The notes below the pieces were generated by a model. That model worked only from the letters and a program-made list of their open reading frames with translations, was not told where the DNA came from and did no database searches. The position numbers were made by a program, and so were the translations under genes. A stretch of 64,000 nt of DNA from Halomonas ventosae (GTDB lineage: Bacteria; Pseudomonadota; Gammaproteobacteria; Pseudomonadales; Halomonadaceae): positions 62,001-126,000 of the forward strand of contig NZ_SNWH01000003.1 in the NCBI RefSeq assembly GCF_004361885.1, in the 5' to 3' direction. This document shows, in pieces, positions 1-64,000 of this stretch; within the stretch, counting starts at the first letter, position 1; the number at the start of each line of letters is the position of its first letter.

Positions 1-233
1 TCCTCGGCCTCTCCCCGGTGCATATCAATCGCACCCTGGCGGCGCTGGAGCGCGACGCGGTGCTCGAAAAGCATCGTGCCCACGTGGTCATCCATGACAT
101 CCGCCGCCTGCACGACGTGGCGGATTTCAACGCCGACTACCTCAGCGACCGCGTGGAAGATCTCAGCGAGCGCCTGGCTGCGTTGAGAAAGGAAGGCGGT
201 TTACCCTCTAGAACCAGCCGACCGAGCAAGTGA
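1..233 (+). CDS. Crp/Fnr-family regulator, C-terminal end (partial)
   Basis: The gene enters from the left edge; the reading frame starts at base 3 and ends at a TGA at 231-233. The visible part is the end of a Crp-type winged helix: the recognition helix LGLSPVHINRTLAALE is followed by a charged tail. The effector-binding domain lies outside the window, so the ligand (cAMP, Fe-S, haem or none) cannot be judged. A second, headless copy of the same domain lies at 1035-1292 with the near-identical motif [16 protein letters not shown]. An internal GTG at base 18 could mimic a start, but homology continues upstream of it. Confidence 0.8.
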   Translation, partial: LGLSPVHINRTLAALERDAVLEKHRAHVVIHDIRRLHDVADFNADYLSDRVEDLSERLAALRKEGGLPSRTSRPSK

Positions 234-496
234 CACCGCTACTCATCAGGATGCCGTCATCCCGGGCGTGGGGAGACGGATCGGCATGCGGTGAGCGACA
301 ACTAGGGCACGGTTTTAGCCACCCATTCCATGCGCTCTCGGGCAAGAAGATGCAAAAAAGCCTCCAGAATTAACCCAAGTTGGCAGACGCTGGCCAGGGC
401 CTTTACTAGGCTGTGCCTTAAGCATGGTAATCGACGATCATCCGGGGTCGAGAGGCCATTTCGTGGATCACGCTGTCCCATGAGGTGAACCCTATC

Positions 497-1324
497 GTGA
501 ACACGCCGAGCGTCACATCCATGATCGAGGATACCCTGGCCCGGGCCAATGCGCACGAGCACCAAGTGTTCCACCGCTACCGCTGGCTCAGCCTGCGTTT
601 CTTGACCTATCAGGTCGCCCTCAGCAAGCTCATGAACGTGCTGGCCGGCGAGAGTCAGCAGCGCGTCCAGGCGCTGATCGAGGTGGCCGCCGCGTTGCCC
701 CTCAATCGGTTCCCGCTGCGCGTTCCGACCAGCGGATCCGAGCAGACAGGGCGGAGATCGCAATCTTTCTTCATCCTCGATGATCAGAAGGCGGCTCAGG
801 AACTCAGCCGGGCACTGCTCGAGGAATGGCGGTCTCGACGCTTCTACGAGCAGCTGCAGAATAACAATGCCATCCCCGACCTCCATGACTGGCTAAATGA
901 CTGTATCCGCCAGAGCCACTCACATTTCCAGATACTCCAGGAAACGCAAGACCGGCTACCCGTGCTGGCATTGCCGGCCCCGGCCATCTCGAATGAGCAG
1001 CCGTCGGCCCCGACCCATGAGCTTGAGGGAATGACGATGGGTCGGGGCCGAGAGCGCCAAGACATCCTTCGAATTCCCCGTGTCCCAGCGGCTGCTGGGA
1101 GAGATCCTTGGCCTGTCGCCCGTGCATGTCAATCGCACCCTCAAGGCCCTGGAGGAGGATCGCGTGCTGAAGAAACGCAACGCCCATATCGAGATCTTCG
1201 ACCTGCCGCGGCTGATCCGGGAATCGGCATTCGATGCCGAGTACTTGAACGACGACTTGAATGGCTTGAAGGCCCGCCTGGCAAGACTCTAGGGCCTGCC
1301 ACGGTCAGCCGATCGGGCAGCTGA
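497..1324 (+). CDS. Ferritin-like helical protein, C-terminus probably corrupted
   Basis: The open frame begins with GTG at 497, chosen because AGGTGA lies about 8 bases upstream; GTG 485 and ATG 521 are alternatives. The first ~150 residues look like a four-helix ferritin/rubrerythrin-type protein: a HEHQVF segment, an AGESQQR helix, then [10 protein letters not shown] and HSHFQILQE helices. This fold call is tentative and no complete di-iron motif set is evident. From about base 1035 the frame runs out of phase through a Crp-type DNA-binding domain (1035-1292), so the last ~90 residues (rich in R, P and G) are probably not native. The original end of the gene seems to have been lost at the junction. 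Function unknown. Confidence 0.45.
1035..1292 (+). pseudogene. Truncated Crp/Fnr regulator, DNA-binding domain only
   Basis: After a stop at 1032-1034 this frame reads [20 protein letters not shown] and on through [19 protein letters not shown] to a stop at 1290-1292. That is the winged-helix half of a Crp/Fnr protein. The ~150-residue cyclic-nucleotide-type sensory domain that should precede it is missing; in its place, in another frame, is the ferritin-like ORF. A GTG at 1080 could in principle start a ~70-residue peptide, but no ribosome-binding site is evident. It resembles the regulator end at the left edge of the window (about two thirds identical by eye), so it is probably a remnant of a duplicated or recombined paralogue. 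Confidence 0.7.
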
Positions 1325-1919
1325 CGCCGGTCCCCTTAAGGCCGCAATAGCCGCCGGGATGCTTCGCCAGGTACTGCTGGTGGTATTCCTCGGCATAGTA
1401 GAAGGCCTCGAGAGGCTCGATCTCGGTGGTCACAGGCCCCCTGCCGCGGTGTGACAGCGCCGCAGCGTAGGCCTCGCGGCTGCGCTGCGCAAGGTCGCGC
1501 TGCTCGGACGTGGTGGTAAGAATGATCGAGCGGTACTGGCTGCCGATGTCGTTACCCTGACGGTGGCCCTGGGTGGGGTCATGGGCCTCCCAGAACACCC
1601 GCAGCAGAGTCTCCAGGTCGATCTGGCGCGGATCGAAGACCACCCTTACCACCTCGGCATGGCCGGTCCGGCCGCTGCAGGTCTCTTCGTAGGTCGGGTT
1701 GGGCGTCACACCGCCGGCATAGCCCACGGCGGTGACATGCACTCCCGGCAATTCCCAGAAGAGCCGTTCGGCCCCCCAGAAGCACCCCAGCCCGAATACG
1801 ATCTCCTGCATGCCCTCGGGCCAGGGAGGCTGCATGGCATGGCCATTGACCAGGTGGCTGCCGCTGGTTGGCAGCGGTGTGTCGCGCCCGGTGAGCGCAC
1901 GGTCGGGATACAGTGGCAT
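1305..1919 (-). CDS. msrA: Peptide-methionine (S)-S-oxide reductase MsrA
   Basis: The enzyme reduces methionine-S-sulfoxide in proteins, with thioredoxin as the usual electron donor. The 204-residue protein has the long N-terminal extension of the E. coli type (GRDTPLP, VNGHAM), the catalytic GCFWG motif with Cys46, the substrate-binding [10 protein letters not shown] and GHAEVV segments, and a C-terminal tail [16 protein letters not shown] that carries the recycling cysteines. The ATG at 1919 is chosen because AAGGAG lies 7 bases upstream; the longer frame to 1964 has no such site. Its stop lies just beyond the end of the truncated Crp fragment, on the opposite strand. It is separated from tamB by about 40 bases and may be co-transcribed with it. 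Confidence 0.95.
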
Positions 1920-1960
1920 GGATAGGCTCCTTGTCGGATGTGAGAGCTGGTGGCGTGGCC

Positions 1961-4900
1961 TCATGGGCTCGGCGGGGTGCCCGGCAGGCTGAAACTGTAG
2001 ACCAGGTCAACCGCCTGGGACGCTCCCGAGATCGCCTCGAGATAGAGACTGCGCCACAGTTGGTAGCGCAGGGTCAATTCGGCGATCGGTGAGAAGACGC
2101 CCACCCCGTAACCGACATTCAGCCGATCGGTGAGGTTGCCGCTCACCATGACCTGGCTCTCCTCACCGGCCCCGGCGGTCTCGATGTTCAGGTCGGAAAT
2201 GCCGAAGGCCTCGCCGACGGCCCCCACGGCGCCGCCGGTCTGGCCCAGGGTGAGACCGATCAGTGCCGAGGTCAGCGCCCCGTCGCTGCTACCGCTGCTG
2301 TCCGGGCCGCGACCACGCAACAGGTAGGAGAGCGCACTCGCCTCGTCCATGGCCGGTTCGGAGAAGATCTCAAGGCTGGGGTTGTCCGCGGAACCGGTGA
2401 CCCGCAGGCCGGCAATCACCTCATCCTGGGTGATGCGCGGATTGCGGATCGCCTCGAAGTCGAGCAGCGGCTGCCCCGGCGGGCCACTGAAGAAGATGAT
2501 GCCCTCCCGGATTAGCAGATCCTGGCCGAAGGCGCGGAAGCGGCCATCAACCAGGCTGACGTCACCGAACAGCTGGACCGGGCCGTCCTGCTGGCGCACC
2601 TCAAGGTTGCCTGAAAGCTCCGACTCCAGGCCATAGGCCTTCAGTTGCATGTCAGGCCCCAGCGACAGGGTGATGCGGATATCGGTGGCCATGCCGGCCT
2701 GGGCCATCGCCTCGGCGGTAGAAGTACCGGGCTGGTCGGCTGCCGCGGCCTTGGTCTCGGCGGTCTGGCGATCCTCGGCCTCGGTGATGATCACCTCGTC
2801 TGGACTCGGAGCCTCGGCCGAGGCGGGGACCTCGCCCACCTTGAGCCGGGCCCAGGGAATCTCGACCGTACCGCGGACCTGGAGCCGTTGGGGTGTGGCG
2901 CGAATGCGCAGATTCGGGGCCAGGCGCAGCCGGCCGAATTCCGGCAATATCGCCAGCAAGGGGTCGTCGACGGCCTGCAGGTCGATGGCCGCCTGCCAAC
3001 TGCCCGAGGTAGGCCAGCGGGCATCGCCGGCAATTTTCAGGCGACCCTGGTCAGCGGCCAGGAAGCCGTCGATGTTGGCACGCTCACCGGAGAGCTCGAC
3101 GATCAGCTCTCCATCGCGAACCTCCAGCGGCAGGTTCAGGCCACTGGCCTGCAACCCCGTCAGGGCGAGGCGGCCATCCAGCCAGGGCGCCTGGCGATTG
3201 CCGGTGATGCGGATATCGCCATCAAGCCCCCCGGCCAGTGACTCCAGGCCCACGGCCAGCGGCCGATAGGGGGCCAGGCGCAGGTCGACGAGGCGCAGCC
3301 GGCCATCGAGCCGGCCCTCCTCCAGCGGTTTATCGATGGCCAGTGACAGGCTTACCTCGCCGCTTTCCGCCAGCCCCAGCGTCAAGTCGAGGTCGGCGCG
3401 CGCCTGGCTGGCAGCGACGCTGAGACCCAGGGAGGTGCCGGGCACCGACCAGGGCCGGCCGTAGGCATCCTCGCCGGTGATCTCGGCACGACTGTCGAGG
3501 TCGGCGGCCAGCTGCCAGCGCTCCCCGCCGCCCGACCAGCCGGCCTCGAGGGTGCCGGCGGTCTCGCCACGGATGCGCCACCCTGGCGGCAAGGCGGCAT
3601 TGGCAAGGTCCATGGGCAGGGCACGGATCGCCAGCACTGCCCGGCCAGTTTGGGCCGAGGCCGTCAGCGGCTCGGTCAGGCACAGCTCGCCGCCCTGGCG
3701 GCGAGTCAGGCAGAAGGGGGCCACCCGCGCCGAGCCGGCGGCGAGGTCGGCATCGACGCTCAACGCCTCGGCGAGGCGGATATCACCGAACTCGCTGTCG
3801 ACATCGAGCGGTGTCAGGCGTGCGCGATAGCGTTGCCGCTCGCGGTCGAGCCCGCCCTCCAGGGCCAGGGATAGCCGCGACAGCGGCAGCGTTTCACCAC
3901 CCTTGGCGGCCAGGCGCAGGCGGTGCGCCGAGAGGCGGCCGTCGAGGTCCAGGGTCAGGCTATCGAGACGCTGTCCGCCGGCCGCGAGCTCGTTGACGGC
4001 CAGGGCCAGGGCCAGCTCGGGGTCCTCCAGGCCGGCGACCTGGGCGCTCAGATCGAGCGCCTTCACGGTATTGTCGGCGAAGGCCAGCGAGCGGCCGGTC
4101 AGCGTGAGGTCGAGCTCCGGTGCCTCCAGGCTGCCGGCGGTGGTGAAACGCCCGCTCAGGGTCCCGCCGAGGCCGGGGTAGAGGGTGTCCAGTGCGGGCA
4201 TGTCCAGCTCGCCGACCAGGTCCAGCGCCTCGCGGCTCACCCGCCCGGCGGCGCTGACCCGGTTGCGGCCCTGGCGGAAATCCAGGGTCTGGATATCCCA
4301 GCGCATCTCGCTGTTTCCGGAGAGAACGGCCTCGAGGTTCAGCGGCCGCTCGTCCAGCACCCCCTGGATATCCAGCCCCGGCACCTCGAGTCGCCAGCCG
4401 GCGTCATCCTGGGTGAAGGCCAGCCGGGCGCCGCCCCCCAGGCGGCCATCGAGCCCTTCGACGAAGCGGCCGGGATCGAAGTTGTCAAGCGACAGCGAGG
4501 CCTCGACGTCGAGAGCGTCGCGCCAGGCGGCCTGGCCACGGCTGACCAGCACGGCGCCCTGCTGGTGGAGCGTCAGCGGTGACCAGCGAAAATGTTGCAG
4601 ATCCCCGCTCCCCTTGACCAGCAGCTCGGTGGACGGCAGCTCCGGCCCCTGGGCCCTGAGCGACAACTGGCTGCGATAGTCGACCAGGCTGCCCTCCAGC
4701 TGCAGCGCGAGGTCCGAGACCTGCCATGGCGCAGCGCTCGCCTGGCTTGTCGAAGGCTCATCCGTGGCCGGCGATCCGGCCGTCGCCTCGTTCGCCGAGG
4801 TGGTCTCGGCCCCGGGCAGCGGCCACTGCAGCGCTTCGCTGCGCAGCGAGGCGGTGAACGGCAGGGTCGGGTCGAGGGCGTCGAGCCGGGCCACCAGGTG

Positions 4901-5992
4901 GCTGTCGACAGGCCCCCGGGTGCGCAGGTCGACCTCGAGCTTGGCCAGGCTGCCGGCCAGCGCGAGCTCGATACGCTCACCCGCCAGCGCCGGCATCCGC
5001 TCGGGCAGGTAGAGATCGGCGGCCAGCCGGGCCTTGAGGGGATAGTCGTTGTGCAGCGCCACGCGCGCCATCAGCTCGGCATCCGCATCGGCGGTGGCCA
5101 CCGCCAGGGTATCGATCTTGACGTCTTGACCCTGGGCGCTCAAGCGCAGCAGCAACTTCTTCACGCGGTACTCGACCGACCCGGTGATCGCCGCGTCCTC
5201 GATGGTGAGTTGCGGGACCTCCACGGCCATCGGCAGGGTCACCTCGGGGAGTTCGCGACGCGGCTGTTCGGCGAGAGGCAGGTCGGCGAGCCCCTCCAGT
5301 TCGGCGGCGGCCGCGGCGGGCAGCGCAGCATGCAAGGCGATGGCCGCATCGATGGCCGGCGCCACGAGCCGTCGACCCTGCGGTTCGGCCTCGTTTAGGG
5401 CCAGGCGGGTACCCGCCGAGAGTGGCAGGCTCAGGCGCAGTCCGGCCAGTCGCGTCGGCAGTAGGGTCAGGGTACTCTGCTCGGCGCGCAGCCCCGTGGT
5501 AAAGGAGTGCCAGGCCAGCTGGGTGCCATCGGCAAGTTGCAGGTTCACATCGACCAGCGACAGCTCGCGCAACGCCAGCGGGAACGGCAGCCGAATCTGC
5601 GCGAGGGGCGTACCGGCAGGCGGTTGTGGCGCGACGTCCGGTTCGGCGGGCGTATCGGCCAGGCGGATATCGGCGCCCGCCACGGCCAGTTGGTCCAGGC
5701 ACAGCCTGCCCTGCAGCAGGCACTGCTCGGACCACGCCAGTTCGAGCCGCGCCACGGCGATGTGCGCCGGGCCGGCCTGGAGGCGTAGATCATGCAACAC
5801 CAGGTGATCCAGCGGGGCGCCTTGCACGGCACCCACTTCATATAACCCGCGCTTGGCACCCTGTTCGAGCAGCACGCCGGTTCCCCAGGGAGAGAGCGCC
5901 AGACCCAGCAGCAGCAGCACCAGGCCTAGCAGCCACAGGGGAAGGATGATACATAAGCGGGCCAGAGCCCAGGTCAATGCACGGGTTCTCAA
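1961..5992 (-). CDS. tamB: Translocation and assembly module inner-membrane protein TamB
   Basis: A 1343-residue AsmA/DUF490-type protein, slightly longer than E. coli TamB (1259). An N-terminal hydrophobic anchor ([19 protein letters not shown]) is followed by a very long beta-rich periplasmic region. The conserved C-terminal TamB domain contains [19 protein letters not shown] and ends with a beta-rich segment ([18 protein letters not shown]). TamB spans the periplasm and works with the Omp85 protein TamA in outer-membrane protein insertion and lipid transport. The most upstream start in this frame is a TTG at 5992; there is no ATG near the membrane anchor. tamA ends 11 bases upstream, so the two form an operon. 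Confidence 0.93.
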
Positions 5993-6003
5993 GGCGATGG
6001 CTC

Positions 6004-7854
6004 TCAGAATTCCGGACCGATGGAAAAGTGGATGCGAAAGCTATCCTGCGAATCGAAGGGATGGGCGACATCGAGGCGAATCGGACCAACCGGAGATATC
6101 CAGCGCACCCCCAGACCGGCACCGGTCTTGAGGCCGTTCGAGTCCCAGTTGCTGAAGGCATTGCCGGTATCGATGAAGCTTGCGGCCCACCACTGGCCGG
6201 TGACGCGACGCTGGGCTTCCAGGCTGGCGGTCAGCAGCTGTTCGCCACCGATCAGGCGGCCCTCGTCGTCCTCGGGCGCGAGCGTCTCGTAGTCATAGCC
6301 GCGCACGCTGCGATCGCCGCCGGCAAAGAAGCGCAGCGAGGGCGGGACATCGGCGAAGTCATCGGTGATGATGCTGCCGACACCGACCCGTCCGACGAAG
6401 CGGTTGTCGTCGCCGATCATGCGGATCCATTCGCTGTCGCCGGTGAGGCGCAGGAATTCGGCGGCCGAGCCCCACCAGTCGCTGGAGTACTCCACGGCCA
6501 GGCGCTGGCGATCGCCCCAGGTGGGAAAGGTGGGGTTGCGGGTGCGGATCCGCGACCAGCTGATACCGGGATAGAGCAGCAGCACCTGATTGGAGTTGCC
6601 GGCCTGGGTAAAATCCTCGTAGGTACCGCGCAGATAGAGGGACTGCTGCCAGTCATTGTCGAACGTCCAGCGACGGGCCGCTTCTACCGTGCTCTCTAGG
6701 GTCCGGGTATCCTCGTTGTCCTTGTTGCGAAGCCCATACAGGAAGCGATAGCTGTCACGTAACGGGTTCGCCAGCGGCAGGGTATAGCTCCCGCTGAGCT
6801 GCTGCTCCGGCCCCGAGAGATAGAGATCATGATTCAGGCTATGGCCGAAACGGTTGATCCAGGGCTGATTCCAGGAGAAACGCAAGCGGGGCCCGACGTC
6901 GGTGGCATAGCCTACCCCCACTTCAAACTGGTGACGATTGGCGGGGGTTACCACCACGTCGACCGGTACCTCGGGAACGCCCGGCTGCTTCAGGCTGGCG
7001 GCCGTTACCAGCGCCTCGGCGGCGATGCGCGGCCCAGCGGCGACGGGCTCCACGCCCTCGACGTCCAGCGACTGCCACCAGCCGGCGGTGTCCGGGAGCG
7101 CCAGTCGGGCCACCTCCCGGTTGAGACGCGGTCGCACGCTCACCGAGGCGAACCATCCCGTCTGACCCAGGCGCTGGTTGAAGCTGGCCACCTTGCTCGC
7201 CAGGTAGGGATCCCCGGGGGAGAAAGGTGCCAGGGATTGAAGCCGGTCGGTCTCGATGTGATGCCCCTGGAAGGTCACGTCACCGAAGTGATAGCGCCGA
7301 CCGCTGTCCAGGGCCAGATACAGCCGGGCGCTGTGGGCGTAGGGCCGCACCTCCATGCGGCGATCGGTGAAACGCCAGTTGAAGTAGCCGCGTTCCAGGG
7401 CGAGGTTCGCCAGTCGACTGCGCAGGCTGTCGAAGGGGGCATGGCGAAGGCGATCTCCCTTTTCCAGGGGGAAGGCTTCGAGCGCCTGATTGAAGGGGGG
7501 ATCGTCGGCGGCATCACCGGTCACGGAGAGCGACAGGACCTCGATACGCACCGGCTCTCCCGGTGCGATCGAGAGTGTCACGCGGCTCGGTGACTCAGGG
7601 TCGTCGAAGCGCAGCTCGATCCGCGGCGAATAGTAGCCATAAACGCGCAACGCCTCGCTGCTGCGACGCAATACCTCGCTTTCCAGGCGAGCGGGGCTGT
7701 ATTGCGGGGCATCCAGCCCCTCGAGGTAGAGACGGACATTCTCCGCCAGCGGGTCTTCGACGCCCTCGATGGTAGCCTCGATGGCCTGTGCTGCGGATGA
7801 CAGGCCCAGAAAGAATGCCGCCAGCCCCAGGCGGGTGAATACGCGGTTATCCAT
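6004..7854 (-). CDS. tamA: Translocation and assembly module outer-membrane protein TamA
   Basis: A 616-residue Omp85-family protein. The signal peptide (residues ~1-25, ending SSAAQA) precedes POTRA domains and a C-terminal 16-strand barrel. The Omp85 signature appears as VRGYDYETL near residue 510, and the chain ends in a phenylalanine (FSIGPEF), as expected for a Bam-inserted barrel. The start ATG at 7854 has AGGAAG upstream. It pairs with the adjacent tamB to form the TAM complex, which bridges the inner and outer membranes. Length and architecture match E. coli TamA (577 residues). Confidence 0.93.
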   Translation of the reverse strand: MDNRVFTRLGLAAFFLGLSSAAQAIEATIEGVEDPLAENVRLYLEGLDAPQYSPARLESEVLRRSSEALRVYGYYSPRIELRFDDPESPSRVTLSIAPGEPVRIEVLSLSVTGDAADDPPFNQALEAFPLEKGDRLRHAPFDSLRSRLANLALERGYFNWRFTDRRMEVRPYAHSARLYLALDSGRRYHFGDVTFQGHHIETDRLQSLAPFSPGDPYLASKVASFNQRLGQTGWFASVSVRPRLNREVARLALPDTAGWWQSLDVEGVEPVAAGPRIAAEALVTAASLKQPGVPEVPVDVVVTPANRHQFEVGVGYATDVGPRLRFSWNQPWINRFGHSLNHDLYLSGPEQQLSGSYTLPLANPLRDSYRFLYGLRNKDNEDTRTLESTVEAARRWTFDNDWQQSLYLRGTYEDFTQAGNSNQVLLLYPGISWSRIRTRNPTFPTWGDRQRLAVEYSSDWWGSAAEFLRLTGDSEWIRMIGDDNRFVGRVGVGSIITDDFADVPPSLRFFAGGDRSVRGYDYETLAPEDDEGRLIGGEQLLTASLEAQRRVTGQWWAASFIDTGNAFSNWDSNGLKTGAGLGVRWISPVGPIRLDVAHPFDSQDSFRIHFSIGPEF

Positions 7855-7881
7855 GGGTTACGCTTCCTGAGCGGCAACATG

Positions 7882-8643
7882 TCACTGGCGCATGACCTCG
7901 AGCTGAGCGCTCATGGCGAGTTGCGCCTGTCGCAACTCTCGCAGCCCGGAGGCGATCTCGCGAAGTCGATTGTCCAGCGTGTCTATGCGTTGCTGCTCAT
8001 CTTCGCGTGATCCTGCCAGGGCTGCAATGTCGGCCTCGAGCCCCGAGAGTGCCTCATCGAGGGCGGCCAGGCGTGACTGCTGGGCCCCACGCTGGTCGGC
8101 GAAACGCGCCTGCAGGCTCTCCTGGGTGGCACTTAGGGCAGCCAGCCGCTCGCGCAAGGCGCCACGCCCCTCCTCGCCCGCCCGCTCCAGGGCATCCAGG
8201 GACGTGCGGGTCGCGGTCAGCGTAGCTGCCAGGGTGTCGTTCTCATCAGCCAAGCGGCTAACGCGAGCCTCGAGGGTGGCGAGCGATGCCTCCAGTGGCG
8301 CCAGGCGCTCGTCGATGACCGCATCGACCTCGGTTTCCAGGTTGGCAAGCTCGTCAAGCCGTTGCTGCAGGGCGGTCAGCGTCTCCCTCCCTTGTGTATC
8401 GAAGCGGGCATGCACGTTGGAGAGCTCGCCGCTGACCCGAGCGAGTTCGGCCTGCAGCCGCGCGCGTTCCTGCCAGCCGGCCCAGGCCAACCCAGCACAG
8501 GCGGCGAGCAGCAGCAGAACCAGCAGCCACAGTGGCCAGACGCGCGGTGGTGGCGATTGACGCCAGCGTGGCGCCGACAGGCTGGCATCCGGGTCCGGTA
8601 CGATCGGCCGGGTGTACCGGGGACTATCCGGGCGCTCTGCCAT
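7882..8643 (-). CDS. Membrane-anchored coiled-coil protein, function unknown
   Basis: A 253-residue protein. An N-terminal cytoplasmic segment of about 35 residues rich in Pro and Arg is followed by one transmembrane helix (VWPLWLLVLLLLAACAGLAWAG), then about 190 residues of heptad-like coiled coil rich in Leu, Ala, Glu and Arg (repeated LxxLExxVxxL patterns). The ATG at 8643 is preferred over the GTG at 8658 because the AAGGAG lies between them. It resembles the single-pass coiled-coil scaffolds common in proteobacteria, but I cannot assign a family. It ends 27 bases before the tamA start and may lead the tam operon. sodB is divergent. Confidence 0.75.
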   Translation of the reverse strand: MAERPDSPRYTRPIVPDPDASLSAPRWRQSPPPRVWPLWLLVLLLLAACAGLAWAGWQERARLQAELARVSGELSNVHARFDTQGRETLTALQQRLDELANLETEVDAVIDERLAPLEASLATLEARVSRLADENDTLAATLTATRTSLDALERAGEEGRGALRERLAALSATQESLQARFADQRGAQQSRLAALDEALSGLEADIAALAGSREDEQQRIDTLDNRLREIASGLRELRQAQLAMSAQLEVMRQ

Positions 8644-8699
8644 GGCGAACTCCTTCACGGGAAACGGGCGTGATCGATGCAGGTTCAGGTGCCCATTGA

Positions 8700-8728
8700 T
8701 TGGCGCCCCTGGGACCGGGTGCTAAGAT
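8700..8728 (+). promoter_or_regulatory. Candidate sigma70 promoter for sodB
   Basis: TTGGCG at 8700-8705 and TAAGAT at 8723-8728 are separated by 17 bases, in the 243-base gap between the divergent coiled-coil gene and sodB. The implied transcript would have a leader of about 150 bases. The match is by eye only. Confidence 0.35.
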
Positions 8729-8886
8729 GCCGCGGCGGCACCGACACATCATCCTGATAGTGTAAGGTTTTTTGGCATCGAAAGGCACCGGGCACGTCAA
8801 CGCCAGCGCTGGGCCGTGTCAGCTTGCTGCGATGCCGGCCCCGGTGTTGGCGGCAAAGGCATCGCTGATCCACAAGGAGAAATTCG

Positions 8887-9465
8887 ATGACATTTGAACT
8901 GCCCGCATTGCCGTACGAGAAGAACGCGCTGGAACCGTACATCTCCGCCGAGATCCTCGAGTATCATTATGGCAAGCACCATCAGGCCTACGTGAACAAG
9001 CTCAACGAGCTCATCGCCGGCAGCGACGATGCCCACAAGTCCCTCGAGGAGATCATCCAGTCCTCCTCGGGCGGGCTGTTCAACCAGGCGGCCCAGGTGT
9101 GGAACCATACCTTCTACTGGCACTGCCTGTCCCCCCGCGGGGGCGGTGAGCCGAGTGGCGTGCTGGCCGACGCCATCGCGGCCAGGTTCGGTGACGTCGC
9201 TACCTTCAAAGCAACCTTCAACGCCCAGGCTGCCGGTAACTTCGGCTCCGGCTGGACCTGGCTGATCAAGACCGACGATGGCGGCGTCGACATCCGCAAC
9301 ACCCGCAATGCCGACACCCCTATCGCCCATGGCCAGACCCCGCTGCTGACCATCGATGTCTGGGAACACGCTTACTACCTCGACTATCGCCATGCCCGTC
9401 CGACGTACCTCGAGAAGGTGTGGAACGTGGTCAACTGGGACTTCGTCGCCCAGAACTTCGGCTGA
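8887..9465 (+). CDS. sodB: Superoxide dismutase [Fe]
   Basis: A 192-residue cytoplasmic enzyme that dismutates superoxide. Metal ligands are visible at His27 (EYHYGKHHQ), His74 (VWNHTFYW), Asp157 and His161 (DVWEHAYYLDY). Length, the FELPALPY start and the AAGNFGSGWTWL segment are those of the iron type rather than MnSOD. The ATG follows AAGGAG by 8 bases. The gene is monocistronic: the gene upstream is divergent and the dehydrogenase-like gene downstream is convergent, 37 bases from its stop. No obvious terminator hairpin was seen in that gap. Confidence 0.95.
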   Translation: MTFELPALPYEKNALEPYISAEILEYHYGKHHQAYVNKLNELIAGSDDAHKSLEEIIQSSSGGLFNQAAQVWNHTFYWHCLSPRGGGEPSGVLADAIAARFGDVATFKATFNAQAAGNFGSGWTWLIKTDDGGVDIRNTRNADTPIAHGQTPLLTIDVWEHAYYLDYRHARPTYLEKVWNVVNWDFVAQNFG

Positions 9466-9502
9466 GGCCACGGCACCGGGTAGCGTCATGCAGCCGCGCC
9501 TG

Positions 9503-10819
9503 TCAGTCGCCGCCTTGCCGGATTCCAGGCCAGGGGTCGGCGCGTCGTCCGATCCCTCGGTAGTGCATGCCACAGGCGGCCACATGGGCCGGGTCGTAGA
9601 TGTTGCGCCCGTCGAGGATCAGCCGCTCGCTAAGCCGCTCTGCCAGGCGCGGCCAGTGGGGATTCCAGTAGACCTTCCACTCGGTCACCAGCATCAGCGC
9701 ATCAACTCCCTCGCAGGCCTCCAGGGGGTCACCCTGGAATACCTCGAGCAGCGGGTGCTCACCGACTTCGGCGAGTACCGCGGGGATCGCCGCCGGATCA
9801 TGCAGGCGAACCCGCACGCCCTGGGCCCAGAGCGCACGCAGCAAGGTGAGCACCGGCGCCTGATCGATGCGGGCAGTGCCGGGCTTGAAGGCCGCCCCCC
9901 AGATCGCCACGCAGCGGCCCTCCAGGCGACCATGCAGATGCGCCCACAACTTGCGAAACAGCGTCTCCTTCTTGTGCTCGTTGATGTCGAGCACCTGATC
10001 GAGCAGCGCCGAGTGGCGCCCGCTCGCCGACTGGACGTCGGCCAGGCGCATCAGGTCGCGGGAGAAGTTGGGGCCGCCGAAGCCGCAGCCGGGATAGAGG
10101 TACTCGTAGCCGATGCGCGAGTCGGCACCCATGCCCTGGCGGACGTATTCCACGTCGACCCCCAGGCTGTCGGCCAGCCCGGCGATATCGTTCATATAGC
10201 TGATACGCGTGGCGAGCATGCCGTTGATGGCTAGCTTGGTCAGCTCCGCGGCGCGCCGCGGCATGCGCTGGAACACTTCGCGGCGGCGATTGAAGGCGCG
10301 CAGCAGCTCGCGCACCTGGCGCTCCGCGCCGTCGTCATCGCAGCCCAGCAACCAGCGGGAGGGCCGTGTAAAGGTCTCCCAGGCGCGCCCCTCCTCGAGC
10401 AGGTCGGCCAGGGCCACCGCCTGGCAGCCGTCGAGGCGTGACTCCAGCTGCTCGGTCTCGCCCACCGGGAAGGTGGAGTTGTTGACCAGCACCGCCCCCG
10501 GGCAGAGCCCGGCCATCAGGCGCTCGACGCTGTCGGCCGCGTCCTGGCGCTGGTCCGGGGAGACGGCGAGCCAGAAGACGTCGAAGGGCTCGCCGCCGAC
10601 GGCGTCCCCCTCGTCGGCCACCAGGCGCAGTCTGCCCTGGGCCATCCCTTCCTCGAGGCGTCGCATCAGCTCCGGTTCGCTGGTCAGCCAGCCGCTGGCG
10701 GAGAGCGTGGACCAGTCAGCCGAGACATGGGGCAGCCAGGTCACCCGGTGGCCCACCCAGGAGAGCGCCGCTGCGGCGGTGGCGGCGGCCAGTTCGCTGC
10801 CGTGGATCAGTACCCGCAT
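9503..10819 (-). CDS. UDP-glucose/GDP-mannose dehydrogenase-like protein with degenerate active site
   Basis: The 438-residue protein keeps the full three-domain layout of UDP-glucose 6-dehydrogenases: STFPVG, the AELTKLAINGMLATRISYMND helix with the catalytic Lys195 and Asn199, GADSRIG, and the third-domain FKPGTARIDQAP. Two key sites are altered. The nucleotide-binding GxGxxG aligns as GSELAA (Gly7 kept, the other two lost), and the catalytic-Cys motif GGSCFPKD reads GGPNFSRD, with Asn251 in place of Cys. It may be an inactive or repurposed paralogue, or may use a different chemistry. Its start lies 4 bases after the galU stop, so it is co-transcribed with the gene that makes UDP-glucose. 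Confidence 0.8.
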   Translation of the reverse strand: MRVLIHGSELAAATAAAALSWVGHRVTWLPHVSADWSTLSASGWLTSEPELMRRLEEGMAQGRLRLVADEGDAVGGEPFDVFWLAVSPDQRQDAADSVERLMAGLCPGAVLVNNSTFPVGETEQLESRLDGCQAVALADLLEEGRAWETFTRPSRWLLGCDDDGAERQVRELLRAFNRRREVFQRMPRRAAELTKLAINGMLATRISYMNDIAGLADSLGVDVEYVRQGMGADSRIGYEYLYPGCGFGGPNFSRDLMRLADVQSASGRHSALLDQVLDINEHKKETLFRKLWAHLHGRLEGRCVAIWGAAFKPGTARIDQAPVLTLLRALWAQGVRVRLHDPAAIPAVLAEVGEHPLLEVFQGDPLEACEGVDALMLVTEWKVYWNPHWPRLAERLSERLILDGRNIYDPAHVAACGMHYRGIGRRADPWPGIRQGGD

Positions 10820-10823
10820 GGGT

Positions 10824-11714
10824 TCACTCCTGTACCGCGTAGCGCGTCAGCAGCTCACGGAACCCCTGGCCGTAGCGTGGATGACGACGCCCATAGGCGA
10901 GAATCGCCTCCAGGTAGCCCAGCTGGTGGCCGCAGTCGTAGGTCTTGCCGCGCATCCGCCAGGCATCCACGCCCTCCTCGCGGCGCAGGGTCTCGATGGC
11001 ATCAGTGAGCTGGATCTCGTTGCCGGCCCCGGGCGGGGTATCGGCGAGCAGCGGGAAGATCCGCCCCGGCAGCACGTAGCGGCCGATTACCGCCAGATTG
11101 GAAGGCGCCTCGTCGATGGGCGGCTTCTCCACCACTCTTGCAATGGCCCGCGACTCGCCGGGTGCGGGAAGCTCCCCACCGGTGTCGACTATGCCGTATT
11201 TATCGACCCTGTCATGGGGTACCTCCTCGACCATCAGCTGGCTGTGATGGCTAGCCTCGAAGCTGGCGATCATGCCGGCCAGGTCGTTGATCGCGAGGCC
11301 TTCGTCGTCAACCAGCACATCGGGCAGCAGTACCGCGAAGGGCTCGTCATCGCCCACTACCGGGCGCGCGCAGAGCACGGCGTGGCCCAGGCCCAGCGGC
11401 TCGGGCTGGCGCACGCTGATGATGCTGACATCGGCGGGCACGATGGAGCGCAGCTGCTCGAGCAGTTCCGTCTTGCCCTTGGCCTGCAGGCTCGCCTCGA
11501 GCTCGAAGTGCTTGTCGAAATGGTTCTCGATGGCGCTCTTGGTGCCATGGGTCACCAGCACGATGTCGCGAATGCCGGCGGCCACGGCCTCCTGGACCAC
11601 GTACTGGATCACCGGCCGGTCGACGATGGTGATCATCTCCTTGGGAATGGCCTTGGAGGCCGGGAGACAGCGTGTGCCGAACCCCGCCACGGGAAGAACA
11701 GCCTTGTTGAGCAT
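10824..11714 (-). CDS. galU: UTP--glucose-1-phosphate uridylyltransferase GalU
   Basis: The enzyme makes UDP-glucose from UTP and glucose-1-phosphate for envelope polysaccharides. The 296-residue protein begins MLNKAVLPVAGFGTRCLPASK, the nucleotidyltransferase signature, with KAIPKEM following. Further motifs are LVTHGTKSAIENHFD, DVLVDDEG, a VEKP motif and GNEIQLTDAI. The ATG at 11714 is chosen by homology over an upstream in-frame extension. It lies divergent to ubiG. The dehydrogenase-like gene follows after 4 bases, a pairing that in other genera makes UDP-glucuronate, although here the partner looks degenerate. Confidence 0.95.
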   Translation of the reverse strand: MLNKAVLPVAGFGTRCLPASKAIPKEMITIVDRPVIQYVVQEAVAAGIRDIVLVTHGTKSAIENHFDKHFELEASLQAKGKTELLEQLRSIVPADVSIISVRQPEPLGLGHAVLCARPVVGDDEPFAVLLPDVLVDDEGLAINDLAGMIASFEASHHSQLMVEEVPHDRVDKYGIVDTGGELPAPGESRAIARVVEKPPIDEAPSNLAVIGRYVLPGRIFPLLADTPPGAGNEIQLTDAIETLRREEGVDAWRMRGKTYDCGHQLGYLEAILAYGRRHPRYGQGFRELLTRYAVQE

Positions 11715-11857
11715 GATGCGATCCCTGTCACTGCAACGAATGGGACCCCGGGGGAAAGCGTGGGAATGCCTTCGCGGGAGCGGGTACAATGCCCCATGAT
11801 ACCCGACCCAGCCCGACCTGGCAGCGTGTCAGGTCGGCGAACCCCTGGAGACCACAG

Positions 11858-12583
11858 ATGAGTGCAAACCAGCCGCAAGCGGACAACGTCGACCGGGCTG
11901 AGATCGCCAAGTTCGAGGCCCTGGCCGAGCGCTGGTGGGATCCGCACGGCGAGTTCAAGCCGCTCCACGATATCAATCCGTTGCGCCTGGACTTCATCGA
12001 CGCCCGGGCAGGACTGGCCGGACGGCGGGTGCTCGACGTGGGCTGCGGCGGCGGCATCCTGGCCGAGGCCATGGCCCACCGTGGCGCCGAGGTCACCGGC
12101 ATCGACCTGGGCGAGGCGCCCCTGGCCGTGGCCCGTCAGCATGCCAGAACGAGCAGAGTGAGCGTCGAGTACCGCCATGTCAGCGTCGAGAGGATGGCCG
12201 AGGCCCATCCGGGCGAGTTCGACGTGGTGACCTGCCTGGAGATGCTCGAGCACGTGCCGGACCCCGCGTCAGTCGTGCAGGCCTGCGCTACCTTGGTCAA
12301 GCCCGCTGGCCAGGTGTTCTTCTCGACCCTGAACCGCACTCCCAAGGCTTATGCGCTGGCGGTGCTCGGCGCCGAGTACCTGCTGGGTTTGTTGCCGCGC
12401 GGCACCCATGACTACCGCCGCTTCATTCGTCCCTCGGAACTGGCGAGCTGGTGCCGCGAGGCCGGCCTGGATGTGCGTGAGCAGAACGGCCTGGTCTTCC
12501 ATCCGCTGAGCCGTCGCTATGCCCTGTCGACGCGCGATGTCTCGGTCAATTACCTGATGCATTGCCGTCGGGAAGCCATGTGA
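11858..12583 (+). CDS. ubiG: Ubiquinone biosynthesis O-methyltransferase UbiG
   Basis: A 241-residue SAM-dependent methyltransferase that performs both O-methylations of ubiquinone synthesis. It begins [20 protein letters not shown], typical of UbiG. The SAM motif [16 protein letters not shown], the [16 protein letters not shown] post-motif and the family-specific [21 protein letters not shown] segment are present. The ATG at 11858 follows a GGAG; the frame extends upstream to 11789 without family similarity. A TACAAT hexamer at 11785-11790 is a plausible -10 element. The stop overlaps the next start (TGATG), so translation is coupled to the phosphatase gene. Confidence 0.95.
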
Positions 12584-13257
12584 TGGGCGAGGACCGGCCG
12601 CGCGCACTGCTCTTCGATCTGGACGGCACCCTGGTGGACACTGCGCCGGATCTGGCTCGGGCTACCAACGCACTGCGTCGCCACCATGGGTTGCCCGCCC
12701 TGCCCTATCCGGTGATCCGCGCCCAGGTCTCCAACGGCGGCAGTGCCCTGGTGACCCTGGCCCTGGGCCTGGCCAAGCAAGCCGAGGGCCACGACGCGGC
12801 ACGCACTTATCTGCTCGAGGCCTATGGCCTGGCGGTGGCCGAGGAGAGCCGGGTCTTCCCCCCGTTGGATCGCCTGCTGGCCGAATGGGAGGCGCAGCAG
12901 CGCCCCTGGGGGATCGTCACCAACAAGCCCCGGGCCTATGCCGTGCCGCTGGTCGAGGCCATGGGGCTGGCCCCCGGCGCCCTGCTCTGCGCCGACGACC
13001 TGCCGGTCAAGAAGCCCGACCCCGCGCCCCTGAGAGAGGCCGCGAGACGCCTGGGAGTGACGCCCGCAGACTGCTGGTATATCGGCGATCACCGTCGCGA
13101 TATGCAGGCGGCTCGCGCCGCGGGGATGGCCGCGGTGGCAGTAGGCTACGGCTACATCGAAAAGGGAGACGACTATCGGGGCTGGCCGGCCGATTTATGG
13201 TTCGATACCGCCGAGGCGCTGGTCGCAACACTGCTCGGCGTTGGACGGCAGGCGTGA
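12583..13257 (+). CDS. mupP: HAD phosphatase, MupP/Gph type
   Basis: A 224-residue haloacid dehalogenase-fold phosphatase: motif I LLFDLDGTLVDT, motif II IVTNKP, motif III Lys in VKKPDP, and motif IV YIGDHRRDMQAAR. By sequence it could be called phosphoglycolate phosphatase. The order ubiG-phosphatase-yciK matches Pseudomonas, where this gene is mupP, the N-acetylmuramate-6-phosphate phosphatase of the AmgK/MurU peptidoglycan recycling route. The MupP assignment is inference from context. The ATG at 12583 overlaps the ubiG stop by one base. yciK converges from the other side. Confidence 0.8.
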   Translation: MGEDRPRALLFDLDGTLVDTAPDLARATNALRRHHGLPALPYPVIRAQVSNGGSALVTLALGLAKQAEGHDAARTYLLEAYGLAVAEESRVFPPLDRLLAEWEAQQRPWGIVTNKPRAYAVPLVEAMGLAPGALLCADDLPVKKPDPAPLREAARRLGVTPADCWYIGDHRRDMQAARAAGMAAVAVGYGYIEKGDDYRGWPADLWFDTAEALVATLLGVGRQA

Positions 13258-13278
13258 GGCGCCTCGCGGCCGCGGCCT

Positions 13279-14040
13279 TTACCGCTTGGGCGGCTGGGCG
13301 TCGAACATCTCGCCGTTGTGACCATGGCTGTCCGGCCCCATCAGCCACAGGTAGGTGGGCATGATTTCTTCCGGGGTGCGCAGTCTCATCTCGTTCTCCC
13401 CAGGGTAGGCCGTCTTGCGCATGGCGGTGCGCGTCGCGCCGGGGTTGAGGCTGTTGACACGCAGGGTGCCCAGGTGCTCGACTTCGTCGGCCAGTACCTG
13501 AACAAAGCCTTCGGTGGCGAACTTGGATACGGCATAGGCTCCCCAGTAGGCCCGGCCGCGGCGCCCTACGCTCGAGGAGGTGAACACCACCGAGGCATCC
13601 GGTGAGCTCTTGAGCAACGGAAGCAGCGCCTGGGTCATCCAGATCGGGCCGTTGATGTTGACCTGCATCACCTGCTCCCAGAGCTCGGGATTGTACTGTT
13701 CGAAGGGCGTGATGCGACCGAGAATGCCGGCGTTGTGCAGGATGCCGTCGAGGCGGCCGAACTCCTTGTCGAGGGTTTCAGACATATCGTGGTAGTCCTT
13801 GAGCGTGGCCCCCTCGAAGTTCAGCGGGAAGATGGCCGGCTGGGGGCCGCCGGCGGCCTCGATCTCGTCATAGACCCTCTCCAGCTTGGCAATGGTGCGG
13901 CCCAACAGGATCACGGTGGCGCCATGGGCGGCGAAGGCCAGGGCCGCACTTCGGCCGATGCCGTCGCCAGCCCCGGTCACCAGGATGATGCGCCCGTCGA
14001 GCAGGTCGGCCGCAGGCGAGTAGTCGATCTTACAGGTCAT
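13279..14040 (-). CDS. yciK: YciK-family short-chain dehydrogenase/reductase
   Basis: A 253-residue SDR oxidoreductase. The Rossmann motif is VTGAGDGIGRSAA, the NNAG equivalent is HNAGILG, the catalytic Ser lies in TSSSVG, and YxxxK appears as YAVSK. The start (SPAADLLDGRIILVTGAG) and the C-terminal GPDSHGHNGEMFDAQP are characteristic of YciK, whose physiological substrate is not established. In Pseudomonas the homologue follows ubiG and mupP on the same strand; here it is inverted and converges on mupP with a 21-base gap. The downstream end of the tol-pal cluster starts 18 bases upstream, so it may receive read-through from cpoB. Confidence 0.9.
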   Translation of the reverse strand: MTCKIDYSPAADLLDGRIILVTGAGDGIGRSAALAFAAHGATVILLGRTIAKLERVYDEIEAAGGPQPAIFPLNFEGATLKDYHDMSETLDKEFGRLDGILHNAGILGRITPFEQYNPELWEQVMQVNINGPIWMTQALLPLLKSSPDASVVFTSSSVGRRGRAYWGAYAVSKFATEGFVQVLADEVEHLGTLRVNSLNPGATRTAMRKTAYPGENEMRLRTPEEIMPTYLWLMGPDSHGHNGEMFDAQPPKR

Positions 14041-14057
14041 TACGTTTCCTCTATCCC

Positions 14058-14840
14058 TCAGTTGCCTGCCTGGCGCAGGAAGTCGTCGGCCAGCCCGGCG
14101 GCGGTGCTGTCGGGGTGCTCCTCGCGCACGCGCTCGAGCAGTGCCCGGCTCTTGTCGGGATGTCCGCGTCGTGCCTCGATCAGCCCCAGCTTGTAGAGAG
14201 CGTCGGGCACCTTGCGGCTCTCGGGAAAGTCCTCCAGCACCCGCCGGAAGGCGGCATCGGCGGCATCCAGCTCACCCTCGGCCGAGTAGAGCTCGCCGAG
14301 CCAGTAGTGGGCGTTGGCTGTCAGTCGGCTCTCGGGGTACTCGCTCACGAAGGCCTCAAAGGCACTAATCGCCTCGCCGAACTGGCGCGCCTGAACGTGC
14401 GAGAAGGCCGCCTGATAGGCCGACTGGGCGGCGGGATCATCGGCGTTCGGTGAAGGGGCCTCGACGACCTGGCGGGCGCTCTCCTCGTCCACGAGCGGGG
14501 CGGCCTGGTCGATCTCGCTGCCGGCTGCCATCAGACGGTCCTCGAGGTCCAGGTATTGCTGGCGGGTCTGGCGGCGCAGCTGCTCTAGCTGATGGCGAAG
14601 CTCCTCCAGCTGACCGCGCAGCTGGCGGAGCTCCTCCTGATGTTGCTGAACCTGGTTGAACAGCACCAGGCTGCCGCCGGCCTCCTCGCGGGTAACGGTC
14701 TGGTCATAGAAGCCCCCAGAGCCGGAGCGTCCGGTCAGGTCCTCGATCACCGGCTGCTGTGCCAGGAGGGGCCCCGCTACGGTCAGCGCAAGCAGCAAGG
14801 CGGCCGCACTGCACAGTCTGCTCTTCAGACCCTGTCTCAT
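14058..14840 (-). CDS. cpoB: Cell division coordinator CpoB (YbgF)
   Basis: Last gene of the tol-pal cluster. The 260-residue periplasmic protein has a signal peptide ending LLAQ, an N-terminal trimerising coiled coil (VQQHQEELRQLRGQLEELRH), and a C-terminal TPR domain of three to four repeats (AYQAAFSHVQARQFGEAISA, ANAHYWLGELY, PDALYKLGLIEA). CpoB links Tol-driven outer-membrane constriction with PBP1b-dependent septal wall synthesis. ATG 14840 is preferred to ATG 14846 because GAGGGAG is directly abutted by the latter and properly spaced from the former. Pal ends about 30 bases upstream. Confidence 0.93.
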   Translation of the reverse strand: MRQGLKSRLCSAAALLLALTVAGPLLAQQPVIEDLTGRSGSGGFYDQTVTREEAGGSLVLFNQVQQHQEELRQLRGQLEELRHQLEQLRRQTRQQYLDLEDRLMAAGSEIDQAAPLVDEESARQVVEAPSPNADDPAAQSAYQAAFSHVQARQFGEAISAFEAFVSEYPESRLTANAHYWLGELYSAEGELDAADAAFRRVLEDFPESRKVPDALYKLGLIEARRGHPDKSRALLERVREEHPDSTAAGLADDFLRQAGN

Positions 14841-14869
14841 CGTCATCTCCCTCGTCGTGTCGGCCCGGT

Positions 14870-15415
14870 TCAGTAGGCGAAGACCACCCGACGGTTCTGG
14901 GCGTAGGCTTGCTCGTTCTGGCCACGTGCCACGGGTCTTTCCTCACCGTAGCTGACCACCTCGACCTGTGAGGGCGACACGCCCTGGACGTTGAGGTAGC
15001 GCTCGACGGCGCCGGCGCGACGCTCACCCAGTGCCAGGTTGTACTCGCGGGTGCCACGCTCGTCGGTGTGCCCCTGCAACACCACGCTGGTATTGGGGTT
15101 GGCCCGTAGGAAGCGGGCATGGGCGGTCAGCATCGGCTCGAACTCGCTGCGGATGACATCGCTGTCGTACTCGAAGTAGAGGGTACGGACCTGAGGAATG
15201 CGACTGTCGGCATCGGCCATCTGGCCGGCGCGGCCGTCGCTGACGCTACCGACGCCGCGACCCTCGGCGCCGCTGGTGGCGTCAGCGCCGCGATCGCTGC
15301 CGCCGGCGATGCCCGTCAGGTCGCCGGCCTGGCCGCCTCCCGTGCTGGAACAGCCGGCCACGAAGGCCAGGGACAGGACGAGGGCCAGAGGCCTGGCATA
15401 GCGCGTGAGCTGCAT
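14870..15415 (-). CDS. pal: Peptidoglycan-associated lipoprotein Pal
   Basis: A 181-residue outer-membrane lipoprotein with lipobox LAFVAGC (Cys at about residue 20) and a Gly/Ser/Ala-rich linker. The C-terminal OmpA-like domain binds meso-DAP peptidoglycan (FEYDSDVIRSEFEPML, LQGHTDERGTREYNLALGERRA, NRRVVF). The ATG at 15415 follows AAGGAG by about 8 bases. Pal is the cell-wall anchor of the Tol-Pal machine and the binding partner of TolB, encoded 23 bases upstream. Confidence 0.96.
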   Translation of the reverse strand: MQLTRYARPLALVLSLAFVAGCSSTGGGQAGDLTGIAGGSDRGADATSGAEGRGVGSVSDGRAGQMADADSRIPQVRTLYFEYDSDVIRSEFEPMLTAHARFLRANPNTSVVLQGHTDERGTREYNLALGERRAGAVERYLNVQGVSPSQVEVVSYGEERPVARGQNEQAYAQNRRVVFAY

Positions 15416-15438
15416 CGTGGAACTCCTTGTGGAATATC

Positions 15439-16728
15439 TCAGTTCAGAAAGGGCGACCACGCCGGTTCGCGGACATCACCCTGTGCCGCCGGCAGCCGGA
15501 AGGAGGCGCGACCATCGGCAGAGACCCCACCCAGCACGCCGTTGCCGCCCTGCTGGGTGGCGAAGATTACCATGGTGCCATTGGGCGCGACACTGGGCGA
15601 TTCGACTTGCCCCATGTCGGAAAGCACCACCAGTCGACCGCTCTCCAGGTCCTGGCGGGCCAGCTGGAAGCCGCCGTTGCCGCGGTGGATCAGGAAGATG
15701 GTCTCGCCATCTGGCGCAAAACGCGCCCGGGCATTGTAGTTACCGGTGAAGGTGAGGCGCTGCTCCTCGCCGCTGGCCAGGTCGAGGCGGTAGATCTGCG
15801 GTCCGCCGCTACGATCCGAGGTGAACAGCAGGCTGCGACCATCTGGTGACCAGGCGGGCTCGGTGTCGATGCTCGGGTTGCGGGTCACACGTTGAATATC
15901 CCGCGAGGCGATGTCCATCACATAGATCTCGGGCTGGCCATCCTTGGAGAGCGCCATCGCCAGACGGCGGCCATCCGGCGACCAGGCCGGGGCGCTGTTA
16001 AGCCCCTCGAAGGCGGTGGCACGCACACGTCGGCCGGAGGCAACCTCCTGGATATAGATCGCCGGGCGCTCGGTCTCGAAGGAGACATACGCCAGCTTGC
16101 CACCATCCGGCGACCAGGCCGGCGACATGATCGGCTCGTCGGACGCCAGGATCTGTTGGCTGTTGCGACCGTCGGCATCGGCGACATGGAGGGCGTAGTG
16201 GGTATCGTCGCCGATCCCGCTGGAGGTCACATAAGCGATGCGGGTCGAGAAGGCTCCGCGGATATCGGTGATCTCCTCAAAGATCTGATCGCTGAGGTAG
16301 TGCGCGGCGTCACGCAGCTCCTGGCGACTGGCCGTCACGGTCTCGCCGAGCAGTCGATGCTCGCCAGTGACATCCATCAGCTCGTAGCGAATACTGATCT
16401 CTTCCCCTTCACGGCTGATGCGTCCTGCCACCAGGTAGCGAACGTCCAGGGCGCGCCAGTCTCCGTAGCGGACCTTCTCGCTCGAGGCGGGGCGCGCGAA
16501 CATGGCGCCACGTTCCAGCGGCTCGAAGTAGCCGCTACGCTGCAGGTCATCGGAGACGATCTGGGCGATATCCTGGGGCAGGTCATCGCCGTCGGCAAAG
16601 GGCACGACGGCGATAGGCGTGGCACGGTCATTGCCGCGGGTGATCTCGATGGTCAAGTCGGCGGCCTGCGCCAGGCTGGTGAATAGCATCAGCAGGGCGG
16701 CCAGCCAGGTGGTCTTCAGGACGTTCAT
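15439..16728 (-). CDS. tolB: Tol-Pal system periplasmic protein TolB
   Basis: A 429-residue protein with signal peptide (ending LAQA), an N-terminal anticodon-like domain ([20 protein letters not shown]) and a six-bladed beta-propeller made of repeated PAWSPDGxxLAY/LLF units. TolB cycles between TolA and Pal during outer-membrane constriction. Its start overlaps the tolA stop (TGATG at 16728), implying translational coupling. Length equals that of E. coli TolB. Confidence 0.96.
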
Positions 16729-17690
16729 CAGCGGATATCCCCCGGTCGAAATCGCAGGTTAAATTGACGGTAGTCGCGCTGCACCGAGATCGGCAACTGG
16801 CGCAGTTCGGCGAAGGGTGCGGCGGACTCCACGGCCTGGATCGCTGAGCGGTCGAAGGCGCTATCGCCACTACTCTGACTCAGCGTAGCCGCCAACAGCT
16901 CTCCTGAGGGGCCGAGTTTTACCGATATCTCGGCACTGGCCCCCGCAGGCACGTTGGGTGGGATCACCCAGGCCTGCTCGACCGCCCGGCGGACCAGGGT
17001 GATGAAGCTGTTGGCCGCCTCGCTGGCACGACGGGCCTCTGCCTCGGCCTGGCGCTGGGCTTCTGCCTCAGCTTGACGTTGGCGTTGAGCTTCTGCCTCG
17101 GCCTGGCGCTGGGCTTCTGCTTCTGCCTGGCGCTGGGCTTCTGCCTCGGCCTGGCGCTGGGCTTCTGCTTCTGCCTGGCGCTGGGCTTCTGCCTCGGCCT
17201 GACGTTGGCGTTGGGCTTCCGCCTGGCGTTGGGCCTCTGCCTCGATCTGACGCTGACGCTGAGCTTCTGCCTCGGCCTGGCGACGTCGCTCGGCCTCCGC
17301 TTCGGCCTGTTTGGCGCGGCGGGCGGCCTCTTCCTCGGCGGCCCGCCGCGCCTCCTCCCGCGTCTCGGCATCGGCCTGACGCTGACGTTCGGCCTCAGCG
17401 GCTTGGCGGGTGGCCTCAGCGGCCTGGCGGGTGGCCTCTTGCTCGGCACTGGCCTTGGCCGCCTCCTCGGCCTGGCGGGCTAGCGCTTGCGCCCGGGCCT
17501 GTTTAGCACGCTGGGCCTGGTCAGTGGTGGCCTCGGTACTGACCAGGGTGGCCTGGACGATCGTGGCGCTCGGCGGCTCGATCTCTCGCTGGGGAAAATG
17601 CATCATGCTGGCGACCAGGATCGCCAGGTGCAGAGCGATGGCGAGCACCAGCGGCAGGCCATAGCCCACGCGTCGGTCATGTCTGGCCAT
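16728..17690 (-). CDS. tolA: Tol-Pal system inner-membrane protein TolA
   Basis: A 320-residue protein with the usual three domains: an N-terminal transmembrane helix ([17 protein letters not shown]), a long Ala/Glu/Gln/Arg alpha-helical rod (about residues 60-220) that includes near-identical AEAEAQRQ octads, and a C-terminal TonB-like domain ([42 protein letters not shown]). TolA transmits proton-motive force from TolQR to TolB-Pal. The ATG has GAGGAG close upstream. The rod length will vary with slippage in the repeats. Confidence 0.95.
17050..17280 (-). repeat. In-frame tandem repeat in tolA encoding AEAEAQRQ units
   Basis: The DNA alternates near-identical blocks of gcctcggcctggcgctggg and cttctgcttctgcctggcg type, giving a 24-base unit that encodes eight residues, with a few shorter variants. 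It lies entirely within the TolA rod. The opposite strand also stays open here because of the repeat and should not be taken as a gene. Confidence 0.8.
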
Positions 17691-17698
17691 AGGGCTCC

Positions 17699-18139
<441 letters not shown>

Positions 18140-18152
18140 GACGGCATCTCCT

Positions 18153-18848
18153 TCACTCGGCGCCGGGGTCGGTCCGGCCCTGCAGGTTGCGGTGCAGGAT
18201 GGAGTGGAACTCCTCGGCGAAGTCCTCGTACTTGCCGAGCAGGCGCGCGGATTCGGCGGACAAGCGGTTGTAGAAGATCACCGCGGGAATCGCCGCGAAC
18301 AGCCCCATGGCAGTGGCGATCAGCGCCTCGGCGATCCATGGGGCCACCGTGGCCAGGGTCGCCTGCTGGGCCATGGAGAGCGACTGGAAAGAGCCCATGA
18401 TCCCCCACACGGTGCCGAACAGCCCGATGTAGGGGCTGGCCGAGGCGACGGTGGCCAGGAACACCAGGTGCAGGGTCAGGCGGTCCTCCTCGCGGGACCA
18501 GGCCACACGCATGCTGCGCTGCACGCCCTCGAGGATCGCCTGGGGGCTGCGGGTCTTGGCTAGCAGGCGGTTGAACTCACGGAAACCGGCACGAAAGACG
18601 TGCTCGGCCCCCTGGGTCTCCTGCTCGGGGGGTATCTCGCGATAGAGCTCGTTGAGGTCGACACCGGACCAGAAGCGCTCCTCGAAGACACGATGGGCCT
18701 TGCGTGCCCGGCGCATCACGAAGCTGCGCTGAAAGATCACCACCCAGGAGAGCAGAGAGCCGATCAGCAGGATCAGCATCACCACCTGCACCACGCCGCT
18801 GGCGTTCATGATCAGGTGGGGTATGGACAGGGAGTCGTTCACGGGCAT
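18153..18848 (-). CDS. tolQ: Tol-Pal system protein TolQ
   Basis: A 231-residue MotA/TolQ/ExbB proton channel subunit. It has an N-terminal membrane helix (VVQVMLILLIGSLLSWVVIF), a cytoplasmic loop, and two further helices (LHLVFLATVASASPYIGLFG and ALIATAMGLFAAIPAVIFYN) with the conserved TVWGIMGSF. GAGG abuts the ATG at 18848, so the GTG at 18842 (MNDSLSIPH) may be the true start. First gene of the tol cluster here: the thioesterase gene ybgC, which usually precedes tolQ, is absent and ruvB ends only 42 bases upstream. Confidence 0.94.
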   Translation of the reverse strand: MPVNDSLSIPHLIMNASGVVQVVMLILLIGSLLSWVVIFQRSFVMRRARKAHRVFEERFWSGVDLNELYREIPPEQETQGAEHVFRAGFREFNRLLAKTRSPQAILEGVQRSMRVAWSREEDRLTLHLVFLATVASASPYIGLFGTVWGIMGSFQSLSMAQQATLATVAPWIAEALIATAMGLFAAIPAVIFYNRLSAESARLLGKYEDFAEEFHSILHRNLQGRTDPGAE

Positions 18849-18890
18849 CCTCGTCGGTCTTAGTCTGTCGTCACGGAAGCGGGAGATCCG

Positions 18891-19916
18891 CTAGTCGGGC
18901 GCCCGCTCATGGGGCGCCAGGTCGAAGTGTTGCCAGGCCTGACGGGTCACCACCCGGCCGCGGGCGGTGCGCATCATCAGACCCTGCTGAATCAGGTAGG
19001 GTTCGATAACGTCCTCGATGGTGTCGCGCTCCTCGCCGATCGCCGCGGCCAGTGAGTCGATGCCCACCGGGCCACCGTCGAACTTCTCGATCATCGCCAG
19101 CAGCAGGCGCCGGTCCATGTGGTCGAGACCATGGTGGTCGACGTGGAGCATGTTGAGGGCCAGGTCGGCGATTTCGGCATCCACGCGACCCTGGGCGCGC
19201 ACCTCGGCGAAGTCGCGCACCCGGCGCAGCAGCCGGTTGGCGATGCGCGGGGTGCCCCGGGAACGGCGCGCGACTTCCCGGGCGCCCTCCCGGTCACACT
19301 CGACCCCCAGCAGCCGGGCAGAGCGCACGACGATCTCGGTGAGCTCGTCGATGCTGTAGAACTCCAGGCGCTGGACGATGCCGAAGCGGTCGCGCAGCGG
19401 CGAGGTCAGAAGGCCCGCCCGGGTGGTGGCGCCGACCAGCGTGAAGGGGGGGAGGTCGAGCTTGATCGAGCGCGCCGCCGGCCCCTCGCCGATGACGATG
19501 TCGAGCTGGAAGTCCTCCATGGCGGGATAGAGGATCTCCTCCACCACCGGCGACAGGCGGTGGATCTCGTCGATGAAGAGCACGTCGCCGGGCTGCAGGT
19601 TGGTGAGCATGGCGGCGAGGTCGCCGGCCCGCTCGAGCACCGGCCCCGAGGTGGACTTGAGCCCCACGCCCATCTCGGCGGCGACGATGTTGGCGAGCGT
19701 CGTCTTGCCGAGCCCCGGCGGGCCGAACACCAGGGTATGGTCGAGGCTCTCCGCGCGGCCACGAGCGGCGCTGATGAAGATATCGAGCTGTTCACGCACC
19801 CGTGGCTGGCCGATGTAGTCCACTAACCGCTGCGGGCGGATGGCATGGTCGACCCTCCCTTCTCCCTCGCAGGGATCGGCGGCGATCAGACGATCAGTCT
19901 CGAGCATGGCGGCCAT
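18891..19916 (-). CDS. ruvB: Holliday junction branch-migration ATPase RuvB
   Basis: A 341-residue AAA+ motor that drives Holliday-junction branch migration with RuvA. Walker A is GPPGLGKTT, Walker B is FIDEIHRL, sensor I is VGATTRAG, and the C-terminal winged helix carries [11 protein letters not shown]. The start could be ATG 19916 or ATG 19907 (MLETDRLI, the usual RuvB beginning); neither has a strong ribosome site. Third gene of a ruvC-ruvA-ruvB series on the minus strand, with tolQ following. Confidence 0.96.
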
Positions 19917-19951
19917 CCGGCATCAGTTGAAAGCAGGCATACGGCATCGAC

Positions 19952-20566
19952 TCACCCCGCCAGGCGGCGGGTCAGCGCCGCCTTGATCATGGCCTCGGTA
20001 GTACCGACCTCCTCAAGGCCGACCAGCATGCGGGCCGCCTCGGCAGGTTTGTAGCCCAGGCTGACCAGCGCCGCCTCGGCATCGGCGAGGGGATCTGTGG
20101 CCCTGGGGGGTACGTTGGCGGTCGGGACCTGAGTGCCGACAGCCAGCTCGCCCGGCTGCTCCCAGTGGGGAAAGCGGTCGCGCATCTCGATGATCAGCCG
20201 CTCGGCGGTCTTCTTGCCCACCCCGGGTAGGCGGGTCAGCGTCTTGACATCGTCGTCCATCACGCAGCGCACGAAGGCCTCCTCGTCCATGCCGGAGAGG
20301 ATGCCCAGAGCCAGCTTGGGACCGATCCCGTTGACCTTGATTAGGGCACGGAACAGCGCGCGTTCCTGTTCACGGGCGAAGCCGTAGAGCAGGTGGGCAT
20401 CCTCACGAACGGTCAGGTGGGTATAGAGCGATATCGGCTCCCCGATGCCGGGCATGGCCACCAGGGTGGTCATCGAGGCTTCCAGCTCGTAGCCGACACC
20501 GGCCACGTCCACCACCATCCAGGGGGGCTGTTTCTCGAGCAGGGTGCCGCGCAGGCGTCCGATCAT
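19952..20566 (-). CDS. ruvA: Holliday junction DNA-binding protein RuvA
   Basis: A 204-residue protein beginning MIGRLRGTLLEKQPPWMVVD. It has an N-terminal OB fold, two helix-hairpin-helix motifs (KVNGIGPKLALGIL and RLPGVGKKTAERLIIEM) and a C-terminal three-helix domain that docks on RuvB (ALVSLGYKPAEAARML). It tetramerises on four-way junctions. The start at 20566 follows homology; the frame extends upstream without similarity. Its stop is 35 bases from the ruvB start. Confidence 0.96.
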   Translation of the reverse strand: MIGRLRGTLLEKQPPWMVVDVAGVGYELEASMTTLVAMPGIGEPISLYTHLTVREDAHLLYGFAREQERALFRALIKVNGIGPKLALGILSGMDEEAFVRCVMDDDVKTLTRLPGVGKKTAERLIIEMRDRFPHWEQPGELAVGTQVPTANVPPRATDPLADAEAALVSLGYKPAEAARMLVGLEEVGTTEAMIKAALTRRLAG

Positions 20567-20721
20567 GGAAGTTCGCTGTCCCTTGGGTTGGAGTCCATCG
20601 CGGCCCACCGGGCCATCATCGTGCCACTATCATCGCGCCACTATACTGTTCGCCCGGGCCGCATGCCAGCCTGCGGGAACGGCGTTCGACAATCTGCCGG
20701 TCTCGCCTGCCGGCGGCGAGG

Positions 20722-21261
20722 TCACGGCCGGAAGTCGCGCCATGAGCCCCCCTTGCGACGGCTGCGATGGCCGCCATAGCTGCCTTCACGTACCAGCCCC
20801 AGGCGTGCATGGGCATGGGTCAGCGCGATGGCCAGGGCGTCGGCGGCGTCAGCCTGAGGCGTGGCCGAGAGGCCGAGGATCGCCGTCACCATGTGCTGGA
20901 CCTGGGCCTTGTCGGCACCGCCGCTGCCGGTAATCGCTTGCTTGATCTGACGCGGGCCGTACTCGCTGACCGGCAGACCATGGTTGGCGGCGCAGACGAT
21001 GGCGGTGCCGCGGGCCTGGCCGAGCTTAAGGGCCGAGTCGGCATTCTTCGCCATGAATACCTGCTCGATGGCGAACTCGCCGGGGGCATGCACCGCGATC
21101 AGCTCACCGACCCCGGCGTAGACCTGGGCCAGGCGCTGGGCCAGATCGTCGGCCTGGATGCGGATGCAGCCGCTGGCCACGTAGCGCGGGGTGGGCGTGG
21201 TGACGTCGAGCACCCCGTAGCCGGTGATCCGCGAGCCGGGATCGATGCCCAGGATCAGCAC
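20722..21261 (-). CDS. ruvC: Crossover junction endodeoxyribonuclease RuvC
   Basis: A 179-residue resolvase with catalytic acids in [18 protein letters not shown] and the C-terminal [14 protein letters not shown]. It starts with GTG at 21261. About 155 bases separate its stop from the ruvA start, more than in tightly coupled ruv operons, so ruvAB may have its own promoter there; I saw no LexA box. yebC, which often sits directly upstream in this order, is not present. The upstream neighbour is aspS, across a strong hairpin. Confidence 0.95.
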
Positions 21262-21350
21262 GTGACAGGGTCAGTCCGGAAGATCGAGGGCATTGGCGCA
21301 CTCCGCGTAAGGGTGACAGGATACCAGCTCGCTGGTGATTCGCTGATACG

Positions 21351-21376
21351 CCACCGGCGCCCCAGGGCGCCGGTGG
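21351..21376 (-). terminator. Strong hairpin after aspS
   Basis: CCACCGGCGCC and GGCGCCGGTGG form an 11-bp perfect stem with a CCAG loop, about 25 bases beyond the aspS stop and about 90 before the ruvC start. There is no T-run, so it could be an attenuating or Rho-assisted terminator. Confidence 0.55.
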
Positions 21377-21400
21377 AATGGCATCGAGTGGAAGTCAGCG

Positions 21401-23182
<1,782 letters not shown>

Positions 23183-23232
23183 GTCAAATCCTGTTCTGTT
23201 GCGTGAAGTGGTGAAAAGCAACGTCGGGCGGC

Positions 23233-23493
23233 TCAGGCCGCCGCCCCGTCATCCTTGCTTGGCGTCTTGTCGGCCTTGCCGGACTCGCCACCGGCCAGGT
23301 TCTTCTTGCTGCCGGTCTTGAAATCGGTCTCGTACCAGCCGCCGCCGGCCAGCCGGAACCCGGCCGCGGAGATCAGTCGATGGAGGTCTTCCGCAGCACA
23401 GGCGGGGCAATTCGTCAGCGGTTCGGCGCTGATCTTCTGCAGCTTTTCCAAGCGGTGGCCGCAGGCCTTGCACTCGTATTCGTAGATGGGCAT
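23233..23493 (-). CDS. FmdB-family zinc-ribbon protein
   Basis: An 86-residue protein of the FmdB/CxxC regulatory family: [13 protein letters not shown], then NCPAC, gives two CXXC knuckles for one zinc. A short Gly/Lys/Asp-rich tail ([14 protein letters not shown]) follows. Such proteins are widely found before aspS, and their role is unsettled. The ATG at 23493 is set by the invariant MPIYEY start. It probably heads the fmdB-aspS operon. Confidence 0.9.
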
Positions 23494-23744
23494 GGTTTGC
23501 TCACTCCCGATGTAATGGCATGTCCCATGAGTCAAGCGCGGGCAGGGGCTTCATCGCCTCGCGCCAAGCCAACCAACAAGCCAACCAATATGGTGCGATC
23601 CAACGTGGTGCGATGATATAGGGCCGGCCGACGGATAATCCAAGCCTGCCTCGAAAGCCGGTTATTATAGCCTGGTGCGCCGGGCCAGGCCCACCCCTGC
23701 CAAGGCCTGTTGCTCGACTCGCCGGCATCGACAAGGAACATTGC

Positions 23745-24680
23745 ATGAAAGCCGTCATTCTCGACGCCGCCAGCCTGGGTCCCGATATCGACCTGGCCCC
23801 GATCCGCCAGCGCGTCGACACCCTGGAGGTGCATGACCAGAGCTCGCGCGAGCAGGCCGCCGAGCGCCTCGCCGAGGCCGAGGTGGCCATCGTCAACAAG
23901 GTGGTGCTCGACGCCGAGACCCTCGAAGCCCTGCCTGCGCTCAGGCTGATCTGCGTGCTCGCCACCGGCACCAACAACATCGATATGGCCGCGGCCAAGC
24001 GCCTGGGTATCACCGTGAAAAACGTCTCGGGCTACGGCACGGCCAGCGTAGCCCAGCACACCCTGATGCTGATGCTGGCCCTGGCCACCCGGCTGCCCCT
24101 GTATCAGCGCGACGTGGCCGGGGGACGCTGGAACGAGAACCCCTTCTTCTGCCTGATGGATCACACCATCCTGCAGCTGGAAGGCAAGCGACTGGTGCTC
24201 GTCGGCCAGGGCGAACTGGGCTCGAAGGTGGCGCGCCTGGCCCAGGCCTTCGGCATGCTGGTCGACTTCGCCGCCCGCCCTGGCAACGAGGCGCATGATC
24301 GCCGCCCGGGACTGTGTGACCTGGCGCCGGAGGCGGACGTCATCAGCCTGCATTGCCCCCTCACCGAGGCCACCCGCCACCTGGTCGACGCGCGCCTGCT
24401 GGCCACTCTCAAGCCCAGCACCCTGCTGGTCAACTGCGCCCGCGGTGGGATCATCGACGAGGACGCGGCCCTCGAAGCCCTGCGTCAAGGCCAGCTGGGC
24501 GGGCTCGGCGTCGACGTGTTGCCGGAAGAGCCGCCTCGCCAGGGGCATCCACTGATCGACGCCCTGGACGAGCCGCTCAATCTCATCGTCACGCCCCACA
24601 ACGCCTGGATCACCCCCGAGGCCCGCCAGCGCATCGTGACCCTCACCGCCGACAACCTGCGCCACTGGCAGGAAGGCTGA
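23745..24680 (+). CDS. D-2-hydroxyacid dehydrogenase (glycerate dehydrogenase-like)
   Basis: A 311-residue NAD(P)-dependent dehydrogenase. The nucleotide motif is VLVGQGELGSKVA, and the catalytic Arg (NCARGG), Glu (EEPPRQGHP) and His (TPHNAW) are all visible. The TGTNNIDMAAAKRLGI and NVSGYGTASVAQHTL segments place it with glycerate dehydrogenase/hydroxypyruvate reductase rather than phosphoglycerate dehydrogenase; substrate is inferred. The ATG follows AAGGAA. Seventeen bases separate it from the ribokinase-like gene, so it leads a three-gene operon. Confidence 0.88.
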   Translation: MKAVILDAASLGPDIDLAPIRQRVDTLEVHDQSSREQAAERLAEAEVAIVNKVVLDAETLEALPALRLICVLATGTNNIDMAAAKRLGITVKNVSGYGTASVAQHTLMLMLALATRLPLYQRDVAGGRWNENPFFCLMDHTILQLEGKRLVLVGQGELGSKVARLAQAFGMLVDFAARPGNEAHDRRPGLCDLAPEADVISLHCPLTEATRHLVDARLLATLKPSTLLVNCARGGIIDEDAALEALRQGQLGGLGVDVLPEEPPRQGHPLIDALDEPLNLIVTPHNAWITPEARQRIVTLTADNLRHWQEG

Positions 24681-24696
24681 GCACCCGGAGGCTCGC

Positions 24697-25629
24697 ATGC
24701 TGCACAACTATGGATCGATCAATCTCGACCACGTCTACCGAGTGCCCCACCTGGTGCGTCCCGGCGAGACCCTGGCCAGCCGCGACTATCGGGTCGGCCT
24801 GGGCGGCAAGGGGGCCAACCAGTCGCTGGCCATGGCCAGTGCCGGCGGGCGGGTTAGCCACTGGGGGCGCCTGGGGCGCCAGGACGCCTGGGCCCGCGAG
24901 CGGTTGGCGCGGGCCGGCGTGCAGGTGGAGACCATCGCCCTGGTCAACGAGCCCAGCGGGCACGCCATCATCCAGGTGGACGACCACGGCGAGAATGCCA
25001 TCCTGCTCTTCCCGGGCGCCAACCATGGCACCACCGAAGCGGATCTCGAGATATATTTCGCCACGACCTCGCCGGGGGACTGGCTGCTGACCCAGAACGA
25101 GTGCAACGACCTGTCGCGGGTCATGGAGCGTGCCGCCGAGGTGGGCCTGCACGTTGCCCTCAACCCGGCACCGATGAGCGATGCGGTACGGGCCCTGCCG
25201 CTGGAGCACTGCCAGTTGCTGTTCGTCAACCGTGGCGAGGCCGCCTGGCTGGCCGGCCTGGAGGCGGCCTCGCCACCCGAAGCCCTGCTCGATGGCCTGG
25301 CCCGGCGCCTGCCCAACAGCGAGTTGGTGCTAACCCTAGGCAGCGACGGCGCCTGGTACCAGGACCGCGACACACGCCACTTCCAGCCGGCCCTGCCGGT
25401 CACGCCGCGGGATACCACGGCGGCCGGTGACACCTTTATCGGCTATTACCTGGCCGCCCTACAGCAGGGGCGAGCGGTGACCGACTGCCTGATATGGGCC
25501 GCCACCGCTGCTGCCCTGGGCGTACAGGTTGCCGGTGCGGCCGAAAGCATTCCCCAGGCAATGGCAGTCGAGCGCGCCCTGCGTGACGGCCTGCCCGTGC
25601 CACTACACCACGACGAGGAGACCCCGTGA
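24697..25629 (+). CDS. PfkB-family sugar kinase, ribokinase-like
   Basis: A 310-residue kinase with GLGGKGANQSLAMASAGG near residue 35 (ribokinase signature), LTLGSDGAWY, and the catalytic DTTAAGDTFIGYY near residue 240, where the second Asp is the base. Ribose is the likely substrate, since the next gene encodes a nucleoside hydrolase that would release ribose. ATG 24697 is 6 bases after GGAGG. The stop overlaps the next start (GTGA). Confidence 0.87.
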   Translation: MLHNYGSINLDHVYRVPHLVRPGETLASRDYRVGLGGKGANQSLAMASAGGRVSHWGRLGRQDAWARERLARAGVQVETIALVNEPSGHAIIQVDDHGENAILLFPGANHGTTEADLEIYFATTSPGDWLLTQNECNDLSRVMERAAEVGLHVALNPAPMSDAVRALPLEHCQLLFVNRGEAAWLAGLEAASPPEALLDGLARRLPNSELVLTLGSDGAWYQDRDTRHFQPALPVTPRDTTAAGDTFIGYYLAALQQGRAVTDCLIWAATAAALGVQVAGAAESIPQAMAVERALRDGLPVPLHHDEETP

Positions 25630-26567
25630 GCCATCCGATCATCTTCGATACCGACCCAGGCGTCGATGACGCCCAGGCCATCGCCATCGCCCTGCGCCAT
25701 CCCGACATCGAGCTACTGGGGCTGACCACCACCTACGGCAACGTCGACGTGGAGACCGCCACCCACAATGCCCTGCTGCTCTCCGAGCTCGCCGGGCGAG
25801 AGGTCCCGGTGGCCCAGGGGGCCGCGGCTCCGCTGCTCAAGGAGCGACATCCGCCCCCCGTCCACATTCATGGTGCCAACGGCCTGGGTGATATCGAGCT
25901 GCCACCGGTCAAGGGAACGGCCGATTCGCGCAGTGCGGCGCAGTTTATCGTCGACACCCTGAATGCCCGCCCCGGTGAGGTCACGTTGGTGACAGTGGGA
26001 CCGGTGGGTAACCTGGCCGCAGCGCTTCAGCTTGATCCGGGAATCACCAGCAAGGTCAAGCGGGTGGTGGTCATGGGGGGATCGATCCGCGAGGGCGGCA
26101 ATGTCACGCCAGTGGCCGAGGCCAACATGTTCAATGACCCGGACGCCGCCGCGCGGGTGCTCACCGCCGGCTGGCCGCTGACCCTGGTGGGCCTGGATGT
26201 CACTCATCGCTGCGTGCTTACCGGCGAGCACATGGCGCGCATTGAAGCCGGCCAGGGCGCGCTTGGCAAGGTGCTGGCAGGCAGCTACGGCTTCTACCGG
26301 GACTTCTATCGGGAATTCCTGGGGATCGATGGCTGCTGTCCTCATGACAGTTGCGCCCTGGCCTGGCTGCTGCGATCGGAGCTCTTCACTACCCAGCGAG
26401 GTCACCTTAACGTGGTGACTGCCGGCGAGGCCGTGGGCCAGACGATCTTTGCCCCCGAGGGACGTGACTTCATCGAGACGCGCTGGTCGCGCACACCGCT
26501 GGTGGAGGTGTGCCTGGGCGTCGATGGCGAGGCGCTCAGCGACTGGATCGCCGATACCCTGGCCTGA
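25626..26567 (+). CDS. Inosine/uridine-preferring nucleoside hydrolase
   Basis: A 313-residue N-ribohydrolase that splits nucleosides into base and ribose. The calcium-binding DTDPGVDDAQAI motif is at residues 8-19, with GNVDVETATHNAL, HGANGLG and EANMFNDPDAA also conserved. The GTG start at 25626 overlaps the ribokinase stop by 4 bases. Together with the kinase it forms a nucleoside salvage pair; no transporter gene is adjacent. A strong hairpin follows the stop. Confidence 0.92.
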   Translation: MSHPIIFDTDPGVDDAQAIAIALRHPDIELLGLTTTYGNVDVETATHNALLLSELAGREVPVAQGAAAPLLKERHPPPVHIHGANGLGDIELPPVKGTADSRSAAQFIVDTLNARPGEVTLVTVGPVGNLAAALQLDPGITSKVKRVVVMGGSIREGGNVTPVAEANMFNDPDAAARVLTAGWPLTLVGLDVTHRCVLTGEHMARIEAGQGALGKVLAGSYGFYRDFYREFLGIDGCCPHDSCALAWLLRSELFTTQRGHLNVVTAGEAVGQTIFAPEGRDFIETRWSRTPLVEVCLGVDGEALSDWIADTLA

Positions 26568-26578
26568 GCGACGCCCCC

Positions 26579-26605
26579 CATGCACGGTCCGGCGGGCCGT
26601 GCATG
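26579..26605 (+). terminator. Hairpin terminator between nucleoside hydrolase and acylphosphatase
   Basis: CATGCACGG pairs perfectly with CCGTGCATG, and inner bases extend the stem to about 12 bp with a GGC loop. It lies in the convergent 53-base gap and could serve both strands. Confidence 0.65.
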
Positions 26606-26620
26606 AAACGTCAACAGGCC

Positions 26621-26896
26621 CTAGCCGACGCGGAAATCATCCGGCTCGTGGGTGTTATCGACCACTTCATACTCGACATGAGTGACATGGGCGTCTTCGG
26701 GCCCTTTCCATAGCCATTCGGCGAGGCGCTTGACCGCCTCGCGCTCACCGCACATCAGCACCTCGACCCGCCCATCCGGCAGGTTGATCGCATGGCCGGT
26801 GATTCCAGCCTTCAGGGCCTGTTCCTGGGTCGCCCGACGATACCAGACCCCCTGCACCTTGCCTGTCACCAGCGCCTTCGCACAGCACTTATCCAT
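26621..26896 (-). CDS. Acylphosphatase
   Basis: A 91-residue enzyme that hydrolyses acyl phosphates. The phosphate loop and catalytic Arg are in GKVQGVWYRRAT, and the catalytic Asn is in HAINLPDGRVEVLMCG. Length is standard for the family. It starts about 40 bases after the small ORF that is coupled to the yihY stop, so the three may share a transcript. Confidence 0.93.
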   Translation of the reverse strand: MDKCCAKALVTGKVQGVWYRRATQEQALKAGITGHAINLPDGRVEVLMCGEREAVKRLAEWLWKGPEDAHVTHVEYEVVDNTHEPDDFRVG

Positions 26897-26937
26897 GGCT
26901 ATCTCCTGTTTTCATCGCGATCGGTGGCATCTCCTTT

Positions 26938-27063
26938 CTACCAGTCGAAGCGGGTGGCGGACCAGTCCTGCGGCCTTCCCGCCGCGTGGCGGGCTTGAGC
27001 CACCGCCTTTGGGGTATGCCGCGACTCGGCGAGATCAACCACAGCGTAGGGGGCCTTGCTCAC
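26938..27063 (-). CDS. Small protein coupled to yihY (41 codons), unknown
   Basis: A GTG at 27063 overlaps the yihY stop (GTGA) and is preceded by GGAG within the end of yihY. It opens a 41-codon frame, SKAPYAVVDLAESRHTP to QDWSATRFDW, ended by TAG. Composition looks protein-like: a VVDLAES strand/helix, then a charged stretch, then an aromatic end. I do not recognise it. The alternatives are a chance ORF or a frameshifted tail of yihY. It is followed by the acylphosphatase gene. Confidence 0.4.
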   Translation of the reverse strand: MSKAPYAVVDLAESRHTPKAVAQARHAAGRPQDWSATRFDW

Positions 27064-27989
27064 TGCTCCAGCAACTCGTGGCGGACCAGCACCGCAGCAT
27101 TGCGCGGCACCACCGTCTTGCCCAGGGCCAGCAGGTGGCACTTGGTGAAGGCGGCTCCGAACAGCAGAATCAACGAGCTGTAATAGACCCACAGCAGGAT
27201 CATCACCACCGACCCGGCGGCGCCATAGGTGGAAGCCGTGGCCGTGTAGGCCAGATAGATGGCGATGCCCGAACGGCCGATGGCAAACAGCACCGCGGTC
27301 ACCACGGCGCCGACCAGCACGTCCCGCCAGCGCAACACCACGTCCGGCAGAACCTTGAAGATGGTGGCAAAGAGGGCGGCGATCACTGCCAGCGAGACCA
27401 GGGACTCGGCTGCGGTAGTCAGCAGCCCGATGTAGGGCAGCAGGTCATCGGCGGCCTGCAACAGCGAGCGGACCGCCACACCAAGTACCAGCGACATCAG
27501 CAAAATGAAGCCGATGGCCAGCACCACGACCAGTGACAGCAAACGATTCTTGAGAAACATGAGGACACTGTTGCTGCTGGGCTTTGCCGTCACCCCCCAT
27601 AGGGTGTTCAGCGAGAATTGCATCTGGGCGAATACGGTAGTGGCACCGATCAGCAGCGCGCCCACCCCAAGCAGGGTCGGCAGCAGGCCGGACTCCTCGA
27701 TTCGCGACTGGGCTACCGCTTGCTCGATGGCGGTGGCGGCATCATGCCCCATGGTGCCCTGCAGCTGAGCGACGATCTGTCCCTGGGCGGCCTCTTCACC
27801 GAGTACCACACCGATGATCGTGACGGCGATGATCATCGTAGGTGCTAGCGAAAAGAGGGTATAGAAGGCCAGCGAGCCAGCATAGCTGAAGGCATTGCGC
27901 TCCAGCCACAGCTCGACGGCCGCCTTCATCACCCGCCACCAGAACGTGCCGCTTTCGCGAAGGACCCTCCTGCTCATCTTCTTTATCAT
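27060..27989 (-). CDS. YihY/BrkB-family inner-membrane protein
   Basis: A 309-residue protein of the former RNase BN/BrkB family, now viewed as a membrane protein of unknown transport or envelope function. The family start FSYAGSLAFYTLFSLAPTMI and about six transmembrane helices are visible, with the late motif STYGAAGSVVMILLWVYYSS. ATG 27989 has GGGAGAGGGGG directly upstream. It is divergent to the NadM-Nudix gene across 137 bases. Confidence 0.9.
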   Translation of the reverse strand: MIKKMSRRVLRESGTFWWRVMKAAVELWLERNAFSYAGSLAFYTLFSLAPTMIIAVTIIGVVLGEEAAQGQIVAQLQGTMGHDAATAIEQAVAQSRIEESGLLPTLLGVGALLIGATTVFAQMQFSLNTLWGVTAKPSSNSVLMFLKNRLLSLVVVLAIGFILLMSLVLGVAVRSLLQAADDLLPYIGLLTTAAESLVSLAVIAALFATIFKVLPDVVLRWRDVLVGAVVTAVLFAIGRSGIAIYLAYTATASTYGAAGSVVMILLWVYYSSLILLFGAAFTKCHLLALGKTVVPRNAAVLVRHELLEQ

Positions 27990-28126
27990 CCCCCTCTCCC
28001 TTGGCGCCATGGTTTGCTTGAGCATACCCGAATGTAGCCAGGCTCGCCGAGAGCGAGCCCGATTGCAGCGGTCGGCCGGCCTGACCATAATGGGCGTCGC
28101 CCTGCCCTCTCTGCCCAGGAGCGCCC

Positions 28127-29218
28127 ATGAACTTACGACCGGATACCGAGCAAACGCCCGACTTCGATTGTCTGGTATTCATCGGCCGTTTCCAGCCGCC
28201 TCACCTGGGGCATCTGGCGGTGATCCGCGAGGCCCTGCGCCGTGCCCGCCAGGTCATCGTGTTAGTGGGCTCCGCCTGGCAGGCCCGTTCGCTGCGCAAT
28301 CCCTGGCGCTACGAGGAGCGCCTGCGCATGCTGCGCAGCGCCTTCGAGGAAGAGGAGAACGCTCGGCTCGAGGTGGTGCCGCTGCTCGATGCTCTCTACA
28401 ACAACGACGTCTGGGTGCGCGACGTTCAACGCAAGGTGCGCGACATCGCCACCCCCGAGCGCGCCCGCCTGCCGCGCATCGGCCTGATCGGCGCGAGTCG
28501 GGGGCAGTCCAGTTACTACCTCACGCTGTTCCCCCAGTGGGAATCGGTCAGCGTGCCTCTGGTGGAGGGCATCTCGGCCAGCCGCATCCGTGAACGCCTG
28601 TTGCGCTCCGCCAGCTCGGCGGAAGACTACCTGAGCACCCACGCTACCCATGACCTGCCCCCCGGCGTGGTGGCGTGGATTCGTGACTTCCTGGAGGAGG
28701 CGCCCTATGGTCAGCTGGTCGAGGAACAGCAGTTGCTGGACCAGTACCGCCAGGCCTGGGCCCAGGCCCCCTACCCACCGATCTTCGTCACCGTGAATGC
28801 CGTGGTGGTGCAATCCGGACATGTGCTGCTGGTCAGACGCACGGCCGCGCCCGGCAAGGGGCTCTATGCCCTGCCCGGCGGCTTCATCAGCCCTCATGAA
28901 CGCTTGATGGATGGCTGCTTGAGGGAGCTTCGCGAGCGAGTCCGGCTCAAGGTTCCCGAGGCCGTGCTCAAGGGCTCGCTGCGCGATCAGCGGCTGTTCG
29001 ACGAGCCTCATCGCAGCTGGCGGGGACGCACCCTGGCCGAAGCCTTCTACTTCGCCTTGCGTCCCGAACAGCAGCTACCCCAGCTCAAGCCGGTGCGCGG
29101 CGGCGACCATGCACGCTGGGTGCCGCTGGCTGACCTCGACCCGGAGAGCCTGTTTGAGGATCACTTCTTCATCATTCAGGACTTCCTGGGGCTGCCGGCG
29201 GATTTCGACCGCGTCTGA
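28127..29218 (+). CDS. nadM: Bifunctional nicotinamide-nucleotide adenylyltransferase / Nudix hydrolase
   Basis: A 363-residue fusion. Residues ~12-195 form an NMN adenylyltransferase with GRFQPPHLGHL (the HxGH site) and GISASRIRERL. Residues ~215-360 form a Nudix domain. In other bacteria this fusion makes NAD from NMN and hydrolyses ADP-ribose. The Nudix box GGFISPHERLMDGCLRELRE deviates at its end: position 271 is Arg instead of the second metal-binding Glu, and position 273 is Arg instead of Gly, so hydrolase activity is uncertain. The ATG follows AGGAG. It converges on the LysR gene. Confidence 0.92.
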   Translation: MNLRPDTEQTPDFDCLVFIGRFQPPHLGHLAVIREALRRARQVIVLVGSAWQARSLRNPWRYEERLRMLRSAFEEEENARLEVVPLLDALYNNDVWVRDVQRKVRDIATPERARLPRIGLIGASRGQSSYYLTLFPQWESVSVPLVEGISASRIRERLLRSASSAEDYLSTHATHDLPPGVVAWIRDFLEEAPYGQLVEEQQLLDQYRQAWAQAPYPPIFVTVNAVVVQSGHVLLVRRTAAPGKGLYALPGGFISPHERLMDGCLRELRERVRLKVPEAVLKGSLRDQRLFDEPHRSWRGRTLAEAFYFALRPEQQLPQLKPVRGGDHARWVPLADLDPESLFEDHFFIIQDFLGLPADFDRV

Positions 29219-29256
29219 TGCGCTATGGCCACCCACCAAGGGCGGGAGTCAAGCGC

Positions 29257-30174
29257 TCAGGCCTGAAGGAAATCGCGGGGCAACTTCATCATCTGCCGCC
29301 ATAGCTTCTCGACCCCCGGCTTATGTACCAGCGAGCAGCGATAGAGACGGATCTCCAGTGGCACCTCCCACTGCTCGCCGGCCGCCGGCACGAGCCGAGC
29401 GTCGTTGAGCTCCTGGCGAATGCAGAAGTCGGGAATCCAGGCCATGCCCATGCCCTGCATGACCATGCCCTTTAGCCCCTCCGCCATCGCCGTCTCGTAG
29501 ACGGTTCTCAGGCGCATGCGCAAAGGGTCGTTCTTGAGCAGCATGCGCACGCTACGCCCCAGGAAGGCCCCTTGAGTATAGGCCAGGTAGGGAATCGACT
29601 CCGTGCCCTCCAGCGGGAAGCGGGGCTGGCCCTGTGCATCGGGCAGGCAGACCGGCAGCATCTTGACCTGGCCGATGGAGAAGGAGGGAAAAACCTCGGC
29701 ATCGAGCTGCATGCTGGCGTAGGGGTCGTAGTAGGCCAGCATCAGGTCACAGTTGCCCTCGCGCAACACATGGATGGCGTCGCCCACGTTCATCGCTACC
29801 AGCCGGGTCGGCAGCTCACCCAGTCCCTGCTGCAGCCGGGAGATCCACTGGGGGTAGAAGCTCAGCGCCAGGGAGTGGGCGGCGACGATATCCAGCGCCT
29901 CGTTGGCCATGGCCAGGCCGCGCAGATGCCCCAGACTCTCGTTGAGCTGCTCGACGACGTTGCGGGCGGTGACCAGGAACAATTGCCCTTCGGGGGTCAG
30001 GTTCACCGGGGTGGTCGAGCGGTCGACCAGGGTCACGCCTACCGCCTGTTCCAGGGAGCGGATACGCCGGCTGAAAGCCGGCTGGGTGACATGTCGCTGG
30101 CGAGCCGAGGTGGAAAAGCTGCACGTGCTGGCCAGGGCGACAAAGTCTTCTAGCCACTTGGTCTCAAGGTTCAC
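29257..30174 (-). CDS. LysR-family regulator, HypT-like
   Basis: A 305-residue LysR protein. The helix-turn-helix spans FSTSARQRHVTQPAFSRRIR, with EQAVGVTLVDRSTTPVNLTPEG after it. The beginning (ETKWLEDF) and the two-domain layout resemble E. coli HypT (YjiE), a regulator activated by methionine oxidation under hypochlorite. A Met-rich stretch (GLKGMVMQGMGMAWIPDF) is present, but whether it senses oxidation is inference. GTG 30174 is used, with GGGAG 6 bases upstream. Both neighbours look unrelated, so targets are probably elsewhere. Confidence 0.85.
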   Translation of the reverse strand: MNLETKWLEDFVALASTCSFSTSARQRHVTQPAFSRRIRSLEQAVGVTLVDRSTTPVNLTPEGQLFLVTARNVVEQLNESLGHLRGLAMANEALDIVAAHSLALSFYPQWISRLQQGLGELPTRLVAMNVGDAIHVLREGNCDLMLAYYDPYASMQLDAEVFPSFSIGQVKMLPVCLPDAQGQPRFPLEGTESIPYLAYTQGAFLGRSVRMLLKNDPLRMRLRTVYETAMAEGLKGMVMQGMGMAWIPDFCIRQELNDARLVPAAGEQWEVPLEIRLYRCSLVHKPGVEKLWRQMMKLPRDFLQA

Positions 30175-30265
30175 TGATACTCCCGGGAAGTCTGCATGCG
30201 GCGCCCGCCAGGGCGCCTTTGAAGCCCGCTAATGTATCCCAGCAGCGCGCAGAGCCCAAGCCGCC

Positions 30266-31684
30266 TCACTGGATCGGCGAGAGCAGGTAGGCCGCCCGCG
30301 ACAGCAGCTTGCGCCACAGCGGGCGGCTCGTCAGCTCCTTCAGGGTCACGCAACGGCAGTCACTAAAATCGTTCTCGAGCATCAAGCGCACCTCGGCGGC
30401 AAACTGCCGGTCAGGCAACACGGCGGTGATCTCGAAATTGAGGCGAAAGGAACGGTTGTCCAGGTTGACCGTCCCCACGCTGGCAGCAACATCGTCGACC
30501 AGCATCACCTTCTGGTGCAGGAATCCCGGCTGATAGCGGTAGACCTTCACCCCGGCGCGCAACATGTCGGGCAAGAAGGAAAATGCCGAGAGGAAGACCA
30601 GCAGGTGATCAGGGCGTTGGGGCATCATGATGCGCACATCCACGCCGCGCATCGCCGCCAGGCGCAGGGCATCCTGCACCCCCTGGTCGGGCACGAAATA
30701 TGGGCTGGTAACCCAGAAGCGTTCGTTGGCACTGTGGATCGCATGCTGCACCAGCAGGCTTGCTGTTTCCTGAGGGTCCGCCGGCCCGGAAGGCACGATC
30801 ACCACGTTCTGGTTGGCGTCCTCGCTCGGCTGCGGGGTCCAGGTCAGCGACAGCATCTTGACGGTAGCCCAATGCCAGTCTTCCCAGAAGGCCTCCTGCA
30901 GGCCCAGCACGCTGGGCCCGCTGAGTTTGAGGTGGGTGTCGCGCCAGTGGCCATGGCGGGGGTGCTGGCCGAGGTATTCGGTGCCGACATTGAAGCCCCC
31001 CAGCCACCCTTCCCGGCCATCCACCACCAGCACCTTGCGATGGTTGCGGAAATTGAGCTGGAAGCGATGCTTGAAGCCGCGTGAGGAGCGAAAGGCACTG
31101 ACTTCCACGCCAGCCTCGGCGAGGTCGCGCAGGAAACGGTCGCCGAGGCCGCGACTGCCGATCTCGTCGTACAGAAAGTAGATGCGCACCTCGCGCTTGG
31201 CGGCTCGCTGCAGCCGATGCTTGAGTTCGAGACCCAGGGCGTCATCACGGACGATAAAGAACTGTACCAGCACATACTCTTTTGCCTGATCAATGCCGGC
31301 GAAGAGGCTGTCGAAGGTCGCCTGGCCATCGATCAGCAGCTGCGCCCGATTGCCGCAGGTCAGCGGCATCATCGACAGCTGTTCCACGGCGCGGATGTCG
31401 GCATCGACGCTGTCCGGCAGGTAGGGGTCGAAGCGGTCGCGGTAGCGTTCCAGCAGGCGGCGCAGTACGGTATCGCGCTCGCCGCGAGCCGAAACATAGC
31501 CATAGAAGCGCGGCCGGCCGAAGATCCAGTAGGCCGGCACCGCCAGGTAAGGCATGGTAATCAGCGAGATGATCCAGGCGATGGCCCCCTGAGAGGTGCG
31601 ACTGGACATCAGGGCCAGCACCGCCGAGATGAAGCCCAGCAGATAGGTCAGGAAGATCGCCAGGCCAATCAGCCAGGAGGTCAT
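30266..31684 (-). CDS. cls: Cardiolipin synthase
   Basis: A 472-residue phospholipase-D-type enzyme that condenses two phosphatidylglycerols. Two N-terminal membrane helices (IGLAIFLTYLLGFISAVLAL and GAIAWIISLITMPYLAVPAY) precede two catalytic HKD motifs, HRKVLVVDG (about residue 225) and HQKVMLVDD (about residue 405). The size and layout match ClsA. ATG 31684 is set by the membrane helix. Cardiolipin often increases under salt stress, which would suit a halophile, but no osmotic control signal is visible. Confidence 0.93.
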   Translation of the reverse strand: MTSWLIGLAIFLTYLLGFISAVLALMSSRTSQGAIAWIISLITMPYLAVPAYWIFGRPRFYGYVSARGERDTVLRRLLERYRDRFDPYLPDSVDADIRAVEQLSMMPLTCGNRAQLLIDGQATFDSLFAGIDQAKEYVLVQFFIVRDDALGLELKHRLQRAAKREVRIYFLYDEIGSRGLGDRFLRDLAEAGVEVSAFRSSRGFKHRFQLNFRNHRKVLVVDGREGWLGGFNVGTEYLGQHPRHGHWRDTHLKLSGPSVLGLQEAFWEDWHWATVKMLSLTWTPQPSEDANQNVVIVPSGPADPQETASLLVQHAIHSANERFWVTSPYFVPDQGVQDALRLAAMRGVDVRIMMPQRPDHLLVFLSAFSFLPDMLRAGVKVYRYQPGFLHQKVMLVDDVAASVGTVNLDNRSFRLNFEITAVLPDRQFAAEVRLMLENDFSDCRCVTLKELTSRPLWRKLLSRAAYLLSPIQ

Positions 31685-31799
31685 GGTCGGATCCCCGTTC
31701 CGTGGGTGGACGGCAACGCCGTCCGAATGCAACGCCCAACAGCATATCCCCAAAGGTGACGGCGCCACCAGCGGGCGTAGCCGTCGTTAGCGTCATGGG

Positions 31800-33305
31800 T
31801 CAGGCGCGCTCGGCGATGATCTCCTTCCACTTGGCAGGGCCGGTCTGATGCACAGAGGTGCCCTGGCTGTCCACGGCCACGGTCACCGGCATGTCCTCCA
31901 CCTCGAACTCGTAGATGGCCTCCATGCCCAGATCCTCGAAGCCTACCACCCGGGCCTTCTTGATCGCCTGGGCGACCAGGTAGGCGGAGCCCCCCACCGC
32001 CATCAGGTAGACCGCCTGGTTGTCGCGGATCGCCTCGATAGCCGCCTCGCCGCGTTCGGCCTTGCCGACCATGCCCAGCAAGCCGGTCTCCTCGAGCATG
32101 GTGCGGGTGAACTTGTCCATGCGCGTCGCCGTGGTGGGGCCGGCCGGCCCCACCACCTCGTCGCGCACCGGATCCACCGGCCCCACGTAGTAGATGAAGC
32201 GCCCCTGCATGTCCACGGGCAGCGGCTCGCCCTTGGCGATCATGTCGACCATGCGCTTGTGCGCGGCGTCACGGCCGGTGAGCAGCTTGCCGTTGAGCAG
32301 CAGGGTGTCGCCGGGCTGCCAGGTCTTGACCTCTTCCGGGGTCACGCTGTCGAGGTCGACGCGCTTGACGTTGTCGCCCGCCTCGCGAGTGACCGCCGGC
32401 CAGTCCTCGAGCTTCGGCGCGGGCAGTGAGGCAGGGCCGCTGCCGTCCAGAGTGAAGTGGGCATGGCGGGTGGCGGCGCAGTTGGGAATGATCGCCACCG
32501 GCTTGTTGGCGGCGTGGGTCGGAAACTCCTTGACCTTGATATCGAGCACCGTGGTCAGACCACCGAGGCCCTGGGCGCCGATGCCGCTCCTGTTGACCTT
32601 GTCGAACAGTTCCAGACGCAGCTCCTCGGCCCGATTGGCGGGACCGCGAGCCTGGAGCTCCTGGATGTCGATGGGGTCGAGCAGCGCCTCCTTGGCAAGC
32701 TCCATGGCCTTCTCGGCGGTGCCGCCAATACCGATGCCGAGCATGCCGGGCGGGCACCAGCCGGCGCCCATCTTGGGCAGCTGCTCCAGCACCCAGTCGA
32801 CCACGCTGTCCGAGGGATTAAGCATGGCAAACTTAGATTTTGCCTCGCTGCCGCCGCCCTTCGCCGCTACATGCACTTCGACGCTGTCGCCGGGCACCAG
32901 CTTGTGGTGGATGACCGCCGGGGTATTGTCGCCGGTATTCTTGCGGGCACCGTCCGGGTCGGCCAGCACCGAAGCGCGCAGCACGTTATCGGGGAACTTG
33001 TAGGCGCGGCGCACACCCTCGTTGATCATGTCATCGAGGCTCATGTCGGCTTCGAAGCGCACGTTCATGCCCACCTGGATGAAAACCGTGACGATGCCGG
33101 TGTCCTGGCAGATCGGGCGCTTGCCGAAGGCACACATCCGCGAATTGATCAGGATCTGGGCAATGGCATCTTTGGCTGCGGGGTTCTCTTCCCGCTCGTA
33201 GGCGGCCGCCATGGCGTCGATGAAGTCCTTGGGATGGTAATAGGAGATGTACTGCAGGGCATCGGCGACGCTCTGGATCAGGTCGTCCTGGCGAATCACG
33301 GTCAT
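31800..33305 (-). CDS. Class I fumarate hydratase (4Fe-4S)
   Basis: A 501-residue TCA-cycle enzyme of the FumA/FumB type, with both alpha and beta domains fused. Cluster cysteines can be placed in RPICQDTG, CPPGMLGIGIGG and IIPNCAATRHAHF. The C-terminal beta domain has GPTTATRMDKF. ATG 33305 follows AGGAG at about 11 bases. Such fumarases are oxidant-sensitive. It is transcribed away from the upstream uvrB, separated by about 260 bases. Confidence 0.94.
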   Translation of the reverse strand: MTVIRQDDLIQSVADALQYISYYHPKDFIDAMAAAYEREENPAAKDAIAQILINSRMCAFGKRPICQDTGIVTVFIQVGMNVRFEADMSLDDMINEGVRRAYKFPDNVLRASVLADPDGARKNTGDNTPAVIHHKLVPGDSVEVHVAAKGGGSEAKSKFAMLNPSDSVVDWVLEQLPKMGAGWCPPGMLGIGIGGTAEKAMELAKEALLDPIDIQELQARGPANRAEELRLELFDKVNRSGIGAQGLGGLTTVLDIKVKEFPTHAANKPVAIIPNCAATRHAHFTLDGSGPASLPAPKLEDWPAVTREAGDNVKRVDLDSVTPEEVKTWQPGDTLLLNGKLLTGRDAAHKRMVDMIAKGEPLPVDMQGRFIYYVGPVDPVRDEVVGPAGPTTATRMDKFTRTMLEETGLLGMVGKAERGEAAIEAIRDNQAVYLMAVGGSAYLVAQAIKKARVVGFEDLGMEAIYEFEVEDMPVTVAVDSQGTSVHQTGPAKWKEIIAERA

Positions 33306-33458
33306 GGGCAAGGAGCTCCTAGGCGTTGTCGGCATGCCCGCGGCGAGGCGATCGAAGGGCGCAGCGGCGGGCTTGAACGGCGAGCATTATACCCTAGCCT
33401 CCCCGCTGTCGACATTCTCCTCGCTCAAGGCCTGATCATGCGAATATAGTACAAGATG

Positions 33459-33474
33459 AAGATAACGGTATAAA
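33459..33474. repeat. 16-base dispersed repeat, copy A
   Basis: AAGATAACGGTATAAA occurs here and again, exactly and in the same orientation, at 57689-57704. Both copies are in intergenic DNA next to the 3' end of a minus-strand gene. Two exact 16-base copies in 64 kb are unlikely by chance. The origin is unknown. Confidence 0.6.
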
Positions 33475-33566
33475 CTGGTATGACGAACATCTCACCGGCT
33501 GGCGCCACTGCCCAAGAAGTGGGCGGTAGCCGGAGCGCCAGACCTTTCCGGGCATGGCAGGCGCCG

Positions 33567-35594
33567 TCAGGCGGAGCCCAGCAGCAGCTGGCGCTCCTTG
33601 AGCTCGTGCAGGCGGTCGCGCAGCCGGGCGGCTTCCTCGAACTCCAGGTTCTGCGCTGCCTCGTGCATGCCGTCCTCGGTTCGTGAGATCTCCTTGAGCA
33701 GCTCGCTGGGCGACAGGTCGGCGGGGTCGTAAAGGGCCTCGCGCTCGGCCACCTTGCGCTCGCCGCGGCGCCCCTTGCCCTTCTTGCCCGGGGCCTGGGC
33801 GGCCTCCATGATGTCGGCCACCGAGCGCGTCACTGTGGTCGGCGTAATGCCGTGGGCCTCATTGTGAGCGATCTGCTTGTCGCGACGCCGCTGGGTCTCG
33901 TCCATGGCGCGGCGCATCGAGTCGGTGATCCGATCGCCGTAGAGGATCGCCTTGCCGTGGGCGTTGCGTGCCGCCCGGCCCATGGTCTGGATCAGTGAGC
34001 GCTCGTTGCGCAGGAAGCCCTCCTTGTCGGCATCGAGGATCGCCACCAGCGACACCTCGGGAATGTCGAGCCCCTCGCGCAGCAGGTTGATCCCCACCAG
34101 TACATCGAACTTGCCCAGGCGCAGGTCGCGGATGATCTCCACCCGTTCCACGGTGTCGATATCAGAGTGCAGGTAGCGCACTCGCACGCCGTGCTCATCC
34201 AGGTACTCGGTGAGGTCCTCGGCCATGCGCTTGGTCAGGGTGGTCACCAACACCCGTTCGCCCACCTCGCTGCGCAGGCCGATCTCCGAGAGCAGGTCGT
34301 CCACCTGGGTGGTCGCCGGGCGTACTTCGATCTCCGGATCGACCAGCCCGGTGGGACGCACCACCTGCTCGACCACCTGGCCGGCATGCTCGGCCTCATA
34401 GGGCCCCGGGGTGGCCGAGACGAAGATCGTCTGCGGACAGATACGCTCCCACTCCTGAAAGGTCATCGGGCGGTTGTCCAGCGCCGAGGGCAGTCGGAAA
34501 CCATACTCCACCAGGGTCTCCTTGCGTGAGCGGTCGCCCTTGTACATGCCGCCCACCTGAGGAACGCTGACGTGGCTCTCGTCGATGAACAGCAGCGCAT
34601 CGCTGGGCAGATAGTCGAAGAAGGTCGGCGGTGGCTCGCCGGGATGGCGCCCGGAAAGATAGCGGGAGTAGTTCTCGATGCCGTTGCAGTAGCCAAGCTC
34701 GAGCAGCATCTCGATGTCGTAGAGGGTGCGCTGCTCCAGGCGCTGGGCCTCGACCAGCCGGTCGTGCTTGCGCAACCAGTCGAGGCGCTCCACCAGTTCC
34801 GCCTTGATCTCGTCGATGGCGCCGAGGATGGTCTCCCGAGGCGTAACATAGTGCGACTTGGGATAGATGGTCATGCGTGGCACGCGACCTCGTACCTCGC
34901 CGGTGAGTGGATCGAAGAGGCTGATGGTGTCGATCTCGTCATCGAAGAGCTCGACGCGGACCGCCTCGTCCTCTGCATCGGCCGGGAAGATGTCGATCAC
35001 GTCGCCGCGCACCCGGTAAGTGCCGCGCTTGAAGTCCATGTCGTTGCGCGTGTACTGCAGTTCCGCCAGGCGGCGCAGGAACTTGCGCTGGTCGATCAGC
35101 TCGCCGCGGGTGACGTGCAGGCGCATCTTCAGGTACTGGTCGGGATCGCCCAGGCCGTAGATCGCCGACACCGAGACCACGATGATGGCGTCGCGGCGCT
35201 CCAGCAAGGCCTTGGTCGCCGAGAGGCGCATCTGCTCGATGTGGTCGTTGATCGAGGCATCCTTCTCGATGAAGGTATCCGACGAGGGCACGTAGGCCTC
35301 GGGCTGGTAGTAGTCGTAATAGGAGACGAAGTACTCCACGGCGTTGTCGGGAAAAAACGCCTTGAACTCGCCATAGAGCTGGGCCGCCAGGGTCTTGTTG
35401 GGCGCCATGACGATGGTCGGACGCTGCAAGCACTCGACCACGTTGGCCATGGTGAAGGTCTTTCCGGAGCCGGTCACGCCGAGCAGCGTCTGATGCGCCA
35501 GCCCCGACTCCAGTCCGCTGACCAGATCCCGGATGGCAGTAGGCTGGTCGCCGGCGGGCTGGAACTTGGACTGCAGACGGAAGGGCTTGCTCAT
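33567..35594 (-). CDS. uvrB: Excinuclease ABC subunit UvrB
   Basis: A 675-residue damage-verification helicase of nucleotide excision repair. Walker A is GVTGSGKT near residue 40. The beta-hairpin ([12 protein letters not shown]), the DESH motif ([11 protein letters not shown]), motifs V/VI ([16 protein letters not shown]) and a C-terminal UVR motif that binds UvrC ([15 protein letters not shown] type) are present. ATG 35594 opens the conserved [17 protein letters not shown] start. About 60 bases separate it from the stop of the OsmC gene upstream. Confidence 0.96.
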
Positions 35595-35651
35595 GGCGGC
35601 TCCAATGACGTGCCAAGCGCCAGCACGGCGCTTGGGTGAAACGGGTGGGGC

Positions 35652-36077
35652 TCAGGCCTCGGTGGTGCTATCGACGGTACGGGTGGTCACCTCCACGATG
35701 GAGGTGGTCATCAGCCGATGGATCGGGCACTTGTGGCTGATCTCCTCCAGACGCAGGCGCTGCTCGGGGTCATCGATGCCCTGGAAGGTCATCGCCACGT
35801 CGAGACGGTAAGTGCCGTGGCGCTCCTGGCTGTCGTCGCGGTTGACCGTGACGCTGACCCCGGTCAGCGGCCACTGCTTGCGCCGGGCATACATCAACGC
35901 GGTGATCGCCTTGCAGGCACCCAACGAGAGGTCGAAATAGTCGTGGGGGTCGGGAGCAGTCCCTTCGCCACCATAGGTCTCGGGCACGTCGACGAAAAGG
36001 TCGTCGAAACCCTCCAGTTCGACCCGCTGGCGATAGATATGGTTGCGTTCGCTGACGACTTCAATGGTTTTCTTCAT
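35652..36077 (-). CDS. OsmC/Ohr-family protein
   Basis: A 141-residue OsmC-fold protein with the two redox cysteines of the family, GACKAITALMYA and SHKCPIHRLM. OsmC/Ohr proteins reduce organic hydroperoxides; this branch (YhfA-like, with FDLSLGACKA) is less characterised. The ATG at 36077 overlaps the stop of the upstream HMA-like gene (TGATG); a GTG one codon earlier is also possible. The tight coupling to that small gene suggests the two products act together. Confidence 0.87.
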   Translation of the reverse strand: MKKTIEVVSERNHIYRQRVELEGFDDLFVDVPETYGGEGTAPDPHDYFDLSLGACKAITALMYARRKQWPLTGVSVTVNRDDSQERHGTYRLDVAMTFQGIDDPEQRLRLEEISHKCPIHRLMTTSIVEVTTRTVDSTTEA

Positions 36078-36274
36078 CACTTGACCTCGATACCCAGATT
36101 GAGAGATTGCACCGCCTCGATCAGTGTCTCGCGCCTGCTGCGCCCCTCCACCTCGGCCCCGTGGCGGCCGACCTCGACACTATCGACGCCGTCCAGCATC
36201 ATCAGGGCGGTAGTAATACGATTGATCTGTTCGGCGTTCTCGACGCCCTTGAAGCTGAGCGACTGCTGGGCCAT
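36077..36274 (-). CDS. Small HMA-fold-like protein lacking CXXC
   Basis: A 65-residue protein with the beta-alpha-beta pattern of heavy-metal-associated domains: FKGVENAEQINRITTALMML, then GVDSVEVGRHGAEVEG, then RETLIEAVQSLNLGIEV. The metal-binding MxCxxC of copper chaperones is replaced by VENAEQ, so classical copper binding is unlikely. ATG 36274 follows AGGAG. Its stop overlaps the start of the OsmC gene. The fold call is inferred from spacing and hydrophobic pattern. Confidence 0.7.
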   Translation of the reverse strand: MAQQSLSFKGVENAEQINRITTALMMLDGVDSVEVGRHGAEVEGRSRRETLIEAVQSLNLGIEVK

Positions 36275-36420
36275 GGGTGGCTCCTGATCCGGCATGAATG
36301 GACCTGAGTGCCCGAGTCTAGCATGCGCTCAGGGAACCGAGCAGCGCTTGCAATGTCGCCTAATCGCCCGCACCTAATGCATATGAGCATGCCAGAACCC
36401 GAACCACGAGGAGCCCGGAG

Positions 36421-37458
36421 ATGATGGATTGGATCGCTGCCACCGGCGGTCGGCAGGAGGCCGAATACCGAGTGACGTTCGATACCCCCGATGCGCCGCG
36501 GCTGGCTCTGGACGGCACCGTGATGCCCCCGCTCGCCCATCTCGGGGCCCTCGACATCGAGGGGACCGATGCCGAGCGGTTCCTGCAGGGCCAGACCAGC
36601 GCCCAGCTCTCGCTGGCCGACGGCGACCTCGCGCCGCTGACCTGCTTCTGCACGCCCAAGGGGCGGATGCTGGCCAATGCGCAGCTGCTGCGCGTCGCCC
36701 CGGCCCACTACCGCCTGCTGATGCACGCCAGCCTGGTGTCCTCGCTGGCCGAGCATCTGAAGAAGTTTGCCCCCTTCTACAAGGTCGAGCTGCACGAACG
36801 CGACGACCTGGCACTGCTGGGACTGATCGGCAATGAAGCCGCGGCGCTGGCCGAGGTGCACTTCGATGTCCTGCCGCCCCGGCCCTGGCACCAGGCCGGC
36901 GATAAACGGCACCAGCTGCTGGCCCATCCCGGACCGCGCCCCCGCCTGCTGATCTGTCTGCCGGCGGACGAGCTCGAGGCCAGCTGGCAGTGGCTGAGCC
37001 GGCATGCCACCCCGGTGAGCAACGCCGTCTGGCGGCTGCACGACATCCAGGCCGGGCTTGCGTGGCTCGAGGCCGACCAGCGCGACACCTATTTGCCCCA
37101 GATGATCAACTGGGAGGCACTCGGTGGCATCAGCTTCAAGAAGGGCTGCTATACCGGTCAGGAAGTGGTCGCCCGGGCGCACTTCCGCGGCCAGGTCAAA
37201 AAGCGGCTGGTGCGTGCCCAGCTCGACGGCGGCCTGCTGCCGGAGCCCGGCAGCGCCATCAAGGACGCTAACGATCGGCGCCTCGGCGAGGTGCTCTGCG
37301 CCGAACTGGACGCCTATGGCGAGGCCGAGGTGCTGGCGGTGATGAGCACCCGGGAACCCGTCCTGCCGCTGTGCTGCGCCGGCCAGAAGCTCAAGCTGCT
37401 CAAGCTGCCCTACCCCGTCGAGCGCCTGGACCCGGAGAGTCTGGCGGAACGAGCATAG
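36421..37458 (+). CDS. ygfZ: Folate-binding Fe-S cluster repair protein YgfZ
   Basis: A 345-residue GcvT-like protein. The diagnostic signature KKGCYTGQEVVARAHFRG is near residue 240, and LDIEGTDAERFLQGQTSAQL is at the start of the folate-binding fold. YgfZ supports assembly or repair of certain Fe-S proteins such as MiaB. ATG 36421 (or the next codon, also ATG) follows AGGAGCCCGGAG. It is divergent to the OsmC pair and converges on the TatD-family gene, with adjacent stop codons. Confidence 0.92.
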   Translation: MMDWIAATGGRQEAEYRVTFDTPDAPRLALDGTVMPPLAHLGALDIEGTDAERFLQGQTSAQLSLADGDLAPLTCFCTPKGRMLANAQLLRVAPAHYRLLMHASLVSSLAEHLKKFAPFYKVELHERDDLALLGLIGNEAAALAEVHFDVLPPRPWHQAGDKRHQLLAHPGPRPRLLICLPADELEASWQWLSRHATPVSNAVWRLHDIQAGLAWLEADQRDTYLPQMINWEALGGISFKKGCYTGQEVVARAHFRGQVKKRLVRAQLDGGLLPEPGSAIKDANDRRLGEVLCAELDAYGEAEVLAVMSTREPVLPLCCAGQKLKLLKLPYPVERLDPESLAERA

Positions 37459-38217
37459 TCACCGGTTGAACAGACGGCGGGCAGTGGCGCTGCTGTCCGT
37501 CGCCACCTTGTCGGCGCTCTGACCTCGCAGCCTGCCCACCACTCGGCAGACCTCGGCGACCCGTGCCGGCTCGTTGCGCTCGCCCTGGTGGCCCGCCAGC
37601 GGCATGTCGGGGCTGTCGGTCTCCAGCACATAGCCATCGTCGGGCAGGCTCACCACCGCCCGCTGCAGGCGTTTCGCCCGATCGAAGGTCACCGCCCCGC
37701 CGAGCCCCAGCACGAAGCCCAGGTCAAGAAACTTGCGCGCCTGCTCGGGAGAGCCGGCGAAGGCGTGGATCAGCCCGCCGGCCGGCAGATCGAGCTGTCG
37801 CAGTCGCTTGGCCACCTTGTCGTTGGCATGCACGCAGTGGATCACCACCGGCAGCTCGCGCGCCTTGGCCAGCCTGAGCTGGGCATCGAAATAGTGCCAT
37901 TGGGCGTCCCAGCTCGCCTCGAAACGCGCATCGATGCCGCACTCCCCCACCGCCACGACCTGCGGATTGGCATCGAGCGCCGCGTCCAGTGCCTCCAGGT
38001 CCTCCTCACGGTGCTCCGCCATGAAGTAGGGATGCAGCCCCAGGCAGACGCTGACGTCGTCGCGCTCGCCCAGCGCCAGCACATTGGACCAGCGCGCCCG
38101 GGTGGTCCCGGGTACCACGAAACGCGCGACGCCCGCCGCCCGGGCACGCGCGATCACCGCCTCGCGGTCGGCATCGAAGTCGGGGAAGTCCAGATGGCAG
38201 TGGGCATCGATCAGCAT
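37459..38217 (-). CDS. TatD-family metal-dependent hydrolase
   Basis: A 252-residue TIM-barrel hydrolase with metal ligands in DAHCHLDF, GECGID, VIHCVHAND, GGLIHAFAGS and ETDSPDMPLAG. TatD homologues act as 3'-5' exonucleases or D-aminoacyl-tRNA/DNA hydrolases; this one resembles YjjV. ATG 38217 is used instead of the GTG one codon upstream. No ribosome-binding site is apparent. It lies about 200 bases after prfC. Confidence 0.9.
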   Translation of the reverse strand: MLIDAHCHLDFPDFDADREAVIARARAAGVARFVVPGTTRARWSNVLALGERDDVSVCLGLHPYFMAEHREEDLEALDAALDANPQVVAVGECGIDARFEASWDAQWHYFDAQLRLAKARELPVVIHCVHANDKVAKRLRQLDLPAGGLIHAFAGSPEQARKFLDLGFVLGLGGAVTFDRAKRLQRAVVSLPDDGYVLETDSPDMPLAGHQGERNEPARVAEVCRVVGRLRGQSADKVATDSSATARRLFNR

Positions 38218-38372
38218 CACTAGAAGCTACAAGGAGCAAGGAAAAAACACCAGCCTTGCTGAGCGCTCGAAGCGAGGGGCGCCGGGGGGCGGGCCGAAGA
38301 GGAGGTCCTATGCCAGGGAGGGCATCGGTAGCGCCCAGGGAGGGGTTCACAGCGCCTCCTCGAAGAGCCCGC

Positions 38373-38400
38373 CGCCGGATCAGCCACGAGCGATCCGGCG
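38373..38400 (-). terminator. Hairpin downstream of prfC
   Basis: CGCCGGATC and GATCCGGCG form a 9-bp perfect stem with a 10-base loop, starting 17 bases after the prfC stop on the minus strand. No T-run follows. Confidence 0.45.
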
Positions 38401-38416
38401 ACATGCAGCCAAAGCT

Positions 38417-40006
38417 TCAATGCTCCCGAGTAGGCTGGAAGCGGATCTCCGGCCAGCGCTCCTGGGTCATCTGCAGATTCACGCGCGTGGGGGCGATGTA
38501 GGTCAGGTAGCCGCCGCCGTCGATGGCCAGGTTGGCGCTCGCCTTGCGCTTGAACTCCTCGAGCTTCTTGGCGTCGTCGCTGTAGATCCAGCGGGCGGTG
38601 TTGACGTTCACCCCCTCGTAGACACAGTCGACCTTGTACTCCTCCTTGAGGCGGTGGGCAACCACGTCGAACTGCAGGGTCCCCACGGCACCGAGGATCA
38701 GGTCATTGTTGTCCAGTGGCATGAACACCTGGGTGGCCCCCTCCTCGGAGAGCTGCTGCAGGCCCTTCTGCAGCGCCTTCATCTTCAGCGGATCCTTGAG
38801 GCGCACGCGCTTGAACAGCTCCGGGGCGAAGTGCGGGATGCCGGTGAAACGCATGTCCTCGCCCTGGGTGAAGGTATCGCCGATCTGGATGGTGCCATGA
38901 TTGTGCAGACCGATGATGTCGCCGGGCCAGGCCTCCTCCACCTGGGAGCGGTCCGCGGCCATAAAGGTCAACGCATCCGCTATTTTCACATCTTTACCAA
39001 TCCGCACATGGCGCATCTTCATGTTCTTCTCGTACTTGCCCGAGCAGACCCGCAGGAAGGCGATGCGGTCGCGGTGGTTGGGATCCATGTTGGCCTGGAT
39101 CTTGAAGACGAAGCCGGTGAAACGCTCGTCCTCGGCCGCCACCGTGCGGGTATCGGTCTCTCGCGGCTGGGGGGGCGGTGCAAACTCGACGAAGCCGTCG
39201 AGCATCTCGCGCACCCCGAAGTTGCCCATGGCGGTACCGAAGTAGACCGGCGACAACTCGCCGCGCAGGTAGGCCGCATGGTCGAACTCGTGGGAAGCGC
39301 CACGCACCAGCTCCACCTCCATGCGCAGCTCCTCGGCCTGCTCCTCGCCGAGCACCGCCTCCACCTCGGGGTTGTCGAGCCCCTCGATGCGTCGGTCATC
39401 GGGAATCTGGCTGCCCTGGCCCTGGGTGTAGAGGTGGATCACGTCGTTATGGAGGTGATAGACCCCCTTGAAGTGACGGCCCATGCCGATTGGCCAGGTC
39501 ATGGGAGCACACTGGATGTTGAGCACCTCCTCGACCTCGTCCATCACCTCGACGGGGTCGCGGACATCGCGGTCCATCTTGTTGATGAAGGTGAGGATCG
39601 GCGTGGTGCGCAGTCGACACACCTCCATCAGCTTGATGGTCCGCGCCTCGACGCCCTTGGCGCCGTCGATCACCATCAGCGCCGAGTCCACCGCCGTGAG
39701 GGTGCGGTAGGTATCCTCGGAGAAGTCCTCGTGCCCGGGGGTGTCGAGCAGGTTGACGATGCGCCCGCCGTAGGGGAACTGCATCACCGAGGTAGTTACC
39801 GAGATGCCGCGCTCCTGTTCCATCTTCATCCAGTCGGAGGTGGCATGGCGGTCGTTACGCTTGCTCTTCACCGAGCCGGCCATCTGGATAGCATTGCCGA
39901 ACAACAACATCTTCTCGGTGATGGTAGTCTTGCCCGCATCGGGGTGCGAGATGATCGCGAAGGTTCTGCGCAGCCCGACTTCACGGGCCAGGGTGGGGTT
40001 TGACAT
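38417..40006 (-). CDS. prfC: Peptide chain release factor 3
   Basis: A 529-residue translational GTPase that recycles RF1/RF2. G1 is SHPDAGKTT near residue 20, G3 [17 protein letters not shown]4 NKMDRD. ATG 40006 starts the conserved [20 protein letters not shown]; a TTG lies one codon upstream. Length equals that of E. coli RF3 (529). It marks the intact left border of the rearranged region at 40.2-45.4 kb. Confidence 0.96.
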
Positions 40007-40285
40007 CAATGCGGTGCCTGGTCAGGACGCGAATGGGATTTCGAAAAGACGACATGATACCGCGACAGGCCAGTGGCCTGCATCCTGCAACCCCGGGAGG
40101 CAGGAAGATCACGTGAATAGAATAGTTCTCATCCGGGTAAAGGGGAAAATGCGCTTTCGGGCTGATGGGTATAGTGGGGACCCCACGGTCAAGACAGAAT
40201 TTGCCTGAATTTAAGCTAATGCCTCGGTCATGTCCGCAGCGGCACAGCGCTGCCCTGTTGCTTCCTTCTTCGAAGGGACACTACC

Positions 40286-40478
40286 TTGGCTTTCACCTCC
40301 GTGACAGCAACAGGCGGCACCGTCGCTGTAACAACGCGCAGCCTGCTGCGCCTTTCGACGCTTCGTGCCTGCTTATCCGAAATCGATCGTTTTCACCTAT
40401 TCCGGCGGGGGCTATCCCATCGCCAACCGCAGGCGATCATCGGCTGGGGGCACAAGCCCTCGTCTCGCCGCGCTCGCC
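40286..40478 (+). pseudogene. 5' fragment of a kpsC-like capsule export gene
   Basis: From a TTG with AAGGGA about 9 bases upstream, this frame reads LSEIDRFHLFRRGLS, then AIIGWGHKPSSRRAR. GWGxKPS is the signature of the KpsC/LipA capsule glycosyltransferase (E. coli VWGHRPSA), and here it lies at the expected distance from the start. Similarity stops near 40478, where the sequence switches to a different gene in another frame. KpsC is normally about 650-700 residues, so more than 90% is missing. The 280 bases between prfC and this fragment contain no gene I can support. Confidence 0.55.
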
Positions 40479-40730
40479 CAGGCCATGGGTCTCGACACCG
40501 GCGAGAGCATCGGCGCTGCGGTGGTGCCGGTGATCCTCGGCAGCTGACCGCTCGCCGCAAGGGTCTCCCACGCGATGTTCGAGCGTGGCATCAACGTGCA
40601 GCAGATCCTACATCCCGCCGTGCCGGAGAAGAGTGCTCGCCTACGCTTCTTCCTCTCCTGCGACCCTACCGAGGCCGATGTCGACCGTACCCTCGATGAG
40701 CTGACGACCATCCTGGCGGCACGCGACTGA
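40467..40730 (+). pseudogene. 3' fragment of an alpha-oxoamine synthase (AONS/KBL family)
   Basis: In the frame of base 40365 the text reads LAALAQAMGLDTGESIGAAV, VPVILGS, then a TGA at 40545-40547. The same frame continues as ARVSHAMFERGINVQQILHP, PEKSARLRFFLSCDPTEADV and a final stop at 40728-40730. This is the C-terminal domain of an aminotransferase of the 8-amino-7-oxononanoate synthase/glycine C-acetyltransferase family, a type found in some capsule loci. An in-frame stop and loss of the catalytic N-terminal part make it a pseudogene. It converges on cysNC, 20 bases away. Confidence 0.75.
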
Positions 40731-40750
40731 CAGCAAGCGGCATGCCCGGT

Positions 40751-42655
40751 TCAAGCGACTATCTGGCGTTCCCGCAGCAGCGCGATAATGGCATCGGCGG
40801 CGTCCTCGCTGCTCATATCAATGGTCCTGATATGCAGGTCGGGGGCCATCGGCGCCTCGTAGGCGGAGTCGATGCCGGTGAAGTTCTTGAGTTCGCCACG
40901 GCGTGCCTTGCGGTAGAGCCCCTTGGTATCGCGCTCCTCGGCCACCTCGAGCGGGGTGTCGACGAAGATCTCGATGAACTCGTGTTCTTCTACCAGGTTG
41001 CGAGCCAGATCACGCTCGCTGCGAAACGGCGAGATGAAGGCGGTGAGCACGATCAGTCCGGCATCAACCATCAGTTTGGCCACCTCGCCTACGCGGCGGA
41101 TGTTCTCCACCCGGTCGGCGTCGGTGAAGCCCAGGTCGCGGTTCAAGCCATGGCGCACGTTGTCGCCATCCAGCAGGTAGGTGTGCTGGCCGGCGGCGTG
41201 GAGCTTTTTCTCCACCAAATTAGCGATGGTTGACTTGCCGGCGCCGGAGAGCCCCGTAAACCACAACACTGCGGGCTGCTGGGCCTTGGAAAGGGAACGC
41301 GCCTGCTTGTCGATATCCACATGCTGCCTATGGATGTTCTGGCTGCGCCGCAGGGCGAAGTGCAGCATGCCGGCGCCGACCGTGTTGTGGGTCATGCGGT
41401 CGATCAGGATAAAGCCGCCGGTGTCCTGGCTCTCCCGGTACGGATCGAAGGCCACCGGCCGGTTCAGGCTCAGCGTGCCGACGCCGATGTCGTTGAGGTC
41501 GAGCTGCTTGGCCGCCGCGTGTTCCAGGGTATTGACGTTAACCTGGTACTTGATCTCGCTGACGGTGGCCGTGACGGTCTGGGTGGCGAGTTTCATCAGG
41601 TAGGGGCGGCCCGGCAGCAGCGGCTGCTCGTGCATCCACACCAGGGTGGTCTCGAACTGGTCGGCGATCTCGGCGGGTTGCTCCACGCCGGAGATGACGT
41701 CGCCGCGGGAGATATCGATCTCGTCGTCCAGCAGCAGGGTGATCGACTGGCCGGCCACGGCCTGGTCGAGGTCGCCATCGAAGGTGTAGATCCGCGACAC
41801 CGTGCTGGTCTTGCCGGAGGGCTGCACGCGGATGGCGTCGCCGGGCTTGACCGTGCCGCTGGTCACCATGCCGGTGAAGCCGCGGAAATCCAGGTTGGGG
41901 CGATTGACCCACTGCACCGGCAGACGGAAGGGGTCGCGCTGCAAGCGCTCGTCGTCGACCTCCACGGTTTCCAGGTAGGCCATCAGGGTGGGGCCGTGGT
42001 ACCAGGGCATGTGGTGGCCATGCTCGATGACGTTGTCGCCCTTGAGCGCCGACATGGGGATGAAGGTGATCGACTCAAGCCCCAGCTGCTTGGCGAAGGT
42101 CCGGTACGCCTCGGCGATCTCCTCGAAGCGTTCCTTCGAGTAGTCCACCAGGTCCATCTTGTTGATGGCCACCACCACCTGGCGCATGCCGATCAGCGAC
42201 ATCAAAAAGCTGTGGCGACGCGTCTGGGTGAGGATGCCGTGACGGGCGTCGACCATCAGGATAGCAGCGTCGGCATTGGAGGCGCCGGTCACCATGTTGC
42301 GGGTGTACTGCTCGTGGCCCGGGGTGTCGGCGACGATGAACTTGCGCTTGTCGGTGGAGAAGAAGCGGTAGGCCACGTCGATGGTAATGCCCTGCTCGCG
42401 CTCCGCGGCCAGGCCATCGACCAGCAGCGCGAAGTCCATCTCGCCCCCCTGGGTGCCGTACTTCTTGGAATCCGCCTCGATGGCGGCCAGCTGGTCCTCG
42501 AACAGCAGCTTGGACTCGAACAGCAACCGCCCGATCAGGGTGCTCTTGCCGTCGTCCACGCTGCCGCAGGTGATGAAGCGTAAGAGCCCTTTGTGCTCGT
42601 GGGCCTTGAGGTACTGCTCGATATCCGCGCCGATAAGATCCGATGAATGCGCCAT
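40751..42655 (-). CDS. cysNC: Sulfate adenylyltransferase subunit 1 / adenylylsulfate kinase
   Basis: A 634-residue CysN-CysC fusion. The N-terminal GTPase has [21 protein letters not shown] and NKMDLVD; the C-terminal APS kinase (from about residue 455) has the P-loop GLSGAGKST and [16 protein letters not shown]. With CysD it converts sulfate to APS and then PAPS, for cysteine synthesis or for sulfation of polysaccharides. The ATG overlaps the cysD stop (TAATG). No cysH, cysG or sulfate transporter lies nearby; capsule gene debris lies downstream. Confidence 0.95.
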
Positions 42656-43557
42656 TAGAAGTACCCCTCCTGCTTTTTCTTCTCCATGGACGCCGCGCTG
42701 TCGTGGTCGATTACGCGCCCCTGGCGTTCGGAGGTGTTGGTCAGCAGCATCTCCTGGATGATTGCCGGCAGGGTGTCGGCCTCTGATTCGATGGCGCCGG
42801 TCAGCGGGTAGCAGCCCAGGGTGCGGAAGCGTACCTTGCGCATCATCGGTACCTCGCCAGGCTCCAGAGGCATGCGCTCGTCGTCGACCATGATCAAGGC
42901 ACCGTCGCGCTCCACCACCGGGCGTTCTGCAGAGTAATAGAGCGGCACGATGGGGATCTCCTGCAGATAGATGTACTGCCAGATATCCAGCTCGGTCCAG
43001 TTGGAAATGGGAAAGACGCGGATCGACTCGCCTTTATGCTTGCGGGTGTTGAACAGCTTCCACAGCTCGGGACGCTGGTTCTTCGGGTCCCAGCGGTGCC
43101 CCGCGGTGCGGAAGGAGAAGATGCGCTCCTTGGCGCGGGACTTCTCCTCGTCACGCCGCGCGCCACCGAAGGCCGCGTCGAAGCCGTACTTGTCCAGCGC
43201 CTGCTTGAGGCCCTCGGTCTTCATCACGTCGGTGTGAATGGCCGAGCCGTGAGTGAAGGGATTGATATCCTTCTCGATGCCCTCGGGGTTGATATGCACG
43301 ATCAGGTCCATGCCGGTTTCCTCGGCCATACGGTCGCGGAACTCGTACATGGCACGGAACTTCCAGCGCGTATCCACGTGCAGCAGCGGGAAGGGGGGCG
43401 GAGAGGGCGCGAAAGCCTTGCGCGCCAGGTGCAACATCACCGCGCTATCCTTGCCGACCGAGTAGAGCATCACCGGATTCTCGGTCTCCGCGACCACCTC
43501 GCGCATGATCTGGATGCTCTCGGCCTCGAGCCGTTGGAGATGGGTCAATGAGGTCAT
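42655..43557 (-). CDS. cysD: Sulfate adenylyltransferase subunit 2
   Basis: A 300-residue ATP-sulfurylase small subunit of the PAPS-reductase-like fold: the P-loop variant [46 protein letters not shown] and the C-terminal [11 protein letters not shown]. It is full length compared with E. coli CysD (302). Its ATG shares a base with the stop of the broken IS481 transposase upstream, so the native promoter and leader have been replaced by insertion-sequence DNA. It may therefore be transcribed from an IS-derived or read-through promoter. Confidence 0.95.
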
Positions 43558-43922
43558 TATGTGTCGGGTTCCGTGTGATTGATCACCCGCTTGGTAAATA
43601 GCTCAGGACTTTTGGTCTGCCATTCCTTCATCATCGCAATCGTTGATTGATGGTGCAGCGCCTTTTGCGGGATGCGGTGATTGTACAGCCAAGCGTAGCG
43701 TTTTGAGTGTCTGCTCCAGGTCCTCGTCTGAGGTATAGCGCCGAGTCGCCAGCACGTCGCTAATGCGACCGTTAAACCGTTCTACCATGCCGTTCGTCTG
43801 CGGCCGTCCAGGCTTGATCAGACCGTGCTAGATGTCATGAGCCTGGTACTCCTGGTCGAACGGATGCCGGCTACTGGGCTTGCGCTCACCTGCCCGTGCG
43901 AAACGATCGGTGAACGACTTTT
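43557..43922 (-). pseudogene. IS481-family transposase, 3' fragment, broken
   Basis: The minus strand reads SFTDRFARAGERKPSSRHPF, an in-frame TAG, then HGLIKPGRPQTNGMVERFNG and RISDVLATRRYTSDEDLEQT, which is the catalytic C-terminal part of an IS481-type DDE transposase. Near 43690 a frameshift moves the homology to YNHRIPQKALHHQ and [17 protein letters not shown], ending at a TAA at 43557-43559. The N-terminal half is missing. One nonsense and one frameshift mutation show it is dead. It lies exactly at the 5' end of cysD. Confidence 0.85.
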
Positions 43923-44024
43923 CATTTGGGCATAGCGACGCATCTCGTCAAGGGTAAAGCCGCTCACACGGCGCAGCTGAACCCGCTGCGGATGGCCTTC
44001 CTCGTCGCCGCTGGGCGGTGAGAC
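43923..44024 (-). pseudogene. Possible MerR-like regulator fragment
   Basis: Between the dkgB stop and the transposase fragment, the minus strand reads VSGFTLDEMRRYAQM in one frame. This resembles the middle of a MerR-family regulator, where GFTLxEIRxL follows the winged helix. Only about 25 residues are present before the transposase sequence begins. The resemblance is short and the call is weak. Confidence 0.25.
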
Positions 44025-44834
44025 TCAATCCCAGTCTGGGGCGAAGTCAGGATCAGCGATGCGCTCGCCGCGGTCCAGCCCGGCAATCGCCTGGAGCTCC
44101 TCATCACTGAGCATGATCTCGAAGGCCTCCAGGTTTGCCGCCAGATGCTCGCGCCGGGTGGATGAGGGAATGGCCACCACGCCGCACGAACGGATCCAGG
44201 CCAGGGCCACCTGGGCCGGGGTAACACCGTGAGCCTCGGCAATGCCCTTCAAGGTCTCGTCTTCCAGCACCTTGCCCACGGCCAGCGGCATGTAGCCGGT
44301 CACCGTCAGGCCGCGCGCCTGGCAGTGCTCGACCACTTCGCGGTTCTGCAGGAAGGGATGCACCTCGACCTGATTGGTCAATAGCGCGTCGGGGCCGAGG
44401 ATTTCCAGGGCCCGGTCGACCTGGGCGATGGTGAAGTTGGAGACCCCGATATGGCGGGCCTGGCCGGCCTGCTGCACCTCGTGTAGGGCCTTGAGGTAGT
44501 CGGCCATGGGCACGGCATCATCCGGCGAGGGCCAGTGGATCAGCAGCAAGTTGACGTAATCGGTACCAAGCTTTTCCAGGCTCTCACGCACGCTGGCCTT
44601 GAGCGATGCGGGCTCGAGGCGGTCGTGCCACACCTTAGTGGTGAGAAAAAGCGACTCCCGAGGCACATCGCTTGCGGCGATGGCGGCCCCCACGTCCTGC
44701 TCGTTGTCGTACATCTGGGCGGTGTCGATATGCCGATACCCCAAGTCCAGGGCATCGTGGATCGTCCGCTTGAGGGTGTCCCCCTTGAGGCGGAAGGTGC
44801 CAAGGCCGGGGTTGGGCAGTGTCAGAGTGCTCAT
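44025..44834 (-). CDS. dkgB: Aldo/keto reductase, DkgB-like
   Basis: A 269-residue NADPH-dependent reductase. The catalytic tetrad is placed in DTAQMYDNE (Asp, Tyr), TTKVW (Lys) and LIHWPSP (His), with NADPH binding at IPSSTRREHLAANL. The overall match, from GLGTFRLKG at the start to FAPDWD at the end, is to 2,5-diketo-D-gluconate reductase B. DkgB also reduces methylglyoxal. It is divergent to the nhaD remnant and is followed by insertion debris. Confidence 0.88.
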   Translation of the reverse strand: MSTLTLPNPGLGTFRLKGDTLKRTIHDALDLGYRHIDTAQMYDNEQDVGAAIAASDVPRESLFLTTKVWHDRLEPASLKASVRESLEKLGTDYVNLLLIHWPSPDDAVPMADYLKALHEVQQAGQARHIGVSNFTIAQVDRALEILGPDALLTNQVEVHPFLQNREVVEHCQARGLTVTGYMPLAVGKVLEDETLKGIAEAHGVTPAQVALAWIRSCGVVAIPSSTRREHLAANLEAFEIMLSDEELQAIAGLDRGERIADPDFAPDWD

Positions 44835-44989
44835 GGGATCTCCTTCTCGTAGCGTGGTGTCAATGCAACTCCCTACTAAATGAGGGGGCTCAGGCGCGAC
44901 TTCAAGGGTCCGCCCATTCCTTCGAGGGTTGCCCCGAAGATTCCCGAACAGTGCTTAAGACTTCCTTTGAGGAAGAACCCCGATACTCC

Positions 44990-45350
44990 CCCCTCCGCCG
45001 GGGCATCTCGGCCATCGCCAACAACCTGACCACGGCGATGTTGATGTGCGCCGTGGCCAACGCTGTAACCTGCCACACCCCGCTCAATCTGCTGCCGGTG
45101 CTGGGCATGATGACCGGCCTGGGCCTGCAGTTATTCGGCTACTACCTGCGCCACAGCCTGCCGCCCTCGCTGCGGCTGGGATCCGACCTGGGCCAATATC
45201 ATGCTGGGCCTGGCCTCGGCTGTGGTCGACAACATCCCGGTGATGTTCGCGGTGCTTTCGATAGAGCCGGACATGTCGGTCGGCAACTGTCTGCTGATCA
45301 CCCTGACCGCAGGCGTCGGCGGAAGCCTGCTCCGAGGCCTCCTGGCATGA
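44990..45350 (+). pseudogene. Na+/H+ antiporter nhaD, deleted and frameshifted
   Basis: Fragments of NhaD transmembrane segments are readable: RRGISAIANNLTTAMLMCAV, then, after an internal deletion, LLPVLGMMTGLGLQLFGYYL. A +1 shift near 45180 then gives TWANIMLGLASAVVDNIPVM and LLITLTAGVGGSLL before a premature TGA at 45348-45350. The N-terminal two thirds, the AANAGGAF region and the C-terminal end are missing. NhaD is a sodium-extruding antiporter known from Halomonas and Vibrio. No other gene is evident between 44835 and 45472. Confidence 0.75.
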
Positions 45351-45472
45351 GCCTTAAGGCTGGCATCGGGAGTTGTAGCGCAGGGAGGAGACGTTGACAC
45401 AGGCCATAGGGCACCGGGCACAGCCTTCCCCGGATCGGGTATCATCGGGCCATCCCACTGCACGGAGTCGTC

Positions 45473-46744
45473 ATGCCCGCTGCCCTGCCCCTGCCACTCT
45501 CCACGCCCAACCGCAACCTGGTGCGGCTGACCATCGTGCGTGGCATCACCTGGACCGGTTTCCTGGCCGCGATCATCATCGGTATCGAGTTGCTGGGCTT
45601 CTCGCTGGCGGTGCATGCCGTGATCGCGGTGATCGTCGCCATGGGGCTGATCAACATCGCCACCTGGTGGCGCATGGGGCGTCCGCGGGCGGTCACCCAC
45701 CGTGAGTACCTGATCCATCTGCTGATCGATGTGACAGGCCTGACGCTGCTGTTCTACTTCACCGGCGGCTCCCACAACCCCTTTATCAACTACTATCTGG
45801 TACCGGTCACCATCGCCGCGGCGACCCTTCCCTGGCGGCATGCCTGGCTAATCGCCGCCGTGTCCATGGCCGCCTACAGCGTGCTGATGGTGGCCTATCA
45901 ACCGGTCCCACAATTCGCCCAGGGCCAAGGCAGCGGCGCCGTCAATTTTCACGTGCTGGGCATGTGGCTCAACTTCGCGCTCTCGGCAGGCCTCGTCACC
46001 TTCTTCATCTACAAGATGGCCCGTGCCCTGCGCAGCCGCGACCAAGCACTCTCGCGCACCCGCGAGGCCGCGCTGCGTAACGAGCAGGTACTGGCCGTGG
46101 CCACCCAGGCGGCCGGCACCGCCCATGAGCTGGGGACACCACTTTCCACCATGGCGGTGCTGCTTAGCGAGATGCGCGAGGATGCCCGAGACCACCCGGG
46201 CCTGATCCGCGACATCGAACTGCTGCGCCAGCAAGTGGATACCTGCAAGTTGCGGCTGCATCAGCTGGTGGAGAGCGCCGACCGGCGACGCATGGCCGAA
46301 CCGGAGGTTCGCGACGCCCAGGTCTGGCTGGCCGGTGTGGTCCAGCGCTGGCTGGTACTGCGTCCCGATGTCAGCCACCATCTGGCCGTCGCCGAACGGC
46401 GCGGCCATCCCTGGCTGGCGGTGGACGCCACCCTCGACCAGGCACTGACCAACCTGCTCAATAACGCCGCCGATGCCAACCCCGATGACATCACCATCCG
46501 GCTCGACTGGAATGACGACGAGGTGATCATCGATATCCGCGACCATGGTCCCGGCGTGGCGATGTCCATCGCTGACCAGCTGGGCGAGACCTTCATCTCG
46601 ACCAAGAGCAAGGGGCTGGGCATCGGCCTTTTCCTGACCCACGCCACCATCAACCGCTTCGGTGGCGGTGTCCGCCTTTACAACCACCCCCAGGGCGGCA
46701 CCTTGACCGAAGTGACCCTGCCCCGCAGCCACCCCCATAGCTGA
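45473..46744 (+). CDS. regB: Redox-sensing histidine kinase RegB/PrrB/RoxS
   Basis: A 423-residue membrane kinase with six predicted helices in the first 190 residues. The ubiquinone-binding heptapeptide GGSHNPF is at about residue 100. The H-box is AAGTAHELGTPLSTMAVLLS, and a conserved Cys lies in the DTCKLRLHQL helix, as in RegB, where it is redox active. The ATPase has NLLNNAADANP, DHGPGV and KGLGIGLFLTHATI. Its ATG has GGAG upstream. The partner regulator follows within 40 bases. Confidence 0.92.
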   Translation: MPAALPLPLSTPNRNLVRLTIVRGITWTGFLAAIIIGIELLGFSLAVHAVIAVIVAMGLINIATWWRMGRPRAVTHREYLIHLLIDVTGLTLLFYFTGGSHNPFINYYLVPVTIAAATLPWRHAWLIAAVSMAAYSVLMVAYQPVPQFAQGQGSGAVNFHVLGMWLNFALSAGLVTFFIYKMARALRSRDQALSRTREAALRNEQVLAVATQAAGTAHELGTPLSTMAVLLSEMREDARDHPGLIRDIELLRQQVDTCKLRLHQLVESADRRRMAEPEVRDAQVWLAGVVQRWLVLRPDVSHHLAVAERRGHPWLAVDATLDQALTNLLNNAADANPDDITIRLDWNDDEVIIDIRDHGPGVAMSIADQLGETFISTKSKGLGIGLFLTHATINRFGGGVRLYNHPQGGTLTEVTLPRSHPHS

Positions 46745-46780
46745 TGGCGACAGGATGACGTGACCCCCTGCGAGGACAAC

Positions 46781-47320
46781 ATGCAAGAGACCGCCGAACG
46801 CCTGCTGATCATCGACGACGACGAGATGTTTTGCCACGTGCTCAACCGCGCCCTAAGCCGTCGAGGGTTCGAGGTACTGGTGGCCCATGATGCCGCCCAG
46901 GCCCTCTTGCTGGCGCGCCGCCTCCGGCCACAGCTGGCGACCCTGGATCTCAAGCTGGAGAATGAATCAGGACTGAAGCTGCTGCCGGAGCTGCTGGAGA
47001 TCGTCCCGGAGTGCCGGGTGATAGTACTGACTGGCTACTCGAGCATCGCCACCGCGGTGGAAGCGATCAAGCTGGGCGCGGTGAACTACCTATGCAAGCC
47101 GGCGGATGCCGACGAGGTACTGATGGCGCTGTCGCGGGCAGAGGGTGACCCGGAGACCGAGGTGGCCGACAACCCCCCGTCAATCAACCGCATCACCTGG
47201 GAGCATATCCAGAAGGTACTGCAGGAGCACAACGGCAATATCTCCGCCACCGCCCGTGCGCTGGGCATGCACCGCCGAACCCTGCAGCGCAAGCTGCAGA
47301 AGCGGCCGGTAAGACGATAA
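46781..47320 (+). CDS. regA: Response regulator RegA/PrrA/RoxR
   Basis: A 179-residue two-domain protein. The receiver has acidic IIDDDEMF, the phosphoacceptor Asp in LATLDLKLENESGLKLLP, and the Lys in YLCKPADADE. A proline-containing linker leads to a Fis-type helix-turn-helix, NGNISATARALGMHRRTLQR, which is nearly invariant in RegA proteins. In relatives this system controls respiration, photosynthesis or carbon metabolism according to redox state. ATG 46781 follows GAGGAC. A hairpin follows the stop. Confidence 0.93.
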   Translation: MQETAERLLIIDDDEMFCHVLNRALSRRGFEVLVAHDAAQALLLARRLRPQLATLDLKLENESGLKLLPELLEIVPECRVIVLTGYSSIATAVEAIKLGAVNYLCKPADADEVLMALSRAEGDPETEVADNPPSINRITWEHIQKVLQEHNGNISATARALGMHRRTLQRKLQKRPVRR

Positions 47321-47330
47321 GCCGTAAAAT

Positions 47331-47351
47331 GCCACCAGAAGCGCTGGTGGC
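47331..47351 (+). terminator. Hairpin terminator after regA
   Basis: GCCACCAG and CTGGTGGC form an 8-bp stem with an AAGCG loop, 11 bases past the regA stop, followed by a mildly T-rich stretch (gggtttctctta). It is convergent with bdhA. Confidence 0.65.
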
Positions 47352-47361
47352 AAGGGTTTCT

Positions 47362-47387
47362 CTTATAGCTTCTAGCTTATAGCTTAC
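47362..47387. repeat. Short AGCTTnTAGCTT-type intergenic repeat
   Basis: Three overlapping copies of a TATAGCTT/TCTAGCTT motif lie between regA and bdhA. A related AGAAGCTACAAGGAGCAAG stretch follows tatD near 38221. Such degenerate repeats are common in intergenic DNA of related genera; no function is evident. Confidence 0.35.
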
Positions 47388-47406
47388 CGCTCTCGGTGAA
47401 GCCGGG

Positions 47407-48177
47407 TCATTGCGCCGTCCAGCCCAGATCAATGTTCCAGCTGGCCCCGGTGACGGCGCCGGCGAGGTCGGAGGCCAGGTAGCCGACCAGCTCAGCCACC
47501 TCGGCGGGCTCGATCAGCCGCTTGATGGCCGCATTCTTGAGCATGATCTGCTCGATCACCTCCTGCTCCTCCATGCCGTGCATCTTCGCCTGGTCGGCGA
47601 TCTGGCCATCGACCAGCGGGGTCTTGACGTAGGCCGGGCAGATGGCATTGGCGGTGATGCCTTGGCTGCCGCCCTCCAGCGCCGCGGTCTTGGTCAGGCC
47701 GATCATGCCGTGCTTGGCGCTGATGTAGGCCGCCTTGCCCGGCGAGGCCACCTGGGCATGCACCGAGGCAATATTGACGATGCGCCCCCAGCCGTTCTCG
47801 CGCATGGAGGGCCACACGGCCTGGGCAAGCAGGAAAGGAGCGGTGAGCATCAGGTCGATGATCTGGCGCCACTTCGCTTCCGGAAACTCCTCGATGGGCG
47901 AGACATGCTGGATGCCGGCATTGTTGACCAGGATATCGACGCGCCCGAAGCGCTTGATCGCCTCGGCCACCGCCGCCTTGCAGGCCTCGCCGTCGGTCAG
48001 GTCGGCCTTGAAGAAGGCAGCACCCGCCTGCTCGGCGACCGCCTTGCCTGCCGGATTGAAGTCCACGGCCAGCACCTGATGGCCCTGCGCGCAGAAATGT
48101 CGAACCACGGCCTCGCCGATGCCGCTGCTGGTACCGGTGACCAAGGCGACGCGGGGGATGGAAGCGTTAGCGGTCAT
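47407..48177 (-). CDS. bdhA: 3-hydroxybutyrate dehydrogenase
   Basis: A 256-residue SDR enzyme that interconverts 3-hydroxybutyrate and acetoacetate with NAD. Motifs: VTGTSSGIGEAV, NNAGIQHVSPIEEFP, Ser in IASVHAQVASPGKAAYISAK (YxxxK within) and NAICPAYVKTPLV, all characteristic of D-3-hydroxybutyrate dehydrogenase. ATG 48177 follows GAGGAG. In combination with scoAB about 3 kb away it would feed PHB-derived or ketone-body carbon into acetyl-CoA. Confidence 0.92.
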   Translation of the reverse strand: MTANASIPRVALVTGTSSGIGEAVVRHFCAQGHQVLAVDFNPAGKAVAEQAGAAFFKADLTDGEACKAAVAEAIKRFGRVDILVNNAGIQHVSPIEEFPEAKWRQIIDLMLTAPFLLAQAVWPSMRENGWGRIVNIASVHAQVASPGKAAYISAKHGMIGLTKTAALEGGSQGITANAICPAYVKTPLVDGQIADQAKMHGMEEQEVIEQIMLKNAAIKRLIEPAEVAELVGYLASDLAGAVTGASWNIDLGWTAQ

Positions 48178-48425
48178 GCGTGACTCCTCTATGCGGTGAA
48201 ATGCGGTAAACCGGGCCGAAATGGCACCGGGCAACTATCATTCTCCACCAGCATAAGACGAATGACGCAGCGCGTCATCCGCTCAGACGCAGGGCGATCA
48301 CACAATGGCAATCACACAACATAGCCAGCGCACGCCCGCCTTCGCATCAGAGCGTGGTAACTGACATTCGGCAGGGGGAAAGGCGAGCTGCTAACATGAA
48401 TGTCTCCCCCTGCCAAGGAGCCAGC

Positions 48426-49244
48426 ATGACCCCTGACCAGCGACTGGAGATCGCCGTCGATATCGCCCACGAGGCTGGGCGGATGATCGTCAAGGCCCGT
48501 GAACGGCAGAGTTTCGGCCATCGCTACAAGCATGGCCACGAACTGGTCACCGATACCGATATCGAGGTCGATACGCGCATCGGCGAGCGCCTCGAGCAAC
48601 ACTTTGCCGGGGAGGCACGCTTAAGCGAGGAGCTGGCCCCGGATCGTCAGGTGCTGGCGAGCCCCCAAGCGCTATGGGTGGTGGATCCCATCGACGGCAC
48701 GGTCAACTTCGCCCATGGGCTGCGCCATGTGGCGGTCTCCATCGGCTGGGCCCACCAGGGTCGTACCCGGCTAGGGGTGGTACATGCTCCCTTCCTGGGC
48801 GAGACCTTCACCGCGCTCGAGGGTTGCGGAGCCTGGTGCAACGGCCAGGCGATACAGGCCAGCCCAAACAGCGACATGGCCCATGCGCTGGTGGGCACCG
48901 GCTTCCCCTACCGTCGTGAGGATCGCCCGCCGCTGATACGCCGCCTGACCGCCATCCTGAGCCACTGCCAGGACGTGCGGCGCAACGGCTCGGCGGCTCT
49001 GGATCTGTGCGACGTGGCCTGTGGCCGCCTGGATGCCTACTACGAGAGCGTCTCCCCCTGGGATTGCGCCGCGGGCTGGCTGATCGCTCGCGAGGCGGGC
49101 GCCCGCACCGGGCACCTCTATCCCCCTCCGGCGGGGATTCCCGAGGATCTCTGCGGCGAGCACCTGCTGGTGACCTGCTCCGAGCTGCACGCCGGCCTCG
49201 CCGATTTGTTGCGCCGCGCCGACGCCGGGGAAATCGAGCGCTGA
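48426..49244 (+). CDS. Inositol monophosphatase-family protein
   Basis: A 272-residue Li+-sensitive phosphatase fold. Metal sites are LSEEL, WVVDPIDGTVNFAHG and SPWDCAAGWLIAREAGA. The family includes SuhB, CysQ (PAP phosphatase) and histidinol/inositol phosphatases; the sequence alone does not settle which. The ATG follows AAGGAG. It stands alone, with grxA 130 bases downstream. With cysNC in the region a PAP phosphatase role is conceivable, but that is inference. Confidence 0.85.
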   Translation: MTPDQRLEIAVDIAHEAGRMIVKARERQSFGHRYKHGHELVTDTDIEVDTRIGERLEQHFAGEARLSEELAPDRQVLASPQALWVVDPIDGTVNFAHGLRHVAVSIGWAHQGRTRLGVVHAPFLGETFTALEGCGAWCNGQAIQASPNSDMAHALVGTGFPYRREDRPPLIRRLTAILSHCQDVRRNGSAALDLCDVACGRLDAYYESVSPWDCAAGWLIAREAGARTGHLYPPPAGIPEDLCGEHLLVTCSELHAGLADLLRRADAGEIER

Positions 49245-49374
49245 GCATACCGATAGCAAAGCTCCATCGCGGCACAAGGGGTCGACTATTGGCGCCACTT
49301 CACCGGCTGCGTCACAATAGCCAGCATTGTCCTGATCCCCTCTTCACGCACCCTGACGTGCAAGGAGTCACTGC

Positions 49375-49644
49375 ATGTTCGTCGTCATCTTCGGTCGCCC
49401 CGCCTGCTCCTTCTGCAACCGCGCCAAGGCCCTCGCCGCCCGGCTTGAGAGTACCGGCAGCATCGAGGGATACCGCTACGTGGATATCCATGCCGAGGGC
49501 ATCACCAAGGCCGATCTGGAAAAGACCATTGGCAAGCCAGTGCATACCGTGCCGCAGATCTTTGTCGACCAGACCCATGTCGGGGGTTTCACCGAGTTCG
49601 ACCGTTATGTGCAAGATCAGGCCCTGCTAAGTGTCACCCACTGA
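49375..49644 (+). CDS. grxA: Glutaredoxin 1 (GrxA)
   Basis: An 89-residue glutathione-dependent oxidoreductase. The active site is RPACSFCNRAK, CSFC rather than the usual CPYC. The rest is typical: YVDIHAEGITKADLEKTIGK, the cis-Pro TVPQIFVD and GGFTEFDRYV. GrxA reduces ribonucleotide reductase and PAPS reductase in E. coli. The ATG follows AAGGAG at about 8 bases. Confidence 0.92.
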   Translation: MFVVIFGRPACSFCNRAKALAARLESTGSIEGYRYVDIHAEGITKADLEKTIGKPVHTVPQIFVDQTHVGGFTEFDRYVQDQALLSVTH

Positions 49645-49869
49645 GGCAAGATCGCTTCTACGCCGTGACACTGCTGAGCGATGAGCTCTCCTGACAGGGG
49701 GATGCCTCTGGAACACCCCCTTGGTTGACACGCCCGCCCCTGACAGGCCGGACGGGAAGCCCATGCGTTCCGACGAACGTCTTTCCCCCGTTGAATGCCA
49801 CCGAAGATCCGCTGCCTATACTGGCGGCGAGCAGGCACGCAAAGCATCACGGCAGAGGGACAAGGCACG

Positions 49870-50637
49870 ATGCAACGGGAAGAGTTTGTCCAGCAGCTGT
49901 GGCTGGACTATATCCACCGGCATCCGGACATCGGCGGATTGCGGCTCTGGCCCGTGGAGGCAACGGCGGAGTACCTGGCAATCCTGACTCTCAATCATGG
50001 CCCCTGGGCCATGGAGGTGCTACTGCCGATCCTGGTGCGTTACGGCTATCGACCACACCAGCGCTACGCCATGGCCGATCGCGGCCTGCTGGCAACCCTG
50101 CTCGCCGCCCCAGATGAAGGCGCCTGGATATTGCTCGCCGAGCTGCAACTCGGCACCCTGTCGCGCCCGCCTCGCGAGCGCCTCCTGCGGCTGGTCGGCA
50201 ACGCCGATCCGCGGGAGGGGCGCAGCCAGGCATTGCTCTGCCATGGCCGCCCCTGGCCGATGCCTGAGTGGAGCACCTATCAGGCCCTGCAACTGACCCA
50301 CCCGCTGGCCGCCTGGCTCGCGGTAATGGGGCCGCGGATGCATCACGCCGGCTTCGACTGCCAGCGGCTGGGGCACGACATCGTCGCGCTCGACAGCCAG
50401 CTGCGCCAGGCCGGCCTCGCCGGCAGCAGCGACCGCCACCAGGGCCTCTTCCCGGTGTCGCCGCTGCTCGATTACCGCTTCTATGCCAGCCGTTCACAGC
50501 GCCTGGCCTTCGCCGAGGGCGACGAGCATCGCATCGGGCTCGACGGGCTTGCTCTTGTCCAGAAGCAGGTCAGTGCCAACCAGGAACGCGCCGCCGAGTT
50601 GCTGCTGCCTCACCACACCCGCTGTGAACTGTCGTGA
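49870..50637 (+). CDS. DUF1338-like protein (2-oxoadipate dioxygenase/decarboxylase fold), divergent
   Basis: A 255-residue protein whose pattern follows the DUF1338/HglS family: FVQQLWLDYIHRHPD, MEVLLPILVRYGYRPHQRYA, and HPLAAWLAVMGPRMHHAGFD. In active members the metal is held by two His and one Glu. Here the first His motif (NDHVAFRTF type) aligns to AEYLAILTL, with Tyr35 in its place, and the region expected to carry the Glu reads GLALVQKQ. If the alignment is right, the enzyme site is gone. ATG 49870 is chosen by homology, with an AGGGAC-type site upstream. Function unknown. Confidence 0.6.
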   Translation: MQREEFVQQLWLDYIHRHPDIGGLRLWPVEATAEYLAILTLNHGPWAMEVLLPILVRYGYRPHQRYAMADRGLLATLLAAPDEGAWILLAELQLGTLSRPPRERLLRLVGNADPREGRSQALLCHGRPWPMPEWSTYQALQLTHPLAAWLAVMGPRMHHAGFDCQRLGHDIVALDSQLRQAGLAGSSDRHQGLFPVSPLLDYRFYASRSQRLAFAEGDEHRIGLDGLALVQKQVSANQERAAELLLPHHTRCELS

Positions 50638-50644
50638 ACTCAGC

Positions 50645-50666
50645 CATCCACAGAATCTGTGGATAA
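50645..50666. promoter_or_regulatory. Palindrome with a consensus DnaA box
   Basis: ATCCACAG-AAT-CTGTGGAT is a perfect 8-bp inverted repeat. Its right arm, read on the minus strand, is TTATCCACA, the consensus DnaA box, and the left arm is a near match. It lies 8 bases past the DUF1338-like gene, so it may instead be a simple terminator stem. Confidence 0.35.
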
Positions 50667-50762
50667 CGCTGTGCATCACCGCCTCGAGGAAGCTACCAGG
50701 CGTGATGCCAAGGGGCATGGCGCGCAACGGTCAGTTTTTCGACAACCTCGTCGACATCACGA

Positions 50763-50800
50763 ACGCCAGCGGCCTGGACAGATATCCGGGCCGCTGGCGT
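50763..50800. terminator. 12-bp-stem hairpin between DUF1338-like gene and scoB
   Basis: ACGCCAGCGGCC pairs perfectly with GGCCGCTGGCGT across a 14-base loop, 16 bases beyond the scoB stop on the minus strand. It is convergent and could act on both strands; there is no T-run. Confidence 0.55.
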
Positions 50801-50816
50801 GTCACGACGAAATCTA

Positions 50817-51479
50817 TCAGGCCGCGAAGGTCATCTCGGGGACGTGATCGGGCACCACCAGCTTGCCGGCCGTCAGTGACTTAATCTCCTCCACCGAGAC
50901 GCCCGGTGCGCGCTCCTTGAGATGGAAGGCGCCGTCCTTGATCTCCAGGTAGGCAAGATCGGTGAGCACTCGGTTGATGCAGCCCGCACCGGTCAGTGGC
51001 AGGTTGCAGGACTCGAGTAGCTTGGACTCACCATGCTTGGAGGCGTGGGTCATGGTACAGATGATGTTCTCGGCACCTGCCACCAGGTCCATGGCGCCGC
51101 CCATGCCCTTGATCAGCTTGCCGGGGACCATCCAGGAGGCGATGTTGCCGTTCTGGTCGACCTCGAAGGCACCGAGCACGGTCAGGTCGACATGCCCGCC
51201 GCGGATCATGGCGAAAGATTCCGCCGAGGAGAAGATCGCCGCTCCTGGCCGTGCCGTGACGGTCTGCTTGCCGGCGTTGATCATGTCGGGGTCAAGCTCC
51301 TCCTCGGTGGGGAAGCGCCCCATGCCCAGCAGGCCGTTCTCGGACTGCAGCATCACATCGATGCCGTCGGGGATGTAGTTAGCCACCAGGGTGGGGATGC
51401 CGATGCCCAGGTTGACGTAGAAGCCGTCCTCGAGTTCGCGCGCTACGCGCATTGCCATCTGTTCGCGAGTCAGTGCCAT
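50817..51479 (-). CDS. scoB: 3-oxoacid CoA-transferase subunit B
   Basis: A 220-residue beta subunit: LEDGFYVNLGIGIPTLVANY, the active-site Glu in LQSENGLLGMG, GGHVDLTVLGAFEVD and GKLIKGMGGAMDL. With ScoA it transfers CoA from succinyl-CoA to acetoacetate. The ATG at 51479 has AGAGG upstream; the frame continues far upstream through scoA in the wrong phase and must be cut here. It starts 37 bases after the scoA stop. Confidence 0.94.
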   Translation of the reverse strand: MALTREQMAMRVARELEDGFYVNLGIGIPTLVANYIPDGIDVMLQSENGLLGMGRFPTEEELDPDMINAGKQTVTARPGAAIFSSAESFAMIRGGHVDLTVLGAFEVDQNGNIASWMVPGKLIKGMGGAMDLVAGAENIICTMTHASKHGESKLLESCNLPLTGAGCINRVLTDLAYLEIKDGAFHLKERAPGVSVEEIKSLTAGKLVVPDHVPEMTFAA

Positions 51480-51516
51480 GGTATTGCCTCTTGGGTAGCG
51501 GAAAAGGAGAGTCTGA

Positions 51517-52218
51517 TCAGTCCTGGTGCACGGTGCGCTTCTCGATGCGCTTCTCGAAGGTGCCCTGGATGAGGCGGTCGACATAGATGCCCGGCGTATG
51601 GATCTGATCGGGCTTGAGCTCGCCGGGCTCGACGATCTCCTCGACCTCGACCACGGTGATCCTGCCCGCGGTGGCCGCCACCGGATTGAAGTTCTGGGCA
51701 GTATTACGATAGACGACGTTACCGTAGCGATCGGCCTTCCAGCCCTTGACGATGGCGAAATCGCCGACCACCGACTCCTCAAGGATGTAGTGGCGGCCGT
51801 TGAACTCGCGCACCTCCTTGCCCTCACCGATGGGCGTGCCATAGCCGGTGGCGGTATAGAAGGCCGGGATGCCCGCGCCGCCAGCACGCATCTTCTCCGC
51901 CAGGGTCCCCTGGGGGGTGAGGATGACCTCGATCTCCCCGTCTAGCATCTGGCGCTCGAATAGCGCGTTCTCGCCCACGTAGGAGGCGTAGAAGCGGCGG
52001 ATCTGCTTATCCTCGAGCAAGAGCCCCAGGCCGAAACCATCGACCCCGCAGTTGTTGGAGTAGATGGTGAGGTCTTTAACACCGCGGCGTTTGATCTCAG
52101 CAATCAGGTTCTCGGGAATGCCGCAGAGCCCGAAGCCGCCGGCGATGACGGTCATGCCGCTCTCGATGCCATCCATTGCCTCGGCGTAGGAAGTCACACG
52201 CTTGTCGAATCCGGCCAT
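51517..52218 (-). CDS. scoA: 3-oxoacid CoA-transferase subunit A
   Basis: A 233-residue alpha subunit with the [13 protein letters not shown] glycine-rich motif, [19 protein letters not shown] and [19 protein letters not shown] 52218 (MAGFDKRV) is supported by homology and a GAGG upstream. The pair is transcribed divergently from a LysR-type regulator across a 168-base A/T-rich gap, the usual arrangement for substrate-inducible control. Confidence 0.94.
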
Positions 52219-52340
52219 AGTGGCGCCTCGCATTGTTGTAAAATGAAAAAATGTGGTTGTGGATGAATAAACATAGTGAAGAAACACGATGTCAGGCCAG
52301 TGTTGCCGCTGCCAATATATTTGTTAAGTTTGTTTTATTT

Positions 52341-52354
52341 ATGGATTGATCCAT
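52341..52354. promoter_or_regulatory. Candidate operator between scoA and its LysR regulator
   Basis: ATGGAT-TG-ATCCAT is a perfect 6+2+6 palindrome in the A/T-rich divergent intergenic region, 33 bases before the regulator start. Nearby TATATTTGTT and ATTATACCAAT stretches could be promoter elements. It could be the LysR binding site; this is inference. Confidence 0.35.
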
Positions 52355-52386
52355 TATACCAATAAATTTGACCTTGGTAGCATGCC

Positions 52387-53292
52387 ATGACCGTCAAGCA
52401 ACTGCGTGCCTTTCTCGCCGTGGCCCGTACCCTGAGCTTTACCCAGGCGTGCGAGCACCTTCACCTCTCACAGCCGGCCCTGAGCCTGGCGATCAAGGGC
52501 CTGGAAGAAAGCCTAGGCGGACGCCTGCTGATTCGCAGTACCCGCAGCGTTCGGCTAACCCCGGAGGGGGAGTCGTTGGTGCCCCTGGCCAAGCGGTTGA
52601 TCGCCGAGTGGGACAACACAGAAGAATTGCTGCGCCAGCGCTTCACCCTGCAGCTGGGCCGCCTGGCGGTGGCCACCATGCCCTCCTTTGCCAGCAACCT
52701 GCTGCCCCCCGCTCTGCGCGTCTTCCGTCAGCGCCATCCACGGGTCAATGTCACGGTGCATGACGTCATCAACGAGCAGGTGATCGATATGGTGCGCGCC
52801 CGCCAGGTGGAACTGGGGCTGGTGTTCGAGCCGGAAGCCACCGGCAGTCTCTCCTTCACGCCCCTGTTTCGCGACCGTTTCGTGGCCGTGGTGCCGGCCG
52901 ACTCGCGCCTGGCCGAGCGCTCACGGCTCGGTTGGCCGACGCTGATGACCCGAGACTTCATTGCCCTGCAGCGCCCCTCCATGGTGCGCCGGCTGCTGGA
53001 ACAGGCGCTGGAAGGTCGCGGCCTGACTTTGCCCGCCGCCTTCGAGTGTCACCAGCTGGCGACCGTGGGACGCATGGTCGCCAGCGGTCTGGGGATCAGC
53101 GCCGTGCCCTCATTGTGTATTGCTCAGATGCAGGAGCTGGGCGCCGTCTGCGTGCCCCTGGAGAACCCGGTGATCGAGCGCGACGTCGGGGTGCTGACCT
53201 GGAACACCCATGAGCTGTCGGTGGCCGCCGTGGCGCTTAAGGAGGTGCTCGCCGAGACCATCCACAGCCCCGGTCTCGCCGCGGCACGTTGA
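52387..53292 (+). CDS. LysR-family regulator divergent to scoAB
   Basis: A 301-residue LysR protein: MTVKQLRAFLAVARTLSFTQ, helix-turn-helix ACEHLHLSQPALSLAIKGLE, then a substrate-binding domain (LAVATMPSFASNLLPPALRV). Its divergence from scoA suggests it controls ketone-body use, with acetoacetate, 3-hydroxybutyrate or a CoA ester as likely effector. The ATG has no strong ribosome site. The acyltransferase gene follows about 70 bases later on the same strand. Confidence 0.9.
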   Translation: MTVKQLRAFLAVARTLSFTQACEHLHLSQPALSLAIKGLEESLGGRLLIRSTRSVRLTPEGESLVPLAKRLIAEWDNTEELLRQRFTLQLGRLAVATMPSFASNLLPPALRVFRQRHPRVNVTVHDVINEQVIDMVRARQVELGLVFEPEATGSLSFTPLFRDRFVAVVPADSRLAERSRLGWPTLMTRDFIALQRPSMVRRLLEQALEGRGLTLPAAFECHQLATVGRMVASGLGISAVPSLCIAQMQELGAVCVPLENPVIERDVGVLTWNTHELSVAAVALKEVLAETIHSPGLAAAR

Positions 53293-53363
53293 CCCCGATC
53301 GCTGGGCAGCCCGAGGTCGATCTATTAGCATGGGTGAATCGTGATCTGCTCAAGGAGCTAGGC

Positions 53364-54236
53364 ATGTCGACCCTCAGGGGGCTCGTCAGCAGCCTGCTGC
53401 TGACACTCACTACCCTTGCCTGGGGGATGCCGCTGGTGCTGCTGACCCTGGTCAAACTGGTAACCCCGGGGCGACGTTGTCAGCGCCGGGTGCTGACGGC
53501 GCTCAACCGAGTCGCGCTCAACTGGGTGGGCAGCAACCTGTGGTGGATGCGCCGCTGGCTAAACCCGCGGCTGGAGATGAGCCTGCCGGAGGGGCTGTCC
53601 CGCGACCAGTGGTGGCTGGTGATTTCCAACCATCGCAGCTGGACCGATATCTTCCTGCTGTTCTTCGCCTTTCACCGACGCCTCCCCATGCCCCACTTCT
53701 TCGTCAAGCGCCAGCTGATCTGGATTCCCATTGTCGGTCTGGCCTTCTGGGCTATGGAGTTTCCCATGCTGCGCCGCCTGAGCCGCGAGCAGCGCGAGCG
53801 CAACCCGCAGCTGGCAAGGCGCGACCACGAGGCCACCGAACGTATGTGCCGTCACGCTCGGGAGCGCCCCATTGCCATCTACAACTTCGTCGAGGGCACC
53901 CGCTTCACCCCCGCCAAGCGGGCGGCCCAGCATTCCCCCTATCGTCACCTGCTCAGACCCCGTGCGGGGGGGATCGCCCAGGTAATGAGCCTGCTCGGCG
54001 AGCGCCTCGGTGGCATTCTGGATGTCACTCTGCACTACGCGCATCCTGACCCCAGCTTTTGGGGCTTTCTCTGCGGCCGCGAGGGGCCGGTGCGCCTCGA
54101 GGTCCGACACCTGGCAGTACCGGCCTGGATGCTCGAGGGTGACTATCACGACGACACGGACTACAAGGAACGCTTCCAGTCATGGCTCAACGCTCTGTGG
54201 CAGGACAAGGATCGCCGCCTCGACATCTCGCGCTGA
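53364..54236 (+). CDS. Membrane acyltransferase (PlsC-like, YihG type)
   Basis: A 290-residue PlsC-superfamily protein. An N-terminal membrane segment (GLVSSLLLTLTTLAWGMPLV) precedes motif I NHRSWTDI (HX4D) and motif III FVEGTRFTP. Length and motifs match the YihG/LPLAT group, which remodels phospholipids. The ATG at 53364 follows AAGGAG by 7 bases; the frame is open from 53289 but homology begins here. The last 55 bases overlap the NlpD-like gene. Confidence 0.87.
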   Translation: MSTLRGLVSSLLLTLTTLAWGMPLVLLTLVKLVTPGRRCQRRVLTALNRVALNWVGSNLWWMRRWLNPRLEMSLPEGLSRDQWWLVISNHRSWTDIFLLFFAFHRRLPMPHFFVKRQLIWIPIVGLAFWAMEFPMLRRLSREQRERNPQLARRDHEATERMCRHARERPIAIYNFVEGTRFTPAKRAAQHSPYRHLLRPRAGGIAQVMSLLGERLGGILDVTLHYAHPDPSFWGFLCGREGPVRLEVRHLAVPAWMLEGDYHDDTDYKERFQSWLNALWQDKDRRLDISR

Positions 54237-55111
54237 CTCTACTGCTGGCCGGCCTGATCCTGCTCGTGGCCGGTTGCGCCGGGCACGGCGGTGGCCGCGC
54301 GGGCGAGGCAATTGCCGGTGAGTGGATCACCATCCAGCGCGGCGACACTCTGGGTGATATCGCTCGCCGCGCCGGTGTGCCCCTGGTGCGCCTGGAGCGC
54401 TTCAATCCCGGTGTCGATGCCCGGCGCCTAGCCGTAGGCCAGCGCCTGCTGGTTCCCGGACACGATGAGCGGGCCCCGTCCGGCGGCCCCTACCGCTATC
54501 GGGTACGCCCGGGTGATACCTATAGCGCCATCGCACGGCGCTTCGGCGGCCGCGCCGAGCTGATCCAGGCGGCGAATCCCGGCATCGCCCCCACCCGCCT
54601 AAGGGTCGGTCAGTTGATTCAGGTGCCGCTGGGCGGCCGGCAGGCCGTCTCCTCGAGCCGCACCGATCGCAAGGCGTCCACCAAGCGCCAGGCCTCAGCA
54701 CCGGCCAGTAAACGCCTGCCGGACCCCGGCGCGCTGCCTGCCTCGGCGCACCGCTGGCCCTGGCCACTAGCGGAGTATCGGGTCGAGCGCCCCTTCGGCA
54801 CCGATCAGCGCGGCACCCTGCAGCCCATGCTGCTGGCCACATCACGGGGCAGCCAGGCCCGTGCCGTGGCCGACGGTGAAGTGCGCTTCGCTGACAGCAT
54901 GCGCCAGCTCGGCCAGGTGGTGATTGTCCACCATGCCGACAACTTGCAGAGCGTCTATGCCCTATGCAAGCGACCCCTTGTGGCCAGCGGCGATACCGTC
55001 ACGCGGGGCACCCCTGTGTGCGAAGTCGGTGAGCAGGATGGCAGCCCGCGGCTGCTCTTCGACATGCGCCATGGTGGCAAGCCCATCGACCCGGCCCGGG
55101 TACTGCGCTGA
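54182..55111 (+). CDS. NlpD-like lipoprotein with two LysM domains and a degenerate LytM domain
   Basis: A 309-residue protein. The lipobox LVAGC lies near residue 30, followed by two LysM motifs (WITIQRGDTLGDIARRAGVP and YRVRPGDTYSAIARRFGG), a basic Ser/Lys linker, and a C-terminal LytM/M23-type domain. The domain retains VERPFG, GQVVIVHHADNLQSVYA and FDMRHGGKPIDP but lacks the Zn-binding HxxxD and HxH. Such inactive LytM proteins (NlpD, EnvC) activate cell-wall amidases at the septum. The start lies within the acyltransferase gene, so translation may be coupled. Confidence 0.82.
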   Translation: MAQRSVAGQGSPPRHLALTLLLAGLILLVAGCAGHGGGRAGEAIAGEWITIQRGDTLGDIARRAGVPLVRLERFNPGVDARRLAVGQRLLVPGHDERAPSGGPYRYRVRPGDTYSAIARRFGGRAELIQAANPGIAPTRLRVGQLIQVPLGGRQAVSSSRTDRKASTKRQASAPASKRLPDPGALPASAHRWPWPLAEYRVERPFGTDQRGTLQPMLLATSRGSQARAVADGEVRFADSMRQLGQVVIVHHADNLQSVYALCKRPLVASGDTVTRGTPVCEVGEQDGSPRLLFDMRHGGKPIDPARVLR

Positions 55112-55248
55112 CGGAGGCGACGCTGTCCGGCCTCTAACGGCCAGTCCGCCGTCATGTCCTCTTCATCGCCGTGACCCGCGGCTGTCATGGCCAGCCGGCA
55201 TCATGACGATGTCAGCCCCTCCGGGCCTGCCACCGCACGAGGTGCTCC

Positions 55249-56409
55249 ATGCGCATCTGCCTGGTTAGTGAAACCTGGTCCCCCGACATCAATGGCGTCG
55301 CCCATACCCTCGGCCAGCTCAGCATGGAACTGCGCCGGCGCGGTGTGGCCCTGCAGCTGATCCGTCCCCGACCGGCAGACGGAGCGGTGCCACGCGCCGA
55401 AGGGATGGAGACCGAGCTGCGGGTTCATGGGCTGGGCCTGCCCGGCTACCGCCAGGTGCGCATCGGCTTGCCGTCCACGGCGGCCATCCAGCGTCTGTGG
55501 CGTCAGCAGCGCCCGACGGCTGTCTACCTGGCTACCGAGGGCCCTCTGAGCTGGTCCGCCCTGCGCGCCGCCGAGCGGCTAGGCATCACGGTGGTCAGCG
55601 GCTGGCACACCAATTTCGACCACTACTGCCGCGACTATGGTCTGCCCTGGCTGGCGCCGCTGGTGCTGCGTCGCCTGCGCCACTTCCACAACCGCACGGC
55701 CGCGACCCTAGTGCCGACCCATGCCCAGGCCAAGGCGCTTGCCGACCGCGGCTTCGCCAACCTGCGAGTCATGGCACGCGGCATCGACGGCGAACGCTTC
55801 TCGCCAGCCGAGCGCGACCCGGCCCTGCGCGCCGCCTGGGGAAGCGATACCCATCGTCCGGTGGCGCTTTATGTAGGACGCCTCGCCGCCGAGAAGAACC
55901 TCGACCTGCTGCGCGACACCTTCACGGCAATGCTCGCCGCCCGCCCCGACATCACCCTGGTGGTGGTCGGTGACGGCCCGGGACGAGCCACCCTGCAGCG
56001 TGCCCTGCCCGACGCCCACTTTACCGGTTTCATCGACAGGGAAAGCCTGGTGCGCCACTACGCCAGTGCCGACCTTTTCGTCTTTCCCTCGATCTCCGAG
56101 ACCTGGGGCAACGTAGTCCTTGAGGCCATGGCTAGTGGCCTGGCCGTGGTGGCCTTCCGCCATGCCGCCGGCGCCGAACTGATCGAGGACGATCGCAACG
56201 GTGTCAGCCTGCCAGTGGGCGACGAGGCCGGCTTCCAGGAAGCCGCCGCGACCCTCTGCCAGCAGCCTGCCCGCTATGCCCGTCTAGGTCGCGCCGCCAG
56301 GGAGCGCGCCCTGACGTACCGCTGGTCGGCGATTGCCGATATCTTCCTCGCCACCTTGGCCCAGCCTCGGGAGACGCTCGATGAAACTGCATCCGCCTGC
56401 CGTGTTTGA
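55249..56409 (+). CDS. Family 4 glycosyltransferase
   Basis: A 386-residue GT-B retaining glycosyltransferase, similar in layout to the MgtA/SqdX mannosyl- or sulfoquinovosyl-transferase group. Features: MRICLVSETWSPDINGVAHT, the acceptor loop GWHTNFDHYCRDYG, donor-binding LYVGRLAAEKNLDLL, and the EX7E motif in SISETWGNVVLEAM. The acceptor is probably a lipid, which fits the neighbouring PAP2 phosphatase and acyltransferase. The ATG has GAGG upstream; the end overlaps the PAP2 gene by 29 bases. Confidence 0.87.
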   Translation: MRICLVSETWSPDINGVAHTLGQLSMELRRRGVALQLIRPRPADGAVPRAEGMETELRVHGLGLPGYRQVRIGLPSTAAIQRLWRQQRPTAVYLATEGPLSWSALRAAERLGITVVSGWHTNFDHYCRDYGLPWLAPLVLRRLRHFHNRTAATLVPTHAQAKALADRGFANLRVMARGIDGERFSPAERDPALRAAWGSDTHRPVALYVGRLAAEKNLDLLRDTFTAMLAARPDITLVVVGDGPGRATLQRALPDAHFTGFIDRESLVRHYASADLFVFPSISETWGNVVLEAMASGLAVVAFRHAAGAELIEDDRNGVSLPVGDEAGFQEAAATLCQQPARYARLGRAARERALTYRWSAIADIFLATLAQPRETLDETASACRV

Positions 56410-56923
56410 ACGCCTCGACCTTATCGAGTGGCAGCTCTGTCGACGTCTGGCCGGCTACAACGTACACCCACCCTGGCTGGCCCTGCTGCGCCTTTCCAGC
56501 AAGCTGGGGGACTGGCCGCTGTGGGTCGGACTGATCCTTGCCCAGCCGCTGCTCCAGCCCGCCGACAGCGGCCAGCGCATGGCCCAGTACACCGCCACGG
56601 CGCTGGTGGCCATCGGTCTCTACCGTGTGCTGAAGACCCGCCTGTGTCGCGAGCGGCCCTTCATCACTTTCACAGGCATTATTCACTGCAGCGAGCCTGC
56701 CCGCGACCGCTACAGCTTCCCGAGCGGCCATACCATGCATGCGGTGCTGTTCTGCGTGCTGACCGCCGCTCATGTTCCCTGGCTACTGCCCGGGCTGGTG
56801 CCTGCCGCAGTGTTGATTGCCGTCTCGCGGGTTGGCCTGGGGCTGCACTACATCAGCGACGTCGCGGCCGGCGCCCTGCTGGGGTTAGGCTTTGGCCTGG
56901 CCAGCCTCTATCTGGCCGGCTGA
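56381..56923 (+). CDS. PAP2-family membrane phosphatase
   Basis: A 180-residue protein with the three phosphatase motifs: KTRLCRERPF, PSGHTMH and SRVGLGLHYISDV. About four transmembrane helices surround them. PAP2 enzymes dephosphorylate lipid phosphates such as phosphatidic acid, PGP or undecaprenyl diphosphate. The ATG follows GGGAGA and lies within the glycosyltransferase gene, implying coupled translation. A 20-base tandem duplication spans its stop. Confidence 0.88.
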   Translation: MKLHPPAVFERLDLIEWQLCRRLAGYNVHPPWLALLRLSSKLGDWPLWVGLILAQPLLQPADSGQRMAQYTATALVAIGLYRVLKTRLCRERPFITFTGIIHCSEPARDRYSFPSGHTMHAVLFCVLTAAHVPWLLPGLVPAAVLIAVSRVGLGLHYISDVAAGALLGLGFGLASLYLAG

Positions 56924-56944
56924 CCCTGCATCTGGCCGGCTGAC
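56910..56944. repeat. 20-base-period tandem duplication at the PAP2 stop
   Basis: ATCTGGCCGGCTGAC occurs at 56910-56924 and again at 56930-56944. The first copy encodes the end of the PAP2 protein and its TGA; the second is just past it. A recent slippage event is the likely cause. Confidence 0.75.
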
Positions 56945-56989
56945 AGGGTGCCACTGGCCGCGAGCCGGTCGGGATGGCACGCTGTCGAA

Positions 56990-57619
56990 ATGTCCACCAC
57001 CAAGACGTGTCAAAGGGTCACCCTGCTCAACTCGCCGCTGCTGATTCTATTCACCGGCCTGCACGGCGAACCCGCCGCTGCCCAGGTGCTGGCGCGGCTT
57101 GACCGCGAGCTTGCCTGGCAGCGCCCTACCCTGCGCCTCTACGGGCGAGAGCATCCGATCCCGCGTCGCCAGCTGTGGATGGGTAGCCCCGAGGCCCGTT
57201 ACCGCTACTCGGGCCGGGACTTCCTGCCCGAGCCCTGGCATCCCGCAGTAACAGCGCTGCGCGACCGGGTGGTCAGCACGCTGGCCGATGCCGGCACTCG
57301 GGCCCGCTTCAACAGCGTGCTGCTTAACCGCTATGCGAACGGCGAGGAGCGCATGGGCTGGCACAGCGACGACGAGCCCGAGCTTGGCCCGGCGCCGCTG
57401 ATCGCGGCGGTCAGCCTCGGCGTCGAGCGGCCGTTGCGCTTCCGCTGGAAGGACCGCTCTGGCGAGGCCTTCAACGTCTGGCTGCCCCACGACAGTCTGT
57501 TGCTGATGGGCCCCGGCGTGCAAGAGAGGCTACAGCATGCCCTGCTGCCGCGCCGGCTTCCCGGGCTGCGTATCAGTCTGACCTTCCGCTGGGTGGCTCC
57601 GACGATGGGCGGAGCCTGA
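56990..57619 (+). CDS. AlkB-like 2-oxoglutarate/Fe(II) dioxygenase
   Basis: A 209-residue protein of the AlkB family that oxidatively removes alkyl lesions from nucleic acid bases. The iron ligands are in GWHSDDEPELG (His, Asp) and the distal LQHALLPR (His); the 2-oxoglutarate Arg is in RISLTFR. NSVLLNRYANGEERMGWH is typical of the ALKBH2/3-like branch. The ATG at 56990 is the first after the upstream gene with family similarity; GTG 56948 is an alternative. It is convergent to gcvT. Confidence 0.88.
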   Translation: MSTTKTCQRVTLLNSPLLILFTGLHGEPAAAQVLARLDRELAWQRPTLRLYGREHPIPRRQLWMGSPEARYRYSGRDFLPEPWHPAVTALRDRVVSTLADAGTRARFNSVLLNRYANGEERMGWHSDDEPELGPAPLIAAVSLGVERPLRFRWKDRSGEAFNVWLPHDSLLLMGPGVQERLQHALLPRRLPGLRISLTFRWVAPTMGGA

Positions 57620-57688
57620 TTCTTACCGTTCTTACCATGTAAAAACGGCCACCCCATTTTAGAGTAACGATAGGTGTGATTACGCAGA

Positions 57689-57704
57689 AAGATAACGGTA
57701 TAAA
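57689..57704. repeat. 16-base dispersed repeat, copy B
   Basis: AAGATAACGGTATAAA is identical to the copy at 33459-33474. It sits in the 100-base gap between the convergent AlkB-like gene and gcvT, about 15 bases from the gcvT stop. Confidence 0.6.
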
Positions 57705-57719
57705 ACGACGTTCACGCCA

Positions 57720-58829
57720 TCATCCTCGATGGTAGCCGGGTCTAACGAAAGGCATCTTGCTCACCGTCATCGGCAGGCGCTTGCCGCGCACCTCGGCATA
57801 CACCGTGGTGCCGACCTCACTGGCCTCGATGGCCACGTAGCCCATCGCCACAGGCCGACCAACACTGGGGCCGAAGCCCCCCGAGGTCACCCGTCCCAGC
57901 AACCTATCGTCAGCGTCGAAGAGTTGCGCGCCTTCGCGCACCGGGGCGCGGCCCTCGCCGAGCAGACCCACCCGCTTGCGGCGGTAGTCCTTCTCGGCCA
58001 CCTGGTGCAGGATCAGGTCGGCGCCGGGAAAGCCCCCTTCACGCTCGCCGCCGTGACGGCGCGGCTTGCCGATGGACCAGGTCAACCCCGCTTCTACTGG
58101 CGTGGTCTGGGTATCGATATCGTGGCCATAGAGGCACAGCCCGGCTTCGAGGCGCAGCGAGTCACGCGCTCCCAAGCCGATCGCCTCGACCTCGTCTTCC
58201 TCTATCAGGCGACGCGCCAGGGCCTCGGTGTCCTCAGCGGCCACCGAGATCTCGAAGCCGTCCTCGCCGGTGTAGCCGCTGCGGCTGACCCAGACCTCGA
58301 TGCCGCCGATGGTGAAGCGGCCATGCTGCATGAAGACCATCTCGCAGGCCTCGGGGCACAGGCGCTGCATCACCTCGGCCGCTTTTGGGCCCTGCAGGGC
58401 CAGCAGGCCCCGTTCGATCCCCTCTACCTCGTGGTCGGGCAGGCCGCGGCGCAGGTGGGCAATGTCTTGTTCGCGGCAGGCGGCATTGACCACCAGGTAG
58501 AGATGATCACCGCCATTGACCACCATCAGATCATCGAGAATGCCGCCCTCCTCGGCGGTGAATAGCGCATAGCGCTGCATGCCTTCAGCCAGCCCGACGA
58601 TATCCGCCGGCACCAGGGTCTCCAGCGCTTCGGCAGGATGCGATCCACGCACCAATATCTGTCCCATGTGGGAGACATCGAAGAGCCCGCAGGCGCGACG
58701 GGTATGCTCGTGCTCGCGCTTGACGCCGAGCGGGTACTGCACCGGCATCTCGTAGCCGGCGAAAGGCACCATCTTGGCGCCCAGTTCCATGTGCAGGGCG
58801 CGCAGAGGGGTATGCTTGAGTTCACTCAT
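57720..58829 (-). CDS. gcvT: Aminomethyltransferase (glycine cleavage T protein)
   Basis: A 369-residue T protein that moves the methylene group from lipoyl-H protein to tetrahydrofolate. Features: FAGYEMPVQYPLGVKREHEH, GLFDVSHMGQI, the folate-site segment SRSGYTGEDGFEI, LEAGLCLYGHDI and SGGFGPSVGRPVAMGYV. ATG 58829 (MSELKHTPL) is supported by homology. It is on the opposite strand from gcvHP and separated from them by the symporter gene, so the system is split between two transcripts. Confidence 0.95.
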   Translation of the reverse strand: MSELKHTPLRALHMELGAKMVPFAGYEMPVQYPLGVKREHEHTRRACGLFDVSHMGQILVRGSHPAEALETLVPADIVGLAEGMQRYALFTAEEGGILDDLMVVNGGDHLYLVVNAACREQDIAHLRRGLPDHEVEGIERGLLALQGPKAAEVMQRLCPEACEMVFMQHGRFTIGGIEVWVSRSGYTGEDGFEISVAAEDTEALARRLIEEDEVEAIGLGARDSLRLEAGLCLYGHDIDTQTTPVEAGLTWSIGKPRRHGGEREGGFPGADLILHQVAEKDYRRKRVGLLGEGRAPVREGAQLFDADDRLLGRVTSGGFGPSVGRPVAMGYVAIEASEVGTTVYAEVRGKRLPMTVSKMPFVRPGYHRG

Positions 58830-58855
58830 GTCGTCATCTCTCTTGGGCGGGGCCA

Positions 58856-58892
58856 ACGCAGGAGAGGTGTCCCAGGGACACCTCTCCTGCGT
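58856..58892 (-). terminator. 37-base near-perfect palindrome between the symporter gene and gcvT
   Basis: ACGCAGGAGAGGTGTCCC and GGGACACCTCTCCTGCGT flank a single A, so 18 bases pair on each side. It lies 10 bases after the symporter stop and 27 before the gcvT start, and should form a very stable hairpin on either strand. Confidence 0.7.
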
Positions 58893-58901
58893 CACTCACC
58901 C

Positions 58902-60356
58902 TCAGGATTTGTCGTGGTCCAGCTCCTCGCCCGGCAGGATCGTCTTGCCGTCGAAGTAGTCTCGGGACAGCTTGAAGACCACCGGCGACAGCAGCGCCAG
59001 AGCGATCAGGTTGGGAATGGCCATCATGGCGTTGAAGGTATCGGCCATCAGCCAGATGAAGCCCAGCTGGGCTATGGCACCCAGCGGGATCGCCAGCACG
59101 AACAGCACCCGGTAGAGCATGATCGAGCGAGTGCCGAACAGAAATTGAAAGCACTTCTCGCCGTAGAAGGACCAGCCCAGGATAGTGGTGAAGGCGAACA
59201 CTGCCAGCGCCAGCGAGACGATCTGGTTGCCCATGCCCGGCAGAGCGGCATCAAAGGAGAGCGCGGTCAGCGACGCCCCAGCCTCGCCCGTCTCCCAGAC
59301 ACCCGCGGTCAGGATGACCAGGGCAGTGATGGAGCAGACGAGGATGGTGTCAATGAAGGTGCCGAGCATGGCGATCAGGCCCTGACGGACTGGATCCTTG
59401 GTCTGTGCCGCGGCATGGGCAATGGGCGCGCTGCCCAGTCCGGCCTCGTTGGAAAAGATGCCGCGCGCCACACCGAAGCGGATCGCCGCCATCACCGCCG
59501 CGCCGGCGAAGCCACCCACCGCCGCATGCGGGTTGAAGGCATAGGTGAAGATCATGCCGAAGGCCCCACCGATCTGGTCGGCATTGATCACGAGCACGAC
59601 AAGCCCGGCCAGCACGTAGAGGATCCCCATGATCGGCACCAGCTTGCCGGCCACCTTGGCGATACGCCTAATGCCACCTATGATTACCGCCCCGGCCAGC
59701 ACCATGATCACCACACCGGTGATCCAGGGTGGCAGGCCGAAGGTGCTGTCCAGGGCATCCGCCACCGAGTTCGACTGCACCGTATTGCCGATTCCGAAGG
59801 CGGCCACGGCGCCGAAGAAGGCGAAGGCACCGCCCAGCCACAGCCATTTCTTGCCCAGGCCGTTCTTGATGTAGAACATCGGCCCACCGACGTGGTAACC
59901 GGTGCTGTCGGTCTCGCGGTAGCGTACTGCCAGTACCGCCTCGGCGAACTTGGTCGCCATGCCCACCAGGGCCGTGATCCACATCCAGAACACCGCCCCA
60001 GGCCCACCCAGAGCGATGGCGGTGGCCACACCGGCGATATTGCCGGTACCGATGGTCGCAGACAGCGCCGTCATCAGAGCATTGAAAGGCGAGATCTCAC
60101 CGTCGTCGTGTTTTTCGGGCGCCTTGCCCGGCGCGGGTTTCCTGTCACGACCCTGCCACATCAGTTTGAAGCCAGAACCGAGCTTGCGGATCGGCATCAG
60201 CTTCAGGCCGATCTGCAAGTAGAGCCCCACCCCCAGCAGCAGGATGAGCATCAATGGCCCCCACACCACGCCATTAATGTCAGTGAAGATACTGTTCAAG
60301 GTTTCCAAGAGAGTCTTCCTTAATCCAGGTTTATTGTTGTGACGCGCCATGCCCAT
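58902..60356 (-). CDS. Alanine/glycine:cation symporter (AGCS family)
   Basis: A 484-residue sodium-coupled amino-acid symporter with about 10-11 transmembrane helices. Family motifs: GEISPFNALMTALSATIGTG, GPGAVFWMWITALVGMATKF, GIFSNEAGLGSAPIAHAAA and TILGWSFYGEKC. ATG 60356 follows AGGGGAAC; the frame extends to 60404. Its place between gcvT and gcvHP makes glycine the likely substrate, linking uptake to cleavage. Confidence 0.92.
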   Translation of the reverse strand: MGMARHNNKPGLRKTLLETLNSIFTDINGVVWGPLMLILLLGVGLYLQIGLKLMPIRKLGSGFKLMWQGRDRKPAPGKAPEKHDDGEISPFNALMTALSATIGTGNIAGVATAIALGGPGAVFWMWITALVGMATKFAEAVLAVRYRETDSTGYHVGGPMFYIKNGLGKKWLWLGGAFAFFGAVAAFGIGNTVQSNSVADALDSTFGLPPWITGVVIMVLAGAVIIGGIRRIAKVAGKLVPIMGILYVLAGLVVLVINADQIGGAFGMIFTYAFNPHAAVGGFAGAAVMAAIRFGVARGIFSNEAGLGSAPIAHAAAQTKDPVRQGLIAMLGTFIDTILVCSITALVILTAGVWETGEAGASLTALSFDAALPGMGNQIVSLALAVFAFTTILGWSFYGEKCFQFLFGTRSIMLYRVLFVLAIPLGAIAQLGFIWLMADTFNAMMAIPNLIALALLSPVVFKLSRDYFDGKTILPGEELDHDKS

Positions 60357-60780
60357 GTTCCCCTCAGCAGCGAACAGGCGAAATGGCATGGACGAGCCAG
60401 ACATCGACGAAAGATCGACAGGACAAGCGCCTTCACAATAGCGGATATTACCATTGCCTCACCAGCCCGATGAAGCGGTGAAGGGACCACAGTGGCGGCA
60501 CGAACGATCTCGATTTTTTGTTTCCGATCGGAAACGTGGCCAGCCTACCGGCGGCAACACCCGCGAACAAGAGGAGAGTGCGGGATGCCAAGAAGACCTA
60601 CCTCCGCCTGGAAAAAGGCCCTGCCTGGGCCAACACTGGACGAACCGGCCGCGGCGGACCACCCTGTGAACGGGCCGAGGCGCACCATGCACTGGATCGG
60701 TCCACCGGGGGACTCGCCAAATGCCGACGATGGCGTTAGCATTCGCGGATCCGAAAACCTTTTTCGTATAGGAAATCACG
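60357..60780. other. 424-base divergent intergenic region, symporter/gcvH
   Basis: No gene was recognised. The region holds the perfect palindrome at 60520-60535 and lies between two glycine-related transcripts running outward. GAGGAGAGTGCGGGATG at about 60571-60587 recalls the start of a glycine aptamer, but I could not find the matching ACCGAAGG and CTCTCAGG segments. Frames near 60590-60740 are open on several strands but none looks like a protein. Confidence 0.5.
60520..60535. promoter_or_regulatory. Perfect palindrome, candidate operator upstream of gcvH and the symporter gene
   Basis: GTTTCCGATCGGAAAC is a 16-base perfect palindrome preceded by a T6 run, in the divergent region. Its size and symmetry fit a dimeric regulator site. 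No regulator gene is adjacent. Confidence 0.4.
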
Positions 60781-61173
60781 ATGAGCTCTATCCCCGCCAA
60801 CCTGCGCTATGCCGAAAGCCATGAATGGGTCCTCGACAATGGCGACGGTACCGTGACCATCGGCATCACCGACCATGCCCAGGAGGCACTGGGCGACGTG
60901 GTCTTCGTGGAGCTGCCCGAGGTGGGCCGCACCCTGGCCGTGGGCGACGAGTTTGGCGTCGTCGAGTCGGTCAAGGCCGCCTCCGACCTCTACGCCCCAG
61001 TCGCGGGTGAGATCCTTGAGGTCAACGAGGCTCTTGAGGACGCCCCCGAGACCCTCAACGAGTCGCCTTACGGGGATGGCTGGATCATGAAGGTGCGTCT
61101 CGAGGAGGCCAGCGCCCTCGACGACCTGCTCGATGCCGACGCCTACCAGGCCGTGGCCTCCGCCGAGGAGTGA
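60781..61173 (+). CDS. gcvH: Glycine cleavage system H protein
   Basis: A 130-residue lipoyl carrier. The lipoylated Lys65 is in [17 protein letters not shown], and the sequence starts with the typical [14 protein letters not shown]. It shuttles the aminomethyl group between GcvP, GcvT and the L protein (not in this window). gcvP follows after 145 bases that contain G/C-rich hairpins, for example around GGGGCGAGGCCCC. Confidence 0.96.
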
Positions 61174-61318
61174 TCCTCACCCCGGCGCCCCGTCCGGGCC
61201 GGCCAGCGGCTGCCGGCCAATGCGGCAGTGAAGCGCCTTTTCCGGCCTCGTCGATGACGGGGTCGGGCCATTTCGATGATTTCCGGGGCGAGGCCCCGTC
61301 ACGCAAACAGGGTATTCC

Positions 61319-64000
<2,682 letters not shown>

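Follow-up and report, generated by a model that had tools for sequence, protein, structure and literature searches.

The gene directly behind galU in this part of the Halomonas ventosae genome belongs to a clade of cysteine-less UDP-glucose dehydrogenase homologues, for which the name pUgd is coined here, and its product is very probably not a UDP-glucose dehydrogenase. Dehydrogenase loss is well supported by sequence comparison: judged by alignment, the nucleophilic thiol is gone along with most residues that bind NAD, while pUgd retains its fold, central dimer domain and UDP-sugar contacts. Because the same losses recur in many bacteria, the probable function of pUgd is to sense UDP-glucose, not to oxidise it, and the explanation that we infer and favour, at a probability of roughly 0.6, is a catalytically dead, UDP-glucose-responsive regulator of the UDP-glucose-forming module.

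The gene, its altered motifs and its fold

The sequence-only reading had placed the gene at 9503-10819 of the window, i.e. the whole 64,000-nucleotide stretch that was analysed, directly behind galU; coordinates and neighbour were right, and the strand needs correction, as the reading frame lies on the minus strand, where it starts 4 bp past the galU stop. The features referred to below are as follows.

9503..10819, minus strand: pUgd, UDP-glucose 6-dehydrogenase homologue without catalytic Cys and without NAD loop, 438 aa
9602..9613, minus strand: DGRN, residues 403-406, with Arg405 (human Arg442), a UDP contact that is kept
9944..9958, minus strand: FRKLW, residues 288-292, clade-specific motif including Trp292
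10055..10078, minus strand: GGPNFSRD, residues 248-255, replacing GGSCFPKD
10067-10069, minus strand: codon of Asn251, at the catalytic Cys position
10784..10801, minus strand: GSELAA, residues 7-12, at the dinucleotide-binding GxGxxG site (GTGYVG in the canonical copy)
10824..11714, minus strand: galU, UTP-glucose-1-phosphate uridylyltransferase, with 296 aa when counted from the Met in MLNKAV

This galU is the sole TIGR01099 match above cut-off in the whole genome. A canonical ugd, which the sequence-only reading had proposed to look for, is present elsewhere (L001, G000:C1:390162), and comparison with it confirmed both altered motifs, GGPNFSRD against GGSCFPKD and GSELAA against GTGYVG; the ribose-binding Asp of the canonical copy is also replaced, by Pro30. 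The loop YLYPGCGFGGxxF aligns gap-free to FIYPGCGYGGSCF, and no alignment seen places a Cys at the catalytic column. Lys, Asn, Thr and Asp each stand in their column in this protein, so that the earlier statement of a catalytic Lys and Asn in place (Lys195 and Asn199 in those columns) is correct here; it does not extend to the clade, where only 79 of 176 distinct members have the Asn. Human Arg260, Lys339 and Arg442 correspond by alignment to R235, K312 and R405. Cys245 in PGCGFGG was considered as a substitute nucleophile and rejected: canonical enzymes have it too, and it is not kept across the clade, many relatives carrying A, V, T or W there.

In Pfam searches the central and UDP-binding domains scored above cut-off (92.2 and 75 bits, respectively) and the NAD domain PF03721 under it (19.3 versus 27 bits). 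The NDP-sugar dehydrogenase model TIGR03026 was passed narrowly (195 versus 189.8 bits; 455.1 for the canonical copy), with relatives at 230.5, 192.2 and 191.4 and one, L103, below cut-off at 184; the dehydrogenase names of such genes presumably stem from this narrow pass. The full-length family architecture noted earlier was substantiated by an AlphaFold2 model (pLDDT 92.0, pTM 0.85), which has the three-domain UGDH fold and whose residues 1-430 superpose on solved UGDH structures (3gg2_D, Z 45.2, rmsd 2.0 over 412 residues; 2y0c_B, Z 44.9, rmsd 2.1 over 424 residues). The VIA-align matches listed comprised nucleotide-sugar dehydrogenases and, far lower, 3-hydroxyisobutyrate/6-phosphogluconate-type dehydrogenases, and nothing else.

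By eye, a SodB-like gene on the plus strand (8887-9465) converges on pUgd, and an ordinary-looking TamB/TamA-like pair (1961-7854) and tol-pal-like cluster (14058-17690) flank the region.

Residues, range and selection across the clade

Among 285 aligned rows, which include duplicates and other nucleotide-sugar dehydrogenases, 84 bear the catalytic Cys, none of them with Trp292, and 201 lack it, 198 of these with Trp292. The three exceptions are rows of a second Cys-less variant, GGSFFPHD/GGSFFPND (L120, L221 of G608 and L220 of G592), which keeps GxNYxG, has no Trp292 and sits among canonical Ugds, a separate event. The 198 rows collapse to 176 distinct pUgd members, for which the absence of Cys and the presence of Trp292 in all follow from the selection of the set; at the Trp292 column, 83 distinct Cys-bearing rows have V, I, T, S, L, A, Q, E and others. 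As to whether orthologues share Asn251, they do so in 107 of the 176 members; the other residues at this column are S (27 members), H (13), G (12), T (8), A (6), Q (1) and V (1), never Cys.

The NAD residues, Lys279, Arg346, the ribose Asp and the Tyr of GxGYVG among them, have disappeared from most members (human residue numbers throughout were assigned by motif, not by structural alignment). The second and third Gly of GxGxxG are kept in 2 and 5 of 176 members and the Tyr in none (gaps in 4 in each case), Asp at the ribose position in 13, Lys279 in 4 and Arg346 in 2. At catalytic columns the clade is mixed, with Thr131 in 129/176, Asn224 in 79/176 and Asp280 in 133/176. The residues that persist are Lys220 (170/176), Arg260 (176/176), and Lys339 (174/176) and Arg442 (168/176), the latter two being UDP-sugar contacts, together with Phe288 (176/176), Arg289 (170/176), Glu281 (168/176), an acid at position 161 (161/176; D 152, E 9) and Glu165 (154/176). 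Passages of PMC3184952 describe the roles of Cys276, Asp280, Lys220, Thr131 and Arg260 in human UGDH, including that Arg260 touches glucose across the dimer and that residues 260-280 may sense UDP-glucose occupancy in the human enzyme. Within pUgd, conservation is highest in the central dimer domain and lowest in the N domain (mean pairwise identity: N 0.31, central 0.56, C 0.49; canonical rows: 0.56, 0.68 and 0.52), a pattern indicating, at the level of sequence, that the NAD domain is relaxed and the UDP domain is not.

Within Halomonadaceae, 256 of 275 genomes had a match at E < 1e-110 (hand count from the table), broken copies in G043, G111 and G251 included. Nine of the other 19 genomes gave weaker matches (G134, G135, G138, G156-G161), and the three read (L056-L058) are all Cys-less; four had partial or broken copies (G082, G139, G222, G266), and six a canonical-level or weaker match or none (G005, G109, G116, G117, G264, G274). 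The frame-disrupted copies (L053/L066 of G111, L054 of G222, L045 of G251, L064 of G266, L048 of G043) lie in assemblies of one or two contigs and are possibly sequencing errors. The fetched loci of the family, 74 rows with some genomes counted twice, had N 53, S 17, A 3, T 1 and no Cys at the catalytic column.

Wider searches covered the order (390 genomes) and named relatives (the best 80 of at least 591). Among the matches listed, Cys-less relatives were found in Alcanivorax, Alloalcanivorax, Marinobacterium, Nitrincola, Amphritea, Neptunomonas, Acinetobacter and other Moraxellaceae, and in single MAGs labelled Methylococcaceae, Pseudomonas and gammaproteobacterium. Other Moraxellaceae genera have strongly diverged Cys-less forms, with YLxAGWGFGG (L224-L228). 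In Acinetobacter, 146 of 149 species genomes, a sample drawn from a larger group, matched at E < 1e-137; no pUgd match was found in the other three of the 149, G676 (65% complete), G687 and G688 (both 99% complete). Of these 146 genomes, 46 were read at the catalytic column, and no Cys was found (N in 38 and H in 1 of 39 genomes, and a further 7 also without Cys).

In a maximum-likelihood tree of 105 rows, all 62 Cys-less clade rows, none with the catalytic Cys, fell on one branch with an SH-aLRT of 99; the tree was built with the loop and Cys columns removed, by a quick search without bootstraps, and contains some long branches. By this phylogeny the pUgd clade has one origin. A loss confined to one genus was rejected, the Cys-less members of this one clade lying in Halomonadaceae, Alcanivoracaceae, relatives of Marinobacterium and Nitrincola, and Moraxellaceae. 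Across 45 pairs from 10 loci of the genus, dN/dS of pUgd had a median of 0.100 (maximum 0.184), the same median as that of galU (0.100, maximum 0.138), which signifies strong purifying selection at the sequence level; chance, an assembly error and a decaying pseudogene were rejected on this dN/dS of 0.10 and on the matches in 256/275 family genomes. These comparative data support the earlier suggestion of a conserved pseudoenzyme in the UDP-glucose branch, over a far wider range than the single sequence had indicated.

Gene neighbourhood and the Acinetobacter K locus

Among 161 distinct pUgd loci with at least 1 kb available on both sides, 125 had galU and 83 had pgi within 1.5 kb and in the same orientation, and 156 had either; at Cys-bearing loci the counts were 0/68 for galU and 1/68 for pgi, a contrast that is only descriptive, because related loci are counted and the Cys-bearing set, which includes other nucleotide-sugar dehydrogenases, is non-random. 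In the named records the order is galU-pUgd in Halomonadaceae, with pgi absent from the retrieved flanks of 15 loci, galU-pUgd-pgi-galE in Acinetobacter, with pgm nearby in most, galU-pUgd-pgi-pgm in Alcanivoracaceae, galU-pgi-pUgd in Nitrincola, Neptunomonas and two Marinobacterium, pgi-pUgd in another two Marinobacterium, and galU-pgi-pUgd-pgm in Amphritea. Inheritance of pUgd is mostly beside galU and/or pgi. The genetic linkage expected of a GalU-associated regulator is observed; an effect on GalU is putative.

Neither gene was nearby at five loci, four of Halomonadaceae and one of a MAG (L173, L077, L081, L150, L152). The genomes of L077 (G208), L081 (G240), L150 and L152 each have one galU elsewhere, which in G240 is about 545 kb away from a persisting pUgd. 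As pUgd survives without an adjacent galU and pgi is sometimes the direct neighbour, GalU need not be the partner. In L152 (10001-11293) and L150, pUgd sits between a ubiG-like gene and tamA/tamB-like genes.

In ten chosen Acinetobacter regions of 18-19 kb, galU directly precedes pUgd in all ten; pgi behind pUgd and pgm further on were found in nine, the tenth (L306) being masked there, and galE lies between pgi and pgm in eight of the nine, missing in L307. Six of the ten regions have a 555-aa ORF, lactate permease-like by eye, behind pgm; two others have a 571-aa ORF ahead of the same 250-aa ORF. The A. baumannii K locus map, in the part of PMC3628348 that shows it, has lldP at that place. 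The identity of the A. baumannii K-locus 'ugd' with pUgd rests on this literature map and on gene order in other Acinetobacter genomes. The title of Kasimova 2018 credits Ugd2, and that paper may have commented before on the Ugd common to all K loci.

In the table of PMC9676051, Acinetobacter ugd is listed as making UDP-D-GlcpA; passages of the literature divide K-locus ugd into two homology groups (97.9% and 2.1%), place ugd2-ugd5, for D-GlcA, in 24 KL, and give D-GlcpA as a component of K20 (PMC10715181). A universal 'ugd' without UDP-glucuronate synthesis may explain the extra ugd2-ugd5 in glucuronate capsules of A. baumannii. According to passages of the respective papers, BAL062 has galU-ugd-gpi-gne1 with ugd annotated tuaD (PMC11494974), a ugd frameshift and a ugd knockout in a KL34 strain lowered phage sensitivity (PMC13340115), and phage-resistant strains carry IS insertions in pgm, gpi or ugd (PMC10904470). 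These phenotypes fit a capsule-supply role and may be polar on gpi, the passages reporting no complementation; the KL34 capsule type may itself contain GlcA. The passages of PMC6333632, PMC10320297, PMC9241936, PMC7200062 and PMC8617651 held nothing decisive on the role of pUgd, and searches of the openly licensed literature found no paper linking UDP-glucose dehydrogenase with pseudoenzyme, nor one joining nucleotide sugar dehydrogenase, Halomonas and galU.

Candidate roles and known systems

In the favoured mechanism, pUgd would bind UDP-glucose without oxidising it, as the kept residues suggest, and would produce no UDP-glucuronate. The UDP-glucose level would be relayed through the dimer-spanning 260-280 loop and the new conserved Phe/Trp face, by which pUgd might contact GalU or Pgi; the target would be the UDP-glucose-making enzymes, most likely GalU, and the outcome a set supply of UDP-glucose for capsule, LPS or exopolysaccharide. 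Against this stand the 5/161 loci with neither neighbour, the absence of the gene from two 99%-complete Acinetobacter genomes, and the intact Lys, Asn, Thr and Asp columns of the present protein.

The sequence-only reading had also offered a dehydrogenase with altered chemistry, that is, an enzyme that binds UDP-glucose and, lacking the Cys, catalyses just one oxidation, an epimerisation or some other reaction. The near-constant Lys220, the acid at position 161 and Glu165 would suit such an enzyme, and according to passages of PMC3184952 UGDH with a mutated Cys remains capable of partial reactions; however, the NAD residues are mostly lost, the second Gly of GxGxxG being another residue in 170/176 members, no single residue stands in for the Cys, the Thr, Asn and Asp columns likewise vary inside the clade, and the N domain is the least conserved, all of which makes this explanation unlikely. 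A purely structural use of the UDP-sugar pocket, in a scaffold for a Pgi-Pgm-GalU metabolon, would agree with the galU-pUgd-pgi and galU-pgi-pUgd orders in several families and with the conserved Phe288/Trp292, but leaves the near-invariant pocket residues unexplained and meets no pgi in the retrieved flanks of the 15 named Halomonadaceae loci; we regard it as improbable.

A prozyme, meaning a catalytically inactive subunit that joins canonical Ugd in hetero-oligomers and modulates it, could be read from the strongly conserved dimer domain and from the canonical copy in this genome, yet pUgd is the only PF00984 gene in G030 and G137 (Halomonadaceae) and in G521 (Acinetobacter), three of 14 genomes picked for a single earlier match, the other 11, all Acinetobacter, having a second PF00984 gene. 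In addition, 65 of 142 good-quality Acinetobacter genomes with a match show no second match to the clade profile, which is sensitive to E. coli-type Ugd (about 1e-34 to 1e-40) and still more so to the other canonical type. As pUgd persists in genomes without another Ugd, a partnership with canonical Ugd was rejected as its general role, and such a subunit is very unlikely overall.

A gene listed in Acinetobacter capsule typing as a UDP-glucuronate producer, and labelled a dehydrogenase by models in marine and halophilic bacteria, is apparently incapable of that reaction, and capsule predictions, metabolic models and target lists that use pUgd as a UDP-glucuronate source would be wrong. pUgd would be an ancient example, of single origin, of an enzyme that has probably become a sugar-nucleotide sensor. 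We hold it possible, though with some doubt, that an unrecognised family of UDP-glucose sensors exists across several gammaproteobacterial families, derived from a dehydrogenase through loss of NAD and thiol chemistry and gain of a Phe/Trp contact face, in which the A. baumannii K-locus 'ugd' controls capsule precursor flux and makes no UDP-glucuronate, hence ugd2-ugd5.

Among known systems, the UDP-glucose 6-dehydrogenases (BceC, UgdG, the P. gingivalis enzyme and human UGDH) share with pUgd the fold, the three domains and the UDP-sugar contacts, whereas pUgd is without the catalytic Cys, GxGxxG, the ribose acid and the Tyr of GxGYVG, and its N domain falls below the Pfam cut-off. GalF, a GalU homologue said to modulate GalU and titled 'GalU regulator GalF' in NCBIfam, would be a parallel only if the inference made here holds, both then being homologues of sugar-nucleotide enzymes that act on the formation of UDP-glucose; the ancestry of pUgd, however, lies in a dehydrogenase and not in GalU. 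GlmR/YvcK, a UDP-GlcNAc sensor acting on GlmS, and the UDP-glucose effectors UgtP/OpgH resemble the proposed pUgd in that they sense a UDP-sugar and thereby affect synthesis or growth, but the proteins are unrelated. The Acinetobacter K-locus 'ugd' (galU-ugd-gpi-gne1-pgm) has the same placement as pUgd in the nine unmasked regions, after galU and followed by pgi and then pgm; the literature credits it with UDP-D-GlcpA synthesis (table of PMC9676051), whereas the sequences compared here are without the residues needed.
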